In this document: positions 1-64,000 of the stretch, piece by piece
Layout: each line of letters opens with the position of its first letter
Position numbering within the stretch: position 1 is the stretch's first letter
Source: Alkalicella caledoniensis
GTDB lineage: Bacteria; Bacillota; Proteinivoracia; Proteinivoracales; Proteinivoracaceae
DNA: 64,000 nt
Assembly: GCF_014467015.1 (NCBI RefSeq)
Contig: NZ_CP058559.1
Location: 310,001-374,000, forward strand
Reading direction: 5' to 3'
Program-made: the position numbers and the translations under genes
Notes under the pieces: generated by a model
What the model was told of the DNA's origin: nothing
What the model saw: only the letters and a program-made list of their open reading frames with translations
Database searches by the model: none

Positions 1-149
1 ACCTGTTCACGCCATACTGATGATTTGTCTTCTAACTCTATTATCGCCTTTAAAACATCACCATTGGTTCGTTCTAGGGCCTCATGGGCTGCCTTGTAGC
101 TACAACCTGTTCTTTCTCTAATTATATCCACTTTGCGTAATTCATCCAT
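1..149 (-). CDS. DUF4342 family protein, N-terminal part (cut by window edge)
   Basis: Only the first 49-50 codons are inside the window. The start ATG at 147-149 is preceded by GGAGG at 157-161 with 7 bases of spacing. The protein begins MDELRKVDIIRERTGCSY and continues with a pattern of two short helices (YKAAHEALERTNGDVLKAI) typical of UBA/TS-N-like folds found at the front of DUF4342 proteins. It lies 11 bases downstream of recO, so it is probably the last or a late gene of the yqfC-to-recO operon. The role of DUF4342 proteins is not established; UBA-like domains usually bind proteins. The assignment rests on the N-terminal pattern only. Confidence 0.65.
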   Translation of the reverse strand, partial: MDELRKVDIIRERTGCSYKAAHEALERTNGDVLKAIIELEDKSSVWREQ

Positions 150-160
150 TGTCTTTCCTC

Positions 161-904
161 CTAAGTATAGTTTTTTAAAAAATCTTCACTTTTGAAAGTG
201 CGACCATCACAATGGTACTTTATATATCTAACTAGTATGCTGTCTACTACTGTAAGATCATTTATAGATATATCTATCTTTAGTATATCTTCAAAAGTGG
301 ATTTTAATAATAGGAGTAACAGATAAATTTCTTTTTTTGCTAAAAAAGCTGTTTTTTGCGGTATGCAGTTTCTGCAGATTATGCCACCATCTTTTATACT
401 AAAAATAAACTTGTTGTCACTATGACCTCTGCCACAGTGTACACAGGATGCTAACTGTGGGCTATAGCCAAGTAAGGCCATTGCTTTTATTTTGAAGGCA
501 CTTAATATAACTGAGTGATTATCAGGGTATCTATTCAAGTAATCCAAGGTTTTGGCTGTAAGATCAAAGACCTTTGATTGTTCTTGAGCAGAGGGTAAAA
601 AGAAATCTAATAACTCACATATATAGTACGTGCTAAAGGTAAGGCTCAAGCTTTTCATGAGATTTTTATAGTGATCTAAAACATCTGCTTGTCTTAATAG
701 TGGCAGATTATTATTTTTTTGATAATATGTGTATTCACCTAATGTAAATGGTTGAACGCTTGAACTTAGCCGGCTTTTTAATTTTTTTGCACCCTTTGCC
801 AACATCTCAATTTTGCCATTTTCCTTAGTAAAAATAGTGACAATTGTATCTGCCTCTGAAAAGGGAAAACTCTTTAGGACAATTCCTTTAGTTTTGTATA
901 GCAT
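161..904 (-). CDS. recO: DNA repair protein RecO
   Basis: RecO mediates loading of RecA onto SSB-coated single-stranded DNA in the RecFOR recombination pathway and anneals complementary strands. The 247-residue protein has the family layout: an N-terminal OB fold (MLYKTKGIVLKSFPFSEADT, then GKIEMLAKGAKKLKSRL), an alpha-helical middle, and a zinc-binding four-cysteine cluster (CVHCG...ICRNC) at about residues 153-181. The length is usual for Gram-positive RecO. It sits 10 bases downstream of era, the arrangement seen in many Firmicutes, so it is probably co-transcribed with era and cdd. Confidence 0.95.
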   Translation of the reverse strand: MLYKTKGIVLKSFPFSEADTIVTIFTKENGKIEMLAKGAKKLKSRLSSSVQPFTLGEYTYYQKNNNLPLLRQADVLDHYKNLMKSLSLTFSTYYICELLDFFLPSAQEQSKVFDLTAKTLDYLNRYPDNHSVILSAFKIKAMALLGYSPQLASCVHCGRGHSDNKFIFSIKDGGIICRNCIPQKTAFLAKKEIYLLLLLLKSTFEDILKIDISINDLTVVDSILVRYIKYHCDGRTFKSEDFLKNYT

Positions 905-914
905 ATCTACACCA

Positions 915-1808
915 CTACTGGTCTTTGTCGTTTAGGCCGAACTCGTTTATGGCTCCTGGTAAGTCTCTCCAGTTCTTTTTAACTTTAACCCATACTTGGA
1001 GGAATACCTTGTTGTTGAAGAAGTCTTCTATTTCGATCCTTGCTCTTTTACCAATTTCCTTAAGAAGCTTGCCTTGTTTACCAATAATTATTCCTTTGTG
1101 GGAGTCTCTTTCCACATAAATATTGGCTGATACATCTAAAATACCATTTTTCCCTACTTCCATTTGGAATACCTCAACAGCAACACCGTGGGGAACTTCT
1201 TCCCTAGTTAGCTGAAGGATTTTTTCACGGATCATCTCCTGTAGAAGGACTCTCTCAGGTTGATCTGTTATCATTCCTGCTGGATAATACTGTGGCCCTT
1301 CTTGTAAATAATCATTTAATAGTGTTACAAGTCCAGTTGTATTTACACCTTCAAGGGCTGATATTGCAATTATATCACTGAATTTGTACATGGATCTTAA
1401 TTCCTCAATTCTTGCCTTTGCTAAATCTTCAGAAATTTTGTCTATTTTGTTGGCTACCAAGATAACAGGTGTCTCTCTATTTTGCAGGCCTTCTAGTATA
1501 AAGCTATCTCCTCTTCCTATGGGCTCTGATATGTCAGTAATAAATATTATGGCATCCACATCTATGGTAGAGCTTCTAGCAGCTTTTACCATGGCTTCAC
1601 CTAGTTTGTGCTTAGGTTTGTGTATACCAGGTGTATCTATAAAAACTATTTGATATTCATTTCCTGTTAGAACCCCATGGATTTTAGTTCTTGTGGTTTG
1701 TGCTTTGTCTGATGTTATAGCTACTTTTTGTCCCAGTAATTTGTTTAATAGCGTTGATTTTCCTACGTTTGGTCGGCCTATTATTGAAATAAATCCTGAT
1801 TTAAACAT
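915..1808 (-). CDS. era: GTPase Era, 16S rRNA maturation factor
   Basis: Era is a GTPase that binds the 3' end of 16S rRNA and acts as a checkpoint in 30S subunit assembly. The protein shows G1 (GRPNVGKS), G3 (DTPG), G4 (NKID) and a C-terminal KH domain with the GKQGK loop near residue 245. An open frame continues upstream to 1844, but the ATG at 1806-1808 (MFKSGFISIIGRPNVGKST) gives the usual 297 residues and the standard distance to G1. That start overlaps the end of cdd by 8 bases, pointing to translational coupling. There is only a weak GGTG upstream, consistent with coupled reinitiation. Confidence 0.96.
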   Translation of the reverse strand: MFKSGFISIIGRPNVGKSTLLNKLLGQKVAITSDKAQTTRTKIHGVLTGNEYQIVFIDTPGIHKPKHKLGEAMVKAARSSTIDVDAIIFITDISEPIGRGDSFILEGLQNRETPVILVANKIDKISEDLAKARIEELRSMYKFSDIIAISALEGVNTTGLVTLLNDYLQEGPQYYPAGMITDQPERVLLQEMIREKILQLTREEVPHGVAVEVFQMEVGKNGILDVSANIYVERDSHKGIIIGKQGKLLKEIGKRARIEIEDFFNNKVFLQVWVKVKKNWRDLPGAINEFGLNDKDQ

Positions 1809-2220
1809 GTTTAACACCGGATAATGATTTAGGAGTAAAAGCACCAGGTAAAAGTTCTCTTACAGAAGTCAACTGATATTCTCCTGACTCATTTGCTAGT
1901 ATGACTGGGGCTTGTTGTTCTAAAAATTCTGCTATAACTTGTCTGCATGCACCGCAGGGTGATGCTAGTATTTCACCTTTACAGATAACTGCTATTGCTT
2001 TGAAATCTTTCTTACCTTGGGAAACACTTTTAAAAAGTGCTGTTCTTTCTGCACAGTTGGTTAATCCGTAAGATGCATTTTCTATGTTACAACCTGTGAT
2101 TATTTCATCATCAGTTGTAAGTAAAGCTGCACCAACTGGATATTTTGAATATGGTACATAGGCATAGTCCATGGCTTCTTTTGCTGCAACAATTAAATCT
2201 TCAATTATTTTTTTATCCAT
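1801..2220 (-). CDS. cdd: Cytidine deaminase
   Basis: This enzyme deaminates cytidine and deoxycytidine to uridine and deoxyuridine in pyrimidine salvage. The 139-residue length is that of homotetrameric bacterial Cdd. The zinc site is visible: C56 and catalytic E58 in CAER, and C89 and C92 in PCGACRQ. The substrate-binding segment CNIENASYG is at residues 44-52. The gene lies between a DUF881 gene (1-base gap) and era (8-base overlap), and the cdd-era order is common in Firmicutes. Confidence 0.96.
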   Translation of the reverse strand: MDKKIIEDLIVAAKEAMDYAYVPYSKYPVGAALLTTDDEIITGCNIENASYGLTNCAERTALFKSVSQGKKDFKAIAVICKGEILASPCGACRQVIAEFLEQQAPVILANESGEYQLTSVRELLPGAFTPKSLSGVKHV

Positions 2221-2221
2221 A

Positions 2222-3265
2222 TTATCTCCTCCTTGCGTATGCGGGTAATGTTAGCTTTTCCTCATTGTCTATTTGATAAACAATACCCCTAGGCTCAATG
2301 AATGATCTTACATATAGTGCCAAGGCACTTTCTAAGTTTTCAACGTTACCTACGGCTTGAATCACGATGGGCTCAACACTTATGGGTTCATAATCAACGT
2401 GGATTAGAGGTCCCACACAGCGAATAGAACTAGTAGTTGTAAGTCTTCTACCGCCAACTGATATACCAGTTGCTCCAGCACTAAACAACTCATTAACAAG
2501 TTCTCTAAGATCTGAATCATGCACTATATAAAGGTTCCCGAATTCATCGGGGTTATCATAGAGTCTTATGGTTAAACCTTCTCCACTCATTTCAGCATGA
2601 CCCGATGCTATCCTAAGGGATTCTATCTCAGCTTTTAGGCTATCTACTTCTGATTTTAAGCTTTGTTCTCTTTCTTCAACTGAACGAAATGTAGTAAGTC
2701 TAGCTACTCCATTTTCCACTTCGACCTCTAAGTTTCTTTCCCAAAGTACAGGTATACTATCTACGTATTCTTCTATACTTACCTTAGTCTCTGCTGCTAA
2801 CAGTCCTTCATCATTTATCCTAAGTTCACCTGCACTGTTAAAGGACACCCCTATTCTCTTAGGGTCAACTACAGATGAAATCCGTTGATCATAGCTAATT
2901 AGTGACAAGATTATGTTTGCTTGTCTGGCTTCTGCTTCCCTACGGATAACAGATTGCACGTCACTACCTTGATTAAGAACTATCCTTGCCAGTTCATCGT
3001 TGTTAGTGGAAAGATTTATATCATACATAAATTTAGATAAACTATTTTGCACTGCTGAGTATTCAATTACGCCCCAATCTTTAGCTACTCTCTCATGGTA
3101 CTCAACTAGTGATAAGGCATACTCTTTTGCTTCGCTAAAGCCCTGTCCCTTCTTTGTTCTAATATCTGAAAAAACATTGAGCAGCAAAAAGCCGTTTATT
3201 GCTAAAATTAGTACCAACACAACGGATATTACTGTAAGCTTTAAATCAACTTTCTTTGTGTACAC
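2222..3265 (-). CDS. DUF881 family membrane-anchored protein with extended N-terminal region
   Basis: The 347-residue protein has one N-terminal membrane segment (about residues 9-30, LTVISVVLVLILAINGFLLL) and an outside region. Residues about 205-335 look like a DUF881 domain: a short coiled coil (REQSLKSEVDSLKAEIESL), then GEGLTIRLYDNP, IVHDSDLRELVNELFSAGA and ISVGGRRL. Between the anchor and the coiled coil is an extra region of about 160 residues that I do not recognise. DUF881 proteins (YlxW/YlxX types) usually sit by division genes; here the gene lies between dgkA and cdd. The function is unknown, but a sporulation- or envelope-linked role is plausible. Confidence 0.7.
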   Translation of the reverse strand: MYTKKVDLKLTVISVVLVLILAINGFLLLNVFSDIRTKKGQGFSEAKEYALSLVEYHERVAKDWGVIEYSAVQNSLSKFMYDINLSTNNDELARIVLNQGSDVQSVIRREAEARQANIILSLISYDQRISSVVDPKRIGVSFNSAGELRINDEGLLAAETKVSIEEYVDSIPVLWERNLEVEVENGVARLTTFRSVEEREQSLKSEVDSLKAEIESLRIASGHAEMSGEGLTIRLYDNPDEFGNLYIVHDSDLRELVNELFSAGATGISVGGRRLTTTSSIRCVGPLIHVDYEPISVEPIVIQAVGNVENLESALALYVRSFIEPRGIVYQIDNEEKLTLPAYARRR

Positions 3266-3313
3266 TTTTAAACCCCCTCCTCTTATTTTCCACCCTAAAT
3301 CCCCATTGTATTA

Positions 3314-4006
3314 CTAAAAAACACTGAAAAGTACCAGTGCAAATAAAGTGCCTAAAATAGCTCCTACCATAACTTCAAAAAATGAATGGCTATTGTGGGA
3401 AAGGCGGTTTTGGGCAATCATTAGTGATATGGCGAAGCTGCACATGGTCAAAAACAAATTCTCGGAAATAAAAAGCACGGCTACCCCGAAGGCAAATGCA
3501 ACGGCAGTTTGCCCACTGGGTAAGCCTACTTTAGATTTTATATCGTAAAAAACTGCCTTTATTATTATTATCAATAACATAAGTATACCTATGATACTAA
3601 CATATAAATACATGGGTAATCCCCGTATGGATAATAGTATGTTTTCTGTTATTAGCTCAAACTTATCATGAAATAGTACATATCCCACTGCTATGGCGTT
3701 TATGGACCCCACTAATACAGCACCAGCAGCAACATTTTTAGCTATTTTTGCAAGGGGGTGATATTTGTCTGTTATAAGATCAATGGTAGCTTCAACTGCA
3801 GTGTTTATTAGCTCTAGGGAAATAACTAAGGAAACAGTAAAAAACAATACTGCCAGCTCTAAACTAGAAAGTCTGACAATAAATCCTAATAGTAGAACTA
3901 CTAACGCCACAAAATAGTGAATTCTCATATTTCGTTGAGTTTTAACACTGTAGATTATACCATCTACTGCATAGCGGAAACTATGCAGTACTTTTTTTAG
4001 TTCCAA
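3314..4006 (-). CDS. dgkA: Undecaprenol/diacylglycerol kinase fused to a PAP2-like domain
   Basis: Residues 1-120 form a DgkA-type membrane kinase: three hydrophobic helices with the active-site stretch ELINTAVEATIDLITDKYHPLAKIAKNVAAGAVL. In Gram-positives this enzyme phosphorylates undecaprenol, supplying the wall lipid carrier. Residues about 130-230 carry a PAP2-like phosphatase domain with LPSGQTAVAFAF (canonical PSGH; the H is Q here) and NRLSHNSHSFFEVMVG (canonical SR-x5-H-x3-D; the D is E here). Kinase and phosphatase acting on the same lipid are therefore joined in one chain, though the altered residues leave the phosphatase activity uncertain. The gene sits 4 bases after ybeY, in the ybeY-dgkA-cdd order also known in Bacillus. 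Confidence 0.88.
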   Translation of the reverse strand: MELKKVLHSFRYAVDGIIYSVKTQRNMRIHYFVALVVLLLGFIVRLSSLELAVLFFTVSLVISLELINTAVEATIDLITDKYHPLAKIAKNVAAGAVLVGSINAIAVGYVLFHDKFELITENILLSIRGLPMYLYVSIIGILMLLIIIIKAVFYDIKSKVGLPSGQTAVAFAFGVAVLFISENLFLTMCSFAISLMIAQNRLSHNSHSFFEVMVGAILGTLFALVLFSVF

Positions 4007-4010
4007 AAAA

Positions 4011-4442
4011 TTACCCCCTGACTATATTTAGCCTTTGAAGTACTTCTTCCTCTTTCTTTCTCATTTCCTCATCAGGTTCATCGCCATGATCATAGCCTAA
4101 AAGGTGTAACAAACCATGAACTGTAAGAAAAGCAATTTCCCTTGTCAGACTATGTTGATACTCCTGTGCCTGCCTTCTGGCAGTATCTATGGATATATAT
4201 ATTTCCCCCATAAATTCTGGTACGTCAAAGGGAAAGGACAATACATCTGTAGGGTAGTCTTTCCCTCGAAACTTTTTGTTAAGATTTTTTATAAAGGGAT
4301 CATCCACAAAGATGATATTTACTTCAAAGTCCCCTTGTATATTTTCTGTTTGTACTACTTGTCCACATACCTTTTCTATGAGTTCTTCATGTTCTTGGTC
4401 TATTTCAATATTATCGATTGAATCTATAACTGGATATATCAC
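4011..4442 (-). CDS. ybeY: Endoribonuclease YbeY, 16S rRNA 3'-end processing
   Basis: YbeY is a zinc-dependent single-strand endoribonuclease involved in 16S rRNA 3' maturation and 70S quality control. The 143-residue protein has the signature HGLLHLLGYDH at residues 109-119, giving metal ligands H109, H113 and H119, and the upstream RGKDYPTDVLSFPF motif. It lies 15 bases downstream of pgpH and 4 bases upstream of dgkA, matching the conserved phoH-yqfF-ybeY-dgkA-cdd-era order. Confidence 0.96.
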   Translation of the reverse strand: MIYPVIDSIDNIEIDQEHEELIEKVCGQVVQTENIQGDFEVNIIFVDDPFIKNLNKKFRGKDYPTDVLSFPFDVPEFMGEIYISIDTARRQAQEYQHSLTREIAFLTVHGLLHLLGYDHGDEPDEEMRKKEEEVLQRLNIVRG

Positions 4443-4457
4443 TAATATAACTCCTCC

Positions 4458-6527
4458 TTATTTTTGTGGGTATTGGATTCTCTGATGGAATATTCCCAGT
4501 AAAACTTTAGCGAATTTCTCTTTAATCTTTTTAATATCAGCTAGGGTTAGGTCACATTGATCTAACTGACCATCTTGAATTTTATCCTCAATAATTGTGG
4601 AAATAATGTCATTAATTTTATCTTTTGTTGGCTGTTTTAAAGACCTTACTGCGGCTTCCACGGAGTCAGCTAGCATAATTATAGCAGCTTCCTTTGTCTG
4701 TGGTTTTGGTCCAGGATATCTAAAGTCTGATTCGTTTATTTCTCCTTCACCTTGTTCTTTAGCTTTGTGGTAGAAATAAGCTATTTTTGTGGTACCATGA
4801 TGCTGCTGAATTAGATCTATAATTACTGGTGGCAAACCAAACTTCGATGCTATACTCACACCTTCTTTGGCGTGATTAGTTATAATTTTTGAGCTCTCTA
4901 GGGGTTTCATACTATCATGAATATTTTCATTGCCAAGCTGATTTTCAATAAAATAATATGGTTCAGATACTTTACCTATATCATGATAATATGCACCTAC
5001 CCTAGCAAGGATAGGATCGGCTCCTACTTCTTCAGCTGCAGCTTCTGCTAAATTACCAACTATAATGCTGTGGTGGTAAGTTCCTGGCGTCTCTATCAAT
5101 AGTCTTTTCAAAGCACCATTATTTGGATTAGCCAGTTCTAGTAAACGGATGGAAGTGGTTACACCAAATGCACTTTCTAAAAAAGGTAGTATACCGATGG
5201 TAAGTATGCTAGATAGTAATGCAGCCACCATTCCCATTATTATATCCAATGATATGTTTTTTATAAAGTCTGTTGCTCCTTGAAAACTTCCTGTTAGTAA
5301 AGAAAGAGCTATTAAAGTCAAGCCGTTTGCAGCTGCTATTATAACTCCGGCACGGGTTAAGTCAGAGCGTTGATTCACCTTTCTCACAGAAAACACTGCT
5401 ACTGTGCCAGACGTCAGCGCAAGTATAATATAGGTAAATTCATTCCCAACTATAATACCTGAAAAAATTGCTAGTGGAATTGTAAGGAGTAAAGCAATAT
5501 TTCTATCAAATAATATGGTAATAAGTAAAGGTGCTAGTGTTATGGGAATCAGGTAGGCTGAGAAATAGCTAAAAGCTTTAGATAATAGTAAGGTTAGGCA
5601 AAAGATAATTCCCAAAAGTAGCAGCTTATGTGAGTCTACAAGTATACTCTGATTGTAGATATTCAAATATACACCTATGATTATAAATACAATACCAATA
5701 AGTAACGCAAGCCCAAGGTAATATCCAAAGTCTTGACTGGAAGTTTCTTGTAGACCAAGAGCCTCAAGCTGTCTTATGTGAAGCTCTGTTACAACCTCAC
5801 CTTGATCTATAATTTTTGTGTCTTTAAGTATCTTAACCTCAGTTACTTCATTTAGGGCTTGACGTCTATCCCTTTCAGTGGCTTCTGCAGAGTATAATAA
5901 ATTTGCCCTTACTAGGGGTACGTTTATATCTATCAAAAGATCCCTTATATCCCTGTCTGTTGTTAGAAGTGTTAACTCATTTATGACTTGATTTTTTGCC
6001 CTGTCAATGCTTTCAATTTTTATCCCTTGGCTTAAGTTACGCTCTAGTATTTCATATGTGTTTGTATAGATGTATTCCCTTTGTTCACTAGTTAAGTTAA
6101 TAAACTTACGGACGTGACTTATTTCAATTTCTTCTGATAGGTTCTCTTTTATTGCTTGTAGTAGTAGTTCTTGCTCTTGCGGATCTTCTTCTATGGCTGC
6201 TTCTTCTAAGGATGCATAAGTTTGGTTTAACCCACTTAAAGCAGCCACTGTTATTGAGGCCTCTAGGTTATATACCTCTGGGACTGCAGCAACGGCTTCA
6301 TCTTCAGCAAGTTTTGTTAAGTACGGGTCCACAACTGTTCTAGGGGCATAAATTGTGGCTGGGGAAACTTGAGCTACTTCTAATGAGTATTTTTCAGGCA
6401 GTAGTCCCATGGCTAATAATGCATAAGTTGTCATAAAAACCAGTATGCATATTAGATAGCGATATGGCTTGGACTTTCTAAGAATCATTGAACTTTTACC
6501 TTTGAATTTGTTAATAAAGTTAATCAC
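4458..6527 (-). CDS. pgpH: HD-domain membrane phosphodiesterase (PgpH/YqfF type, c-di-AMP hydrolysis)
   Basis: This 689-residue protein has one N-terminal membrane segment, an extracytoplasmic 7TM-HD-type region (residues about 60-265), seven more membrane helices (about 270-470) and a cytoplasmic HD domain with AYYHDIGK and later NHAKEG and QQHHGTT histidines. Listeria PgpH, the characterised family member, hydrolyses cyclic di-AMP to pApA, which affects potassium balance, growth and wall stress. The length and topology match the family. It follows phoH by 19 bases in the operon. Confidence 0.93.
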   Translation of the reverse strand: MINFINKFKGKSSMILRKSKPYRYLICILVFMTTYALLAMGLLPEKYSLEVAQVSPATIYAPRTVVDPYLTKLAEDEAVAAVPEVYNLEASITVAALSGLNQTYASLEEAAIEEDPQEQELLLQAIKENLSEEIEISHVRKFINLTSEQREYIYTNTYEILERNLSQGIKIESIDRAKNQVINELTLLTTDRDIRDLLIDINVPLVRANLLYSAEATERDRRQALNEVTEVKILKDTKIIDQGEVVTELHIRQLEALGLQETSSQDFGYYLGLALLIGIVFIIIGVYLNIYNQSILVDSHKLLLLGIIFCLTLLLSKAFSYFSAYLIPITLAPLLITILFDRNIALLLTIPLAIFSGIIVGNEFTYIILALTSGTVAVFSVRKVNQRSDLTRAGVIIAAANGLTLIALSLLTGSFQGATDFIKNISLDIIMGMVAALLSSILTIGILPFLESAFGVTTSIRLLELANPNNGALKRLLIETPGTYHHSIIVGNLAEAAAEEVGADPILARVGAYYHDIGKVSEPYYFIENQLGNENIHDSMKPLESSKIITNHAKEGVSIASKFGLPPVIIDLIQQHHGTTKIAYFYHKAKEQGEGEINESDFRYPGPKPQTKEAAIIMLADSVEAAVRSLKQPTKDKINDIISTIIEDKIQDGQLDQCDLTLADIKKIKEKFAKVLLGIFHQRIQYPQK

Positions 6528-6546
6528 TTTCCCCCACCTCTAGTTC

Positions 6547-7488
6547 TTATTGTGTTTTTTCGTAGGCTTGTATTATGGCAGTTACTATAGGGTGCCTCAC
6601 CACATCTGAGTCAGTGAGGTATACAAATTCTAACCCCTCTATATCCTTTAGCACTTTACTTACTTGTTTTAAACCTGAAAATTTTCCCTTTGGTAAATCT
6701 ATCTGAGTCACATCACCTGTTATAATAGCCTTCGAACCATAACCGAATCGTGTTAAAAACATCTTCATTTGTTCTGGAGTGGTGTTTTGAGCTTCATCTA
6801 ATATTATAAAGGATCCTTCCAGTGTTCTTCCCCTCATATATGCAAGGGGTGCTACTTCTATTATACCCTTCTCCATGTATCTTTGGAAGACTTCCTGCCC
6901 TAGCATATCGTTAAGACCATCGTATAATGGCCTTAAATATGGGTCTACCTTCTCTTGCAGGTCTCCAGGCAAAAAACCTAGTTTTTCCCCTGCCTCTATT
7001 GCAGGACGGGTCAGGATGATCTTGTTTACCTTTTTCTCCTTCAGTGCCCTTACAGCCATGGCTATGGCTAGGTAGGTTTTACCTGTACCCGCAGGGCCTA
7101 TACCAAATATTATATCATTTTTTTTGATTGAATTTATATATTTTATCTGACCTATTGTTTTTGGCTTGATCTTTTTCCCTTTAAAGTTTGTTATGATAAC
7201 TTCTTGCAGTTCAACCATGTTTAGTGATTCACCCTTTACTTTCATGTTTATTAAGTAGCCAGCTTGCTGATCATCTAGGTATCCATTCTCATCTATCAAT
7301 GATATTATCTCAGATATAATTTCCCTGACAGCTTTGGCTTTCTCTCCAGTTAATTCAACACCTTCACTGTGTATATTTATACGGATATCATAGCACTGTT
7401 CAAGTTTAGCTATGTTTTTTTGTCCTAAGGAATTTAATCCCCTAAAAATTTGGTAATTGTCTATGGATATATTCTCTATTGATGTCAA
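6547..7488 (-). CDS. phoH: PhoH-like ATPase
   Basis: This cytoplasmic P-loop ATPase of the PhoH family has Walker A GPAGTGKT at residues 131-138 and Walker B SFIILDEAQN near residue 230, plus an N-terminal segment of about 100 residues that may hold a KH-like RNA-binding fold. Members are thought to act in RNA metabolism, often beside ybeY as here, but the exact reaction is not settled. The 313-residue length is usual. It follows yqfD by 26 bases. Confidence 0.93.
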   Translation of the reverse strand: MTSIENISIDNYQIFRGLNSLGQKNIAKLEQCYDIRINIHSEGVELTGEKAKAVREIISEIISLIDENGYLDDQQAGYLINMKVKGESLNMVELQEVIITNFKGKKIKPKTIGQIKYINSIKKNDIIFGIGPAGTGKTYLAIAMAVRALKEKKVNKIILTRPAIEAGEKLGFLPGDLQEKVDPYLRPLYDGLNDMLGQEVFQRYMEKGIIEVAPLAYMRGRTLEGSFIILDEAQNTTPEQMKMFLTRFGYGSKAIITGDVTQIDLPKGKFSGLKQVSKVLKDIEGLEFVYLTDSDVVRHPIVTAIIQAYEKTQ

Positions 7489-7514
7489 AGTTTGACCTCC
7501 TAAAGTCTTATATT

Positions 7515-8690
7515 TTAATTAATTCTTTGTATCTGCCCAATATCCTCTATGGTTTCTAAAATAACTTTAACCCTTACTATATTAGGTTCCTTTTCGATAA
7601 CAGTGATGGTTTTATCTTCCACAGATATATCTTTAGGTAATTTTGCTTCTGCTGCTTCTATTGCCCTTTCCCTTGCTAGGGTTTCCATCTGGTTTGGGCT
7701 ATATTTTACTTTTTTTGAAACTACCTCATTATAGGTAACTGTTATTACTTGTAAGGGTAGCTTTGACTTACCTATTTTCAGTACATCAATTTCTTCCTTT
7801 TGATTATATTTTTCAAAGGGAACCTGTTTACCAGGTACCTTTATCTTTCTTCCTAAGGCACTTATGTATGTCACCTTATGGGTGTTTTCAGTTTCAGTGT
7901 ATACAGTTTCTTCATTTTTCGCTTCTCCATAGCCATCATACCAGACTAGTGCTGCAACTATACCAAAAGACCTTACTTGCATATGGGTACGGGACTCTTC
8001 ATTAAACATCTGACCTGTTACAAGTACTTGCCCTTTAGTAACTGTCTGACCTTGTTCAACTTGCCTCTCACCGGAAAGTACTAGAATTTTATTTATAACA
8101 CCATCTTTGGATGCTATGAGGTTAGAGGGACCCTTTTCCGAAGCATCCGCTGGGTCTTTTTCAACTACTTCCACTAAAACTTGGGTACCTGTCATGTTAA
8201 TGGAAACCCAAGCTATCTCAGGATATTTTACTTTCAGTTTCTGCTCTAAGTCTGCACTGTCTAATTTGTATTTAAATACTCCAGGGCTTAGATTATGATC
8301 CTTTAAATATTGGGTAAATTCTTGGTTATTTATAGTCTCAATCCCTTTTACTTCCACAAACCAAATAAAGGAAGATAATAGGTATAATGTTAGTATAAAC
8401 AAAATTAGACCAAATGCAAATATTTTTCTCCGCAATAGTTTATGTAAAAGGAAGGGAAGTCCCCTCTTTTTTGTAAGACGAATTTGTATGTTAAGTTTTC
8501 TACACACATACCAAAGTTCCTTATACCCGTTTATGGTAAGGTTTAGCCTAATATATTTATTCCCGCGCCTTATATTCCAAAGGTGAATTTTTCTTTCGAT
8601 GGCAATATTTATTAGCCTTTCAGCTTTTCTTCCATAGACTCTTATTGTTACATAACCCTTTAAAAAATACAATAAACTTAATATGAACAT
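7515..8690 (-). CDS. yqfD: Sporulation protein YqfD
   Basis: The 391-residue protein has a single membrane helix at about residues 90-112, an N-terminal cytoplasmic region rich in basic residues, and a long outside region with the segment that matches YqfD (SNLIASKDGVINKILVLSGE). YqfD is made in the mother cell in Bacillus and is needed for normal sporulation, with an unknown biochemical role. Its ATG shares one base with the yqfC stop codon, so translation is coupled. The yqfC-yqfD-phoH order is conserved in spore formers and supports the call. Confidence 0.93.
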   Translation of the reverse strand: MFILSLLYFLKGYVTIRVYGRKAERLINIAIERKIHLWNIRRGNKYIRLNLTINGYKELWYVCRKLNIQIRLTKKRGLPFLLHKLLRRKIFAFGLILFILTLYLLSSFIWFVEVKGIETINNQEFTQYLKDHNLSPGVFKYKLDSADLEQKLKVKYPEIAWVSINMTGTQVLVEVVEKDPADASEKGPSNLIASKDGVINKILVLSGERQVEQGQTVTKGQVLVTGQMFNEESRTHMQVRSFGIVAALVWYDGYGEAKNEETVYTETENTHKVTYISALGRKIKVPGKQVPFEKYNQKEEIDVLKIGKSKLPLQVITVTYNEVVSKKVKYSPNQMETLARERAIEAAEAKLPKDISVEDKTITVIEKEPNIVRVKVILETIEDIGQIQRIN

Positions 8691-8983
8691 TATTTTTCAC
8701 CTTCTATATTTATAAATTCTATGGATTTTATCTCACCGTCAATCATAAGGTCTTCACTATAGATGTTTCTTATAACTAGATTTGTTCCTTTGATTTCTAA
8801 TTCACCCTGGGGCAAACGTATTTTGACTAAGTTTTCCTTAAACTCCCTTATACCTTGATGATTTTCTATATATAGTTGCAGTTGGCCTATTACAATTATT
8901 CGAGGTAAGTTGAGAACAATATCCTTTGGAACATCAAAAAAATCTGCTATACCTCGCTTAATTTTATCTCCTGAAGCCGCCAT
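8690..8983 (-). CDS. yqfC: Sporulation protein YqfC
   Basis: This is a small protein of the YqfC/YabP family (97 residues), containing the conserved core DVVLNLPRI-type stretch (here KDIVLNLPRIIVIG) and GELEIKGTNLVIRNI. The ATG at 8981-8983 is chosen because GGAGGTG lies 6-8 bases before it; an earlier GTG in frame overlaps that ribosome-binding site. Family members are mother-cell sporulation proteins, YabP being involved in coat or cortex formation. It begins the operon that runs to recO. Confidence 0.92.
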   Translation of the reverse strand: MAASGDKIKRGIADFFDVPKDIVLNLPRIIVIGQLQLYIENHQGIREFKENLVKIRLPQGELEIKGTNLVIRNIYSEDLMIDGEIKSIEFINIEGEK

Positions 8984-9026
8984 GAACAACACCTCCTATT
9001 CTATATAAAATTATGCGAAAAAAGCC

Positions 9027-9080
9027 AATGCTATAACTCTTTTTTTAAGTTGGGAACTAGAGTTAGGAGTTGGGTGCTAC
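9027..9080 (+). repeat. Short intergenic repeat, copy 1
   Basis: This copy contains AATGCTAT, a T-run, GGGAACTA and GTTAGGAGT in that order. The same words in the same order occur on the opposite strand at 15664-15722, where the second part expands into GGAGTCAGGAGTCAGGAGG. The similarity is patchy, but the order of four matching words is unlikely by chance in such AT-rich spacers. Confidence 0.45.
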
Positions 9081-9143
9081 AACGCAGACTATGTACTGTG
9101 TAGTTATTTTGCTTCTTTATATAATGACTTTGTTCTTTCAAAC

Positions 9144-9175
9144 AAAAAAAGAAGCGCGGTTGCGCTTCTTTTTTT
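9144..9175 (-). terminator. Rho-independent terminator after the floA operon
   Basis: A perfect stem AAAGAAGCGC / GCGCTTCTTT with a 4-base loop is followed by a T-run on the minus strand. It starts at the stop codon of the 124-residue gene and ends the nfeD-floA operon. The A-run on the other side would let it work in both directions. Confidence 0.9.
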
Positions 9176-9548
9176 AACGGAATTTATGCGGTTTTTTAAA
9201 CCTTGGTGATTCTAGGATTTCTGACATGATTATTCCTTTGACTACGTCGTCAGTGTTTTCAAATATCAGGCCAGAGCCTTCTTCTTCATCTAAATCCTGA
9301 ACCTGAAGTTCAATATCTTCGTATTTAGTAGTTGGTTCTATTCTTCTTCTTGATGGTTTAGGGGTGTTGATTGTTTTTTCAATCGTTCTAGGCTTTATTT
9401 CTTTTGGTTTTTCCTTTGGCCTAGCTTCTTCAGGGTATCTTTCAATCTTTGTGGGTTGAATGACGGGTTTTTGCCCTTTACCCTGTTCTGCGAAAGATTT
9501 TATTAGTGAAAAAACCACTCCAAAGATGATAAAAAGTATCAGTTCCAT
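9174..9548 (-). CDS. Small membrane-anchored hypothetical protein next to floA
   Basis: This 124-residue protein has a hydrophobic N-terminal helix (MELILFIIFGVVFSLIKSF), then a charged Pro/Lys/Glu-rich linker (about residues 25-75), an acidic patch (LQVQDLDEEEGSG) and a C-terminal amphipathic stretch DDVVKGIIMSEILESPRFKKP. I do not recognise a named family. It lies 12 bases downstream of floA and ends at the operon terminator, so it probably works with FloA or NfeD in membrane microdomains; this is inference from position. Confidence 0.7.
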   Translation of the reverse strand: MELILFIIFGVVFSLIKSFAEQGKGQKPVIQPTKIERYPEEARPKEKPKEIKPRTIEKTINTPKPSRRRIEPTTKYEDIELQVQDLDEEEGSGLIFENTDDVVKGIIMSEILESPRFKKPHKFR

Positions 9549-9560
9549 AGTTCATTACAC

Positions 9561-10553
9561 CTACTTACCAGAGTTGCCTTTATCGTCTTTAGACCCCTTT
9601 GAAATTGATTCTCTCATTTGTGTATCTGCATTTATGTTGCGAAGTTGATAGTAATCCATAACTGCTAGATTACCTTCCCTTAAGGCTTGAGCCATTGCTC
9701 TAGGAACATCGGCTTCTGCCTCAACAACCTTAGCACGCATCTCTTGTACTTTTGCTTTCATCTCTTGTTCTTGAGCTACAGCCATTGCTCTTCTCTCTTC
9801 AGCTTTAGCTTGAGCTATTCGCTTATCAGCTTCTGCTTGATCTGTTTGTAACTCAGCACCAATATTTTTACCGACGTCAACGTCAGCGATATCAATGGAT
9901 AGGATTTGGAAAGCTGTACCAGAGTCCAGTGAACGGTTAAGTACGTTCTTAGAAATGGCATCTGGGTTTTCTAATACCTCTTTGTGGGTTGTTGCAGAAC
10001 CAATGGTTGTAACAATACCTTCACCAACCCTAGCGATAATTGTTTCTTCGCCAGCTCCACCTACTAATCTGTCGATGTTGGCTCTAACTGTTACCCTGGC
10101 CCTTGCTTTTACTTCAATACCGTCTTTTGCAACGGCTGCAACAACTGGTGTCTCGATTACTTTAGGATTAACACTCATTTGAACAGCTTGAAGTACATCT
10201 CTACCAGCTAAGTCAATGGCAGTAGCCCTTTCAAAGCCTAGGTCGATATCTGCCCTTTGTGCGGCTATAAGAGCGTTTACAACTCTATCAACATTTCCAC
10301 CTGCTAGGTAGTGGGCTTCTAACTTATCGATTACTAAATCCAGACCAGCTTTATTAGCTTTAATTAATGGATTAACAATTCTTGCGGGAATAACTTTTCT
10401 AAATCTCATACCAACAAGGTTAAATAATCCAATTCTAACACCTGCTGCCCATGCTGAAATCCACAGTCCAACTGGTACAAAGCTTAAGATCAAAGATAAG
10501 AAGAAAATACCTAGACCTATAAACACAAGTACAAAAATCATAGTTTCTGTCAT
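9561..10553 (-). CDS. floA: Flotillin-like membrane protein FloA
   Basis: FloA scaffolds functional membrane microdomains. The 330-residue protein has an N-terminal membrane hairpin (residues about 5-48), a PHB/SPFH domain ([22 protein letters not shown]) and an Ala/Glu-rich coiled coil ([20 protein letters not shown]). The ATG at 10551-10553 is preferred because GGAGG lies 8 bases before it; a TTG two codons earlier gives 332 residues. It follows the NfeD-type protease gene by about a dozen bases, the usual yqeZ-yqfA pairing. Confidence 0.95.
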
Positions 10554-10565
10554 GTTCAAAACCTC

Positions 10566-11870
10566 CTAATCATTTTTTTTTACTACTATATTGTTACTCC
10601 CGACTTTGATAACATTAATCTTATCGCCAGAAGAAATATAGCCACCTTCAGTCACCACGTCATATCGTCTGCCTTCTATTTCTACTGTTCCAGCAGGTCT
10701 AAGGGGTGTTATTGCTATTCCATCTTTGTTTAGTAATTCCTCATATTTAGTTGATGCCACATAGCCTTCTTCCACATTTTCCTTTTGTTTGAGAACTAGT
10801 CTATCCCAAACTTTTGTCTTAGATAGAACTTTCCAAAAGGCAAACAATAATAAAATGGTGAAAAGACTAGCTAAGCCAAGCATCATCACACCTTCAGAGA
10901 AAGTTCGAGCGGTAAATATTACACTAACAAATACCAAAGTAATCCCTCCTGCTCCCAATAAGCCGAATCCGGCTACGAAAATTTCGGCTATTAATAAGCC
11001 GATCCCCAGTAAAAATATGATTATATATTCCCAATTTGCAAAGCCTGCTATGATGTGTCCTCCGAAAAACAAGACAAATGCCGATATTGAAACTATACCT
11101 GCAACACCAAAGCCTGCTGTAAAGATTTCTAAAACAAGGGCAGCCATTCCCACAGCCAGTAACAGTGATGCTATTTGTGGGTTTGTAACAAATCTAGCTA
11201 GTCTTTCTGCCCACGCTTGTGAGAAAGTATAAACAGTTGCATCACCGTATGTTAGATCCGTAAGGAGTTCTTCGAGGGTTCTATACGTACCTTCGCTATA
11301 ACCATACTGTGAGGCTTGTAAAGAGGTTAGTGTTAGAAGTTGACCTGCTCCTACTAAACCTTCTATTTCTATTTCCCTACGCACCATGGCTGAAGCTATC
11401 TCTGGATCCCTTCCATTAGCTTCAGCTAGGGTTCTCATCTGTCCATCCCAAGCAGATATTATTTTTTCGGATGCCCTTTCCCCATCTCCAGTTATTACCT
11501 CTGCATCTCCCATGGTACCAGTAGGAGTCATGTATATACGATCACATGCCAAAGCTAAAAAAGCTGCGGCAGAAAAGGCGTCGTTGTTCACAAATGCATA
11601 TATGGGAACTTTAGAAGCTAGTATAATATCTTTTATCTCCCCAGCTTCATTTACATAACCACCAGGGGAATTTATTTCAAGGATTATTATATCAGCACCA
11701 GACATCTCAGCTTCGTTTATGGCCCTATTTAACACCCTAGGTAGTGCTCCATCTATAGCCCCCTGAACTGGTACAACATAAACTAACTTGTCACTGGCAT
11801 TTGCAGTATTTGGAATAAACATAAGGGATAAAACCGTTATTATTAAAACAAAAGAATATAATCTTTTCAT
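10566..11870 (-). CDS. NfeD-family membrane serine protease (YqeZ type)
   Basis: The 434-residue protein starts with a signal peptide (to about NANAS), followed by a ClpP/SppA-like protease domain with EINSPGG (oxyanion region), the nucleophile region DAFSAAAFLALACD and TMGDAEVI. Residues about 235-345 hold four or five membrane helices, and the C-terminus is an NfeD OB fold (GTVEIEGRRYDVVTEGGYI). Such long NfeD proteins act with flotillins; Pyrococcus relatives cleave stomatin C-termini. It is directly upstream of floA, which fits a substrate or partner role. Confidence 0.9.
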   Translation of the reverse strand: MKRLYSFVLIITVLSLMFIPNTANASDKLVYVVPVQGAIDGALPRVLNRAINEAEMSGADIIILEINSPGGYVNEAGEIKDIILASKVPIYAFVNNDAFSAAAFLALACDRIYMTPTGTMGDAEVITGDGERASEKIISAWDGQMRTLAEANGRDPEIASAMVRREIEIEGLVGAGQLLTLTSLQASQYGYSEGTYRTLEELLTDLTYGDATVYTFSQAWAERLARFVTNPQIASLLLAVGMAALVLEIFTAGFGVAGIVSISAFVLFFGGHIIAGFANWEYIIIFLLGIGLLIAEIFVAGFGLLGAGGITLVFVSVIFTARTFSEGVMMLGLASLFTILLLFAFWKVLSKTKVWDRLVLKQKENVEEGYVASTKYEELLNKDGIAITPLRPAGTVEIEGRRYDVVTEGGYISSGDKINVIKVGSNNIVVKKND

Positions 11871-12247
11871 TAACCCACCACCTTTTTATGAAATAGTATT
11901 AGGAATTATAATCTCCTAATTGACAATCATTAATATTAATACAACTTATTATATGTTTAATTCTAGATTAACAGGACAGATTCCTGCATCTTTCTTATTA
12001 TTTACAAAAATATATGTAATATTTAGGTATTGAAAGATGGGGAATTACCTTTGGGCTAAAAAACAAACTAACTTCACTAAAAACGGAACACTATCACACT
12101 AAGATAATAAAACCTTTGGACACCATCAACACCAACTAAAAAAAACACCATGTAAACCAAGAGATATGTAAGGCGGGTCGAAAGTGTAAACATTTATATA
12201 TTAACTCTGATACCCTGGATTTATAATGAGTAACCTAATTTAGATTA
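11871..12247. other. Intergenic region upstream of nfeD holding repeat copy a
   Basis: This is about 375 bases without a credible gene. It must contain the promoter of the nfeD-floA operon, though I see no clear -35/-10 pair. Its right half (12060-12200) carries a diverged copy of the dispersed intergenic repeat described at 58 kb. Confidence 0.6.
12109..12180 (+). repeat. Dispersed intergenic repeat, copy a (diverged)
   Basis: It begins AAAACCTTTGGACACCATC and contains ACACCAA, ACACCATGTAAACCAAGAG and GGGTC in the same order and spacing as the copies at 39752-39825 (same strand) and 57999-58126 and 58277-58404 (opposite strand). The flank to the left (TTCACTAAAAA, CACTATCACACTAA) also resembles words found in the 58-kb copies. 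Confidence 0.75.
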
Positions 12248-12275
12248 AAAAAGCTATCCTATTAGGATAGCTTTT
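12248..12275 (-). terminator. Rho-independent terminator of rpsU-yqeY
   Basis: Stem AAAAGCTATCCTA / TAGGATAGCTTTT with a minimal loop, followed by TTTTTT on the minus strand. It overlaps the yqeY stop codon. Confidence 0.88.
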
Positions 12276-12705
12276 CTTTTACTAATTGGTTGACAAGTTT
12301 TCCATCGGCTTTTCCTTTTACTTGAGGCATTACCGCTTGCATCAACTTGCCCATTTCTTTTATAGAAGAAACGTTAGTTTCCTTGATTGCTTTATCTATT
12401 ATACTCTCTACTTCTTCTTTAGAGAGCTGCTCAGGTAGATATGCACTAATTATCTCAACTTCTTGCTGAAGCTGGGTAGCTACATCTTCGCGGTCGGCTT
12501 TTACATACTCTTCAATAGAGTCACGACGCTTTTTACATTCTCTACTAAGAACATCAATGATTTCATCATCTGTCAAGGGATTACCTTTAGAGATTTCTGC
12601 ATACTTCATTTCTGAACGCATCATTCGAATAACAGACAGAGCTAATTTGTCTTTGGATTTCATGGCAGTTTTCATATCTGCCGTCAGGCGATCAACCAAG
12701 TTCAT
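12262..12705 (-). CDS. yqeY: GatB/YqeY domain-containing protein
   Basis: This 147-residue protein is a stand-alone version of the tRNA-binding tail domain of GatB (aspartyl/glutamyl-tRNA amidotransferase). It has the family's beginning (LVDRLTADMKTAMKSKDK...LSVIRMMRSEMKYAEI), the middle YLPEQLSKEEVE and the ending MGKLMQAVMPQVKGKADGKLVNQLV. Its role is unproven; tRNA binding is the usual inference. It is 15 bases downstream of rpsU, the standard pairing in Firmicutes. Confidence 0.94.
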   Translation of the reverse strand: MNLVDRLTADMKTAMKSKDKLALSVIRMMRSEMKYAEISKGNPLTDDEIIDVLSRECKKRRDSIEEYVKADREDVATQLQQEVEIISAYLPEQLSKEEVESIIDKAIKETNVSSIKEMGKLMQAVMPQVKGKADGKLVNQLVKEKLS

Positions 12706-12720
12706 GGAGTATCCTCCCTT

Positions 12721-12897
12721 TTAGAACTTCTTTTTCTTTTTTGCTGCCTCTGCTTTTTTCTTACGCTTAACGCTTGGTTTATCATAGAATTCTCTTTTGC
12801 GGAGTTCTGAGAGAACGCCTGAGCGTTGGCATGAGCGTTTAAAACGCCTTAGGGCATTATCCAGCGACTCGTTTTTGCCAAGTTTAACTTCAGCCAC
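12721..12897 (-). CDS. rpsU: Small ribosomal subunit protein bS21
   Basis: bS21 of the 30S subunit, 58 residues, basic, with a Lys-rich tail. The start is the GTG at 12895-12897 ([11 protein letters not shown], read as Met), placed 8 bases after GGGGAGGG; the longer upstream frame has no family match. The gene is driven by a strong promoter at 12986-13014 and leads yqeY. Confidence 0.96.
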
Positions 12898-12985
12898 CTT
12901 AGTTTCCCTCCCCTCGCTACAAACCATACAATGTATTACATGAATTGTACTGGATATATAGTGTAAAATTTTATATAACAATATC

Positions 12986-13014
12986 ATTATACATAAAAGG
13001 ATATAAACTGTCAA
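12986..13014 (-). promoter_or_regulatory. Sigma-A promoter of rpsU-yqeY (left copy of a duplicated promoter)
   Basis: TTGACA at 13009-13014 and TATAAT at 12986-12991 are both consensus, with a 17-base spacer. The duplicated block flanking the IS begins exactly at the last base of this -10 box, so an identical promoter is present at 15203-15231. Confidence 0.9.
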
Positions 13015-13036
13015 TAAAAACCTATTGACCTTATTT

Positions 13037-13279
<243 letters not shown>

Positions 13280-13361
13280 TCAAACTTTACATATTTTTAG
13301 TGCACAATGTTTAACAATGTGTTATGATATAAGTAGTTGTTTGTAAGGGTGGTGTAAAAAA

Positions 13362-15104
13362 ATGAGACTACAAATTGTTAGTTCAAAAAATGCCGCATCT
13401 TTATATGTGGTTAAGTCTATTTACGAAAATGGAAAGCGCTCTTCTAAAGTTGTTGAAAAGCTCGGTACCGTTGCTGATTTAGAAAAAAAATTAATCGACC
13501 AAGATCCCATAGAATGGGCAAAAAATTACGTAGAAGAACTTAACAAAAAAGAAAAGGAAGAAAAAAGGGAAGTTCTTGTAAAGTACTCCCCCTCAAAACT
13601 TATTGATAAAGGTGAACCACGCTTGTTTAACGGCGGTTACCTATTCCTGCAAAAAATATATCATGATCTTGGGCTACACAAGATTTGTATGGAAATATCA
13701 CAAAAATATAAGTTTGATTTTGATTTAGACTCGATTCTTTCCAGGCTTATTTACGGTAGAATTATCTTCCCTTCTTCAAAACTTGCTACATATGAGCTTT
13801 CTAAAAAGTTTATAGAACAACCCAAATATGATTTGCATCAAATATACAGAGCTCTTGAAATTCTTGCTAAGGAGACAGACTTTATCCAGTCCTCCTTGTA
13901 CAAAAATAGCTTGAAGGTCTCCAAAAGAAATACCGGCGTTCTTTACTATGATTGCACCAATTACTTTTTTGAAATAGAGCAGGGAGATGGTATAAAGCAG
14001 TATGGTCCGTCAAAAGAACACAGACCAAACCCGATAGTCCAAATGGGGCTATTCATGGACGGGGATGGCATTCCTCTGGCTTTTAGCATTAACAGGGGGA
14101 ATATGAATGAGCAACTGACTCTAAAACCATTGGAAAAGAAAATCGTTTCTGATTTTGAGCTTTCTAAATTTATCGTGTGCACAGATGCTGGGTTGGCTTC
14201 AGAAGCTAATCGAAAGTTTAACGACAAGGATGGTCGAGCTTTTATTACCACACAATCTATTAAAAAATTAAAAGCACACCTGAAGAAATGGGCTCTTGAT
14301 CCTGATGGCTGGAAACTTCCAGGCAGCAAAAAAAACTATGATATTTCTGAACTCGATGAAATGATAGATAAGGCTACTCCTGAAGATAAAGCAAAAATAA
14401 GTGCAAAGGTCTATTTCAAAGAACGTTGGATCAAAGAAAATGGCTTTGAACAAAGATTGATTGTAACTTATTCGATCAAATACAGGGATTATCAGCGCAA
14501 AATCCGCAACTCACAAATAGAACGTGCTCAAAAGACTATAGATACAAACCCGACAAAAATCAAGAAATGTAATGCTAACGATTACAAAAGATTTATTCAT
14601 AAAACGAGCTATACTCCTGATGGTGAAATTGCAAAGAAAGAAATATACAGCATTGATCAAGCTATCATCCAAAAAGAAGAAGCTTTTGATGGTTTTTATG
14701 GAGTTTGTACAAATCTTGAGGATGATGTACCTGAAATAATTAAGGTAAATCACAGGAGATGGGAAATCGAGGAATGCTTTAGGATTATGAAAAGTGAATT
14801 CAAAGCAAGACCTGTATTCTTAAAAAAAGATGACCGTATTGAAGCACATTTCAGCACATGCTTTATATCTTTAGTCATCTATAGAATGCTAGAAAAGCGA
14901 CTTAAAGAGGAATTTACCTGTCATGAAATTATTAGTGAATTAAGAGATATGAATTTCAAAGAAATTAAGGGAGAAGGATATGAGCCCTTATATACTAGAA
15001 CCGATTTTACCGATGCTTTACATGAAGCCTTTGACTTTCGCACAGACTACCAAATTGTAACAAAAAGCAAGATGAAAAAGATTCTAAAAGATACAAAGAA
15101 GTAA
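13362..15104 (+). CDS. IS1634-family transposase (IS4-like DDE)
   Basis: The 580-residue protein catalyses transposition of the surrounding element. It shows the family layout: N-terminus MRLQIVSSKN with SIYENGKRSSKVVEKLG, the first catalytic region VLYYDCTNYFFE, the second FIVCTDAGLASEANR, and the third region NHRRWEIEECFRIMKSEF with the Y/W-x2-E-x6-K pattern around INHRRWEIEECFRIMK. The frame is complete, with a GGGTGGTG ribosome site, so the element could be active. It is the first gene in plus orientation in the window. Confidence 0.93.
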   Translation: MRLQIVSSKNAASLYVVKSIYENGKRSSKVVEKLGTVADLEKKLIDQDPIEWAKNYVEELNKKEKEEKREVLVKYSPSKLIDKGEPRLFNGGYLFLQKIYHDLGLHKICMEISQKYKFDFDLDSILSRLIYGRIIFPSSKLATYELSKKFIEQPKYDLHQIYRALEILAKETDFIQSSLYKNSLKVSKRNTGVLYYDCTNYFFEIEQGDGIKQYGPSKEHRPNPIVQMGLFMDGDGIPLAFSINRGNMNEQLTLKPLEKKIVSDFELSKFIVCTDAGLASEANRKFNDKDGRAFITTQSIKKLKAHLKKWALDPDGWKLPGSKKNYDISELDEMIDKATPEDKAKISAKVYFKERWIKENGFEQRLIVTYSIKYRDYQRKIRNSQIERAQKTIDTNPTKIKKCNANDYKRFIHKTSYTPDGEIAKKEIYSIDQAIIQKEEAFDGFYGVCTNLEDDVPEIIKVNHRRWEIEECFRIMKSEFKARPVFLKKDDRIEAHFSTCFISLVIYRMLEKRLKEEFTCHEIISELRDMNFKEIKGEGYEPLYTRTDFTDALHEAFDFRTDYQIVTKSKMKKILKDTKK

Positions 15105-15134
15105 AAAACATTATTCACTTTTTTGACAAAAATT

Positions 15135-15180
15135 AAAGCCTACAAACCCTTTATTTTCAAGGGATTACAGGCTTTTTTTA
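15135..15180 (+). terminator. Terminator after the IS1634-family transposase
   Basis: Two-part stem: AAAGCCT...AACCCTT / AAGGG...AGGCTTT followed by TTTTTTT. It lies 30 bases after the transposase stop codon, inside the element. Confidence 0.8.
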
Positions 15181-15202
15181 ATCATCAAGTGTCAAACGTG
15201 GG

Positions 15203-15231
15203 ATTATACATAAAAGGATATAAACTGTCAA
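15203..15231 (-). promoter_or_regulatory. Duplicated copy of the rpsU promoter, now facing into the IS
   Basis: TTGACA at 15226-15231 and TATAAT at 15203-15208 with a 17-base spacer, identical to the rpsU promoter at 12986-13014. After the insertion this copy points into the right end of the insertion sequence and would make RNA antisense to the transposase tail. Confidence 0.75.
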
Positions 15232-15433
15232 TAAAAACCTATTGACCTTATTTTTAGCCTGGAGGCCACTTTAGTTGCCTTTTGCCAAGTATGTGAAAAT
15301 GCAGGTGATTTATTGTTTGGCCACCTAGTTCTCCACAATTATTTACTACCCTAAAGCCATCGTCTAAGTTTTGCTCTTTGGCGATTTTTTTGATTGCATC
15401 AAATATATGTTTTATCTCCTGAGAGTCTGTTTC
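15203..15433. repeat. 231-bp direct repeat flanking the IS1634-family element (right copy)
   Basis: Right partner of 12986-13216. It supplies the 3' end (residues 51-109 and stop) that keeps the HIT gene complete on this side of the insertion. Confidence 0.93.
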
Positions 15434-15583
15434 TAATATATTAGGGTAGTGCTTTTTAGGGATTACTAGTATGTGCACAGGTGCTTGTGGTTGTATATCT
15501 TTAAAGGCTACTGTGTGAGGATCTTCGTGTAGTAGCTCAGCACCAATTTTTCCAGATGCTATATTACAAAATAAACAGTCCAT
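15254..15583 (-). CDS. HIT family (histidine triad) nucleotide hydrolase, intact copy
   Basis: HIT proteins of the HINT branch hydrolyse nucleoside phosphoramidates such as AMP-NH2 and aminoacyl adenylates. The 109-residue protein starts MDCLFCNIASGKI (zinc cysteines C3 and C6) and ends with NHLHFHILG, the triad at H93, H95 and H97. The ATG at 15581-15583 follows GAGGGGGTG; the upstream frame extension is not used. The insertion point lies after codon 50, and the gene survived only because the 231-bp duplication restored codons 51-109. Confidence 0.94.
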   Translation of the reverse strand: MDCLFCNIASGKIGAELLHEDPHTVAFKDIQPQAPVHILVIPKKHYPNILETDSQEIKHIFDAIKKIAKEQNLDDGFRVVNNCGELGGQTINHLHFHILGKRQLKWPPG

Positions 15584-15663
15584 AGGTCTCACCCCCTCTA
15601 GTATAGTATTTCTATATACAGGATAAAAATTCCTTTTTTTGTGGGAGATACTTTTGGGGTGTA

Positions 15664-15722
15664 ACTGGGTTACCTCCTGACTCCTGACTCCTAACCCCTT
15701 AGTTCCCAAAAAATAGCATTAT
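15664..15722 (-). repeat. Short intergenic repeat, copy 2, with 7-bp tandem units
   Basis: On the minus strand it reads AATGCTATTTTTTGGGAACTA, GGGGTTAGGAGT, then CAGGAGT repeated and CAGGAGG. It shares word order with 9027-9080. The GGAGTCA tandem resembles low-complexity spacer repeats known from other bacteria. Confidence 0.5.
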
Positions 15723-15774
15723 AATCCCCTTTGTTGCATATAAATTTAGAAGAAAAATTAAGGGGGAACCTTTT

Positions 15775-16269
15775 ATGTCAAAAGTTATGGTTTTTGAAGG
15801 TAAAAGACTCATTCCGTTGTTTATTCTTTTGGTACTTTTAGTGACTGTTTCTGTTTATGACTCATTATTTTCTACTGCTGAGCCTGTGAGTATACCTGGA
15901 GATAACGTGCATTATGTAAGTGTAGAGCAGGGTAAATTATATCCACAAAAGCAATTGGTTATAATCGACAATACCGAAAGCTGGGTTGCTTTTCTACAAA
16001 ATAACAGTATCTCACACCCTGATTATTCCTTTGATCCAAATAACCAAGTAGCAGTTATAACCATGAACTTCCAAATCCAAAACATTTTAACTAGTAACGA
16101 CGACCTAGGCCGCAAAGTGCTAAATGTAATCTGTAGCGAAAAAAATGCTTACTACAAGATTTACATACTACCTAAGGATCAACATGTGGATTCTAAGGAT
16201 GCTAATTGGGTCTTCTATGATGAAAAAGGGAATAGGTTAGACCAAATAAAAATCAGGGTAAACCCATAA
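15775..16269 (+). CDS. Membrane-anchored or secreted hypothetical protein
   Basis: This 164-residue protein has a basic start, a strong hydrophobic helix at about residues 11-27 (LIPLFILLVLLVTVSVY), and an outside region of about 135 residues with beta-strand character (KQLVIIDNTESWVAFL, VAVITMNFQIQNIL, NAYYKIYILP). There is no lipobox. I do not recognise the family with certainty. The ribosome site GGGGG is well placed. It is a single-gene plus-strand unit between two minus-strand operons and ends in its own terminator. Confidence 0.7.
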   Translation: MSKVMVFEGKRLIPLFILLVLLVTVSVYDSLFSTAEPVSIPGDNVHYVSVEQGKLYPQKQLVIIDNTESWVAFLQNNSISHPDYSFDPNNQVAVITMNFQIQNILTSNDDLGRKVLNVICSEKNAYYKIYILPKDQHVDSKDANWVFYDEKGNRLDQIKIRVNP

Positions 16270-16284
16270 GGGTGTACCCTGATT
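16252..16284 (+). terminator. Terminator of the hypothetical membrane protein gene
   Basis: ATCAGGGTA / TACCCTGAT stem with an inner AACCC/GGGTG pairing, overlapping the stop codon region and followed by TTTGATTTAGTTT. Confidence 0.7.
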
Positions 16285-16360
16285 TGATTTAGTTTCTTAG
16301 TTTTAGTTTTTAGCTGTTAGTTGAACCATTTTTTTAATTTTTGTGATAAAATAGGTTTTT

Positions 16361-17656
16361 TTAAACAAGCTTCCCCAATGCCTTGTGGTCGATAATTTCT
16401 GTTATTTCTACTTCTCTAATTTTACCTAATAGTGTTTCATCCCCTATTACTCGTACTTCAATATAGTTTGATGTATGTCCTTCAATATATTCGTCACTTT
16501 TCTTTTCAAATAAAACTTCAACTTTATTACCTATAAAACTATTGATGAACTCTTTTTTAAGTTCTAATCCAAGATTCATCAGTTCAGTACTTCTCCGCTC
16601 TTTTATAACGTTGGGTATTTGATCATTGAATTTACTGGCAGGGGTGCCTTCTCTGATGGAGTACTTGAATACGTGCATATCTGAAAAGTTAGCTTTTTTA
16701 ACAAGATTCATAGTTATATCAAAATCTGTCTCAGTTTCTCCTGGAAACCCTACCATGATATCTGTAGTTATAGCTACATCTTTTTTAAGGTCCCTAAGTT
16801 CATTTATTACTTGCAAGTAAAGGTCTGTTGTATATTTTCTGCCCATTAAATCCAGTATTTTATCACATCCACTTTGAAGGGGCACATGGAAATGGTTGCA
16901 TATATTACTAGAGGATTTAATGGCCGTTAATAAATGGGTATTAAAATCAGTTGGTTCTACAGAGCTTAGTCTTACTCTGTTTAGGCCTGAAATTTTATCT
17001 AGTGAGTTAACTACATCTGCCAAACTTACTTGGCTATCAAGGTCACGCCCATATGAACCTAAATGTATGCCAGTAAGGACAACCTCTTTATACCCCTCTT
17101 GTACAAGCTTCTCACAGTCTAAGATCACTTCCCCGAGCTCTTTACTCCTTATGGGGCCACGGGCATATGGAACAATACAATACGTGCAAAAGTTGTCGCA
17201 CCCTTCTTGTATCTTAAGTGTAGCCCTGTGTCGCTGCCTAAGGGTAGCAAGGGGCAGGGAGTGAAATTCATTTAGTTCATGACGTGGTGCCACTAGAATT
17301 TTACTGCCTTGTTCTTCAAGGCGTTGTTCCACTAGTGTTACCATGTTGTGCTTTTGATTATTTCCTACAATCAGTCCCACCCCAGGTATTTTTGCAACCT
17401 CTTCACTGGCTGTTTGTGAATAACAGCCAGTAACAGCTATCAAAGCTTGTGGGTTAAGCCTATGGGCCCTTCTTATCATTTGTCTGGATTTTTTACTACC
17501 AACCTGTGTTACTGTGCAAGTATTTATAACATATACATCTGCTTTTTCAGAAAAATCTACAATTTCATAGCCTTTTTGCTGAAATAGTTCCATTATGCTA
17601 TCTGTCTCATCTTGATTTACTTTACATCCTAATGTCATGAATGCAACTTTTCCCAT
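16361..17656 (-). CDS. mtaB: tRNA t6A37 methylthiotransferase MtaB
   Basis: This radical-SAM enzyme converts N6-threonylcarbamoyladenosine at tRNA position 37 to its 2-methylthio form. Domains in order: N-terminal UPF0004 with cluster cysteines (TLGCKVN, INTCTVT, VTGCYSQ), a radical-SAM core with CDNFCTYC, and a C-terminal TRAM domain (VEVLFEKKSDEYIEGHTSNYIEV). The ATG at 17654-17656 follows GGAGG by 8 bases; the longer frame is unlikely. It is one base after rsmE, the conserved end of the hrcA-dnaK operon in Firmicutes. Confidence 0.95.
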   Translation of the reverse strand: MGKVAFMTLGCKVNQDETDSIMELFQQKGYEIVDFSEKADVYVINTCTVTQVGSKKSRQMIRRAHRLNPQALIAVTGCYSQTASEEVAKIPGVGLIVGNNQKHNMVTLVEQRLEEQGSKILVAPRHELNEFHSLPLATLRQRHRATLKIQEGCDNFCTYCIVPYARGPIRSKELGEVILDCEKLVQEGYKEVVLTGIHLGSYGRDLDSQVSLADVVNSLDKISGLNRVRLSSVEPTDFNTHLLTAIKSSSNICNHFHVPLQSGCDKILDLMGRKYTTDLYLQVINELRDLKKDVAITTDIMVGFPGETETDFDITMNLVKKANFSDMHVFKYSIREGTPASKFNDQIPNVIKERRSTELMNLGLELKKEFINSFIGNKVEVLFEKKSDEYIEGHTSNYIEVRVIGDETLLGKIREVEITEIIDHKALGKLV

Positions 17657-17657
17657 A

Positions 17658-18395
17658 TTAAACGCCTCCAAGCTCTCCGAGGATATACATTACTGTTGTT
17701 GTGGCTGCTATGCAAGCTGTTTCTGCCCTTAAAATTCTTTTACCTAATGTGATTGGATGCCCATTTTTTAAAAAATCTATCTCTTCTTTGTCTAACCCAC
17801 CTTCTGGACCGATAAATATGATTATTCTACCTTTAGTGTCTGCTAGGATGTCCCTTGGGATAGTTTTCGATGTTTCTTTTTCCCAAGGTATTAGAAGAGT
17901 GTCATTTTGTTCAATTTTTTGGGCAAATTCTTTTAGGGAGTTAAAAATATGTATCTTAGGTATTTTTAACCTACCACTTTGCTCAGTAGCTTCTTTGGCT
18001 ATCTTGAAGAATCTTTCTACTTTTTTATCATTTTTCTTTTCACTGACTATTTTAACTATGGATCTTTTTGTTATAACTGGCCACAGCTCAGTTACACCTA
18101 ACTCTGTGGCTTTTTGTATTACCCAATCCATTTTTTCACCTTTAAGGTATCCAAAGGCTAAGACCACTTGAGCTTTTGGCTCACTGGTATTTTGTAGCTG
18201 CTTTTCTACCCTTAATACCAGATCTTTTTTTGATTGTGAAGAAACCGAGGATATATATTCCTCGGTTTGGTTGAAAACAATGATTTGATCGTCTTCTTTT
18301 AACCTTAGTACCTTAGTTATATAGTGGTGTTCTTCCCCGGTAATAGTTAACTGGCATCCTAAGCTTAAATCTTGATCAACAGATAATCTAAACAT
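17658..18395 (-). CDS. rsmE: 16S rRNA (uracil1498-N3)-methyltransferase RsmE
   Basis: RsmE methylates U1498 of 16S rRNA using S-adenosylmethionine. It is a SPOUT-fold protein of 245 residues with an N-terminal PUA-like domain (EEHHYITKVLRLKEDDQI) and the knot motifs FIGPEGGLDKEEID and LGKRILRAETACIAA near the C-terminus. It is tightly placed between prmA (1-base gap) and mtaB. Confidence 0.95.
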   Translation of the reverse strand: MFRLSVDQDLSLGCQLTITGEEHHYITKVLRLKEDDQIIVFNQTEEYISSVSSQSKKDLVLRVEKQLQNTSEPKAQVVLAFGYLKGEKMDWVIQKATELGVTELWPVITKRSIVKIVSEKKNDKKVERFFKIAKEATEQSGRLKIPKIHIFNSLKEFAQKIEQNDTLLIPWEKETSKTIPRDILADTKGRIIIFIGPEGGLDKEEIDFLKNGHPITLGKRILRAETACIAATTTVMYILGELGGV

Positions 18396-18396
18396 G

Positions 18397-19326
18397 TTAT
18401 CCCATCCTTTGGGCTGTGATTGCTACCCATTCTCCGTCTATTTCTATATCTTTTATTGCATAGTTATAATTGTTTAGGCATTCTATAATATCCCTTTGCC
18501 TATGCAATATTATACCCGACAAAACAATAAATCCATTGTCTTTTAGCACTGAATGTGTTTGTGGTATCAGGTTTAGTATCACATCAGCAATGATATTGGC
18601 CACTAAAATATCACATTTTGGCAGGTCTTTTGACAGTAGATTGCCTTCTTTTATTTCCACTTTGTCTTGCACTTTGTTTAGTTCAACATTTTCCTTTGCA
18701 CATTTTACTGCTTGTGGGTCGATATCTAACCCTATAACCTGTGCTCCAAAAAGAGCAGCAGCAATGGAAAGAATTCCTGAACCACAGCCTACGTCTATAC
18801 ATTTATCCCCTTCATTAACCAAAGTACTTATTTTTTTCATACACAGGTTTGTGGTTGGGTGTGTTCCAGTACCAAAGGCCATGCCAGGATCTAGTTCAAT
18901 TACTTTTTCACTGGGTTTTGGGGTGTATTCTTCCCACCGAGGTTTTATTACAAGTTGAGGAGTGACATGGACTGTTTTGTAGTATTTTTTCCAATGATTT
19001 TCCCAGTCCTGTTCAGAAACTTGAGTGGTTGTAACACTGAACTCGTCAGATTCCTCTAAGGAAGCTACATAACTTCTGATGGCTGATAATGTATCTAGCA
19101 TTTGTAAATTTGTGGGCAAGTAGCATTTTAAAGTAACTCCTTGTGCTAATACATGTACCTCTTCACTGTAATAATCCCATACTTTACTTTCGATATATTT
19201 TTCTACAGTTTGTTGATCTTCTATAACTACTCCGCCTACACCCATTTCATGAATAAAGTTACATATCGCCTCTGAATATAGTGGTTCTGTGTTAATCTTT
19301 ACTTCTAACCAGTCCAAAACAGTCAC
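18397..19326 (-). CDS. prmA: Ribosomal protein L11 methyltransferase PrmA
   Basis: PrmA trimethylates lysines and the N-terminus of ribosomal protein uL11. The 309-residue protein has an N-terminal substrate-recognition domain and a C-terminal class I methyltransferase domain with GTGTHPTT, DVGCGSGILSIAA and the NPPY-like VANIIADV. It lies between dnaJ and rsmE, the classic position. Confidence 0.95.
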   Translation of the reverse strand: MTVLDWLEVKINTEPLYSEAICNFIHEMGVGGVVIEDQQTVEKYIESKVWDYYSEEVHVLAQGVTLKCYLPTNLQMLDTLSAIRSYVASLEESDEFSVTTTQVSEQDWENHWKKYYKTVHVTPQLVIKPRWEEYTPKPSEKVIELDPGMAFGTGTHPTTNLCMKKISTLVNEGDKCIDVGCGSGILSIAAALFGAQVIGLDIDPQAVKCAKENVELNKVQDKVEIKEGNLLSKDLPKCDILVANIIADVILNLIPQTHSVLKDNGFIVLSGIILHRQRDIIECLNNYNYAIKDIEIDGEWVAITAQRMG

Positions 19327-19350
19327 TCCTTTAATTTGCTTTGCTGGAGT

Positions 19351-20487
19351 TTAGGAATTTTTGTTTAAAGCATCCTTCACTCTATTGAATAATCCCTTTG
19401 GGGCACTTTCTACACTTTCTCCCCGAATCTCAGCCAGCTTTTTCAGCAATTCTTTTTCTTCTTCCCCTAGTGTCTTAGGAATCTCTACGTTAACTTTAAC
19501 GTGTTGATCCCCTCGTCCTACTCCACGCAAGTAAGGGATGCCTTTTCCACGTAGTTTAAACATGGTTCCGCTTTGGGTGCCAGCAGGAATTTTAAGTTTA
19601 GCTTTACCATCTAGTGTTGGTACTTCTATACTAACACCTAAGGCTGCTTGTACGTAGCTTATTTCCTCTTCGATAAGTATTTCGTTTCCGTGGCGGGTAA
19701 ATACCTCATGGGGCTGTACATTTATAAATACATATAAATCACCTGGTGGTCCACCTTTGTCTCCTGGCTCGCCTTCATTTTGAACCCTAAGCCTCGAGCC
19801 ATTGTCAATACCAGCTGGAACTTTAATGTTAATGGTCTTATTAACTTGTTTTTTTCCCCTGCCGTGACACACTGGGCATGGGTCCTTTATAATCGAACCT
19901 TCCCCATTACATTGGGTACAAGTTCTTGAATTTACGATTCTGCCAAAGGGCGTGTTTTGAGCATATTGAACCTGTCCAGCTCCTTTACAGGTTGGGCATG
20001 TTTTTACAGAACTTTGAGTTTTAGCCCCAGTTCCTTCACACTTTTTACATGTGCCCATTTTTTGTAAAGTCACTTCTTTTTCTACACCAAAGGCTGCTTC
20101 TTCAAAGCTAATTGAAATATCATAGCGCAGATCAGCTCCCCTTTGTGGGCCACGTCTAGCAGTTTGATTAAATCCTCCTCCAAAGAAGGATTCAAATATG
20201 TCTTCAAAACCTCCAAAACCTTGTCCACCGAATCCCTGACCTCCAAAGCCTCCCTGACCTTGGCTTGGATCTTGATGCCCAAATTGATCGTAGAATTGAC
20301 GTTTTTGAGAATCAGAAAGGGTCTCGTAAGCTTCCTTTGCCTCTTTAAACTTGGTCTCAGCTTCTTGGTCCCCTGGGTTAACATCAGGGTGGTATTTTCT
20401 AGCCATTGTTCTATATGCTTTTTTTATCTCATCTTGGCTGGAGTCTTTTTTGACACCTAGCACGTCGTAAAAATCTCTTTTGCTCAT
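19351..20487 (-). CDS. dnaJ: Molecular chaperone DnaJ
   Basis: DnaJ (Hsp40) stimulates the ATPase of DnaK and delivers substrates. The 378-residue protein has the J domain with HPD at 33-35, a Gly/Phe-rich linker (FGGQGFGGQGFGGF), four zinc-binding CxxCxGxG repeats (CKKCEGTG, CPTCKGAG, CTQCNGEG, CPVCHGRG) and the C-terminal substrate domains. It follows dnaK after about 140 bases with a terminator-like palindrome between them, which would lower its level relative to DnaK. Confidence 0.97.
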   Translation of the reverse strand: MSKRDFYDVLGVKKDSSQDEIKKAYRTMARKYHPDVNPGDQEAETKFKEAKEAYETLSDSQKRQFYDQFGHQDPSQGQGGFGGQGFGGQGFGGFEDIFESFFGGGFNQTARRGPQRGADLRYDISISFEEAAFGVEKEVTLQKMGTCKKCEGTGAKTQSSVKTCPTCKGAGQVQYAQNTPFGRIVNSRTCTQCNGEGSIIKDPCPVCHGRGKKQVNKTINIKVPAGIDNGSRLRVQNEGEPGDKGGPPGDLYVFINVQPHEVFTRHGNEILIEEEISYVQAALGVSIEVPTLDGKAKLKIPAGTQSGTMFKLRGKGIPYLRGVGRGDQHVKVNVEIPKTLGEEEKELLKKLAEIRGESVESAPKGLFNRVKDALNKNS

Positions 20488-20540
20488 AGCCTCTCACCTC
20501 TATATCCGTTTCAAAGAAAATTTATCATAGTTAGGACAAA

Positions 20541-20570
20541 AAGTCAAAGCACATATATGTGCTTTGACTT
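20541..20570 (-). terminator. Perfect 30-base palindrome between dnaK and dnaJ
   Basis: AAGTCAAAGCACATA faces TATGTGCTTTGACTT with no unpaired base between arms, followed by TTTTTG on the minus strand. It looks like a terminator or mRNA-end structure that separates dnaK from dnaJ-prmA-rsmE-mtaB, allowing partial read-through or a stable processed 3' end. Confidence 0.75.
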
Positions 20571-20627
20571 AGGTTGTAGACAAAGGTGGATCAAGTAGTT
20601 AATTACTTTGTCACAACTAAACTTGAA

Positions 20628-22454
20628 TTATTCTGATATGTCTTCGAAGTCAGCATCCACAACGTTGTCATCCCCAGAATTTCCTGGTTCCCCTTGTTGG
20701 TTATCACCGGCTTCTTGTTGTGTTTGTTGGTAAAGTAGAGATGATAGTTTATGAAGCTCTTCTGTTAAGCTTTCTGAAGCGGTTTTGATAGCTTCATAGT
20801 CTTCACCTTCAAGGGCAGTTTTTACTTCAGTAATTTTACCTTCAACTGTCTCTTTTTGAGCAGCATCTACTTTATCTCCAAGATCTTTCAGTGCTTTTTC
20901 TGTGCTGTAGATTAAATTATCAGCATTGTTTTTAATTTCTATTTGCTCTTTGCGCTTTTTATCTTCTTCGGCATGTTGTTCTGCTTCTTTTACCATGTTG
21001 TCGATTTCTTCGTCACTTAATCCACTGGAAGAAGTGATTGTGATTTTTTGTTCTTTTCCAGTACCTTTGTCTTTAGCAGAAACATTTACAATACCGTTAG
21101 CATCAATATCGAAAGTAACTTCAATTTGTGGTACTCCCCTTGGTGCTGGTGGGATACCATCTAGGTTGAATCTACCTAGGGTTTTGTTGTATTGTGCCAT
21201 TTCCCTCTCACCTTGAAGAACGTGGATATCTACACTTGTTTGACTATCGGCAGCTGTAGAGAAAATTTGGCTTTTAGATGTTGGAATAGTAGTGTTTCTT
21301 TCAATTAGCTTAGTGAATACTCCACCAAGGGTTTCGATACCTAGGGATAGTGGGGTCACGTCTAGTAGTAATACATCTTTAACCTCACCAGCCAGTACTC
21401 CCGCTTGAATAGCAGCACCTAGAGCTACTACTTCATCTGGGTTTACACCTTTACTTGGCTCTTTGCCTAGTTCCTTTTGAATGGCTTCTTGTACTGCAGG
21501 TATTCTTGTGGAACCACCTACTAATAGTACTTTGTGAATATCTTGTGCTGAAAGACCAGCATCTTTAAGGGCTCTACGAACAGGTGTCATGGTAGCTTCA
21601 ACTAAATCAGAAGTAATCTCGTTGAATTTAGCCCTAGAAAGGTTAATATCTAAGTGAGCAGGTCCTTCCGCTCCAGCAGAAATAAATGGCAGGTTAATGT
21701 TAGTTGTTGTAACACTGGAAAGCTCAACTTTTGCTTTTTCTGCAGCTTCTTTTAAGCGTTGAGTAGCCATTTTATCTTTGCTTAGATCTATACCACTTTC
21801 TTTTTTAAATTCAGAGACTAAGAAGTCCATTACTTTATCATCAAAGTCATCTCCACCTAAACGGTTGTTACCACTTGTTGAACGCACTTCAAATACACCG
21901 TCTCCTAGTTCAAGGATACTTACATCAAATGTACCGCCACCTAAGTCAAATACAAGAATTGTTTGGTTGTCATTACCTTTATCTAGACCGTAAGCTAGAG
22001 CTGCAGCTGTAGGCTCATTGATTATTCTAAGTACTTCAAGGCCTGCAATTTTTCCTGCATCTTTAGTTGCTTGTCTTTCACTGTCAGAGAAATAAGCTGG
22101 AACTGTGATTACTGCCTGTGTTACTTTTTCACCTAAGTAATTTTCAGCATCTGTTTTAAGTTTTTGTAGGATAAATGCAGATATCTCTTGTGGTGTATAG
22201 CTTTTGTCGTCGATATCTACTTTATGTGCTGTTCCCATATGCCTTTTGATGGAGCTTATAGTTTTATCAGGGTTTGTTATGGCTTGCCTTTTAGCTGTTT
22301 GGCCTACCAGTCTTTCACCTGTTTTAGAAAAACCAACTATTGAAGGTGTAGTTCTGTTACCTTCTGCGTTAGCTATAACGGTAGGTTCTCCACCTTCCAT
22401 AACTGCAACCACTGAGTTTGTTGTACCTAAATCAATACCAATAACTTTACTCAT
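20628..22454 (-). CDS. dnaK: Molecular chaperone DnaK (Hsp70)
   Basis: The ATP-driven Hsp70 chaperone. The 608-residue protein shows phosphate loops [10 protein letters not shown] and [12 protein letters not shown], the adenosine motif [11 protein letters not shown], the linker [15 protein letters not shown], the substrate-binding domain and a C-terminal lid ending with DADFEDISE. It lacks the extra segment in the nucleotide domain found in Gram-negative DnaK, as expected for Firmicutes. It is the third gene of the CIRCE-controlled hrcA-grpE-dnaK unit. Confidence 0.98.
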
Positions 22455-22498
22455 AAATATATACCTCCTAATTAACTTTGTTTTTATGTGAGTATATT

Positions 22499-23059
22499 TT
22501 AAGAATTAACCTTAACCATTGCAGGTCTTATGACTTTATCCTTAAATGTAAAACCCTTTTGTAGTACTTCCACTATTGTGTTTTCTGGAAGGTCTGGGTC
22601 TTGCATATTCATAACCGCATCATGGTAGTTTGGGTCAAATTCTTTATTAACACTTTCAATTTCTTTGAGTCCTTCTTTTTCAAGGATATCCATAAATTGT
22701 TTAAGGATCAGTTCTATGCCTTCCTTAAATTTGGTGTTTTCTTTTTCACTGTCTAGTGCTCTTTGGAAGTTGTCTATGACAGGGAGTAGTGTTTTTACTA
22801 AATCAGCATTTGCTGAGGTTAGAAGGTCTACCCTTTCCTTTACACCCCGCTTTTTAAGGTTTTCATAGTCTGCTTGCAATCTTTGCATTCTGTTGAAAAC
22901 CTCTTGTTTTTCCAGCTCTAGCTTTTCAAGTTGATCATTTGTTTCATTTGCCTTTGGAGTCTCCTGATTTTCTTCGGATTCTCCTTGGCTGTTGCTTTTT
23001 GGCTCTAATTCTTCTTGTTCTGCTTTTTGTTCTTTTTGTGTTTCCTCCAAAGCTTTCAC
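22499..23059 (-). CDS. grpE: Nucleotide exchange factor GrpE
   Basis: GrpE releases ADP from DnaK. The 186 residues comprise an acidic, Gln/Glu-rich disordered N-terminus (about 45 residues), a long coiled coil ([20 protein letters not shown]) and the beta domain with [11 protein letters not shown] and VIRPAMVKV. It lies between hrcA and dnaK with a 6-base gap to hrcA. Confidence 0.96.
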
Positions 23060-23065
23060 TCCCTT

Positions 23066-24097
23066 TTAATCTGTTAGCATATCAAAATTCTTAGAAAAAA
23101 AGTCTAGAATTCTTATTACTTTACCATAATCCATCCTTTGAGGACCTATTATCCCAATCTTTCCTGCAAGTTGCCCATGAAAGTTGAAACTTGCAGTTAT
23201 GAGACTACATTGTCTAACTTCACTTATTACTAGTTCATCCCCTATCTTTACGGAGATATCTTGTACTGAGTCATGGGGATCTAGCAAAGATAATAATAGA
23301 TTTTCTTGTTCAAAAACTGATAACAATTCTTTAATCATACTTAGATCATTAAATTCTGGTTGTGTTAGGAAGTTTGATGTACCTCCAGTGACCAGCTTAG
23401 ACTTAGTGTTTTCATCTCTTAAGAGGGAGTTTAAAACTGTGCTAACAAATTCTGAAAGTATTGGCGACAGATTAAAACCCTTCGTAATTTCCTCTAATAG
23501 TTGATGATGATTTTTATTGAGTTTCTTACCTAATAGTTCTGACCTCAAAACATTTAAAATAATTTCAATTTCCTCTTGTTTGAATGAATAGTTGAAATTT
23601 ATTTTTTTGTGTTGCACTACACCAGAATCGGTGACAAAAAGTATAAGACCTTCTTTTTCGTTTAATTGAACAAAATCAAGGTGTTTTAACACCATGGAAG
23701 GAGAAGGTGTACTCATGATTACTGATGTATAATTGGTTAGGGTAGATAGTATTGAGGCTGTTTCTTGGATTATCTGGTTAAGGTCGTCTAACTTATCAGT
23801 GTAGAATTTCTTTATTTGTCTAATTTCCTTTTCCGCTATAGCCTCTTTATCCAATAAACCATCCACAAAAAACCTATAGCCCATTTGACTTGGGATTCTA
23901 CCAGCTGAAGCGTGGGGTTGCAGTAAAAATCCAAGTTCTTCTAAGTCTGCCATTTCATTTCTAATGGTGGCCGGACTTAAGGAGATGTTATGTCTTTTTA
24001 CCAAGGTCCTAGAACCTATAGGTTCTGCTGTGTTGATATAATCCAAAATTATGGCTTTGAGTATACTCTGTTTTCTGCTATTTAGATTACCTCTCAC
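23066..24097 (-). CDS. hrcA: Heat-inducible transcription repressor HrcA
   Basis: HrcA represses the heat-shock operon by binding CIRCE. The N-terminal winged helix has EPIGSRTLVKR and SPATIRNEMADLEELGFL, followed by the HrcA-specific dimerisation and inserted domains, 343 residues in all. The GTG at 24095-24097 is preferred, as GGGGGTG lies about 8 bases before it; a TTG two codons earlier is possible. It is the first gene after the CIRCE element at 24122-24148. Confidence 0.95.
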   Translation of the reverse strand: MRGNLNSRKQSILKAIILDYINTAEPIGSRTLVKRHNISLSPATIRNEMADLEELGFLLQPHASAGRIPSQMGYRFFVDGLLDKEAIAEKEIRQIKKFYTDKLDDLNQIIQETASILSTLTNYTSVIMSTPSPSMVLKHLDFVQLNEKEGLILFVTDSGVVQHKKINFNYSFKQEEIEIILNVLRSELLGKKLNKNHHQLLEEITKGFNLSPILSEFVSTVLNSLLRDENTKSKLVTGGTSNFLTQPEFNDLSMIKELLSVFEQENLLLSLLDPHDSVQDISVKIGDELVISEVRQCSLITASFNFHGQLAGKIGIIGPQRMDYGKVIRILDFFSKNFDMLTD

Positions 24098-24121
24098 CTG
24101 CAACGCACCCCCTTGGTATTG

Positions 24122-24148
24122 TTAGCACTCTAAGTCAATGAGTGCTAA
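24122..24148. promoter_or_regulatory. CIRCE operator
   Basis: A perfect copy of the consensus: TTAGCACTC, nine bases, GAGTGCTAA. It lies between the hrcA promoter and its start codon, so HrcA controls its own operon (hrcA-grpE-dnaK, and probably dnaJ-prmA-rsmE-mtaB by read-through). Confidence 0.98.
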
Positions 24149-24159
24149 TCCTAATAAAA

Positions 24160-24187
24160 AAATATCATTTTTTATGGTAAAAGTCAA
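24160..24187 (-). promoter_or_regulatory. Sigma-A promoter of the hrcA operon
   Basis: TTGACT at 24182-24187, 16-base spacer, TATTTT at 24160-24165. It lies immediately upstream of the CIRCE palindrome. Confidence 0.7.
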
Positions 24188-24204
24188 TATTTGCTAGTGA
24201 TTTT

Positions 24205-25296
24205 TTACAGAATTTCACTAATTATTTCGTTGGATATGACAAGTCCTTTTTCTGTTAGTACTAATTTTTCACCTTTGATCTTAGCTAAGTTATTTTGCAA
24301 TAATACTTGTAAGTATTCATCTTTAACATCTTTTAAGGGTATACCTTCTTCTGTTCTTAGGAGTAGCATCTTATGTTCGTATCTCATTTCCTCAGGTGTC
24401 AGAATTTCTTTAAGTTCAACTGGAATTTTACCTTCTTTTATTTTATCCATATAAATTTTAATATCATGGGTATTTGAGTATCTTGTGCCTTCAATCTTTG
24501 AATGACTACTAACACCAAGTCCAATATAATCTTTATATAGCCAATAATTAAAGTTATGTTCTGATTTTAATTTATCTTTAGCAAAATTTGATATTTCATA
24601 CTGATGGTATCCATTTTGAACAAGATATTTTACACCTTCAAGATACATTGTACTTTCTATGTCTTCATTGGGTAATTCAGTAAGGTTTTCTTCTACCATA
24701 TTACTAAGGACTGTGCCTTCTTCAATTTGAAGTCCGTAAAATGATATGTGTTTTACTCCTATATCCGTAGCAATTTTTAATGTTTGCATTAAAGAATCAA
24801 GGGTTTGATATGGTAGACCAAAGATTAAGTCTAGGGAAATGTTTGAAAAGCCTGTGGCAAGTGCAAGATTTATAGTGTTTATTGCATCTTCTTTGCTGTG
24901 AATCCTGCCTATATTTCTAAGTTCTTCATCATTGAAGCTTTGAACACCAACGCTTAGTCTGTTTATACCTAAGTTTAGATAACTTTCAAGTTTGGCTTGA
25001 TCAACTGTCTTAGGGTTAACTTCTATGGTAAACTCACTAATGTTTACTGGGTCAATATATTTGAATAGGCTCTTTGTGATTGAACTTAGATTGTCTATAG
25101 ATAACAAACTAGGAGTACCTCCACCAATGAAAATGGTGGACCACTCCTTTTGTTTGAGGACTTCTTTCTTTAATTCTATTTCTTGCAATAGGCTTTTTAC
25201 ATACTCATCCTGACTGTCTAAGCATGTGTAGGATGTGAAGTCACAATAATGACACTTCTTTACACAAAAGGGTATATGAATGTAGATACCTGCCAT
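24205..25296 (-). CDS. hemW: Radical-SAM heme chaperone HemW
   Basis: HemW binds heme and a 4Fe-4S cluster and inserts heme into target proteins; it was formerly called oxygen-independent coproporphyrinogen oxidase-like. The cluster motif is C11-x3-C15-x2-C18 (FCVKKCHYC), followed by GGGTPS and the HemN C-terminal domain. It has 363 residues, so it is HemW-sized rather than HemN (about 450). Its ATG shares a base with the lepA stop codon, the usual lepA-hemW pair. Confidence 0.92.
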   Translation of the reverse strand: MAGIYIHIPFCVKKCHYCDFTSYTCLDSQDEYVKSLLQEIELKKEVLKQKEWSTIFIGGGTPSLLSIDNLSSITKSLFKYIDPVNISEFTIEVNPKTVDQAKLESYLNLGINRLSVGVQSFNDEELRNIGRIHSKEDAINTINLALATGFSNISLDLIFGLPYQTLDSLMQTLKIATDIGVKHISFYGLQIEEGTVLSNMVEENLTELPNEDIESTMYLEGVKYLVQNGYHQYEISNFAKDKLKSEHNFNYWLYKDYIGLGVSSHSKIEGTRYSNTHDIKIYMDKIKEGKIPVELKEILTPEEMRYEHKMLLLRTEEGIPLKDVKDEYLQVLLQNNLAKIKGEKLVLTEKGLVISNEIISEIL

Positions 25297-27092
25297 TATT
25301 CTAAGCTCAGTACAGCCATGAAGGCTTCTTGGGGTATTTCCACACGTCCTACCTGTTTCATACGCTTTTTACCTTCTTTTTGCTTATCAAGAAGTTTACG
25401 CTTTCTTGAGATATCTCCACCGTAACATTTTGCAAGTACGTTCTTTCTCATTGCTTTTACGGTTTCCCTAGCTATAACCTTTTGTCCCACTGCAGCTTGT
25501 ATTGGAACTTCAAACATTTGTCTAGGTATTATCTCCCTAAGTTTGCTTGCTAGGGCCTTACCTCGGGCGTATGCTCTATCTTTGTGAACAATCACTGAAA
25601 GGGCATCCACTAGTTCAGCGTTTAGTAGTATGTCTAGTTTGACTAGGGTACCTGGTTTGTAGCCTAAGAATTCGTAATCTAAGGAAGCATAACCACGGGT
25701 CTTAGATTTTAGATTGTCAAAGAAGTCATAGATTATCTCACTTAGTGGCATCTCATAAAGGACCATGGCTCTTTTTTCGTCTAAATAGTCCATGGTTTTA
25801 AAAATACCGCGTTTTTCTTGACATATTTCCATAACTGCACCGATGTAGTCACTGGGTACTATTATATTTGCCTTAACATAAGGCTCTTCTATACGGTTGA
25901 TCTCTCCTGACGGCGGGAGATCTGCTGGGTTGTCCACCCTTAGCATTGTGCCATCTTCTTTATATACATGGTAGATAACACTAGGTGCCGTTGTAATGAG
26001 ATCTAAACTGTATTCTCTCTCAAGTCTTTCTTGGATTATTTCCATGTGTAAAAGACCAAGGAAACCGCATCTGTATCCAAATCCTAAAGCGATGGATGTC
26101 TCGGGCTCATAAACCAGTGCAGCATCGTTAAGGCTTAGCTTATCTAATGCATCCCGTAGTTCTTCATATTCACTGGAATCAACAGGGTACAAACCACAGT
26201 AGACCATAGGGTTTGCTTTTTTGTAGCCTGGTAGAGGTTCTTTTGCGGGTTTAGATACTTTGGTAATTGTATCACCTACTCGGGTGTCCTTTACGTTTTT
26301 GATACTGGCTACTATAAATCCAACATCCCCAGCAGCAAGCTTATCAACTGCTACAGGAGCTGGTCTAAATACACCTGTCTCTGTGACTTCGAATTCTTTA
26401 CCTGTATACATCATTTTTATTTTGTCGCCTTTTTTTACAGTCCCCTCAACTATACGAGTATAAACAATAACCCCTTTGTAGTTGTCAAAATGGGAATCAA
26501 ATATCAATGCCCTAAGGGGCAATTCGTCATCAGCATCTGGTGCAGGAACATTTGCCACTATAGCTTCTAGTATATCCTTGATACCAATTCCTTCTTTAGC
26601 AGATGCTAGCACTGCTGTTTCGCTATCTAGGCCTATTACATCTTCTATTTCTCTTTTTACTTTGTCTATATCTGCATTAGGTAAGTCAATTTTGTTGATT
26701 ACTGGAATAATTTCTAAGTCGTGTTCTAAGGCTAGATAGACGTTTGCTAAGGTTTGAGCTTCAATACCTTGTGCAGCATCTACAACTAGTATTGCACCTT
26801 CACAAGCTGCTAAACTCCTTGACACTTCATAAGTAAAATCTACATGTCCTGGAGTATCAATTAAGTTGAGTTTATATATTTCACCGTCGTCGGCTTTGTA
26901 GTCTAATGCTACTGCCTGAAGTTTTATGGTAATTCCTCTTTCTCGTTCAAGATCCATCTGATCTAACACTTGCTCTGACATTTCCCGTTTAGATAGTGTG
27001 CCTGTGTACTCTAATAAACGGTCAGCAAGTGTTGATTTTCCATGGTCGATATGTGCGATTATGGAAAAATTACGGATTTTACTTTGATTCAT
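25296..27092 (-). CDS. lepA: Elongation factor 4 (LepA)
   Basis: LepA is a ribosome-bound GTPase related to EF-G that affects initiation and back-translocation. G1 AHIDHGKST is at residues 13-21, G3 DTPGH and G4 NKIDLPNAD follow, and the C-terminal LepA-specific domain ends with [26 protein letters not shown]. The ATG at 27090-27092 (MNQSKIRNF) is chosen because GGAGG is 6 bases upstream; another ATG two codons earlier directly abuts the ribosome site. It is in the spoIIP-yqxA-lepA-hemW order. Confidence 0.96.
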
Positions 27093-27122
27093 GGTCATCC
27101 TCCCCGTATTTGCGTATACTTA

Positions 27123-27428
27123 CTAAATTATAGCATAAATTTTTTCCTTAACAAGGGGGTAATTGATATCTATTATTACTGGTATTTTAATATTTCTATC
27201 CAAGAAGGAAATTTTTATGTGCTTTTTGGTTCTTTCTATGTGAATTTTTGTTTTTATTTGTAATCGGGGTACGAAGTATTGTCCAAAGTTTATGGTGTTA
27301 TTTTGTGAATCAATCCACATAAACTTTTCCATTTCTCCGTACTTGGCTTCTAAGGCCGTATTCACTAACGAAAAGCATACAAATAAAATAAGAAGACCCA
27401 GTGTTAACATATTTATCTTTTTGCCCAT
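27123..27428 (-). CDS. Small membrane-anchored protein in the YqxA position
   Basis: This 101-residue protein has an N-terminal hydrophobic helix (INMLTLGLLILFVCFSLVNTAL) and a short outside part rich in Ile and Lys. In Bacillus the same place between spoIIP and lepA is held by yqxA, a small membrane protein of unknown function. I see no convincing sequence match to YqxA, so the equivalence is positional only. The start codon overlaps the spoIIP stop by one base, indicating co-translation. Confidence 0.7.
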   Translation of the reverse strand: MGKKINMLTLGLLILFVCFSLVNTALEAKYGEMEKFMWIDSQNNTINFGQYFVPRLQIKTKIHIERTKKHIKISFLDRNIKIPVIIDINYPLVKEKIYAII

Positions 27429-28465
27429 TATTCACCTAAGGCTTTGTTTATTATTTCAGCAAGTGGTCCTACTGTGTTAATAGCCTCATCTAAAGTATTC
27501 CAATGTCCACCTATTTCTATAAGTGTCATTTTCTCGTTGAGATTCTGATTATAGTTTCCTAGCTCTTTAATGACAATACCCCTAGATAGAGATGGATAAA
27601 GCTCTCCAGAAATTCTATTTAGATTGTCTGCCAGTTGATAGTTAGCTCGCCAGTTTTCGTGCCTTTTGCCTACTACAAACAATAGTTTGCCCATTTTTAC
27701 TCCATCTATCTCTGTTGTTACAACTCGTCTACCTTCTTCTGAACTTTTTCCTACTCCATCCCTATGTAAATCTATTATTAAATCAAATTCACCACCCTGC
27801 AGGGCTTCTTTTACAGTATTATTTGATCTCCTGTAGGATTCTGAGTAAGGGGCTATGCTATGGTGTGTGGTATTATGGATTACATTAGCACCTTTATTTT
27901 TCAGTGCCTGTGCTAATTCTTCCCCTACTTTGGCAATTGTTTCATCAAAGTTAGTGGTGTGAGGTGTTCCAGATGTAGGGACAAATGCTTCAGTTGTATG
28001 GGTATGATATATCAATACATTTTTACCATGGAGGGATTTCTCCCCCGTAGGGTCTTGTGGTTCTACTGGATCTTCGGGGTCAGCTGGTTCTTCTATGGGT
28101 GGCGGTGGAGAAATAGGAGGTGTTACAACTTGTACGTAATCAAATTGACCAAATACGGGAATTTGCTTACTTATCATAGTTGATGGTTTTGTTAAGTTTA
28201 TTCCAGCTAAAAGATTAAGGGCCGATAGGGACATATTGTCTCTTATGACATCTTCTTCCCTGGGCATGAATGTTTCGTATAGGGGAACTGATTGGGCAAG
28301 GTATTCTCTGTATAGATATGGATACTTAGGTATGATATGTGTTGCCAATGCCCATACTACACACATAAATCCTATACACAGGGTTACTGTTATATAGTCT
28401 ATTTTTGATTTAGAGCGACTTTTTTTATTTCTTTTTCTAAACATTTTTTTATTTTTATAGTTCAT
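27428..28465 (-). CDS. spoIIP: Stage II sporulation protein P, peptidoglycan hydrolase
   Basis: SpoIIP works with SpoIID and SpoIIM to degrade septal peptidoglycan during engulfment; it is an amidase and endopeptidase. The protein has an N-terminal membrane helix (YITVTLCIGFMCVVWALATH), a Pro-rich linker (ISPPPPIEEPADPEDPVEPQ) and the catalytic domain with VLIYHTHTTEAFVP, DLIIDLHRDG and LIEIGGHWNTLDEA. The ATG at 28463-28465 follows GAGGTG; the earlier frame start would add 35 residues of poor quality. Final length 345 residues. Confidence 0.95.
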   Translation of the reverse strand: MNYKNKKMFRKRNKKSRSKSKIDYITVTLCIGFMCVVWALATHIIPKYPYLYREYLAQSVPLYETFMPREEDVIRDNMSLSALNLLAGINLTKPSTMISKQIPVFGQFDYVQVVTPPISPPPPIEEPADPEDPVEPQDPTGEKSLHGKNVLIYHTHTTEAFVPTSGTPHTTNFDETIAKVGEELAQALKNKGANVIHNTTHHSIAPYSESYRRSNNTVKEALQGGEFDLIIDLHRDGVGKSSEEGRRVVTTEIDGVKMGKLLFVVGKRHENWRANYQLADNLNRISGELYPSLSRGIVIKELGNYNQNLNEKMTLIEIGGHWNTLDEAINTVGPLAEIINKALGE

Positions 28466-28597
28466 TTTATCACCTCGAATTTTACTCTGCTTAATTATGT
28501 TTATTCTCAAGGTTATAAAATTTGCATGTTTTTTTAAAAATATTTTAGTACATGTAGCTGCCGACGGCAATAAAAAAGCGTGGGCTCTTTGGACATG

Positions 28598-28625
28598 TAA
28601 AAAAAGCAGACCACGTGGTCTGCTT
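28598..28625 (-). terminator. Terminator after gpr
   Basis: Perfect palindrome AAGCAGACCAC / GTGGTCTGCTT followed by TTTTTT on the minus strand, 18 bases after the gpr stop. Confidence 0.9.
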
Positions 28626-28642
28626 GAACTTGAGCATGTGTA

Positions 28643-29635
28643 TTAGTATAGGTGTTTTGTGGCATCTTGGAAATCTATTATGGGGTGTAGTGCTGCGTTT
28701 ATTCCTCCCGCTATTACTTCGCTTATGTCAATGACTAATCTATCCACTTCTTTCGGTGTCACTATGAGGGATCCTAAATTATCATTTAATACCTCTGAAA
28801 TGAGTTGTTCCTTTTCAGTGCGGTCTAAGTCCTTTAGAATATTATAGAATTGACCCCCTTGATTTGTCACCTTTATTAAAGTGTCGATAACCATGTCCAT
28901 TGTATCATTTGTAAGGGTTACTGCGTCCACAACTGTAGGTACTCCTATGGCTATCACAGGGACACCTAAGACTTCTTCAGTGATACCCTTTCTTTTATTA
29001 CCTACTCCACTGCCTGGATGTATGCCTGTGTCTGCAATCTGGATAGTTGTATTTAATCTTGATACACTTCTAGCTGCAAGTGCGTCTACTGCAATGACAA
29101 GGTCGGGTTTAATTTTGGAAACTATGGACTCTATTATTTCGCTTGTTTCAATGCCCGTAATTCCCAAAACTCCTGGGGCTATAGCACAAACCGAGCTATA
29201 TTCTTCATCATTTATATCATCGGGCATTATCTCTTTTAAGTGCCGAGTGATAAGGAGATTCTCCACTACTTTTGGTCCTAGAGCATCGGGTGTAACATTC
29301 CAGTTTCCTAACCCCACTATTAGAGCTAAGAAGTTTTCTTTATCTGCCGTTTTTTTAACTAAAGAGTTTAGCTCTTTAGCAAAAACCTGGCTTACTTGTT
29401 CTTCAAGGGAGCTGTTTTTTTGGCGCATGGATGGAATCTCTAATGTAATATAGTTACCTATTTGTTTTCCCATTTCATCTGCGGCCTGATCTGTTTTTAT
29501 GGCTACCCTTTTAACGGAAATTGAGTTATAATCAGCATCTTCTACTTCAACTCCATCAATTGAATGTGTGCTTCCAGTTGTTGTTAAATACTCATGGGCC
29601 TCTATAGCTAAGTCTGTTCTTATCTGCTTGTGCAA
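28643..29635 (-). CDS. gpr: Spore germination protease GPR
   Basis: GPR is an aspartic-type self-processing protease that degrades small acid-soluble spore proteins during germination. The N-terminus MHKQIRTDLAIEAHEYL carries the propeptide processing motif (TDLAIE), which is also the motif recognised in its substrates. The remaining family blocks include VGLGNWNVTPDALGPKVV, APGVLGITGIETSEII and DALAARSVSRLNTTIQIADTGI. It has 330 residues, slightly shorter than the Bacillus protein because of a shorter propeptide. It follows a holin-like gene by 13 bases. Confidence 0.96.
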   Translation of the reverse strand: MHKQIRTDLAIEAHEYLTTTGSTHSIDGVEVEDADYNSISVKRVAIKTDQAADEMGKQIGNYITLEIPSMRQKNSSLEEQVSQVFAKELNSLVKKTADKENFLALIVGLGNWNVTPDALGPKVVENLLITRHLKEIMPDDINDEEYSSVCAIAPGVLGITGIETSEIIESIVSKIKPDLVIAVDALAARSVSRLNTTIQIADTGIHPGSGVGNKRKGITEEVLGVPVIAIGVPTVVDAVTLTNDTMDMVIDTLIKVTNQGGQFYNILKDLDRTEKEQLISEVLNDNLGSLIVTPKEVDRLVIDISEVIAGGINAALHPIIDFQDATKHLY

Positions 29636-29648
29636 TCATTTCACCCCA

Positions 29649-29975
29649 TTATCTTAACTGTGTTGGTACTACTGCATCGATCAATCCAATAATAAATGCC
29701 GCTAATAAAGCTCCAAAAATTGATACACTAAGTTGAGGCACGATAAATTGCGCTAGGTAAATAACTACTGCCGAGGTTATAAAACCAACTATACCTCTAT
29801 TTTGTGGTGAAACATTTTTACCAAACAAAGTTTCTGCAATGTATCCTAGCACAGCTATAACCACTGCAGCAAGTAAAGCTCCTGTAAAACCTAATGCTCC
29901 AAAGCCAGGTAAAAAGAAACCTACGAACATTAAAACTAAAGCGGAAACTATAAACCTTACTATCAATCCTATCAT
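29649..29975 (-). CDS. Phage holin family IV-like four-helix membrane protein
   Basis: This 108-residue protein has four hydrophobic helices and the family pattern GFLLPGF-like FFLPGFGALGFTGALLAAVVIAVLGY. Proteins of this type are widespread in Clostridia and sit next to gpr, so they are probably not phage remnants but membrane proteins of spores or cells. The gene is preceded by AAGGAGG and leads gpr by 13 bases, so the two are co-transcribed. Confidence 0.82.
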   Translation of the reverse strand: MIGLIVRFIVSALVLMFVGFFLPGFGALGFTGALLAAVVIAVLGYIAETLFGKNVSPQNRGIVGFITSAVVIYLAQFIVPQLSVSIFGALLAAFIIGLIDAVVPTQLR

Positions 29976-30114
29976 ATTAAAATCCTCCTTAAACTAGTGA
30001 TTTTTTTGTAAGTGTAGTATACTTTTAATTTAGCCAACTAGCATGTTATATATGCATTTTCATGATTTATTTAGAAAAAAAATAAAAAAAATATAAACAT
30101 AATCATATAAAATA

Positions 30115-30143
30115 TTGCTTTTTTCCCGTGGTCATGATAAAAT
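30115..30143 (+). promoter_or_regulatory. Promoter of rpsT
   Basis: TTGCTT at 30115-30120, 17-base spacer, TAAAAT at 30138-30143, followed by a leader of about 40 bases and a strong GGAGGTGA ribosome site. Confidence 0.65.
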
Positions 30144-30193
30144 ATGTTTGTTAAATTTGGTCGTTCTTTTTTTCTATGAAGGAGGTGACTTTA

Positions 30194-30457
30194 GTGCCTA
30201 ATATTAAATCTGCTAAAAAGCGTGTAAAAGTTATTGCAACTAAAACTGCTCGTAATGCCAGTATTAAATCATATGTAAGATCAACTATTAAAAAGTATGA
30301 GACTGCTGTGGCAGCTGGTGATAAAGATGTAGCTTCAACTGAATTAGTTAAAGCAATCAGAGCTCTTGATAAAGCTGTAACTAAAGGAGTGTTACACAAA
30401 AACACTGCTTCTCGTAAAAAGTCTAGATTATCAAAAAAGCTTCAAGAAATCGCATAA
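30194..30457 (+). CDS. rpsT: Small ribosomal subunit protein bS20
   Basis: bS20 binds 16S rRNA early in 30S assembly. The 87-residue, Lys/Ala-rich protein begins PNIKSAKKRVKV. The start is the GTG at 30194-30196, 8 bases after GGAGGTGA; the longer open frame begins inside the ribosome site. It is a plus-strand single gene that converges with holA, an arrangement common in Firmicutes. Confidence 0.96.
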   Translation: MPNIKSAKKRVKVIATKTARNASIKSYVRSTIKKYETAVAAGDKDVASTELVKAIRALDKAVTKGVLHKNTASRKKSRLSKKLQEIA

Positions 30458-30468
30458 TTTAGAAAGTA

Positions 30469-30497
30469 AAGGACTCCCTGAGGGAAGTCCTTTTTTA
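30469..30497 (+). terminator. Terminator of rpsT
   Basis: AAGGACT-CCC / GGG-AAGTCCTT hairpin followed by TTTTT. Confidence 0.85.
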
Positions 30498-30539
30498 CGT
30501 TGGATCAGTTTAATCCTACCATGTACTTAAATTTGAGGC

Positions 30540-30576
30540 ATGAAAAAAACCTACGTATTAATAATACGCAGGGTCT
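30540..30576 (-). terminator. Terminator of comEC-holA
   Basis: CCTGCGTATT / AATACGTAGG stem with a short loop, followed by TTTTTTT on the minus strand, 36 bases after the holA stop codon. It contains one G/T mismatch. Confidence 0.8.
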
Positions 30577-30611
30577 GGCATATGATGTTATGTATGTTTT
30601 TAAACTACCTT

Positions 30612-31640
30612 CTATACATAGTACAAATTGGTAAGCAGGAGTTCTAGTCCTTTTTGATAGTCTAGGACTCCTGTTTTTATTTTTATCTCGTATTCTGCTG
30701 CTAGCTCTATCCCTTTTTCTATGGAAGTTTTATTGAACTTTTCGCTTTGTTTTACCAGCTGGGATAAAGCATAAGGGCTATGGATTCCTAGTAGTTCACC
30801 CATCTGTTTGCTGGTATAGCCTTTTGATGTCAAGCTTTTGACTTTAGCAATATTTCGAAGTTGCTTTATTATCATAAAAAGTATCATCAGTGGAGCCTCG
30901 CCCTCTTGAAGCATTCCATGTAATGTTGAAATGGATTTAGTTAAGTTTTTGAATGCTATACTTTCAATTAACTTAAAAATGTTTTCATTTACTGTAAAAG
31001 AACAAATTTGCAAGTCTTCTTTTTCAAGTGTAGTTTTATCGCCCATGAAATTTATTAGTTTTTGTAGCTCATTTTCAATAAGATACATATCGTTTGGCAA
31101 ATTAAACACTAAGGTATCCACTATGTTAGGGGGTATTTTCTTTTGGTTTTCTTCAAAAATTTCATTAATCCACTTTTTTATATCAAAAGTGTTTTGCTTT
31201 GCACATTCAACTACCTTGCCAGATCCCTTTAAAGTTTTAAAGAGTTTCTTCCTTTTATCCACTTTCTCACCTTCGATAATAATAACAATATTATTGAGGT
31301 TTTTATCGTCTCTTGTGAGATATTTGATTAAGTATTCATTTATTTCCTCTTCTTTTTTTGTTTGCTTTGCCTTTAGAATGTCACATCTCTTAAACATAAT
31401 AACTCTCTTATCGGCCATAAATGGCAGTGTCTCAAGTGTTCCTATATACTTATTATACACTTCATCAGAAGTCAGTGTATCTATGTTATAGTCTTGGAAG
31501 TCTTCAAACCCTTCTAGACCCTTTTGATGTTGAAATGCTTCTGATAATATTTCATCAAGGGCTTTATTTATGAGATATGGTTCATCACCATAAATAAGGT
31601 AAGAAAAGTAATTCTGTTTTGCTTCATTTGCTTTCTCCAT
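30612..31640 (-). CDS. holA: DNA polymerase III subunit delta
   Basis: The delta subunit of the clamp loader opens the beta sliding clamp. The 342-residue protein has the expected N-terminal AAA+-like fold without a P-loop (YLIYGDEPYLINKAL), VIIIEGEKVDKRKKLFK, and a C-terminal helical collar (LRNIAKVKSLTSKGYTSKQMGELLGIHSPYALSQL). It is downstream of comEC by 9 bases and converges with rpsT, the usual comEC-holA-rpsT layout. Confidence 0.94.
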   Translation of the reverse strand: MEKANEAKQNYFSYLIYGDEPYLINKALDEILSEAFQHQKGLEGFEDFQDYNIDTLTSDEVYNKYIGTLETLPFMADKRVIMFKRCDILKAKQTKKEEEINEYLIKYLTRDDKNLNNIVIIIEGEKVDKRKKLFKTLKGSGKVVECAKQNTFDIKKWINEIFEENQKKIPPNIVDTLVFNLPNDMYLIENELQKLINFMGDKTTLEKEDLQICSFTVNENIFKLIESIAFKNLTKSISTLHGMLQEGEAPLMILFMIIKQLRNIAKVKSLTSKGYTSKQMGELLGIHSPYALSQLVKQSEKFNKTSIEKGIELAAEYEIKIKTGVLDYQKGLELLLTNLYYV

Positions 31641-31649
31641 TTGATTTGG

Positions 31650-33860
31650 TCACCTCACATGATCTTTTACTATGAATCCTTTGTCTTTTATCTTTACTGA
31701 CACCATACCAGTGTACTTTGTAATATGGTAGTTGGAATTTATGCCATTGAGCCTATCTAGGACTTCTTTCGATGGGTGTCCATAATTATTGTTTCCTACT
31801 GATATTATAGCATGTTTTGGTAGTGTTTTAGACAAAAATTCCTCTGAAGACGAAGTGGCGCTACCATGGTGTGCGATTTTTAATATTTCGACCTTTGGCA
31901 AAAGGTGAATGATATCTTTTTCAGCAGACTCGATGTCCCCTGTAAACAACACTTTGGTCTCTCCGTATTGTAAAAGCATCACTAAGGAAATATTGTTGCT
32001 TGGAGACTCATTTGGTGTGTATGTTGATGATGGGTGTAGCACTTCAATATTAAGTTTAGATACTGATAAAGAATCACCTTTTTTTACGTTTATGGTATTT
32101 GAGATTTGCCCTTCCACTTGTTTTTTTATGCTAGTGTATGTGTTAGTAAACATATTCTCGTTATGGGGTATTAGCAAGTTTTTCACTTCAATTTTGTTTA
32201 CTATTTCTTTTAGAGCTCCTATATGATCATAGTGGGGATGTGTTAAAAATAAATAGTCCAGTCTTTGAATCCCCAAGTTTTTTAGCACAGGTACTACTAC
32301 CCTCTGGCCGATATTTGTTCCAATGGTTCCACCGGTATCTATTAAGATATTTGTTCCTTTATGTCTAATAATTATGCAATCTCCTTGACCTACGTCTAGA
32401 AAATAAATTTCCACCTGGGGCTGGATGTATAGCACAGAACCAATAGCTATTGCAAAGCATAAAAGTAAAGCTAGTAGTTTTTTTGTACTGATTACTTTGT
32501 TTTTATGCAGGTAATATCCTATAATACTCAAAGCTACTATGCTAATTCCTAATAGCTTAACCAATGAAATGTGTAACCATATTGCTGTAATTTTAGACCA
32601 GATTAATATGTAGTTTGACAGTATTTCAATTGTTATTCGAAATATTCCTATTGGAAAAATAGCATAACACATTATTAGTCCTAGGTAAGGAGGTAAAACA
32701 GGCGCAACTAGTAGGTTTGATACTATTGAAAATATTGGTAGGCCCTTAAAATAGTAGTAGTTAAGGGGTAGTAATGCTATTTGTACTGATAATGTTATTT
32801 TAAGTATGTTTTGTATATACAAATTTTTTATTTTATCTAGCAATCTAAGTCGAGGGCTGATGTATGCTATTCCTAGCACAGCACCATAGCTGAATTGAAA
32901 TCCCATATCCAGTAAAACAAGGGGGTTTAAAGTTATAAAAACTAAAGCTGTTACTTGGACAGATCTTGACAGACTGTAAGGATAGCCCATGGTCTTTGAT
33001 ATCATGTATATGAATAACATTGTAATGGCCCTAAGGGTGGATGGTTTGAATCCTACAAATACAGAGAAAACAAGGGCCATGAAAAAACCGGTAATATAAG
33101 ATAGTTTTTTATTTCTAGTTATTATTGTTACAAGGTAAGCAAATATCATAAATACAATCCCAATGTGTAGGCCTGAAACAGCGGTGATGTGTATAAGGCC
33201 AGAATCTCTAAAACTTTCTATGTATTCATTGTCTATTTGATTTTTATCACCTAAGAGAATTGCTGGGGCAAGGCTTGCCCCTTTTATGTCTAATGTATTA
33301 AGTCTTAGCAGAGCCTTGCTTTTGATGTGAGTTATAGTAGTATTATTCTCTATTTTGCTTTCTAGTCTTTGGATGGATCCAGTGGTTTCACTTATATAAC
33401 CATACCTTTTATATACATATTTGTTGTTAGGGTAGTATGTCCCCGGATTTTTATACTGGTAGAATTGTTTTACTTCCCCTTCGTAGCTGATTATGTCCCC
33501 TTTGGTATATTCCTTTTGAGAGTATAGTAGCAAACTATGACCTGGTTTTATTTTATCTGCTTTTGTTTCTAATATGGACAAAACATAATAATCTTCTTTT
33601 ACTTCAATTATTTCCAAAGCTAAGTTTAATTTCTGTTGTTGTAAGTAGTTAGTTAGATTGTCAACGGTAGCTTTTTGGGTATATGATCTTGCAAATATAA
33701 TAAGCAGGAATGTTATTGCTATAATTAAGGGAGCTTTGCTTTTTTTGTTTAGGAGTATGTATACACATATAGCCAATATTGCAGCAAGTAAAGGAATGTA
33801 GGTAATATCTACAAATGGAATTATAGCTGCTATAATGGCAGTTATTAGTATTATCCCCAT
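31650..33860 (-). CDS. comEC: DNA internalization competence protein ComEC/Rec2
   Basis: ComEC forms the channel for single-stranded DNA entry in natural transformation. The protein has N-terminal membrane helices with the DUF4131 OB-like region, the Competence domain with many helices (GLIHITAVSGLHIGIVFMIF, LYIQNILKITLSVQIALLPL) and a C-terminal metallo-beta-lactamase-type domain (FLDVGQGDCIIIRHKG, THPHYDHIGALKE). The ATG at 33858-33860 follows GGGGGGAG. The gene is full length (736 residues). comEA lies apart at 39 kb, unlike the Bacillus comEA-comEC operon. Confidence 0.95.
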   Translation of the reverse strand: MGIILITAIIAAIIPFVDITYIPLLAAILAICVYILLNKKSKAPLIIAITFLLIIFARSYTQKATVDNLTNYLQQQKLNLALEIIEVKEDYYVLSILETKADKIKPGHSLLLYSQKEYTKGDIISYEGEVKQFYQYKNPGTYYPNNKYVYKRYGYISETTGSIQRLESKIENNTTITHIKSKALLRLNTLDIKGASLAPAILLGDKNQIDNEYIESFRDSGLIHITAVSGLHIGIVFMIFAYLVTIITRNKKLSYITGFFMALVFSVFVGFKPSTLRAITMLFIYMISKTMGYPYSLSRSVQVTALVFITLNPLVLLDMGFQFSYGAVLGIAYISPRLRLLDKIKNLYIQNILKITLSVQIALLPLNYYYFKGLPIFSIVSNLLVAPVLPPYLGLIMCYAIFPIGIFRITIEILSNYILIWSKITAIWLHISLVKLLGISIVALSIIGYYLHKNKVISTKKLLALLLCFAIAIGSVLYIQPQVEIYFLDVGQGDCIIIRHKGTNILIDTGGTIGTNIGQRVVVPVLKNLGIQRLDYLFLTHPHYDHIGALKEIVNKIEVKNLLIPHNENMFTNTYTSIKKQVEGQISNTINVKKGDSLSVSKLNIEVLHPSSTYTPNESPSNNISLVMLLQYGETKVLFTGDIESAEKDIIHLLPKVEILKIAHHGSATSSSEEFLSKTLPKHAIISVGNNNYGHPSKEVLDRLNGINSNYHITKYTGMVSVKIKDKGFIVKDHVR

Positions 33861-34000
33861 GCTACTCCCCCCTCTCACCGATATTTTTCTCCCTTTTTCA
33901 CCATTTTCCTTCTTTTTAGGAGAAAATTATTAACGTCAAAGGCGACCACCAGTATATAAGAAATTAAAACTTTTTGATTTATAAAAATAGTATTTTTTTA

Positions 34001-34247
34001 GCCACAGATCTACATGATCAATATGATCTTTTAAGTACATAAATATATAATTTCTTAAAGTTTATTATTAGTAGTTTTAATTGAGTTTTAATTGAGTTTT
34101 AATTGAAGTTAAATTGATAATTAAGTTTCGTTAGATTTTATAATTCCCTAAATCGTTTAAATCTGTTTTAATCCCAGTTAATCCGTGGCTAATCTTTTGC
34201 CTTTATCTTTTTTCCCTCAGATCATTTAGATCATGTAGATCTGTGGC
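34001..34247. repeat. Perfect 19-bp inverted repeat pair bounding a 247-base block
   Basis: GCCACAGATCTACATGATC at 34001-34019 is the exact reverse complement of 34229-34247. Each arm is followed inward by further GATC-containing words. The block could be a MITE-like element or a degenerate GATC/GTGGC repeat island. Confidence 0.85.
34074..34106 (+). repeat. Three tandem copies of an 11-bp unit
   Basis: GTTTTAATTGA is repeated three times without change (34074-34084, 34085-34095, 34096-34106) and is followed by a decayed fourth unit. The period is close to one helical turn. Confidence 0.85.
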
Positions 34248-34321
34248 CAAACTTTTGCCTTTATCTTTTTTCTCTCAGGATCACGTGAATTATGTTAATC
34301 AGTGGCTAAATTTATAAAAAC

Positions 34322-34349
34322 AAAAGCTCACCTAGGTAGGTGAGCTTTT

Positions 34350-34350
<1 letters not shown>
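34322..34350 (-). terminator. Terminator of pyrR
   Basis: AAAAGCTCACCTA / TAGGTGAGCTTTT perfect stem with a 2-base gap, followed by T residues on the minus strand; directly after the pyrR stop codon. Confidence 0.9.
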
Positions 34351-34928
<578 letters not shown>

Positions 34929-34933
34929 CTAGA

Positions 34934-34962
34934 ATATTACTATAACATGAAATTTTTGTCAA
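34934..34962 (-). promoter_or_regulatory. Promoter of pyrR
   Basis: Consensus TTGACA at 34957-34962, 17-base spacer, TAATAT at 34934-34939. The transcript leader is only about 30 bases, leaving no room for an attenuator. Confidence 0.75.
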
Positions 34963-35012
34963 CCAGCCTTACATTTGTTGGAATTTCAAAGGATTTTGAA
35001 GAATGATTATCT

Positions 35013-35112
35013 CTAGTTTACATAACTATACGTATTCTTTAGCTATTTAGCCCTAGATAAGGGATTTGCAGTTTGTGTTATGTAAACTAGTCGGTTATAA
35101 TAGCTAAAGAAT
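35013..35112. promoter_or_regulatory. Two interleaved perfect 14-bp inverted repeats around the sleB promoter
   Basis: Arm A at 35013-35026 (CTAGTTTACATAAC) pairs exactly with A' at 35077-35090. Arm B at 35034-35047 (ATTCTTTAGCTATT) pairs exactly with B' at 35099-35112. The order A-B-A'-B' means they cannot form one nested hairpin; they would make a pseudoknot-like fold or act as paired operators. A small CCCT...AGGG hairpin (35051-35063) lies between. The likely -10 box of sleB overlaps the left edge of B'. Confidence 0.85.
35073..35101 (+). promoter_or_regulatory. Likely promoter of sleB
   Basis: TTGTGT at 35073-35078, 17-base spacer, TATAAT at 35096-35101. The spacer overlaps arm A' and the -10 overlaps arm B' of the interleaved repeats, so proteins binding these repeats could block it. 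A sporulation sigma factor would be expected for a germination hydrolase, so this vegetative-looking match is notable. Confidence 0.5.
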
Positions 35113-35133
35113 TCACAAAGGGAGGTAAGAGAT

Positions 35134-35937
35134 ATGTTAAAGAGTATAAAAAGATTATCTATAGCACTTATGGTCTCAACTATGGTTTTAACTACTGCTA
35201 CTACTGCCTATGGTTTCAATTATACTATCCAACCTGGAGATTCACTTTTTAAGATCGGGCAAAACTTCGGAGTAACAATAAATGATTTAAGGGAAGCAAA
35301 TAACATTGAAGGTGATTTAATTTTCGCTGGTGCAAAAATGTCAATACCTGTTGAAGAAGAAACTTATACGGTTGTTAAAGGCGATTCACTGTTTTTAATT
35401 GCTCAACGTTATGGTACTACTATTGATCAATTAAAAACCGTAAATAATCTAACTGGGGATGTTATTTATCCTAATCAGGTACTAACAGTTTCATCCACTA
35501 ACCAAGTTCAAGCTGTTAAAGCTACAGAAACTACAGAAACTACAGTTACTCAAGCTAATACCGCAAATAGAATTATGCAAGTGACTGAAAAAGAAATGGA
35601 CCTATTAGCTAGAGCTGTATACAGTGAAGCTAGGGGTGAGCCCTTTGACGGTCAAGTTGCTGTGGCAGCAGTTATTTTTAACAGAGTAAAGCACAATGAA
35701 TTCCCTAACACAATTGAAGGAGTTATTTTTGAGCCATGGGCATTTACTGCAGTAAATGATGGTCAGTTCTGGTTAACTCCAAATGACAGTGCCTACAGAG
35801 CAGTGGAAGAAGCCCTAAAGGGTACTGACCCATCAGGTGGTGCAATATTCTACTACAACCCTGTTACTGCAACTAACCAATGGATCAGAACTCGTCAGAT
35901 AATTAGAACAATCGGAAGACATGTTTTTGCTATCTAA
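35134..35937 (+). CDS. LysM-containing cell wall hydrolase of the SleB/CwlJ family
   Basis: The 267-residue secreted protein has a signal peptide (cleavage near residue 27, after TTAYG), two LysM peptidoglycan-binding repeats (YTIQPGDSLFKIGQNFGV and YTVVKGDSLFLIAQRYGT, about residues 29-118), a Thr-rich linker and a hydrolase-2 domain (about 150-267) with LLARAVYSEARGEP carrying the catalytic Glu. SleB-type enzymes are lytic transglycosylases that open the spore cortex, but LysM versions in Clostridia may also act on vegetative walls. Single-gene unit with its own terminator. Confidence 0.9.
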   Translation: MLKSIKRLSIALMVSTMVLTTATTAYGFNYTIQPGDSLFKIGQNFGVTINDLREANNIEGDLIFAGAKMSIPVEEETYTVVKGDSLFLIAQRYGTTIDQLKTVNNLTGDVIYPNQVLTVSSTNQVQAVKATETTETTVTQANTANRIMQVTEKEMDLLARAVYSEARGEPFDGQVAVAAVIFNRVKHNEFPNTIEGVIFEPWAFTAVNDGQFWLTPNDSAYRAVEEALKGTDPSGGAIFYYNPVTATNQWIRTRQIIRTIGRHVFAI

Positions 35938-35942
35938 CTAAG

Positions 35943-35979
35943 AAAAAATCCCAGTGGTCCTAGCCACTGGGATTTTTTT
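35943..35979 (+). terminator. Terminator of the SleB-like gene
   Basis: AAAAAATCCCAGTGG / CCACTGGGATTTTTT perfect stem, 6-base loop. Confidence 0.93.
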
Positions 35980-36087
35980 ATTATTCTATGAAAAGTCATT
36001 GCCCCCACAACCTCCTCCTTCTTCCTTACTTACATAGCAAAAACATGATATAATATATCAATATTACTTAGTCGGAGGTGTTTTTTT

Positions 36088-38025
36088 ATGGGAGTTGTTA
36101 AGTCTGGGTGTCCTTTGGATTGTTGGGATGCTTGTAGCTTTAAGATACAGGTTGATGAAGCTGGTGATTTTACTGTTTTGGGTGATGATAAGCATCCTGT
36201 AACTCAGGGGTATATATGTAAAAAAGGACAGAAATTTTTAAAACAAAGATTGCATTCACCTGAAAGATTAAAAACTCCTTTACTTAAAAAGGGAGACGTA
36301 CATGTACCTATCAGCTGGGATGAGGCACTGAAAATTTTTGCAGATAAAATCCAAGCTGCTCTGGACCAGCATGGACCTAAGTCAATAGCGCATTACTATG
36401 ATTCTGGCGCAGGAGGTTTATTGAAGTCCCTTGAGCACCGTTTTTTTAACCTCCTAGGGGGCGTAACTGAACCTATAGGTAGTCTGTGTTGGGCTGCGGG
36501 AATAGAGGCTATTAAAAGGGATTTTGGCACTTACTACACCCATCATCCTTTAGATATGTATAACAGTGATAATATAGTGATATGGGGAAGAAATGTTACG
36601 GAAACAAACATCCATCTCCTTCCATTCATCAAAAATGCAAAAAAAATTGGAAAAACAATCATTGTAATAGATCCTAATAGAACAAAAATTTCCCAGATGG
36701 CCGATATATTTGTTGAGGTAAAGCCAGGTAGTGATGGGTTCTTAGCCTTTGCCATGATTAAAACTCTTTTAGAAAAAGGAGTCTCCCAGGAGTTATTGGC
36801 TAAATCAAATAACTTTGATGATCTTAAAAACCTTGTTAATAGTTATTCATTTGATTCTTTAGCTAGTATAACTGGTGTAGATTTAACCACTATCACTGAA
36901 ATTACTAACAAATATCTTACAGGGAAAAGTAGTATTTATCTTGGCTATGGTATGCAGCGATATTACAATTCTGGCAATACCATTCGTGCAATTAACTCAT
37001 TAGCATACCTAAGTGGAAATATAGGAGTTTCTGGAGGTGGAGTTAATTACGCAGACTCATTTGTATCTAAAAACATAAATAAATCCCATATGTTTTTGGA
37101 GCATTTAGCTGATACAAGATTTTTTCCGAAACCTCAATTCCCTCATTTTATTGAAAAAGAGAAAGACATTCCCATAAAACTTCTTTATATTTCACGGGCA
37201 AACCCTGTTGTAACCCTGCCAAACACCCAAAAAACAACAGACGTTTTTTCTTCTGTGGATTTTGTTGTATGTAGCGATATCGTTCATACAGATACAACAA
37301 AATTAGCTGACTTGATTTTACCTGCTACTACTTCTTTTGAGGAAGAGGATTTAATTTATTCTTCTATGTGGCACAGATATATCAATTACGTAATGCCTGT
37401 TGTTGATCCTGTTGGTGAGGCAAGACCTGAGTGGAGGGTTTTTGAGAGTCTTGCTGCTCTTTTAGGCCTTGATAACTATCCTAAACTTGAAGCTAAGCAA
37501 TGGATTGAGCTTGCAATAGAACCTCTTAAAAAATTTGGTATTGATACAGATAAGTTAAAGAAACAATCATTAGCCCCCACTGATGAAAAACATATACCAT
37601 GGGAAGATTTGAATTTTGCCACCCATAATGGCAAGTTTAATTTGCTAGATGAAGAAATCTTATTATTTAAAAATAGTAAGGATTATCCATATCTTTTCAT
37701 GACTCCACATCCTAAGGATAGTCTTCATAGTCAATTTCAACACCATCTAGATTTAAAGGAATACCCTATGGTTTATATCAATCCTAAGCTTGCACAAGCT
37801 GAAGATTTAAAGACCGGTGATGTTATTGAAATTAGTAGTTCGGTGAATACTATCACTGCAGAGGTAAATGTAGTTGACTGGGTACACAAAAAAGTGCTGT
37901 TTAGCTACGAAGGAAGACCACTGAAGTACAAAAACACCCAAAATCTCATAACAGATGACGGTTTAACTGATATAGGTAATGGGACTACTATGTACGAGAC
38001 TTATTGTAAACTGAGGAAGAAATAA
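36088..38025 (+). CDS. Molybdopterin-dependent oxidoreductase (DMSO reductase superfamily), soluble
   Basis: This 645-residue protein has a 4Fe-4S site (C8, C12, C16, C44: GCPLDCWDAC and GYICKKGQ) and the bis-MGD cofactor domains (SWDEALKIFADKI, IGSLCWAAGIEA, VIWGRNVTETN, IDPNRTKISQMAD), ending in a molydopterin-binding beta barrel (NPKLAQAEDLKTGDVIEI). There is no twin-arginine signal, so it is cytoplasmic. No electron-transfer subunit, chaperone or cofactor gene is adjacent. The substrate cannot be told from sequence. GGAGG lies well placed at 36074-36078. It has its own terminator. Confidence 0.88.
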   Translation: MGVVKSGCPLDCWDACSFKIQVDEAGDFTVLGDDKHPVTQGYICKKGQKFLKQRLHSPERLKTPLLKKGDVHVPISWDEALKIFADKIQAALDQHGPKSIAHYYDSGAGGLLKSLEHRFFNLLGGVTEPIGSLCWAAGIEAIKRDFGTYYTHHPLDMYNSDNIVIWGRNVTETNIHLLPFIKNAKKIGKTIIVIDPNRTKISQMADIFVEVKPGSDGFLAFAMIKTLLEKGVSQELLAKSNNFDDLKNLVNSYSFDSLASITGVDLTTITEITNKYLTGKSSIYLGYGMQRYYNSGNTIRAINSLAYLSGNIGVSGGGVNYADSFVSKNINKSHMFLEHLADTRFFPKPQFPHFIEKEKDIPIKLLYISRANPVVTLPNTQKTTDVFSSVDFVVCSDIVHTDTTKLADLILPATTSFEEEDLIYSSMWHRYINYVMPVVDPVGEARPEWRVFESLAALLGLDNYPKLEAKQWIELAIEPLKKFGIDTDKLKKQSLAPTDEKHIPWEDLNFATHNGKFNLLDEEILLFKNSKDYPYLFMTPHPKDSLHSQFQHHLDLKEYPMVYINPKLAQAEDLKTGDVIEISSSVNTITAEVNVVDWVHKKVLFSYEGRPLKYKNTQNLITDDGLTDIGNGTTMYETYCKLRKK

Positions 38026-38035
38026 ACTAGGCACA

Positions 38036-38097
38036 AAAAGCCCAGAGACTAGAACGTATATTTATTAATACGCTCGAGTTGCTCTGGGCTTTTGAAG
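38036..38097 (+). terminator. Long terminator after the molybdopterin oxidoreductase gene
   Basis: Outer stem AAAAGCCCAGAG / CTCTGGGCTTTT encloses an inner stem CGTAT / ATACG. The T-run follows on the plus strand. Confidence 0.85.
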
Positions 38098-38119
38098 TAC
38101 AAAAAAGATAAAGGTTATT

Positions 38120-38155
38120 CAGCAGCCTACCTTTGTGGTGGGCTGCTGCTTTTTA
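38120..38155. terminator. Hairpin between the oxidoreductase gene and speE
   Basis: AGCAGCC / GGCTGCT stem followed by TTTTT on the plus strand. It adjoins the speE stop codon, so it may end both convergent transcripts; on the minus strand the T-run is weak. Confidence 0.55.
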
Positions 38156-38974
38156 TAGTAATTCTTTTATATACTGCGGCAGGAGAAATGCACCTTTTTG
38201 CACGTCTTCGTTAAAGTATTTTAATCCTATTTTTTTGTTGAGTGTCCTTGCTTTTTCTTTGGTATACCTTTTACTTCCTAAGGTAAATGTCCATGGTCCT
38301 ATGGAGTATGTGGGAACTCCTGCGGTATATAGATATTGCACCGGGAAGATTTCCTTTATACCAGTGTATACATCAGTGATTAATTCTTTGTTAAATAATG
38401 GAGATTCTGTTTGTGCAACAAACAACCCATCTTCTTTAAGAATCTTATGTACAGATTTATAAAAAGATTTTGCGAATAAACCCACAGCAGGTCCTATTGG
38501 GTCAGAGGAATCGATTATTACTACATCGTAGTATGAAGTCTTCTCTTGCACAAATTTAAATCCATCAACATTTTGCACTGTAACTCTTGGATCTTCTAGA
38601 CAACCTGCAAGTTCGGGCAGATACTTTCTTGCTGCGTCTACTACTTCTTTATCAATTTCCACAAGATCCACTTTTTCTACACTTTCGTGTTTTAGTACCT
38701 CTCGTACAGTACCACCATCTCCCCCACCTATTACTAGTACCTTTTTAGGATTCGGGTGGATACATAAGGGGATGTGAGCGATCATTTCATGGTAAATAAA
38801 CTCGTCATATACAGTAGTTTGAATGATACCATCTAATATTAGTGCTCGACCAAAGTCAGTGAATTCCACAATGTCAATTTGTTGATATTGGGATTTTTTT
38901 GAGTAAAGTGTCTGCTCAACTTTCCATTTTACGTTGATGTTATCTGTTTCTCTTTCTGAAAACCATAATTGCAA
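38153..38974 (-). CDS. speE: Polyamine aminopropyltransferase (spermidine synthase)
   Basis: SpeE transfers an aminopropyl group from decarboxylated S-adenosylmethionine to putrescine. The 273-residue protein has QYQQIDIVEFTDFGRALILDG, the cofactor loop LVIGGGDGGTVREVLKH, VDLVEIDKEVV, and the catalytic IDSSDPIGPA. No speD or speA gene is adjacent. Single gene, preceded by GAGAGGAGGC. Confidence 0.94.
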   Translation of the reverse strand: MQLWFSERETDNINVKWKVEQTLYSKKSQYQQIDIVEFTDFGRALILDGIIQTTVYDEFIYHEMIAHIPLCIHPNPKKVLVIGGGDGGTVREVLKHESVEKVDLVEIDKEVVDAARKYLPELAGCLEDPRVTVQNVDGFKFVQEKTSYYDVVIIDSSDPIGPAVGLFAKSFYKSVHKILKEDGLFVAQTESPLFNKELITDVYTGIKEIFPVQYLYTAGVPTYSIGPWTFTLGSKRYTKEKARTLNKKIGLKYFNEDVQKGAFLLPQYIKELL

Positions 38975-39049
38975 TGTCTTATGCCTCCTCTCAACTATTT
39001 ACATTATTATATACTAACATAGGTTTTATTAAAGTGGCAATGCTATTTG

Positions 39050-39646
39050 TCAATTTACTGCTATTTTATCTTTAATCTGGGAGAAAGTGGCCGAGCCTAT
39101 CCCTGACACCTTTTGAATATCATCTATACTTTTAAAAGGCCCATTTTGTTCCCTAAATTGGATTATTGCCGTAGCTTTTGCTGGTCCAATGCCTGTTAGA
39201 CTTTCTAGTTGTTGTTGAGTGGCTATATTTATGTTTATCATCCCCTGATTTGATTCTTGTAATCCACTTTGTTCTTCTGTTGTTTCGTCATGAATGCTAG
39301 GGACAATAATTTTTTGCCCATCTTGTACAACCTGGGCAAGATTAAGCTTATCTATATCTCCTTCTTCGCTACTGCCACCTGCTAATTCTATGGCGTGTAG
39401 TACCCTAGCTCCTTGGGGCAGCTTATAAACTCCAGAATTTTTCACATTGCCGCTTACATGTACATATATGTAATGTTCTATTTGATTTTCTACATCTTTA
39501 TTATCCCCAGCTGCTTCTTCGTCTGTTATTAAAGAGAGATTATCGCTGGTTCTACTTTGTAAGAATCCATATCCCCCCACTAGTATAACTAATAAAAAGA
39601 TTATTATGGCTATAAAAACCTTATCTTTATCCATAGTAAAGTTCAT
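39050..39646 (-). CDS. comEA: Competence protein ComEA (DNA receptor)
   Basis: ComEA binds double-stranded DNA at the cell surface in transformation. The 198-residue protein has a membrane anchor (VFIAIIIFLLVILVGGYGFL), an SLBB domain (IYVHVSGNVKNSGVYKLPQGARVL) and C-terminal tandem helix-hairpin-helix motifs (ININIATQQQLESLTGIGPAKATAII, DIQKVSGIGSATFSQI). The ATG at 39644-39646 follows GGAGG by 8 bases. It is separated from comEC by about 5 kb of unrelated genes. Confidence 0.93.
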   Translation of the reverse strand: MNFTMDKDKVFIAIIIFLLVILVGGYGFLQSRTSDNLSLITDEEAAGDNKDVENQIEHYIYVHVSGNVKNSGVYKLPQGARVLHAIELAGGSSEEGDIDKLNLAQVVQDGQKIIVPSIHDETTEEQSGLQESNQGMININIATQQQLESLTGIGPAKATAIIQFREQNGPFKSIDDIQKVSGIGSATFSQIKDKIAVN

Positions 39647-39751
39647 GTTACGCACCTCCTTTTTGTCAGAATTCGTCAGATATTGTTAAAATCCTGCATG
39701 GGCTATGCTATTTTTTTTTGAAGTTAATACCACTAACTACACTAAAATTAT

Positions 39752-39825
39752 AAAACATTTTGACACCATCTACACCAATCAAAACCAGACCAATTTGCAC
39801 CAAGAGTTATGTAAGGTTGGTCTTA
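39752..39825 (+). repeat. Dispersed intergenic repeat, copy b
   Basis: TAAAACATTTTGACACCATC, TACACCAATCAAAACCAGACC, TTGCACCAAGAGTTAT and GGTCTTAA align in order with the 58-kb copies read on the minus strand and with copy a at 12.1 kb. Confidence 0.8.
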
Positions 39826-39888
39826 AGTAACCAGCACTTTACACTATTAATAGGAAAACTTATGAGACTAAAGATTAAAGACTTCTAC

Positions 39889-39995
39889 TTAGCTCACCGT
39901 AACCTCTATATACTGTAACATGCTAGGTCATAATGCAATCTATTCAACGCAACATGCCGGGTCTTACAAATACTTTGGACTCCATCAAGTGTTAG
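39889..39995 (+). repeat. Linked repeat module with ACATGCYRGGTC words
   Basis: TTAGCTCACCGTAACC, TACTGTAACATGCTAGGTC, then ACATGCCGGGTC and CTTTGGACTCCATC. The reverse complement of 58121-58202 has TTTAGCTCACCGTAACC, two ACATGCTGGGTCAAAA-type words and CTTTGGACACCATC in the same order. Confidence 0.75.
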
Positions 39996-40055
39996 GTTCA
40001 TTTGACCTTAGACGTTTTTACCCTCAGGTTAATTTTACCCACAACATATCGCCCA

Positions 40056-40088
40056 TAAAAAAACGACCCCAGACGGGATCGTTTTATT
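40056..40088 (-). terminator. Terminator of the Crp-DUF1858 operon
   Basis: AAAACGATCCCGTCTGGGGTCGTTTT hairpin (one bulge) followed by TTT on the minus strand, 6 bases after the DUF1858 stop. Confidence 0.85.
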
Positions 40089-40093
40089 GGTTA

Positions 40094-40282
40094 CTATAGA
40101 ACTTTGTTTAAATCTTCGATTAGTTTGTCTACATCAATACCGTGAACCATTGCTGCTTGAGCTACTGACTCACCAGTTGCTGATGGGCATCCTAGGCAGT
40201 GCATGCCGTATTTCATAAAAACATCAGCTGTTTTAGGATCTTTTTGTAGTACTTCTCTAATGGTCATTTCTTTAGTTATCAT
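40094..40282 (-). CDS. DUF1858 domain-containing protein
   Basis: This 62-residue protein has the DUF1858 pattern: TIREVLQKDPKTADVFMKYGMHCLGCPSA followed by ESVAQAAMVHGID. The CLGCPSATGES motif (C29, C32) is typical and suggests metal or redox chemistry; related domains open the ScdA/RIC iron-sulfur repair proteins and hybrid-cluster-associated proteins. It lies 18 bases downstream of a Crp-family regulator and shares its terminator. Confidence 0.9.
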   Translation of the reverse strand: MITKEMTIREVLQKDPKTADVFMKYGMHCLGCPSATGESVAQAAMVHGIDVDKLIEDLNKVL

Positions 40283-40300
40283 TTGAAATTACCTCCTTTT

Positions 40301-40987
40301 TTATATCAATGCATAGGTTTTTAGCCTATCCATATCTAGCAAAATTATTTGTCCTTTACTCATTTCAATAACTTTTGAGTCTTTCAATTCCTTTAAGGTT
40401 CTAGTAACAGTTTCTCGGGTTGTCCCTATAAGGTCTGCAATCTCCTGTTGAGTTAGGGACACATCGATGTATATGCTGTCACCTTTTCTCTCAGAATTGT
40501 TACTCCAGTTAATAATAAGGGAGTAAAGCCTTCTTTTTGTATCCATGAGAGCTAATTGCTTTATTTTGTCTTGAGCATTTCTCAACCTTACAGAAATTAT
40601 TTTGATTAAGTTCAAGGCAAGTTGAGGGTCAGTTTTGATCTGCTCTTCCAGATCATTGTTGTATAAAATTGCTATTTCAGAATCTTGGATTGTTATGGCT
40701 GTTGCTGGATAGTTTCCTCCATTGAACAATACAACCTCTCCAAAAACAGAGCTTTCCTTTACAAGCTTAAGTATATGTTCTTTACCTGAGCTATCAGATT
40801 TAGTTATTTTTACTGAGCCATTTATTAAGAAACATATTCCAAAAGCCGGCTGGTCTTCCAAAAAAACATAACTCCCTTTAGGGTATGTCCTTATTTTAAG
40901 CAGCTTTGTGATTACCTCTAGTGTTTCAGGATCAGCATTAGAAAATAGATCTAACTTTTTTACAGTATCAATTGTCAACTTTATCAC
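40301..40987 (-). CDS. Crp/Fnr-family transcription regulator
   Basis: The 228-residue protein has an N-terminal cyclic-nucleotide-binding-like beta barrel (YPKGSYVFLEDQPAFGICFLINGSVKI, GEVVLFNGGNYPATA), a long dimer helix and a C-terminal helix-turn-helix (LTQQEIADLIGTTRETVTRTLKELK). There is no FNR-type cysteine cluster in the N-terminus, and the cAMP arginine is not evident, so the signal is unknown. In Clostridia such regulators often control redox or nitrosative stress genes; here it is paired with a DUF1858 gene. Confidence 0.88.
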   Translation of the reverse strand: MIKLTIDTVKKLDLFSNADPETLEVITKLLKIRTYPKGSYVFLEDQPAFGICFLINGSVKITKSDSSGKEHILKLVKESSVFGEVVLFNGGNYPATAITIQDSEIAILYNNDLEEQIKTDPQLALNLIKIISVRLRNAQDKIKQLALMDTKRRLYSLIINWSNNSERKGDSIYIDVSLTQQEIADLIGTTRETVTRTLKELKDSKVIEMSKGQIILLDMDRLKTYALI

Positions 40988-41054
40988 CCATTTTTATTGT
41001 ATCATAAAGTCTATGGATAAAGAAGAGATTGAAATCACATTTTTATTTTATTTT

Positions 41055-41771
41055 TTATATTTTACATACAAAAACCACACGTTCACTGTCATTTGAGGCA
41101 CTGACCAATGTGTAATCATCGTAAATGCCTTCTATGCTAAATCCATGGTTTATTAGAATTTTTTCAATTTCTTTGACTGTGAAACCTTTCTGTCTGATAA
41201 TAAGATCTTCTCTTATATAATACCCTAATTTGCTTTTTTCAAAAAAAGTTAATTCTAAGTTGGCTATATCTCTGGTTTTTAAGTACTTAGTTTTCCAGTA
41301 ATATGTAATATCATCATAGTCCTCATAGAAAATTTGCTCTGACAGTTTTTTTAGTTTATGGCTTGTGCTAAAATCAAAAATCAAGGTTCCTTTAAGCTGC
41401 ATGGATATGTTTTGAAAAAACATGTTTAGTTGTTTATGGGATAATAAGCTGTTTATACCATCACATGGACAGATAATATTTGAAAAACCAGCTAAAGATG
41501 CATTTATCATATTTTGATGATAAAAACCTATATCAAGGTTCTGCTCTACAGCTTTGCTTTTTGCTATTGTAAGCATTTGGCTGTTTAAATCTAACCCATG
41601 TACGTCTATGCCTTTTTTAAATAATTCAATGGTTAGGTTCCCTGTACCACAGGCCAGCTCAAGTGTAGGTTTGGTTACATCGATCTGGGATATAATAAAA
41701 TCCCCCCACCGAAGGTAGGGGAAATCTGACATAAATCTATCATAGTATTTTGCTAAAAGTGAGTATCCCAT
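41055..41771 (-). CDS. Class I SAM-dependent methyltransferase
   Basis: The 238-residue protein has the Rossmann-fold motif I LELACGTGNLTIEL, motif II VHGLDLNSQML and a downstream CDGINSLL region. The substrate is unknown. It begins MGYSLLAKYYDRFMSDFPY, typical of the small-molecule methyltransferases found downstream of rsfS in Clostridia. It is one base downstream of rsfS, the last gene of the obgE-rsfS run. Confidence 0.85.
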   Translation of the reverse strand: MGYSLLAKYYDRFMSDFPYLRWGDFIISQIDVTKPTLELACGTGNLTIELFKKGIDVHGLDLNSQMLTIAKSKAVEQNLDIGFYHQNMINASLAGFSNIICPCDGINSLLSHKQLNMFFQNISMQLKGTLIFDFSTSHKLKKLSEQIFYEDYDDITYYWKTKYLKTRDIANLELTFFEKSKLGYYIREDLIIRQKGFTVKEIEKILINHGFSIEGIYDDYTLVSASNDSERVVFVCKI

Positions 41772-41772
41772 C

Positions 41773-42120
41773 TTATATTGCTATTTCTACTGTTTTAGCA
41801 CTACGCCAGAATTTTTCTAAGTCATAAAACCTTCTGGTTTCTTCCCTAAATAGATGTACCACAATGTCCCCGTAATCTAAAATGATCCATTCACCTTCAT
41901 CTTGCCCTTGTTTTCTAACCACCTCAAACCCTATCTCTTTTAGTTTTTCTTCAACATTATCACTTAAACTTGAGATATGAGCCTTGTTATTACCAGTTGC
42001 TATAACGAAATAATCTGCTATTTCAGTTATACCTTGTAAATCTAATACCTTTATATCAACGCCTTTTTTATCGTCAATTGCTTTTACTATATTTTTAACA
42101 CCTTCGAAAATCTTCTCCAT
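41773..42120 (-). CDS. rsfS: Ribosomal silencing factor RsfS
   Basis: RsfS binds ribosomal protein uL14 and blocks subunit joining in starvation. The 115-residue protein has the family blocks DLQGITEIADYFVIATGNN, GEWIILDYGDIVVHLFREETRRFYDLEKFW. It lies in the order nadD-LCP-rsfS found in many Firmicutes. Confidence 0.96.
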   Translation of the reverse strand: MEKIFEGVKNIVKAIDDKKGVDIKVLDLQGITEIADYFVIATGNNKAHISSLSDNVEEKLKEIGFEVVRKQGQDEGEWIILDYGDIVVHLFREETRRFYDLEKFWRSAKTVEIAI

Positions 42121-42141
42121 ATCTTCCTCCTAAGATGAGTT

Positions 42142-43293
42142 CTATTGTACATCTTGACCTAAAATTACAGTTATTCCTGCTTCTGAATGGGTTTCAACTA
42201 ATTGAGCATCCACTGAAATAGCTGCAAGAACTTCCTCTGCTATATGTTTGTATTGTGCATTATACTGAATTATTGTTTGTGTGTAGTTCAGTCTATCTGC
42301 GTTGTCAGCTTGGATATTTGTGTACCCTAAAGCAGAAATTATTTCGCTATATCTACTGGCTATTCCAGCTACTCCATTCCCGTTGAGAACACGTACAGAT
42401 ATGTCCTCAGGAAATATAACTGGGGTATTGCTTTGTATATTTGTGATGGCAGATGTGACCTTATTACTGTTCACAATCCAAAAATCTCTATCTCCTATTA
42501 ACTCTGCATTTCCAGGGATTGTCATAAGATATGTTTCTCTGTTATTGGCTTCATCTATCATATTTCTAAACCAAGCTAATTCCCTTATGGACATACTAGT
42601 ATCGAAATATCCGTCTATTTTTGAAAGTCCAGAAAGCAAAGACAAGGACCTAGACCATTTAAAGTAATCATCAAATATAGTCTGAAGTGTTTCAACTTGT
42701 CGTTGCATATAGCTTTCCTTATTTTCAGTGTCTATATGACTAAAATATTTAACTGCAGATTCCTTCATTAAACTTCTCTGGCCAGGTAATAACACTAGTG
42801 AGTCAACCTCAAATACTGTTTCGATATTGATACTTAGCCCACCTACGGTGTCAACTAAAGATTCTAGCCCTTGTCTTTCCAGAATTATGTATCCACTGAC
42901 AGGCAAAGAGTCATTAAATAGGTTATTAATTGCTGTAATTAGACCTTCTTTTCCAGTTTGATTATAAAGTTCTGTAAGTAAAATCTTTTGTTCGTTGGAA
43001 TCAACCCTAGTGTAGTTTGGAATATTTATTAGATATCCCGGACCAATTTTGTCCATGGAAATTATGAATGTTGTTTCAACTTGCTCATCAATGTAGGAAA
43101 TCAAATAGTTTTCCCTACCATCTAATGATTTTTCAAAGTATCCATCTCTACCTTGTAAGGCTGTAATCAGGCCAACGGTTCTGTAAGTATAAAAAACAAA
43201 TCCTATTAATACAAGTAGCAGGGAAATTCTTATCAATGCTTTTCCCTTTGACCTTTTTTTGCGCCCAAAACGTTGACTTCTAGAGTAGTTCAT
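42142..43293 (-). CDS. LCP (LytR-CpsA-Psr) family protein with C-terminal LytR_C domain
   Basis: The 383-residue protein has a basic cytoplasmic start, one membrane helix (ALIRISLLLVLIGFVFYTYRTVG), an LCP domain (TFIISMDKIGPGYLINIPNYTRV, GYIILERQGLESLVDTVGGLSINIE, LLPGQRSLMKESAVKYF) and a LytR_C domain (DISVRVLNGNGVAGIASRYSEII). LCP enzymes attach wall polymers to peptidoglycan; several lipid-phosphate-binding arginines of classical LCPs are not evident, so activity is uncertain. It lies between nadD and rsfS. Confidence 0.85.
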   Translation of the reverse strand: MNYSRSQRFGRKKRSKGKALIRISLLLVLIGFVFYTYRTVGLITALQGRDGYFEKSLDGRENYLISYIDEQVETTFIISMDKIGPGYLINIPNYTRVDSNEQKILLTELYNQTGKEGLITAINNLFNDSLPVSGYIILERQGLESLVDTVGGLSINIETVFEVDSLVLLPGQRSLMKESAVKYFSHIDTENKESYMQRQVETLQTIFDDYFKWSRSLSLLSGLSKIDGYFDTSMSIRELAWFRNMIDEANNRETYLMTIPGNAELIGDRDFWIVNSNKVTSAITNIQSNTPVIFPEDISVRVLNGNGVAGIASRYSEIISALGYTNIQADNADRLNYTQTIIQYNAQYKHIAEEVLAAISVDAQLVETHSEAGITVILGQDVQ

Positions 43294-43363
43294 ACTTCTA
43301 CCCTCCCGTTTAATATACTTTTATCTATAAAGATATTTTTCAACCAGTATCCCCCAAATCCCT

Positions 43364-43954
43364 TTATTTATACAAGTTGTTTTGGTATATATATATTTCA
43401 ACATTTTCTGGAACGTAGTATTTTATGCTTTTTCCTAATTTTACTTTTTCTCTTATTGTAGTTGAGGATATCTCAATTAAGGGTGTAGGAACTTCAATAA
43501 TTCTATCATTAGGTAAGTTATTACTCTGTAAGTGCATTTTTATGTCTAGCTCAAAACCTGGCCTTTTAGCATAAACTAGGTTGCAATTTGTAAGGATTTT
43601 TTTAGGCTCCTTCCATTTATGAATATCTAATAGGGAATCACCACCTACAAAGAAATACACCTCACACTGAAATTCTCTTTTTAAAAACTCAATTGATTGA
43701 TATGTATAGCTTATTTCTTTCTTAGAAATTTCATAATGACAGATTTCAAATAGTTCATTACCTTTTAATGCAAGTTCAAGCATTTGCAAACGATGTTTGG
43801 ATTCTATCTCGAGCATTTTATGGGGTGGGTTTCCAGTTGGCAGAAAAACCACCCTAGGTATTTTTAACTGTTCTGCGCAATGTTGAGCCAGTATTAAATG
43901 CCCTGTGTGAATGGGGTTAAATGACCCTCCAAAGAACAAAATTTTATTTTCCAT
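43364..43954 (-). CDS. nadD: Nicotinate-nucleotide adenylyltransferase NadD
   Basis: NadD makes nicotinate adenine dinucleotide in NAD synthesis. The protein has the nucleotidyltransferase signature FGGSFNPIHTGHL and the C-terminal ISSTTIRE motif. The ATG at 43952-43954 (MENKILFFGG, 196 residues) is preferred to a TTG six codons upstream that would overlap yhbY; neither has a strong ribosome site, suggesting coupling to yhbY. Confidence 0.95.
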   Translation of the reverse strand: MENKILFFGGSFNPIHTGHLILAQHCAEQLKIPRVVFLPTGNPPHKMLEIESKHRLQMLELALKGNELFEICHYEISKKEISYTYQSIEFLKREFQCEVYFFVGGDSLLDIHKWKEPKKILTNCNLVYAKRPGFELDIKMHLQSNNLPNDRIIEVPTPLIEISSTTIREKVKLGKSIKYYVPENVEIYIYQNNLYK

Positions 43955-43955
43955 T

Positions 43956-44246
43956 TTAGCTAGGTAGCTCAATTCTGCTTTTCTTTGATTTTCTGTAAAG
44001 GGTAATAACTGATCCTAGTATTTGTACAACTTCACTGTTGGTTGCTTTAGCTATTTCTTCAGCTGCATCGTCTTTTTTTACGATACTGTTTTTAAGTATC
44101 TTTATTTTTATTAGTTCTCTAGCTTCTAATGCATCATCTAATTGTTTTATAAGATTCTCAGATAGATCGTTTTTTCCTACTTGAAAAATTGAATCTAAAG
44201 TGTTTGCTAGGCTTTTTAAGTGTTTTTTTTGTTTACTAGTTAGCAT
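43956..44246 (-). CDS. yhbY: RNA-binding CRM-domain protein YhbY
   Basis: YhbY is a small CRM-fold protein that associates with pre-50S subunits. The ATG at 44244-44246 gives the canonical beginning MLTSKQKKHLKSLANTLDSIFQVGKNDLSE (in parts) and 96 residues. A longer version starting upstream is possible (another ATG directly abuts GGAG). The GxxG-type loop of the CRM fold is replaced by QVGKND. It lies between the small Cys protein and nadD. Confidence 0.92.
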   Translation of the reverse strand: MLTSKQKKHLKSLANTLDSIFQVGKNDLSENLIKQLDDALEARELIKIKILKNSIVKKDDAAEEIAKATNSEVVQILGSVITLYRKSKKSRIELPS

Positions 44247-44282
44247 TTTGTAAATTCTCATCTCCTTCAATTATTATGTTTA

Positions 44283-44306
44283 AAAGCAAGCTTGTAGCTT
44301 GCTTTA
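44283..44306 (-). terminator. Hairpin between the small Cys protein gene and yhbY
   Basis: TAAAGCAAGC / GCTTGCTTTA stem with a 4-5 base loop, followed by TTTTAAAC on the minus strand. It is probably a partial terminator inside the obgE-nadD run. Confidence 0.7.
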
Positions 44307-44310
44307 ATGT

Positions 44311-44484
44311 TTATACCTTTTGAGCTTCTTTTTCTTTGCGGACCTTACGGAATTCATCCTTTTTCCATCGAGATCTCTGCTTTTCATGAACTTTGTAATT
44401 ATCATTCATCACAAAGTCACCGCTTTTTAGGCAATAATAGATCCTCTCTCCCAAGTTACAATTGCCACATTTGATGCATTCCAC
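44311..44484 (-). CDS. 57-residue cysteine-rich small protein next to obgE
   Basis: The open frame starts with GTG at 44482-44484, 10 bases after AGGAGG, and stops at 44311-44313. The product begins MECIKCGNCNLGERIYYCLK, with C3, C6, C9 and C18 forming a likely metal- or cluster-binding set, followed by a highly basic tail (KQRSRWKKDEFRKVRKEKEA). It resembles a small zinc-ribbon-type nucleic acid-binding protein. I do not recognise the family. It sits 43 bases downstream of obgE, among ribosome assembly genes, so RNA or ribosome binding is a reasonable guess. Confidence 0.75.
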   Translation of the reverse strand: MECIKCGNCNLGERIYYCLKSGDFVMNDNYKVHEKQRSRWKKDEFRKVRKEKEAQKV

Positions 44485-44527
44485 GGCGAAATTTCCTCCT
44501 TAAATAATAAATGCTAATGAAGTAAAT

Positions 44528-45793
44528 TTACTGAAAATCAAATTCCATATCTAAGATCCTTACAGTGTCTCCTTCTTTGACCCCCTTTTGTCTCAATGCA
44601 TCTTCTATACCTATTTTTCTAAAGATGCGTTGGAACCTTAAAACACTATCTGTGTTATCAAAGTTTGTCATGGCCACGAGTTTTTCAATGTTTTTACCAT
44701 GTACCACGAAAACTTCGTTATCTTTCGAGATAGTGAACTCCTCTTCAGGCTCTGGTTTATACACCTTAAAATCTTCCGCCTTAAATATCTCAACTTTAGG
44801 AATTGTTTCAAGCTTTGTTGCTAGATAATTAAGTAAGTCCTCAATTCCTTCTTTAGTTGCTGCTGAAAGAGGAAAAATTTCATACTGGTTATTAATTTTA
44901 GCTTTGAACTCTTCAATAACTTGAGTGGAATCTTCTAGAAGATCAATTTTATTAGCCACTATAACTTGAGGTAGTTCAGCTAGTTTTTCATTGTACATCT
45001 TTAGCTCATTATTTATACTTGTAAAATCTTCATAGGGATCTCTATTTTCAGATCCTGATATGTCGATTACATGTAGTAACATTCTTGTTCTTTCTATATG
45101 TCTCAAAAACTGAAGCCCAAGTCCTGCGCCCTCATGGGCACCTTCTATAAGCCCTGGAATATCTGCGATAACAAATGATTTATCCTTGGCTTTTGCAACA
45201 CCCAAGTTCGGATGAATAGTAGTAAAGTGATAATTACCTATCTTAGGCTCTGCCTTTGTTACTTTAGAAAGAAAGGTTGACTTACCTACATTTGGGAATC
45301 CAACGAGGCCCACATCAGCTAGGAGTTTAAGTTCTAAAAGAACTTCTATTTCTACTCCCGGTTCACCCCTTTCAGCTATTGTAGGGGCTTGTCTTACAGA
45401 GTTTACAAAACGGGCGTTACCACGACCGCCTCTACCGCCCTTAACAATTATTTCTTCCTGCCCTTCTTCAGACAGGTCAGCGATCAAGTGGCCGGTTTGT
45501 GCTTCACGAACTATGGTACCTACGGGTATATTTAGTACTAGATTTTCTCCTCGTCTACCATGACATTTTTTTCTAGCACCATTAACACCATTTTCCGCTT
45601 TGTGTTTTCTTTTAAAGCGGAAGTCTATTAGTGTATTAATGTTGGGGTCAGCTCTAAATATAATGCTCCCCCCTGTACCGCCATCACCACCATCTGGTCC
45701 ACCGTATGCTACATACTTTTCTCTTCTAAAGGTAGCAGCTCCATGGCCACCGTCCCCAGCTTTTACATAAATCTTAGTTTTATCTACAAACAT
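44528..45793 (-). CDS. obgE: GTPase ObgE (CgtA), 50S assembly
   Basis: Obg is an essential GTPase in 50S subunit maturation and stress control, and it is needed for sporulation in Bacillus. The 421-residue protein has the Gly-rich OBG fold (KAGDGGHGAATFRREKYV, PDGGDGGTGGSIIF), a G domain with GFPNVGKST, DIPGLIEGAHEG and NKIDLLED, and a C-terminal OCT domain (VHGKNIEKLVAMTNFDN). It is 30 bases downstream of the Spo0B-like gene, the same order as spo0B-obg in Bacillus. Confidence 0.97.
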   Translation of the reverse strand: MFVDKTKIYVKAGDGGHGAATFRREKYVAYGGPDGGDGGTGGSIIFRADPNINTLIDFRFKRKHKAENGVNGARKKCHGRRGENLVLNIPVGTIVREAQTGHLIADLSEEGQEEIIVKGGRGGRGNARFVNSVRQAPTIAERGEPGVEIEVLLELKLLADVGLVGFPNVGKSTFLSKVTKAEPKIGNYHFTTIHPNLGVAKAKDKSFVIADIPGLIEGAHEGAGLGLQFLRHIERTRMLLHVIDISGSENRDPYEDFTSINNELKMYNEKLAELPQVIVANKIDLLEDSTQVIEEFKAKINNQYEIFPLSAATKEGIEDLLNYLATKLETIPKVEIFKAEDFKVYKPEPEEEFTISKDNEVFVVHGKNIEKLVAMTNFDNTDSVLRFQRIFRKIGIEDALRQKGVKEGDTVRILDMEFDFQ

Positions 45794-45823
45794 TATACAG
45801 TCATCCCTTCATATGTTGCAACT

Positions 45824-46285
45824 TCAAAAAGAAAAAGTTTTTATGGTTTCATCTAAACAAATCTCAATTGAGTCAGAGTCTATATCCAACTCTAGGTTAG
45901 TAAACTCTGTTGCCTTGAGAAACTTCACTACTATAATAGTAGTTTTAGCAAAACTCATAGAAAAAAACACTTTTCCTAAAATTTTTTCATCTATGTATAT
46001 ATTAAACTTAGAAGTCTTTTTGTGAATTGTATCATATATATTTAAATAACATAGTTGTACTATTAAATTGCTTTTGTCTAGCAAAGAGTAAAGATCTTTT
46101 TTCTCATATGCAGATTTAAGGTAACCTGATGCTTTTTCCTGGTTATTTAGATAAATATATCCATCCACTAACTGTAAGTCATTGTATAAATCGTGGCGAA
46201 AAATTGTGCTCAACTTTTTACCAGTTTTTATTTTTAAAATTAGATATGTAATTAGTAGTATAGCCAAAATCATCATTAAAAACAT
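45824..46285 (-). CDS. Spo0B-like sporulation phosphotransferase, membrane-anchored
   Basis: The 153-residue protein has a short N-terminal membrane helix (residues 1-19, MFLMMILAILLITYLILKI) and then FRHDLYNDLQLVDGYIYL, matching the Spo0B phospho-acceptor helix (Bacillus Spo0B has RHDWMNKLQLIKG). H31 would be the phosphorylated histidine, with D32 and N35 conserved. The rest could form the degenerate ATPase-like C-domain. It lies between rpmA and obgE, exactly where spo0B lies in Bacillus. The anchor is not present in Bacillus Spo0B. The call is good by motif plus position; the function is inferred. Confidence 0.75.
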   Translation of the reverse strand: MFLMMILAILLITYLILKIKTGKKLSTIFRHDLYNDLQLVDGYIYLNNQEKASGYLKSAYEKKDLYSLLDKSNLIVQLCYLNIYDTIHKKTSKFNIYIDEKILGKVFFSMSFAKTTIIVVKFLKATEFTNLELDIDSDSIEICLDETIKTFSF

Positions 46286-46393
46286 TGAGATTAACCCCTT
46301 TTCCCCTTATGAGTGTACTAATTCTTATTCGCCACTTTTTTCTAATATCCTGCATACATTCGGTAAATTTTGCTACGTAACTTGACTTGGATT

Positions 46394-46407
46394 TGACACT
46401 TATGTCA
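46394..46407. promoter_or_regulatory. Palindrome TGACA-CTTA-TGTCA upstream of the spo0B-like gene
   Basis: A perfect 5-bp inverted repeat with a 4-base spacer, 110 bases before the start codon in the leader between the rpmA terminator and the spo0B-like gene. This looks like an operator half-site pair; no regulator can be named. Confidence 0.4.
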
Positions 46408-46449
46408 TGATTTTTGATTACTGTCATATTGTTTAAGGTGTTAGGGCAA

Positions 46450-46482
46450 AAAATAAAACCTGGGAGAGTCCCAGGTTTTATG
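46450..46482 (-). terminator. Terminator of rplU-prp-rpmA
   Basis: ATAAAACCTGGGA / TCCCAGGTTTTAT stem, then TTTTTT on the minus strand. It overlaps the rpmA stop codon and separates it from the spo0B-obgE unit. Confidence 0.92.
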
Positions 46483-46774
46483 CGTTTGCCACTTGGTCTT
46501 TTGCATAAATGGATACTTGCTTTTTGTCTTTACCTTTTCTTTCAAAGGCAACAACGCCATCGATTGTAGCGAATAAAGTATCATCTCCACCGATTCCTAC
46601 ATTGTTACCAGGGTGAATTTTAGTTCCCCTTTGGCGTACAATGATTGAACCAGCTGTAACAAATTGACCAGATTGTCTTTTTACACCGAGTCTTTTGGAA
46701 TGACTATCCCTACCGTTTTTAGAACTACCTACACCTTTTTTAGATGCAAATAGTTGAAGGTCAAATCTTAGCAC
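46478..46774 (-). CDS. rpmA: Large ribosomal subunit protein bL27 with cleavable N-terminal extension
   Basis: The 98-residue protein has the Firmicutes-type leader MLRFDLQLF before [15 protein letters not shown]. In Staphylococcus this leader is removed by the protease Prp between F and A, and mature bL27 reaches the peptidyl transferase centre. The typical [23 protein letters not shown] block follows. The prp gene is directly upstream, 18 bases away. Confidence 0.97.
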
Positions 46775-46792
46775 CTTAAGACACCTCCTTTT

Positions 46793-47122
46793 TTAAACAG
46801 AGATAACAGAAACTTCAATATGTTTACCGTACTGATTTTCTATTTCTTTTAAGCCTAAATACATCGCTTCAGTTAACAAGTTAACCTTTGCTTTTTGTTC
46901 GTCATTTAAATTCATTGGGTAGTCTACTGTTAAGTATCCTGAATCAACATTATGTTCTACGTCTGAAACTACAAGTCTTTCTATAGCTATTAATGTTGTT
47001 TGTGCTAAAGATGAAATCCCTGCACAAACTATATCTTCACCACTAGAAGCAAATTTGCTGTGTCCTTTTAGTTGATATCCAATGTAGTTATCTTTTTTTT
47101 TGAAGATTTTGATCTTAACCAT
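46793..47122 (-). CDS. prp: Ribosomal-processing cysteine protease Prp
   Basis: Prp cleaves the leader of bL27. The 109-residue protein shows the catalytic pair H21 (in LKGHSKFA) and C33 (in GEDIVCAGISSLAQT), which match the known H22 and C34 of Staphylococcus Prp. It lies between rplU and rpmA, the conserved place of ysxB. Confidence 0.95.
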   Translation of the reverse strand: MVKIKIFKKKDNYIGYQLKGHSKFASSGEDIVCAGISSLAQTTLIAIERLVVSDVEHNVDSGYLTVDYPMNLNDEQKAKVNLLTEAMYLGLKEIENQYGKHIEVSVISV

Positions 47123-47124
47123 GA

Positions 47125-47436
47125 CTAGTTAACGATTTTTTCAACAACAACTTTAGTAAATGGTTGACGGTGACCAGTTTTACGGCGATAGTTCTTTTTA
47201 GGTTTATATTTAAACACGATGATTTTTTTAGCTTTATCGTGTTCTAAAACCTTAACTTGAACTTTAGCACCTTCAACAACCGGGTTACCAACAGTAAGGC
47301 TAGTCCCATTAGAAAGAGCCAATACGTCATTGATTTCAACAACGTCATCAATGCTAGCGTCAAGTTTTTCAACTTTTATAACATCGCCTTCTGAAACTTT
47401 ATACTGTTTTCCACCTGTTTTAATGATAGCGTACAT
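47125..47436 (-). CDS. rplU: Large ribosomal subunit protein bL21
   Basis: bL21 binds 23S rRNA. The 103-residue protein begins [18 protein letters not shown] and ends with [26 protein letters not shown], a complete match to the family pattern. It leads the rplU-prp-rpmA operon and follows a likely L21 leader RNA. Confidence 0.97.
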
Positions 47437-47535
47437 AGAGTGTCCACCTCCTCAAAGATACTCGCCAAAAATTAGGTACTCATACAAGGTGAGTTTCTGA
47501 CCCATTTTGCGCGGTTGTAACTAAAACAGTTACTC
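47437..47535 (-). ncRNA. Putative ribosomal L21 leader RNA
   Basis: The 100-base leader between the rplU promoter and start codon reads, on the minus strand, GAGTAACTGTTTTAGTTAC (a stem), ACCGCGCAAAATGGGTCAGAAACTCACC, then a pyrimidine/purine-balanced tail with AGGAGGTGG. GGGTCAGAAACTCACC and nearby ACTC/GAGT words can pair. Firmicutes have a known L21 leader class at this position. I call it from place and visible stems, not from a covariance model. Confidence 0.5.
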
Positions 47536-47541
47536 AGAAAT

Positions 47542-47569
47542 ATTATCATACTTATTAAAGCTTTGTCAA
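47542..47569 (-). promoter_or_regulatory. Promoter of rplU
   Basis: TTGACA at 47564-47569, 16-base spacer, GATAAT at 47542-47547, about 100 bases upstream of the start codon. Confidence 0.8.
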
Positions 47570-47580
47570 GGAAATAGCTT

Positions 47581-49005
47581 TTATTGTATGGATAAATAGT
47601 TTTTTTCCACATTATCAGAGGTTATAATAGCTATTGTTATATCTAGATCATCTTCAAGGGATTGTATCTCTTCTTTTATGGCTTCTTCTAAAGACTCATG
47701 AATTGTAATTTCAAGGTCCTTCTTTCCATTTTCGTATATATAGTTTCTTATTTTATCTTGTAGGAACATCTTAATAGAAAAGTCCGTCATTGTCTTACCC
47801 ATCCCTGTACACAATGGACATAGCTGTTGTAATGAGTTATAAATACCTTTTCTAACCTTTTTTCTTGTCAATTCCACAAGGCCTAGCTTAGTAATCCCTA
47901 AAATTTGACCTTTTGTTTGGTCTTTCTTCATTTCTTGTTCTAAAAATGTTAAAACAAGCTCCTTGTCTGTTTCCCGTAACATATCTATAAAATCTACTAT
48001 TATAATTCCACTTACATCCCTTAATCGTATTTGCCTACAGATTTCCTTTACTGCTTCTAAGTTTGTTTGGACAACTGTATCAGCTAGATTATCTGTTCCT
48101 ACAAATTTACCTGTATTAACATCAATTACTGTTAGTGCTTCAAGCTGATCAATTACTAAGTAAGATCCGTTTTTCAGCCAAACCTTCCTTTGGAATGCTT
48201 TTTCCAGGTCACGTTCTACACCAAATTGAAATAAAATAGGTCGCTTAGATTGGTAAAGGTTTACCTTGTCCATTAAGTGATTTGATTTACGTTTTAGAAT
48301 TTGAGAAATTTTCCTATACTGTTCTGGATTATCTATATAAATATGATCCACTTGTTTATCAAAAAGATCCCTCAGTGCCCTTTCAACCAAGTCCAAATCA
48401 CTATAGACCAGTGATGGGCTTTGATAGTTACTGTAGTTTTCAAGGGTATTATTCCAAAGCCCGATTAACAAATCTAGGTCTTTTTCTAATTCCTCTTTAG
48501 ACACACCTACAGCCACTGTACGTACAATAACTCCCATATTTGGGTCTTTTATAGAGTCTGCTATGTCTTTAAGACGCTCTCTTTCATACTCATCTTCGAT
48601 TCTTCTAGAGATACCAACGTAATTATTATACGGCATAAGGACAAGGTGCCTACCTGGTAGTGTCAACTGCCCAGTAACCCTTGCTCCTTTAGTACCTATT
48701 TGCTCTTTTGAAACTTGCACCATTATATCTTGACCCTTTTTGAGGAGTTGATCTATTGTGTATTCCTTCTTCTCATCATTTCTTATTATATCATCAACGT
48801 ACAAGAATGCATTTTTATTAAACCCTATATCTACAAAAGCAGCTTGCATACCTGGAAGAATATCTTTCACTTTGCCTTTATATATGTTTCCAACACTCCG
48901 GGTATTGCTTTCTCCTTCTGTATAGAACTCAACCAATTGGCCATTTTCAACTAGTGCTACCCGTGTGTTATTTTCTCTATAGCTAATAATTATTTCTTTT
49001 TTCAA
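47581..49005 (-). CDS. rng: Ribonuclease G/E family protein
   Basis: This endoribonuclease processes rRNA and degrades mRNA. The 474-residue protein has an S1 domain (NIYKGKVKDILPGMQAAFVDIG), the RNase H-like and DNase I-like catalytic region (LTVIDVNTGKFVG, GIIIVDFIDM with the catalytic Asp pair) and the zinc-link motif CPLCTGMG. There is no C-terminal scaffold, so it is RNase G-sized. It is encoded between the radical-SAM pair and rplU, as in many Clostridia. Confidence 0.93.
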   Translation of the reverse strand: MKKEIIISYRENNTRVALVENGQLVEFYTEGESNTRSVGNIYKGKVKDILPGMQAAFVDIGFNKNAFLYVDDIIRNDEKKEYTIDQLLKKGQDIMVQVSKEQIGTKGARVTGQLTLPGRHLVLMPYNNYVGISRRIEDEYERERLKDIADSIKDPNMGVIVRTVAVGVSKEELEKDLDLLIGLWNNTLENYSNYQSPSLVYSDLDLVERALRDLFDKQVDHIYIDNPEQYRKISQILKRKSNHLMDKVNLYQSKRPILFQFGVERDLEKAFQRKVWLKNGSYLVIDQLEALTVIDVNTGKFVGTDNLADTVVQTNLEAVKEICRQIRLRDVSGIIIVDFIDMLRETDKELVLTFLEQEMKKDQTKGQILGITKLGLVELTRKKVRKGIYNSLQQLCPLCTGMGKTMTDFSIKMFLQDKIRNYIYENGKKDLEITIHESLEEAIKEEIQSLEDDLDITIAIITSDNVEKNYLSIQ

Positions 49006-49041
49006 ATAGCTACCCTCCCTTATAGTATTTGTGAGGAAAGG

Positions 49042-49692
49042 TTAGTTCTTTAACCACTCCAAAGGGGTAATAAACTTCTCATTTTCATCACGGCAAAAAG
49101 TCTCTTCTTTGTCAATATTAGGGTTGTCTATTGATAGAAGGTTTAGCACTTCTTTAGGTTTTACATTTGCACTGCTACTTGTAGCCAGTAGCATATATAT
49201 GCAGTTACCTTTAGTATATATGTTATAAATAAGGGGACGTATGTCAATTATTTTAGTTCCCTTTTTATTGGTTCTTTCAATCATCAGTTCCTTTTCATTT
49301 AATAGCTCCTGAATCTGATTGTCTAAATCATCCTTTATTTCTACTTTATATAAGGTGGCAGCTACGATAGCTCCCAAAGTAGGTTTTCTTCCATCAAGTT
49401 TTTCCATTTCCAAAATCTCTATGCCCTCTGGAAGCTTTGGGTTCATGGTCTCCATAATATCTTGGGGCTCCAGTTCCTCAGTAAGTTCCATTTCTAAGTA
49501 GTCTCCATGGGAAACAACACCTACGGAAAGGGGTGTTGCAAAGCTAAGCTTTGGATGGGGGTTAAACCCTTGAGAGTAGGCTATGGGGACTCCTGCTCTC
49601 CTTATAGCCCTATCCATTGCACGCAACAGGTCAAGGTGGGAAATAAACCTTACATTTTCTCCTTTGGCATATTTAAGCCAATACTTATGCAT
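49042..49692 (-). CDS. TIGR03936 family (DUF2344) radical-SAM-associated protein
   Basis: The 216-residue protein begins KYWLKYAKGENVRFISHLDLLRAMDRAIRRAGVPIAYSQGFNPHPKLSFATPLSVGV in conserved blocks, the DUF2344 signature. Family members always partner with a TIGR03960 radical-SAM protein, here the overlapping upstream gene (8-base overlap). The role is thought to lie in tRNA modification or RNase-related work, as rng follows, but it is not proved. Confidence 0.9.
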   Translation of the reverse strand: MHKYWLKYAKGENVRFISHLDLLRAMDRAIRRAGVPIAYSQGFNPHPKLSFATPLSVGVVSHGDYLEMELTEELEPQDIMETMNPKLPEGIEILEMEKLDGRKPTLGAIVAATLYKVEIKDDLDNQIQELLNEKELMIERTNKKGTKIIDIRPLIYNIYTKGNCIYMLLATSSSANVKPKEVLNLLSIDNPNIDKEETFCRDENEKFITPLEWLKN

Positions 49693-51544
49693 CTTGACCC
49701 CTCCTTACTTTTTTCACATCGTACTTAAGATTATTACAGGCTCCACAACCACCACAAGCACCAAATGAGCAGTCCTCAGTGATTTCTTCTTTTAAAGCCC
49801 TCTTGTATTCAAGTGCCATGTATTTTTTGTTCACACCAGAGGATATATGATCCCATGGCAAAGGGTTGTCAGCTTGTGGTGTGGCATATGCATAATTGTC
49901 TGGATTTACTTCTAGCTCTTTAAATGAGTCTAACCAAATATCATACTTAAAATGCTCTCCCCAACCATCCATTTTACATCCTTTTTTCCATGCAGTGTAT
50001 AAAACATCAGCTAACTTTCTATCACCTTTTGCAAATATTGCCTCTAGGTAACTTACTTCAACGTCATGCCAGCTATAGTTGATATAGCGTGATTTCAACT
50101 TACTTTTTAGGTAGTTCTGTCTGTTTACAAGTTCTTCTTTACTAAATTGGGGTACCCACTGAAATGGTGTGTGAGGTTTCGGTACAAAGGAAGATGTACT
50201 TACAGTTACACTAAACCTTTTCATGTTTTTACCATGCTTTTTATATTCAGCCACAACTTTTTCAGCTAAATCTACTATACCGTCTAAATCCTCATAGGTT
50301 TCTGTTGGTAGACCAATCATAAAGTATAGTTTTACTCTATTCCACCCAGATTTAAAAGCGTCAGAAACGGCATTTATCAGGTTTTCTTCTGTAACATTTT
50401 TGTTTATAACATCCCTAAGTCTTTGAGATCCTGCTTCTGGAGCAAAGGTTAGTCCTGTTTTTCTAACTTGTTGCACCATTTCCGCAAGCTCAATAGAAAA
50501 AGAGTCTACCCTAAGTGATGGTAGGGAAACACCTACTCCTTTGTCTTTATAGGTATCCACTAATCCCTTCGCTAAGTCATGGATCTGAGAGTGGTCAGCG
50601 CTACTTAAGGAACTTAAGGATATCTCTCCATAACCAGTACTTTTTACCAGTTTTTCAGCTTGTTCTAATAAGGTTTCTAGGTTTTTTTCTCTAACAGGTC
50701 GATAAAGCATACCCGCCTGGCAGAATCTACAGCCTCTACTGCATCCTCTACAGATTTCAAGCATTATTCTGTCGTGTACTATATCCATATATGGCACCAT
50801 CATATCCTGTGGGAATGATGATTGGGACATGTCCCTAATAAAACGCTTTGTAATGGTTTTAGGTATCCCTTCATCAGTAGGAAAAGTCCCTTTATATACT
50901 CCATTTTCATCGTACTTTCCTTGATAATACTTAGGAACATAAACACCTTGGATTTTTGTTAGTTCCCTTAAAAGCTCATCTCTTTTAAGACCTTGTTTTT
51001 TACCTTTTTTAACTGTGTCTAATAGTTCTAGAATTGCTTCCTCACCTTCTCCTATTACAAAAGCATCAATGATGTTATGTAACGGTTCTGGATTAAAAGC
51101 ACAAGGACCTCCTGCTATTACAAGAGGTGCGTCTTCACCTCTATCTTGTGACAGTACTGGGATGTGACCTAGGTCAAGCATGTTTAGTATATTTGTATAA
51201 CTCATTTCATATTGAAGGGTAAATCCTACTAAATCAAACTTATTTAACTCAAGCTGACTTTCTAAGGATCTTAATGGCATGTTTTTTTCCCTTAGTATTT
51301 TTTCAAAATCTGTCCATGGAGCATTGACTCTCTCAGCAGCAAATTCATCCCTTGAGTTTATGATATGGTATAGGATTTTAAAACCCAAGTGGGACATGGC
51401 TACTTCATATATGTCAGGGAATGCTAAACAGATGGACAGGTCGATTTTTTCTAGGTCTTTCTTTACTACATTCCACTCGTTTCCACTATATCTCGATGGT
51501 TTTTCCACATTATGTAGTAGGTCTTTATAAGAATTCTCATGCAT
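49685..51544 (-). CDS. TIGR03960 family B12-binding-type radical-SAM protein
   Basis: The 619-residue protein has an N-terminal B12-binding-like domain, a radical-SAM core with C-x3-C-x2-C inside EICRGCSRGCRFCQAG, and a C-terminal cysteine cluster CSFGACGGCGACNN. Members are widespread in Clostridia next to TIGR03936 and rng. The substrate is unknown. Promoter TTGCAA-16-TAAGAT lies at 51581-51608, so it starts a transcript running to rng. Confidence 0.92.
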   Translation of the reverse strand: MHENSYKDLLHNVEKPSRYSGNEWNVVKKDLEKIDLSICLAFPDIYEVAMSHLGFKILYHIINSRDEFAAERVNAPWTDFEKILREKNMPLRSLESQLELNKFDLVGFTLQYEMSYTNILNMLDLGHIPVLSQDRGEDAPLVIAGGPCAFNPEPLHNIIDAFVIGEGEEAILELLDTVKKGKKQGLKRDELLRELTKIQGVYVPKYYQGKYDENGVYKGTFPTDEGIPKTITKRFIRDMSQSSFPQDMMVPYMDIVHDRIMLEICRGCSRGCRFCQAGMLYRPVREKNLETLLEQAEKLVKSTGYGEISLSSLSSADHSQIHDLAKGLVDTYKDKGVGVSLPSLRVDSFSIELAEMVQQVRKTGLTFAPEAGSQRLRDVINKNVTEENLINAVSDAFKSGWNRVKLYFMIGLPTETYEDLDGIVDLAEKVVAEYKKHGKNMKRFSVTVSTSSFVPKPHTPFQWVPQFSKEELVNRQNYLKSKLKSRYINYSWHDVEVSYLEAIFAKGDRKLADVLYTAWKKGCKMDGWGEHFKYDIWLDSFKELEVNPDNYAYATPQADNPLPWDHISSGVNKKYMALEYKRALKEEITEDCSFGACGGCGACNNLKYDVKKVRRGQDA

Positions 51545-51580
51545 TTTTTACTTCCTCCTAAGTTTAAATCTCATTATTTC

Positions 51581-51608
51581 ATCTTATCATATATTAACTA
51601 GATTGCAA
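51581..51608 (-). promoter_or_regulatory. Likely promoter of the TIGR03960-TIGR03936-rng unit
   Basis: TTGCAA at 51603-51608, 16-base spacer, TAAGAT at 51581-51586; the leader to the ATG is about 35 bases. Confidence 0.55.
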
Positions 51609-51727
51609 ATTGTTATCTTTTTTATTATATCCTATTGATGGAGGAGTTAATGAATATTGGTTTAGAAAATTGTAATTGGAACCCTTAAGCCCCACTTTTT
51701 CAATTATGGGGATACCTCTCATATAAA

Positions 51728-51752
51728 TTGAAAAAGACAGCTTTCGCTGTCT
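51728..51752 (-). terminator. Terminator of the spoIVF unit
   Basis: AGACAGC-GAAA-GCTGTCT with a stable tetraloop, followed by TTTTC on the minus strand; it overlaps the spoIVFB stop codon. Confidence 0.88.
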
Positions 51753-52614
51753 AGATTGTGTTGAATATTTCGATGATTGATTTGCTCCCATTTCCTTTTT
51801 GATATGCTTGAATTACTGTTTTCTCTGTTATCATGTCTATGATTTCCCCGGCTTCGTCTACTACACAAATTATTAATTCTTTATTTGTTTGTATTTCTTT
51901 CATTATGTCTTTGACTAATGCTGTGTTGTCACAAATTAAAAGGGATCCATCCCTTATATTAGTAGTGTTTACCTCTTTAGTAATGCTATATTTGATTGGT
52001 AAATACTTCGTTGACTTGAACTCATTATATGCAGCTATTGTTAGAAATAATCCTAATATTCCTAGATATATGAAGCCAGTTTGCTCTATTTTTATATAAT
52101 AAATACCTAGAAACACAAAAACCAAGCCTATTAGTATACCTAATGAGGCAACAATCCTACTTGACTGATAAACAGACTTTTCTTTTGTTAAGTGAGCCTT
52201 AAGTAACCTACCACCATCTAATGGGAAGGCAGGTAGCAAATTAAAAAAGAACAAAGACATATTATAGTTTATAAGCTTATCATGATATGGTATAAGATCT
52301 TTTAAATAAACCAGTACAATTATAAAAAAAATGTTATTCATAGGTCCAGCTAACGCAATATACCACTCATCAGAGCTTTGATTATAGTGGGATTGGTTTA
52401 TTGTAGCAACTCCTCCTATAGGTAAAATTTCAATACTCTCCACACCGTAATATTTTTTTTTTGCAACAATTACATGTCCTAATTCATGGACTATTACAAC
52501 TAAAAACATTAGTATACCGTCTATCAACATGCCAAAAAAGCCCATAGTAACTATGAGTATGAGAAATAGAAAGCTTATCTTAATTTTCAGACCTGCTATT
52601 TTTCCTATGTACAT
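51751..52614 (-). CDS. spoIVFB: Site-2 protease SpoIVFB-like (M50 family)
   Basis: SpoIVFB is the intramembrane zinc protease that cuts pro-sigma-K in the mother cell. The 287-residue protein has H43-E44-x2-H47 in VVIVHELGHVIVAKKK, the third ligand region LLPAFPLDGGRLLKA, about six membrane helices and a C-terminal CBS-type domain (ICDNTALVKDIMKEIQTNKELIICVVDEAGEIIDMITE). It lies 10 bases after a SpoIVFA-like gene. Together they match spoIVFA-spoIVFB next to the rplU operon in Bacillus. Confidence 0.92.
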   Translation of the reverse strand: MYIGKIAGLKIKISFLFLILIVTMGFFGMLIDGILMFLVVIVHELGHVIVAKKKYYGVESIEILPIGGVATINQSHYNQSSDEWYIALAGPMNNIFFIIVLVYLKDLIPYHDKLINYNMSLFFFNLLPAFPLDGGRLLKAHLTKEKSVYQSSRIVASLGILIGLVFVFLGIYYIKIEQTGFIYLGILGLFLTIAAYNEFKSTKYLPIKYSITKEVNTTNIRDGSLLICDNTALVKDIMKEIQTNKELIICVVDEAGEIIDMITEKTVIQAYQKGNGSKSIIEIFNTI

Positions 52615-52624
52615 AAAGTGTTTC

Positions 52625-52990
52625 CTAATTCCTTAATTGAGCATTGTTTTTCCTGATTTCATTTACCCATTGTCTGAAGTTTTCCCAACTTAAATCCATA
52701 TCGTTGGTGCCATCTAAGTAACTTTCTGTTCTCATCACAACACCTTGGGAAAAGCTGTTTGCAAAGAAAGTATTAGAGTATATAAATAAACCCAGTACGA
52801 CACAAATAAGCCAACATACACTTTTACCTAAAACCCCTCGGAGTATACCCATTGTTTGTGTTTCATAATCTGGTATATCATAGCTAATTTTTCTTTGTAA
52901 TCCCCTCTGTTGTAGTCTGGTATTTAGCTTCCTTCTAAGCTCTGACTGGGGAATTTCTCTTTTGGTACGAAGTGAAGATTGTTCAGACAT
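52625..52990 (-). CDS. Short SpoIVFA-like membrane protein lacking the M23 domain
   Basis: The 121-residue protein has a basic N-terminal region of about 65 residues (SELRRKLNTRLQQRG), one membrane helix at about 56-80 (VLGKSVCWLICVVLGLFIYSN) and an outside tail of about 40 residues. Bacillus SpoIVFA has the same topology plus an outside M23 metallopeptidase-like domain that is absent here. The assignment rests on position directly upstream of spoIVFB and topology, not on strong sequence match. Confidence 0.6.
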   Translation of the reverse strand: MSEQSSLRTKREIPQSELRRKLNTRLQQRGLQRKISYDIPDYETQTMGILRGVLGKSVCWLICVVLGLFIYSNTFFANSFSQGVVMRTESYLDGTNDMDLSWENFRQWVNEIRKNNAQLRN

Positions 52991-53061
52991 AAAAAATCCC
53001 TCCTCTTATATATTTCATATATATTAAGCAAGGTAGGGAAAAATGACTAGGTCAAATTTAT

Positions 53062-53228
53062 AACAAAAAAACGAAGGGGGTCCCTTCGCTTCAGACAGAT
53101 GACAAAGTCATTTTGATGAATGTCGCATATTAAACACTGTACAAAACTCTGCGTCGAGACTTAAGGCTTCAATCTAAACTCCGAAGGGGACCGCTCCAAT
53201 TCACCGTCCATGGTTCAGTGGAGCTCTC
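53062..53228. repeat. Left arm of an imperfect inverted repeat surrounding the IS1182 element
   Basis: ACAAAAAAACGAAGGG, a GGGTCCC hairpin, AGACAGATGACAAAGTCATT, ATGTCGCATATTAAA, GTACAA and AGACTTAAG align in order with the reverse complement of 54920-55055. The arm ends in a terminator-like hairpin (53073-53089) with a T-run on the minus strand. Confidence 0.65.
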
Positions 53229-53281
53229 GGAACGTCAGACTGTGTGAGAATTAAACAATAATATATGTCTAAAATGCCTCC

Positions 53282-53310
53282 AAAGTACTGTAAATACAGT
53301 ACTTTTCCCT
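53282..53310 (+). terminator. Insulating hairpin upstream of the IS1182 transposase
   Basis: AAAGTACTGTA-AA-TACAGTACTTT followed by TCCCTTTTT. A -10-like TATAAT lies after it at about 53320, so outside transcription is stopped but the transposase promoter is spared. Confidence 0.6.
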
Positions 53311-53358
53311 TTTTCTGTAGTATAATTAAGTTATAGAATATCGGAGAGGGGATTTTAA

Positions 53359-54858
53359 ATGTCATTTATACAAGGTACAGATAGAAAGCAAAAAACAATG
53401 TTTCCTGACTGCATAGAAGATTACATAGGTGAGGATAATCCCGTTAGGGTAATTGATGAATACGTAAAACTGGTCAATATGAGTGCATTCACTAAATCAA
53501 AGGAACACCGCAGAGGTGCACCAGGATATCATCCCTCTGTTTTATTGAAGTTATATCTATATGGGTATGTAAATGGCATAAGATCATCTAGAAAGCTAGA
53601 AACAGAATCTCACAGGAATATAGAAGTGGTTTGGCTATTACAAAAACTAAAACCTGATTTTAAAACAATAGCTGATTTCAGGAAAGAAAATAAAACTCAG
53701 CTAAAACAAGTTTTCAAGGATTTTACTAAGTTGTGTAAGGATCTCAAACTATTAGGCGAGGAATTCATAGCAATAGATGGGACTAAAATTCAAGCTAATA
53801 ATTCAAAGAAGAATAATTTCTCAAAGAAAAAAATACAAAGACACAAACAATATATCGAAGATAAGGTTAATTCCTATCTAGATTTGTTAGAAAGCAGTGA
53901 CAAAGACGATTCACCTAAACTTAAGTATACACCTGAAGAAATTCAGCAAAAAATTGAAAAACTCAAGGAGCGTAAAATTAAATTTGAAGAGTTGGAAAAA
54001 AAACTACAGGATAGCGAAAGTAATGAAATATCTACAGTTGACGAAGATGCTAGGCTTATGGACAACAAAAACAATGGTGTTACTGTAGCATATAACATAC
54101 AAACAGCTGTAGACTCTAAGCATAGTATTATAGTGGCATATGATGTTACAAACAATCCCGCAGATCAAGGTAATCTAAATTCACTTGCAGAAAAGGCTAA
54201 AGATATATTTGGAAAAAGGAAACTTGAAGTAGCAGCAGATAAAGGCTATTACCAAGCAGACGACCTTATGAAATGTGAGAGAAACGAAACAACAGTCTAT
54301 TTGCCAAAACAGTCGTATTCTAACGCCACAGGAGACAAAGATTTCTACGGAGATAAATTTACTTATGTGCCTGAAAAAGACTTATATATTTGTCCTTTGG
54401 GCCATGAATTACGCAGAATAAACCACAAATCAAAAGAACCAAAAAGAATAAAATATAGAAACTACGATGCCTGTAAAAACTGTGAATCAAAAAGCAAATG
54501 CACCACTGCAGCCAAAGGCAGGATAATAAATCGGTCACCTAACCAAGATTTTTTGGATACTATAGATGCTAGAACAGAAGCAAATATGGACAAATACCTA
54601 CAAAGGCAGATGATTGTTGAGCATCCTTATGGAACCATCAAAAGGACAATGAATGCTGGGTATTTTTTAACAAGAGGGATGGATTCTGTAACTACAGAGA
54701 CAGCCCTAGTTTTGCTAGCCTATAATTTTAAAAGAGTAATAAATATTATAGGAGTGAAAGAACTACTAAGGATATTAGTAGCTCTTAGACCCACTTTATC
54801 ATTGTATTTTTATATGTTTAAGTCATATTGCACCAAAAGACAGGAAATTTACGGCTAA
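53359..54858 (+). CDS. IS1182-family transposase
   Basis: This 499-residue DDE transposase begins MSFIQGTDRKQKTMFPDCIEDYIGEDNP (in family blocks), has the DUF772-type N-terminal domain (GAPGYHPSVLLKLYLYGYVNGIRSSRKLE), the catalytic EFIAIDGTKIQANNS, AADKGYYQADDL and the third motif RQMIVEHPYGTIKRTMNAGYFLTRG, plus a cysteine cluster (CKNCESKSKC). The frame is intact, and GAGAGGGG precedes the start, so it could be active. Confidence 0.93.
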   Translation: MSFIQGTDRKQKTMFPDCIEDYIGEDNPVRVIDEYVKLVNMSAFTKSKEHRRGAPGYHPSVLLKLYLYGYVNGIRSSRKLETESHRNIEVVWLLQKLKPDFKTIADFRKENKTQLKQVFKDFTKLCKDLKLLGEEFIAIDGTKIQANNSKKNNFSKKKIQRHKQYIEDKVNSYLDLLESSDKDDSPKLKYTPEEIQQKIEKLKERKIKFEELEKKLQDSESNEISTVDEDARLMDNKNNGVTVAYNIQTAVDSKHSIIVAYDVTNNPADQGNLNSLAEKAKDIFGKRKLEVAADKGYYQADDLMKCERNETTVYLPKQSYSNATGDKDFYGDKFTYVPEKDLYICPLGHELRRINHKSKEPKRIKYRNYDACKNCESKSKCTTAAKGRIINRSPNQDFLDTIDARTEANMDKYLQRQMIVEHPYGTIKRTMNAGYFLTRGMDSVTTETALVLLAYNFKRVINIIGVKELLRILVALRPTLSLYFYMFKSYCTKRQEIYG

Positions 54859-54919
54859 TCCTTGAGTTTTTAGAGATTAGCCACACAGTCTGACGTCCTG
54901 TTCCTCACCCCTCCTTCCA

Positions 54920-55055
54920 TTTAGCTAATCAGCTCTTAAGTCTACCCTCCTTGAGTTAATTGTACTGTTTTTTAATATGCACATCTTGGGTCAATGACTT
55001 CGTCTAAAGTTTGTCTACAAAAAAAAAGGAAGGGGGTCCCTTCGCTTTTTTTGTA
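54920..55055. repeat. Right arm of the imperfect inverted repeat surrounding the IS1182 element
   Basis: Read on the minus strand it has ACAAAAAAAGCGAAGGGACC, AGACAAAC, GACGAAGTCATT, ATGTGCATATTAAA, AGTACAA, AACTC and AGACTTAAG in the same order as the left arm. The hairpin GAAGGG-ACC-CCCTTC with its T-run probably ends the minCDE-rodA transcript. Confidence 0.65.
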
Positions 55056-55059
55056 GTGT

Positions 55060-56169
55060 TTAGAATATAGTTTTTCTTTCTCTCCTTAGCCCCACATTTA
55101 GCACTAGTCCCATGGCAATCATTGTTGACATGGTGGTACTTCCTCCATATGTTATGAAGGGAAGTGGTAGACCTGTTACTGGCATTATAGATAGGGTCAT
55201 GCCTACATTTACTAACACTTGAAATGCTAGTAGTGTGGCTACACCTACACATATATAGGTACCATAGCTATCTGATGATTGCATACCGATATGGAGTATA
55301 CGGTATATTACAAATAAAAACAGTAACAGTACAACCGTACTACCTAAAAGACCAAATTCTTCTCCTATAACTGAAAAAACGAAATCAGTATGGGCTTCAG
55401 GCAAAAATCTGTATTCACTTTGAGTACCTGCAAGGTAGCCATTCCCGAACAACCGTCCTGACCCAACAGCTATTTTTGATTGTATAATTTGGAAGCCATC
55501 GCTGAAGTAGTACTTATATGGATCCCTGAAAACTATAATTCTTATTTTTTGATAATCTTTTAGAATGTTATGAAATGCAAAAATAGCTCCAACTACACCT
55601 ACTGTACCTAAGATGGCAATTTGCTTCCATTTTAAACCTGCAATAAAAAGCATGGCAAAGGTTATGGCAATAAAAACTAAGGAGGTACCTAGGTCAGGCT
55701 GCATAAATATTAGTAGCATTGGCACTGCCACATGTATACCAGGAAGTATAAGGTCAAATAGTGATTCAATTTTTATGTGTTCCCTAGATAAAAGATAACC
55801 TAGTGTTATTATAACAGCAGATTTTGCAAATTCTGATGGTTGTAAACCAAAGGGACCTAGCTGAATCCACCTTTGTGCGCCTAAGCGTTCATCACCTAAA
55901 AAAATAACTGATAGGAGTAATACTACATTTGCTCCATATATCAGATATATAACTCCACCAAAGTCTCTATAATCAAAAACCATTACTATGGTCATTATTA
56001 TAAGTCCTACTACAACCCAAATGATTTGCATTTTAAGGTAGTGGTTTCTGGGAACCTGTGTATATCCTATGGATGCCGAATGCACAACAAGTATACCTAT
56101 AATAGCTAGCGCTAGTATTGCAATAAGTAATGGTATGTCAAAATTCTCTAATGTTTTTTTATCAAACAA
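55060..56169 (-). CDS. rodA: Peptidoglycan glycosyltransferase RodA
   Basis: RodA is the SEDS-family glycan polymerase of the elongasome. The 369-residue protein has ten membrane helices and family motifs GAQRWIQLGPFGLQPSEFAK, FMQPDLGTSL and LPLPFITYGGSTTMSTMIAMG. It follows minE by 31 bases and is therefore in the min operon, with its partner mrdA (PBP2) a few kb upstream. Confidence 0.94.
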   Translation of the reverse strand: MFDKKTLENFDIPLLIAILALAIIGILVVHSASIGYTQVPRNHYLKMQIIWVVVGLIIMTIVMVFDYRDFGGVIYLIYGANVVLLLSVIFLGDERLGAQRWIQLGPFGLQPSEFAKSAVIITLGYLLSREHIKIESLFDLILPGIHVAVPMLLIFMQPDLGTSLVFIAITFAMLFIAGLKWKQIAILGTVGVVGAIFAFHNILKDYQKIRIIVFRDPYKYYFSDGFQIIQSKIAVGSGRLFGNGYLAGTQSEYRFLPEAHTDFVFSVIGEEFGLLGSTVVLLLFLFVIYRILHIGMQSSDSYGTYICVGVATLLAFQVLVNVGMTLSIMPVTGLPLPFITYGGSTTMSTMIAMGLVLNVGLRRERKTIF

Positions 56170-56200
56170 ATTCCCAGCCCCCTCTCACCCATTAATTATA

Positions 56201-56455
56201 TTACAATTCTTCTTTATTTGAAATGGGTATATTTGCTTCTAATATGGCATTTCTTCTATCATTTTTTAGTAGTATTTCGCATCCGTCCATATCCACATCT
56301 AGATATTTTTTAATGACCTGTAGCATTTCTTCTTTTATCTTACCTAATACTTCAGGGTTTACTTTAGTTCTATCATGGATTAGCACGAATTTCAGTCTAT
56401 CTTTTGCGATATCTTTAGACATACTTGATGTTATATCTCTTTTAAAAAGACCCAT
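56201..56455 (-). CDS. minE: Cell division topological specificity factor MinE
   Basis: MinE drives MinD off the membrane and makes the Min system oscillate. The 84-residue protein shows the anti-MinCD N-terminus and the middle DRLKFVLIHDRTKVNPEVLGKIKEEML and YLDVDMDGCEI blocks. It is present in Clostridia but not in Bacillus, and lies 13 bases after minD. Confidence 0.94.
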   Translation of the reverse strand: MGLFKRDITSSMSKDIAKDRLKFVLIHDRTKVNPEVLGKIKEEMLQVIKKYLDVDMDGCEILLKNDRRNAILEANIPISNKEEL

Positions 56456-56468
56456 GGTATTCTCCCCC

Positions 56469-57263
56469 TTAACCTAAAATCCCTAATTTTTTGAACATTT
56501 TTTTAAATATTCCTTGATCTTCAAATGGCATTAATGGTACTTTAACTCCATTTAATCTTTGTGCCATATTCCTGTATGCAGTGGCAGCTCTTGAGCTATG
56601 GTCTAACACAACAGGCTCACCTTTGTTTGTAGATGATATAATCTTTTCTTCTTCTGGTACAAATCCTAAAAGGTCTATGGATAGTACTTCTACTATATCT
56701 ACTATATCTAACATATCCCCTTTTTTAATCATTGCAGGCCTCACTCTATTTACTATTAAGTGAGGTTCACTTATGCCACTGGCTTCAACTAAACCCACTA
56801 CCCTGTCAGCGTCTCGTACTGCTGACATGTCTGGAGTTGTTACTATAAGAGCATGGTCAGCTGGTGCTATGGCTGTTTGGAAACCTTGCTCTATACCTGC
56901 AGGACAGTCGATAAGTATAAAGTCAAAATCTTCTTTTAGCTGCTCACATATTTTAATCATCTGCTCTGGAGATAGTGAAGTTTTGTCACTTTTTTGCGAG
57001 GCAGGTAGTAGGTATAAATCTGGGAACTTTTTATCTTTAACCAGAGCTTTCCTTACTGGAACTATTCCATTGGCTACCTCCACAATATCATAGACGATTC
57101 TATTTTCTAAGCCTAGTACCATATCTAAGTTTCTAAGCCCTAGATCAGTATCAATCAAAACAACTTTTTTGTTTAACATTGCTAATGCTGTTCCTAAATT
57201 AGCAGTTGTGGTGGTCTTACCAACTCCACCTTTGCCTGATGTAATTACAATGATTTTTGCCAT
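56469..57263 (-). CDS. minD: Septum site-determining ATPase MinD
   Basis: MinD is a membrane-binding ParA-type ATPase. The deviant Walker motif is GKGGVGKTT at about residues 10-18, with LIDTDLGLRNLDMVLGLENR and ILIDCPAGIEQG following. The C-terminal amphipathic membrane-targeting helix (FKKMFKKLG) is visible. The ATG at 57261-57263 is preferred (GGAG 7 bases before it) over one 8 codons earlier. Confidence 0.97.
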   Translation of the reverse strand: MAKIIVITSGKGGVGKTTTTANLGTALAMLNKKVVLIDTDLGLRNLDMVLGLENRIVYDIVEVANGIVPVRKALVKDKKFPDLYLLPASQKSDKTSLSPEQMIKICEQLKEDFDFILIDCPAGIEQGFQTAIAPADHALIVTTPDMSAVRDADRVVGLVEASGISEPHLIVNRVRPAMIKKGDMLDIVDIVEVLSIDLLGFVPEEEKIISSTNKGEPVVLDHSSRAATAYRNMAQRLNGVKVPLMPFEDQGIFKKMFKKLGILG

Positions 57264-57265
57264 TT

Positions 57266-57877
57266 TCATTCTCCTCTCTTTTGCCATTCACTGATACTGG
57301 TAATTTTAATCTCATTTTCTTTAAGGTAAGCTATTCTAGCTTCCTTTTGGAAGAAAGATTGGCTACCTACAGATGAAATGTTTTCACCTATTCGCAGTTG
57401 TGTGCTGTTCATTTTAGAAGCTATTATAAAACACTGATTGTTATTTGGGTAACCACAGTGTGCTATACCCCTTAATGTGCCTGAAATTGTTATACTACCA
57501 GTAGCTCTGATTTCTCCGCCACTGTTTACATCCCCAAGTAGGACTACATCACCATCGTATGTAATACTCTGTCCTGATCTTATGGTTTTTAAGTGATAGT
57601 TTGTAAAGTTAGTTGAATTAAGAAGTGTAGGATCAAATTTCTTTCTTGTTACTACTTTTGTGGTAATGGGGTATTTACTTTCTAATTCACTAAGTTTTTG
57701 TTCTAGATCTAGGCTACTTTCAATACCTATTATTTCAAATTTCCCACCATGAAAAAAGTCTAGATTAGCCTTTATATATTCTTCAAACTGGCTTATAAAT
57801 AGACTAAGGTCTTCTGTTTTTACATGGATCTCAACTGCTTTTTTTGTGCCTTTTGCTTGAAATGTCAGTCGTTTCAT
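57266..57877 (-). CDS. minC: Septum site-determining protein MinC
   Basis: MinC inhibits FtsZ assembly away from midcell. The 203-residue protein has an N-terminal MinC domain and a C-terminal beta-helical domain (QSITYDGDVVLLGDVNSGGEIRATGSITISGTLRGIAHCG) that binds MinD. It leads the minC-minD-minE-rodA operon; the repeat-rich gap lies upstream. Confidence 0.94.
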   Translation of the reverse strand: MKRLTFQAKGTKKAVEIHVKTEDLSLFISQFEEYIKANLDFFHGGKFEIIGIESSLDLEQKLSELESKYPITTKVVTRKKFDPTLLNSTNFTNYHLKTIRSGQSITYDGDVVLLGDVNSGGEIRATGSITISGTLRGIAHCGYPNNNQCFIIASKMNSTQLRIGENISSVGSQSFFQKEARIAYLKENEIKITSISEWQKRGE

Positions 57878-57998
57878 CTAATTTCCACCTTCAACCTATT
57901 AATCTTAATATTAATTCTGCAAAAAAACTCTAAATCCTGCATAGTAGGGCAAAATTACTATGTTTATTTGTGTTTGTGCGGGGAATGAGGATTAGGGG

Positions 57999-58126
57999 CA
58001 GCCTCACACTATCTTTCACTAAAATTCTTGCACACTATATAAAAACTTAGTAATTAAGACCCACTTGAATAACTATTGGTGCAAGATGGTGTGGTTTTAT
58101 TGGTGTAGATGGTGTCCAAAGGTTTT
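57999..58126 (-). repeat. Dispersed intergenic repeat, copy c (128 bp)
   Basis: Direct repeat of 58277-58404 with about 8 mismatches in 128 bases and no gaps. On the minus strand it begins AAAACCTTTGGACACC and contains ACACCATCTACACCAAT and ACACCATCTTGCACCAAT, an internal tandem pair. It ends AGATAGTGTGAGGCTG. Confidence 0.93.
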
Positions 58127-58202
58127 GACCCAGCATGTAACAGTATAAGGACTAGCATTTTGACCCAGCATGATTACAGTATGAGAAGGTTACGGTGAGC
58201 TA
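58121..58202 (-). repeat. Linked repeat module between copies c and d
   Basis: Holds two copies of TTTTGACCCAGCATG (58124-58138 and 58157-58171) and GGTTACGGTGAGCTAAA. The same arrangement in reverse occurs at 39889-39990. A decayed third TTTTAAACCAGCAGC ends copy d. Confidence 0.75.
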
Positions 58203-58276
58203 AATAGAGGCCTTTATAGTTATGCTAACTGCTGTAAATTACATTACAGAATATTCTTAAGGGAATCATTACAAAA

Positions 58277-58404
58277 CAGCCTCACACTATCTTTCACTAA
58301 AATGCCTGCACACTATATAAAAACTTAGTAATTAAGACCCACTTATATAGCTATTGCTGCAAGATGGTGTGGTTTTATTTGTGTAGATGGTGTCCGAAGG
58401 TTTT
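58277..58404 (-). repeat. Dispersed intergenic repeat, copy d (128 bp)
   Basis: Partner of copy c at a distance of 278 bases. Both copies lie in the same orientation between the mrdA terminator and minC. Confidence 0.93.
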
Positions 58405-58419
58405 AAACCAGCAGCTTAA

Positions 58420-58451
58420 AAAAACACCCCTAGCATTTGTGCTAAGGGTGT
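58420..58451 (-). terminator. Terminator of mreBCD-mrdA
   Basis: ACACCC-TTAGCA / TGCTA-GGGGTGT stem with one mismatch, followed by TTTTTTT on the minus strand, 6 bases after the mrdA stop. Confidence 0.88.
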
Positions 58452-58456
58452 ATATT

Positions 58457-60376
58457 CTAGTTGTCTTCAGTGTCTTCTTCTGTGTCTTCAACTTCTTCTT
58501 GTTCATCTTCTAAGTCGGCTTCTTTTGTTGCATTTAAACCAAAGTATTCGTTAAAGATACTTCTTGCTATATGGTGTGTATGGGAGTTCATACCACCGTG
58601 TTCTGTAAATACAACCACCGCTATTTCAGGTTCGTTTGCAGGGGCAAAGCCCATCCACCATGAGTGAGCATCACCGGTTTGAGCATTAGCAGAGCCTGTT
58701 TTTGCAGCCACTTCTATTGGGAAATCGTGAAATGCAGCTGCACTTGTACCGTTAACTCTGCTCCCGTATTTTGTAACAGATTTCATGGCATCAATAACAG
58801 TATTATAAGTTTGCTCAGAAACAACATCATAAGGTATGCTGCGGTATATCTCTGGCTCAAACTCTTCGATAATGTTACCATCTAGGTCAACAACTTGTTT
58901 TACTAGCCTTGGTCTAAAGTGGTAGCCTTTGTTAGCAACCATTGAAACTAAGTTAGCCATATGCATGGGAGATACAGCTATAGCAGAGTCCGCTCCTATG
59001 GTGTAGTGCAATACTGACTGAGATCCTGTTTCAAATACTTTACCTACTCTATTTTGTCCAGGGACATCTACAAAACCTGTATCCCCTGTCAGTCCAAAAA
59101 GATCTGTATAGCGCCTAATTATAGCTCTGTTTTCCCTCGGTCCACTATTACTTACGTTATCTGACATCCATCCAAAATAGGAGTTTAGTGAAACAGTTAA
59201 AGCTTCTCTAAGATTTACGCTACCCCAAACCCTATTGTTTGCATTATTAATCTTAACTCCACCTTCAATGCGAGATGTATATGAACCAGTATCATTGTAT
59301 CTTTGGTTAGGTGTTATTACTCCCTCCTGTAAACCCATAATACTTGTCAGTACCTTTATGGTTGATCCAGGACCTGCGTTTACCCAAAGTGGTCTGAATA
59401 TATCTCTACTTGTTTCAGGAGGTTTTCTATTGCCAAATCTTAAGTGTTTATTAAGCTGGTTATCTATTTCTGCCAATTCATTTGCTAAGGCACTTGTATA
59501 CATATTAGCAACATCATAGCTTGGATAGCTAGCCATGGCAAGGATGTCACCAGTTCTAACATCTATTACAATGGCAGCACCATGCCTTCCTGGGGGGTGA
59601 AGTCCTCGGTTGATCTGGTTTAATTGATTGTTTTCTATACCTTCAGCTAAGGCTTTTTGTACATAGTTTTGAAACTCTGCATTGATAGTTAAAACTATGT
59701 TATTTCCTGGAATAGATTCTTGGATATCCATGAGCTCAATGGGTACACTCCTTACATTTACTGCCCAAAGTTCATGACCATCTTGTCCTTGTAAATAGTC
59801 ATTCCAGGCAATTTCAAGGGAATTGTTCCTAGGAGTTCCGTCATTGTTCATACCTAAAACTAGCTGTGGAAATAAAGCTCCCTCGTCATAGTGTCTTACA
59901 GGTCTTTGTATTACTTCTATCATGGGATACTGCCAGCGTATCTCTTCTAGCTTTAGCATTTGCTCTCTGGTCATTCCCTGTTCTAATATTACTGTTTCTT
60001 GATATCTTCTATGTTGTTTAACTGTGTTGTATCTTCTTTGTTTTAAGCTAAGTGACTCGTCAGTCCTAGGCTCATCTTCCCACTGAAAGAATTCAGCTAA
60101 AAATTCAAAGGTTTCTTCCCAGTTATTACCAGGCCTGATTTGCAAGCCAACTTCATACCTATATTCATTTCTTGCAATTATATTACCTGCGGAATCTAAA
60201 ATAAGCCCACGTGGTGCTGGGTTAATAACCTTTCTTTCTGTATTTCTCCTTGCAAGGGCTGCGTGATGCTCACCTTGGATAACCTGTAAAAAAGCAAGAC
60301 GAAGTATAAGGATTGTGATAATAAGAACACTGGCAAACATAACCCCATTAATTCTAGTGCCTTTTGGTTGAGCCAT
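58457..60376 (-). CDS. mrdA: Penicillin-binding protein 2 (class B, elongation-specific transpeptidase)
   Basis: PBP2 cross-links peptidoglycan with RodA during elongation. The 639-residue protein has an N-terminal anchor, a PBP dimer domain (VINPAPRGLILDSAGNIIARN) and a transpeptidase domain with the S-x2-K motif (GPGSTIKV), the SxN motif (SLNSYFG) and KTG (AAKTGSANAQTG). The last 20 residues are an Asp/Glu-rich tail, which is unusual. It follows mreD by 17 bases. Confidence 0.94.
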   Translation of the reverse strand: MAQPKGTRINGVMFASVLIITILILRLAFLQVIQGEHHAALARRNTERKVINPAPRGLILDSAGNIIARNEYRYEVGLQIRPGNNWEETFEFLAEFFQWEDEPRTDESLSLKQRRYNTVKQHRRYQETVILEQGMTREQMLKLEEIRWQYPMIEVIQRPVRHYDEGALFPQLVLGMNNDGTPRNNSLEIAWNDYLQGQDGHELWAVNVRSVPIELMDIQESIPGNNIVLTINAEFQNYVQKALAEGIENNQLNQINRGLHPPGRHGAAIVIDVRTGDILAMASYPSYDVANMYTSALANELAEIDNQLNKHLRFGNRKPPETSRDIFRPLWVNAGPGSTIKVLTSIMGLQEGVITPNQRYNDTGSYTSRIEGGVKINNANNRVWGSVNLREALTVSLNSYFGWMSDNVSNSGPRENRAIIRRYTDLFGLTGDTGFVDVPGQNRVGKVFETGSQSVLHYTIGADSAIAVSPMHMANLVSMVANKGYHFRPRLVKQVVDLDGNIIEEFEPEIYRSIPYDVVSEQTYNTVIDAMKSVTKYGSRVNGTSAAAFHDFPIEVAAKTGSANAQTGDAHSWWMGFAPANEPEIAVVVFTEHGGMNSHTHHIARSIFNEYFGLNATKEADLEDEQEEVEDTEEDTEDN

Positions 60377-60393
60377 ATACTCCCCTCCTATTT

Positions 60394-60891
60394 TTATATA
60401 TCGTAAAAATTAGTGTTCTTAAAGAATTTGGCCAAAGGCTTGTACATAATAAGCATAATAATGAGGTTATATATTAGAAATGGCGCTAGCCTATTTTGCA
60501 TGTACCAGAAAATAGAGTATTCAGTATAACCGGAGAATGAAAGCATCATGTACATGATAACTTCATGGGTAAATACAGAGAAAAATAGAATCATAGCACC
60601 GTAGTATATATTCTCATTAAATAATTTTTTACCATAATCTATAATCAAATAGCAAATTAGTAGCTTAGCTGCAATGGAGCTTCCTATGGCTGGGTAAAAT
60701 AAAACATCTTGTAAAAGGCCCGCCCAAATAGCTAAAAGGTACGTTTGTGGTTTGTTTTGCCTTAAAGACAAAAGTACCAGAAATACTAGTGCTAAGTCTG
60801 GTACTACTCCATCTATGGGAATTAAGTTTATTAAACTGCCCTGGGCTGATACAAAGATTAATATTAAAAGAGCTGATAAAATTCCACCCAT
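60394..60891 (-). CDS. mreD: Rod shape-determining protein MreD
   Basis: MreD is a small integral membrane protein of the elongasome. The 165-residue protein has five or six hydrophobic helices with IDGVVPDLALVFLVLLSL and AGLLQDVLF, the family patterns. The ATG at 60889-60891 follows GGGAGAGG; the earlier start would overlap mreC. It lies one base after mreC. Confidence 0.9.
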   Translation of the reverse strand: MGGILSALLILIFVSAQGSLINLIPIDGVVPDLALVFLVLLSLRQNKPQTYLLAIWAGLLQDVLFYPAIGSSIAAKLLICYLIIDYGKKLFNENIYYGAMILFFSVFTHEVIMYMMLSFSGYTEYSIFWYMQNRLAPFLIYNLIIMLIMYKPLAKFFKNTNFYDI

Positions 60892-60892
60892 T

Positions 60893-61750
60893 TTAATCCT
60901 CTCCCTCAAAGGCATCTTGTTCAGACTCTACTATTTCATAGTGAGTCACTATAAATACTTCTTCTAGCCTTTCAAAATCAACACTGGGTCTTACTAAGGC
61001 TGTTATCTCCATATCAGATCCTTCTACTCTTACCACTTCACCAATGACAAGACCCTTTGGGAAGTTACCTGTAAGGTCTGATGACATTATTGTGTCACCT
61101 ACACGCAGGTCAGCATTGTGGGCTAATCTTGTTATTTCTAGAAATCCCGGATTTTCTGCACTTATTTTTACAAGGCCAATATCCCTTGTCCTTTGAACAA
61201 AGGAAGTTATACCACTATCTGGGCTTATTATGAGTTTTACTTTAGAAGAATTTAAGGATACTTCTATTACTCTACCCACTAGGCCAGCATGTGTAACAAC
61301 TGGCATACCCAACTTAACATCATGGTTCGTTCCTTTTGCTATTGTCATAGTAGAATACCATGTGGAAGGACTTCTTCCAATTACCATTGCAGGCAACAAA
61401 TCAAACTCAGTACTTTCCTTGAAATCCAAAAGATTTGTTAGTCTTCTATTTGCCAAACGAGCTTCATTAAGTTGATGCTCAATTCCCTTGTAATATTCTA
61501 ATTCTTCCTTTAAAAACTTGTTCTCTTCATACACATTCCTAAATTCAGTCAAAGACATATATGTGTCTCTAATGTAGTTTGTTGAAGAGGTAAAAGCCTT
61601 TTGAAAGGGAAGAACCAATTGATGAATTGCATTTTCCATAAAAGAAACTTTTTCTCTGTCATTGGTTGTCCAACTCATAACCATACTAAGTGCAATAAAA
61701 ATAATAACCAAATTAAGAATCTTCCTATAGCGTGGTTGTAATTTAAGCAA
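60893..61750 (-). CDS. mreC: Rod shape-determining protein MreC
   Basis: MreC is an extracytoplasmic scaffold of the elongasome that activates PBP2-RodA. The 285-residue protein has an N-terminal membrane anchor, a coiled coil (about residues 70-100, FLKEELEYYKGIEHQLNEARLANRRL) and two beta-barrel domains (VIGRSPSTWYSTMTIAKG, GMPVVTHAGLVGRVIEV). It is located between mreB and mreD. Confidence 0.94.
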   Translation of the reverse strand: MLKLQPRYRKILNLVIIFIALSMVMSWTTNDREKVSFMENAIHQLVLPFQKAFTSSTNYIRDTYMSLTEFRNVYEENKFLKEELEYYKGIEHQLNEARLANRRLTNLLDFKESTEFDLLPAMVIGRSPSTWYSTMTIAKGTNHDVKLGMPVVTHAGLVGRVIEVSLNSSKVKLIISPDSGITSFVQRTRDIGLVKISAENPGFLEITRLAHNADLRVGDTIMSSDLTGNFPKGLVIGEVVRVEGSDMEITALVRPSVDFERLEEVFIVTHYEIVESEQDAFEGED

Positions 61751-61774
61751 CTGTTTCTCCCCCTCCCTAAAGTA

Positions 61775-62815
61775 TTACTTCACAGACTTAGTTGCCAGGG
61801 CCACTCTGTTTAACAAATCTAAGTTGTCTAATACTTTTCCAGCTCCTATCACTACACAATCCAATGGGTTTTCTGCAACAACCACAGGCATGCCAGTTTC
61901 TTCCCCTATCAGTCTGTCAAGACCATTAAGTAGCGCTCCACCGCCAGTCATAACAATACCACGGTCCATAATGTCAGCAGCTAGTTCTGGAGGAGTTTTT
62001 TCCAGGGTTATTTTAATGGCTTCAATTATGGCATTTATGGGCTCTTTCATAGCATTATTAATTTCTTTAGCTGAAACCTCTTGAACCTTTGGAAGTCCTG
62101 TTACTAAGTCACGACCTTTAATTTCAAACACATTGTCTTCGTCCTCTGGAAAGGCTGATCCAATTGCCATCTTTATATCTTCTGCAGTTCTATCACCAAT
62201 CATCAGATTATAATTTCTTTTTATATAATGGACTATTGATTCATCCATTTCGTCTCCACCTATTCTGATGGATCTACGGGTTACAATACCACCTAATGAA
62301 ATTATTGCCACATCTGTAGTACCACCACCGATATCGACTACCATACTACCTGTAGGCTCTTCAACTGGAAGACCTGCTCCAATAGCTGCAGCCATTGGCT
62401 CCTCCATTATGTGTGCTTCCCTAGCACCAGCTTGAATGGTAGCTTCCCTTACAGCTCTTTCTTCTACAGCTGTAACACCTGAAGGCACACATACTACTAC
62501 CCTTGGTTTTCTTTTAAAAATGTTCCTTTTATATGCTTGACCAATGAAATGTCTTAACATTTCTTGGGTAACGTCAAAGTCAGCTATAACTCCGTCTTTC
62601 ATAGGTCTAATGGCTACTATATTTCCTGGTGTTCTACCAATCATTTTTTTTGCAGCAGAACCTACAGCAAGTACCCTTTCTTTGTCTCTACCTTTTTGAA
62701 TAGCCACAACAGACGGTTCTCTCACCACTATACCTTTGTTTTTAACATATACGTTTGTATTTGCAGTTCCTAAATCAATTCCTATGTCCCTTGAAAAATA
62801 ATCAGCAATCCTCAT
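61775..62815 (-). CDS. mreB: Actin-like rod shape protein MreB
   Basis: MreB forms membrane-bound filaments that guide lateral wall synthesis. The 346-residue protein has phosphate motifs [13 protein letters not shown] and [13 protein letters not shown], the adenosine motif [16 protein letters not shown] and the connecting blocks ([17 protein letters not shown]). The ATG at 62813-62815 follows AAAGGAG; an upstream TTG would add six residues. It is the first mre gene, after radC. Confidence 0.97.
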
Positions 62816-62923
62816 TTTTGTATCTCCTTTCAAATCTTAGATCATCTATATATTGTACTACTTTTTTTATGTTTTTAAAAAGGAATTATTAGTTAAATTT
62901 TTTTATTTATAGCGTCACCTTCT

Positions 62924-63610
62924 TTAGTCATTTATTAAACCCTGCTCCTTTAAACTTATATATTCCCCTTCTCCAACAATAATGTGGTCTAACACTCTAA
63001 TACCAATTAACTTACCTGCTTCCATAAGACGATTTGTTAGATTTATATCTTCAGAGCTTGGGGTTGGGTCACCACTTGGATGATTATGTACCAAAATCAT
63101 TTTGGCAGCACTTTGTCTAATAGCTTTATTAAAAACTTCCCTTGGGAAGATACTTGCGATGTTTAGACCACCACGGGATATCTCTTCAAAGGAAATGATT
63201 GTATTCTTAGTTGTGAGAAGAACTGTATAAAACAACTCTTGTTTTGTAAATTGTAGTTTTTCAATCATTATTTCAACAATATCTTCGGGCCCAGTTATGG
63301 TCTCTTTTATCTTTTTACTAACTGTTTTATTTTCTAAGCGTGATGCAATCTCGAAAACTGCTCTGATTTCAGATGCTTTAGCATCACCTATGCCCTTAAT
63401 ACTTTTTAGATCATATACTTGCATCTGAGCCAAACCAGTTAATCCATAAGTACTTATCAACTCTTGAGCCAGTTGCAATACTGTTTTATCTTTGCTTCCT
63501 GTTCTTAATAGTATTGCCAAAAGTTCTGAATCTGATAAAGGTTCACTACCGAATTGAAGCATTTTTTCCCTAGGTTTTTCACTGCTAGGTAAATCCTTAA
63601 ACCTATACAT
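62924..63610 (-). CDS. radC: RadC family JAB domain protein
   Basis: The 228-residue protein has an N-terminal helix-hairpin-helix region (ELLAILLRTGSKDKTVLQLAQELI, LKSIKGIGDAKASEIRAV) and a C-terminal JAB/MPN domain with ILVHNHPSGDPTPSSEDI. The name comes from an old mis-assignment in E. coli; the molecular role is unknown. The maf-radC-mreB order is conserved in Bacillus and Clostridia. Confidence 0.93.
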   Translation of the reverse strand: MYRFKDLPSSEKPREKMLQFGSEPLSDSELLAILLRTGSKDKTVLQLAQELISTYGLTGLAQMQVYDLKSIKGIGDAKASEIRAVFEIASRLENKTVSKKIKETITGPEDIVEIMIEKLQFTKQELFYTVLLTTKNTIISFEEISRGGLNIASIFPREVFNKAIRQSAAKMILVHNHPSGDPTPSSEDINLTNRLMEAGKLIGIRVLDHIIVGEGEYISLKEQGLIND

Positions 63611-63628
63611 TTTGATCCCCTCCCTTAT

Positions 63629-64000
63629 TTAAACCCCTAACTTGAACAGATCATGATGTCTTAACAAGTTAGCAGTTCTAGAAAGAGGTAATCCCACAAC
63701 ATTAAAGTAACAACCTTCAATTTTCTCAACAAAAATTCCCCCTGGGCCTTGTATTCCATATCCTCCTGCCTTGTCAAAGGGATCTTTAGTATTTATATAC
63801 CAGTTAATTTCAGTTTCAGTTAAATTTTTAAAGTATACTTTTGTCATTTCTGAAAAGCTGTCTAGTAGAAGGCCATCCTTTGTAAGTGAAACACCTGTGA
63901 TAACACTATGTGCTTTCCCTGATAGAAGTTTAAGCATTTCTTTGCTCTCCCCAAAGTCCTTAGGCTTACCTAACGATATACCATCTACTTCAACAACTGT
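63629..64000 (-). CDS. maf: Maf family nucleotide pyrophosphatase (C-terminal part, cut by window edge)
   Basis: The visible part, running to the right edge, begins TVVEVDGISLGKPKDFGESKE, continues MLKLLSGKAHSVITGVSL and ends with DPFDKAGGYGIQGPGGIFVEKIEGCYFNVVGLPLSR, all conserved Maf blocks. Maf proteins hydrolyse non-canonical nucleoside triphosphates such as dTTP/UTP or modified forms. About a third of the gene, including the N-terminus, is outside the window. A canonical D-T-V-V motif opens the visible part. Confidence 0.92.
   Translation of the reverse strand, partial: TVVEVDGISLGKPKDFGESKEMLKLLSGKAHSVITGVSLTKDGLLLDSFSEMTKVYFKNLTETEINWYINTKDPFDKAGGYGIQGPGGIFVEKIEGCYFNVVGLPLSRTANLLRHHDLFKLGV

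Follow-up and report, generated by a model that had tools for sequence, protein, structure and literature searches.

Gene-less palindromic repeats of Alkalicella caledoniensis as possible MITE-like members of a family of GxxExxY stem-loop elements

Two direct repeats at 57999-58404 of the window, the 64,000-nucleotide stretch analysed here (positions 310001-374000 of a single-contig genome of 3,695,371 bp), belong to a family of imperfect palindromes that is dispersed through the intergenic DNA of the whole chromosome and has arm sequence in common with an element carrying a GxxExxY gene. The reading that we favour, with slightly more belief than doubt, is that the window repeats are gene-less, non-autonomous, MITE-like members of a selfish family of GxxExxY elements built like the intervening sequences of 23S rRNA. 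The full element would be a long imperfect inverted repeat with arms of 9-10-bp periodicity and a GxxExxY gene in its loop; the AB repeats of the window would have kept the arms alone, and the element at 188448-188985 of the genome the gene together with both B-type arms.

The repeat unit is a mosaic. In the first AB palindrome, module A (57999-58060, + strand) forms the 5′ arm and begins CCTCACACTATCTTTCACTAAAA, and module B (58056-58126, +) forms the 3′ arm and terminates in GGTGTAGATGGTGTCCAAAGG; the second palindrome comprises A at 58273-58334 (+) and B at 58334-58405 (+). The AB unit is about 125-135 bp long, and its two modules are imperfectly complementary (CACTATCTTTCACTA in A pairs with TGGTGTAGATGGTG in B), pairing with each other in the fold of the first palindrome (z -2.4; z -2.3 for the second). 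Module C (58124-58206, +; GACCCAGCATGT... GGTTACGGTGAGCTAA), which is often attached, is half of a second palindromic family; elsewhere it occurs as inverted C′...C pairs with the ends TTAGCTCAC...GTGAGCTAA, and it also surrounds the GxxExxY genes at 165.9 and 177.7 kb. An earlier note on this DNA had put the identity of the direct repeats 57999-58126 and 58277-58404 at about 94%; the similarity is real, amounting to 92.7% over 137 bp (57999-58135 against 58277-58413, E 6e-54). The blocks that the note saw in common with 39752-39825 and 12109-12180 are real as well, but they represent only the 3′ half of the repeat, that is, module B. Copies of B lie at 39751-39824 (- strand, 89% identity to the B consensus; the match to the window repeat, 39751-39829, has 85% identity) and at 12108-12179 (-, 85% to the consensus and 85-86% in direct comparison). 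A copy of module C (39886-39963, -, 82%) adjoins the former, and a fragment of module E, an inverted A-like arm, lies at 12067-12082 (-), where 16 of 16 bases match, a similarity that is weak alone (E 0.008). Elsewhere A is joined to a different right half, D, and B to a different left part, F, and the module orders seen include G-A-B-E, A-C-B-E and tandem A-B-C, the latter in an array of 223-bp period at 193.9-194.7 kb. These varied orders show repeated local recombination or nested insertion. A terminator-like hairpin at 58418-58458 adjoins the second window copy; the position next to terminators that had been ascribed to all copies is not a general property of the family.

A whole-genome search returned 58 matches at E up to 10. 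Modules A and B account for 49 matches (E at most 7e-5) at 27 sites more than 1 kb apart, spread over the whole 3.7-Mb chromosome; the family reported in the earlier note is therefore real, but its copies were undercounted at four. Chance likeness among AT-rich spacers, which the note had allowed for, is clearly not the explanation, since further copies exist and they align better than shuffled AT-rich spacers. The copies occur in tandem arrays, in mosaics with other modules and, genome-wide as in the window, in both orientations. They lie outside genes, as had been claimed: none of 163 module matches lies inside an ORF of at least 100 aa, the coding share of the sampled DNA being 66%. A motif common to the arms, TRGTGNAGWTRGTG, has 34 sites here against 3 for a reversed-pattern control, and 0-6 sites in relatives. 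The family was found neither in 60 other genomes of the phylum nor in the phage and plasmid collections searched. The exact core pattern gave a single match, in an unrelated contig, among 84,980 genomes and no match in viral contigs, both collections omitting the source genome itself. No conserved downstream gene was seen next to the copies, no match to Rfam above the gathering score occurs in the window, and a tRNA search returned nothing. The 27 sites, both orientations, intergenic placement, imperfect palindromy and confinement to one genome support the preference for a mobile, MITE-like repeat over a fixed 5′ leader.

The genome has six GxxExxY genes; the small ORFs between repeats match TIGR04256 (E about 1e-39), and those bracketed by arms score far above the family cut-offs of TIGR04256 and PF13366 (PDDEXK_3). 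The gene has about 125 codons. In the element at 188448-188985, the gene lies in the loop with a B-type arm on each side. Module B at 188448-188520 is the 3′ arm, directly after the gene (88% identity to the B consensus), and the 5′ arm aligns with B in reverse complement (score 35; best of 500 shuffles, 31), so that this element has B-type terminal inverted repeats with the gene in its loop. The gene has an intact catalytic PD-(D/E)XK motif, and the AB repeats look like gene-less relatives of the element. Module A has no significant similarity to the 5′ arm of the 188-kb element, so that only B and the palindromic layout connect it with the window repeats; and, because the window copies carry no GxxExxY ORF, we call them non-autonomous relatives only. 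The 165.9-kb and 177.7-kb genes sit within C-family palindromes, and three of the six genes lie at most 250 bp from an A, B or C copy (binomial P 2e-5, though the copies are clustered). Family H forms a tandem array of eight 254-bp units, of which seven are without a gene; the last contains the 3681.4-kb gene in place of about 50 bp at its centre. The 3665.3-kb gene lies between inverted arms of family I (TTTAGCCACAGATCTACATGATC; score 28, against a maximum of 13 in 60 shuffles), which has about 50 other copies in the genome; a gene-less palindrome of this family (TTTAGCCACAGATCTACATGATC ... GATCATGTAGATCTGTGGC, fold z -6.0, no strand assigned) is present at 34001-34251. The 196.5-kb gene stands beside G-type repeats, without clear paired arms. 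A GxxExxY ORF between inverted arms that are also found gene-less recurs at 188 kb (A/B), at 3681 kb (H), at 3665 kb (I) and in an array of the related genome G002.

Of the four further genomes in the family, two (G002 and G004) each have a single GxxExxY gene and two (G001 and G003) have none; in a sample of the phylum, the gene occurs in 6 of 149 genomes, the source genome, G002 and G004 included. The G002 gene stretches one unit of a palindromic array of about 350-bp units to 775 bp. The end of this unit has 70 matches in G002 and 48 in G004; G000, G001, G003 and four genomes at greater distance have no match to it. GxxExxY genes were also found on eight records of the plasmid collection and on two contigs of the viral collection. 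Inverted arms scored above all of 100 shuffles in Bacteroides finegoldii (TTCACCACAGAGGACGCAGAGGACACGGAG), Bernardetia, Sphingomonas (where the 3′ arm overlaps the end of the ORF), G109 and both viral-collection contigs. At the Treponema locus the arms were borderline in a narrow test; simple arms were not significant in that test at the Prevotella, Fusobacteria, Persicobacter and Gemmatirosa loci, and at the G100 locus they became visible only with wider flanks. The inverted-repeat score reached at least 17 in 13 of 24 small-ORF loci; its highest value among 57 neighbouring control genes was 16. The arms are made of short CAC/GTG-rich units, with a significant period of about 9-10 bp in Bacteroides, G109, G100, one viral-collection contig and family I; for AB the periodicity has p 0.06-0.07, and at the remaining loci it is not significant. 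The gap between radA and the gene of an FAD protein is short in Parabacteroides and in B. finegoldii holds arm, gene and arm; in Sphingomonas paeninsulae, fabD-fabG is without a GxxExxY gene. The two viral-collection contigs (L140 and L141, 2900-3450) have a common insertion site of a GxxExxY element, whose ORF is more diverged (75%) than the upstream gene (93%). Changes in the arms are mirrored on both sides, a pattern suggestive of replacement or conversion of the element; that the arms of these orthologous loci are wholly different was rejected, the alignment containing 2 compensated substitutions plus indels.

In 11 GxxExxY proteins, D, ExK and QxxxY are invariant, in addition to the GxxExxY motif that gives them their name. 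Invariance of these residues is expected of a catalytically intact PD-(D/E)XK nuclease. An AlphaFold model of the protein had a mean pLDDT of 48, too weak for comparison, a sequence search of the PDB gave no reliable match, and PADLOC returned nothing. In the openly accessible part of the literature, nothing was found that ties GxxExxY to repeats, and the name barely appears. We infer that the nuclease drives mobility. The paired arms, whether as cruciform DNA or as an RNA stem, would probably serve as its recognition or cleavage site, whereupon host repair or replication would copy the element into short intergenic gaps; the stem-loop may make such insertions tolerable to neighbouring genes. 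Gene-less palindromes would be mobilised in trans, in the manner of MITEs, and local multiplication into tandem arrays would proceed by unequal recombination. The GxxExxY genes might also be passengers.

The strongest rival, which we regard as unlikely, is that GxxExxY genes are separate selfish genes homing into palindromic repeats, the repeats being MITEs of other origin whose centres serve as safe landing sites. Homing would suit the H-array gene, which replaces its 50 bp or so in mid-unit of a pre-existing array, the presence of paralogues in the unrelated repeat families A/B, C, H and I, and the rarity of gene-bearing copies relative to gene-less ones. It sits badly, however, with the Bacteroides and Sphingomonas loci, where a relative has only a short gap in place of the gene and its own arms and where no host repeat is evident, and with the recurrence of similar periodic arms across several phyla.

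Less probable again is that the window repeats are ordinary MITEs of a classical DDE transposase, lost or unexamined, and that GxxExxY genes are found nearby since both gather in repeat-rich stretches around the start and end of the genome. Terminal inverted arms, copy number and intergenic preference all fit, and about 120 bp separate one IS1182-like ORF from a D/A/F/B cluster at 2585-2587 kb. Against this, the IS1182-like ORF is the only transposase-like one among the ORFs of eight module loci, no modules occur at the ten Y1 transposase loci covered, and a DDE origin does not explain why arm sequence is shared with a GxxExxY element or why the layout recurs in other phyla. Like MITEs, the AB repeats are short, non-coding and palindromic, have many dispersed intergenic copies with terminal inverted repeats (imperfect, A-B) and outnumber gene-bearing relatives with common ends. 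In contrast to MITEs, across the Y1 loci and the eight module loci the ends are held in common not with a transposon encoding a known transposase but with an element encoding the nuclease-like GxxExxY protein; moreover, they are periodic arms, the modules form mosaics to a strong degree, and no target duplication was found. None could be defined, the flanks being AT-rich and the copies embedded in other repeats, with no close relative that has an empty site. A conserved E-type palindrome (CACTAACTTACACAAAA...TTTTAGTGTCAGTTAGTG) occurs at three loci that resemble the ends of rRNA operons (L072, L073 and L074), adjoining a conserved downstream segment common to all three. The B-bearing locus is not at an rRNA operon, and hence these rRNA-associated E copies afford no clean empty-site comparison. 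The window repeats also resemble REP/REPIN sequences and their RAYT partners in being palindromic, intergenic and present in many copies, and RAYT-like genes are present in the genome; they differ in being longer and in lacking linkage to the ten Y1/RAYT loci. The genome has 11 matches to Y1/RAYT-type transposases, and modules are present in none of the ten loci around them (0/10). We therefore reject Y1/RAYT as drivers, and the REP-like reading offered as an alternative in the earlier note is unsupported. Several copies of short REP-like hairpins (GTAGCCCATCCCTTTAGGGTGGG) were seen at 1340.8-1344.0 kb (L034), and the RAYT-like Y1 genes may serve these.

The ORF-sense strand of AB folds better than dinucleotide shuffles (z -2.4, -2.3 and -1.5) and the opposite strand does not, the better fold being on the ORF-sense strand in 14 of 16 AB copies. 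Strand-specific folding suggests an RNA role. A structured RNA or transcription element under selection, such as a leader, an attenuator or a bidirectional terminator, would agree with this and with the near-invariance of the stem columns; we consider it very improbable, since the copies are found in either orientation, form tandem arrays and mosaics with other modules, have neither an Rfam match nor a conserved downstream gene, and are confined to one genome when 60 others of the phylum are searched. No double changes occur in the family alignment, and covariation within the AB family is uninformative because the stem columns hardly vary. The strand asymmetry of arm mismatches was 24 to 9 in a first set, 15 to 7 at the GxxExxY loci alone and 30 to 24, which is not significant, in a larger set; an early figure of 39 to 11 was inflated by a single spurious long alignment. 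Asymmetry as proof of an RNA stem was dropped, and we make no claim of it because the ratio fell to 30 to 24. Since this test is not significant, the DNA and RNA versions of the proposed mechanism both remain. Decayed local duplication without mobility, to which the many copies in tandem arrays (the 223-bp ABC array among them) might point, is scarcely credible for a family with 27 sites across the chromosome in both orientations.

We return to the GxxExxY stem-loop element as the favoured source of the window repeats. To our knowledge, no role is known for GxxExxY and four-helix-bundle genes, widely annotated as they are, nor has a cause been given for the long-noted periodic repeats between genes. 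A wider proposal, which we advance tentatively and with rather more doubt than belief, is that GxxExxY genes and, in parallel, four-helix-bundle S23 genes mark a widespread, undescribed class of selfish stem-loop elements, whose arms, short-period repeats (about 9-10 bp in GxxExxY elements, 7 bp in S23 elements), change fast and stay complementary to each other, and that derivatives without a gene account for much of the unexplained intergenic repeat content of many bacteria, the window repeats included. The common layout (a small ORF, complementary periodic arms and many gene-less copies) would unite both kinds of gene and the periodic repeats in one testable hypothesis. If true, this would be a nuclease-based, transposase-free mobile element, akin in build to rRNA intervening sequences, and it would account for insertions between operon genes, for example fabD-fabG, or at radA. 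These results point to one common class of "junk" repeats between bacterial genes as part of a kind of selfish element that has yet to be described.

Cyanobacterial STRRs are intergenic heptanucleotide repeats, and so are the TAACTGA repeats of Beggiatoaceae (PMC4679880). In the few loci whose arms were compared, the 7-bp arms of four-helix-bundle elements on Nostocales plasmids resemble such repeats; the window family is likewise intergenic and of short period, but its period is 9-10 bp. The four-helix-bundle protein (PF05635) is the ORF of 23S rRNA intervening sequences (PMC4990558), which, like the GxxExxY element, have a small ORF in the loop of a long inverted repeat. The window repeats, in contrast, are ORF-less and intergenic and do not lie in rRNA, and their related ORF is GxxExxY and not the four-helix bundle; the resemblance is one of architecture and not a proof of common descent. 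Of seven genomes, the three that have PF05635 genes are also the three with GxxExxY, and four-helix-bundle genes with 7-bp periodic arms were found in this genome, in the 23S rRNA genes of G002 and, in intergenic positions, on cyanobacterial plasmids. An intergenic tandem repeat built on AAGGCTGAAGCCTTGGCTACAAT (L031:4774-5202) reads as a false ORF (KAEALATIFGDVGDWC...). S23 genes between inverted arms of 7-bp period were observed at L131, L132, L134, L138 and L146-L152, and some S23 elements lie between genes of cyanobacterial CRISPR loci (cas10/cmr3, cas6/cas4) and of conjugation loci.
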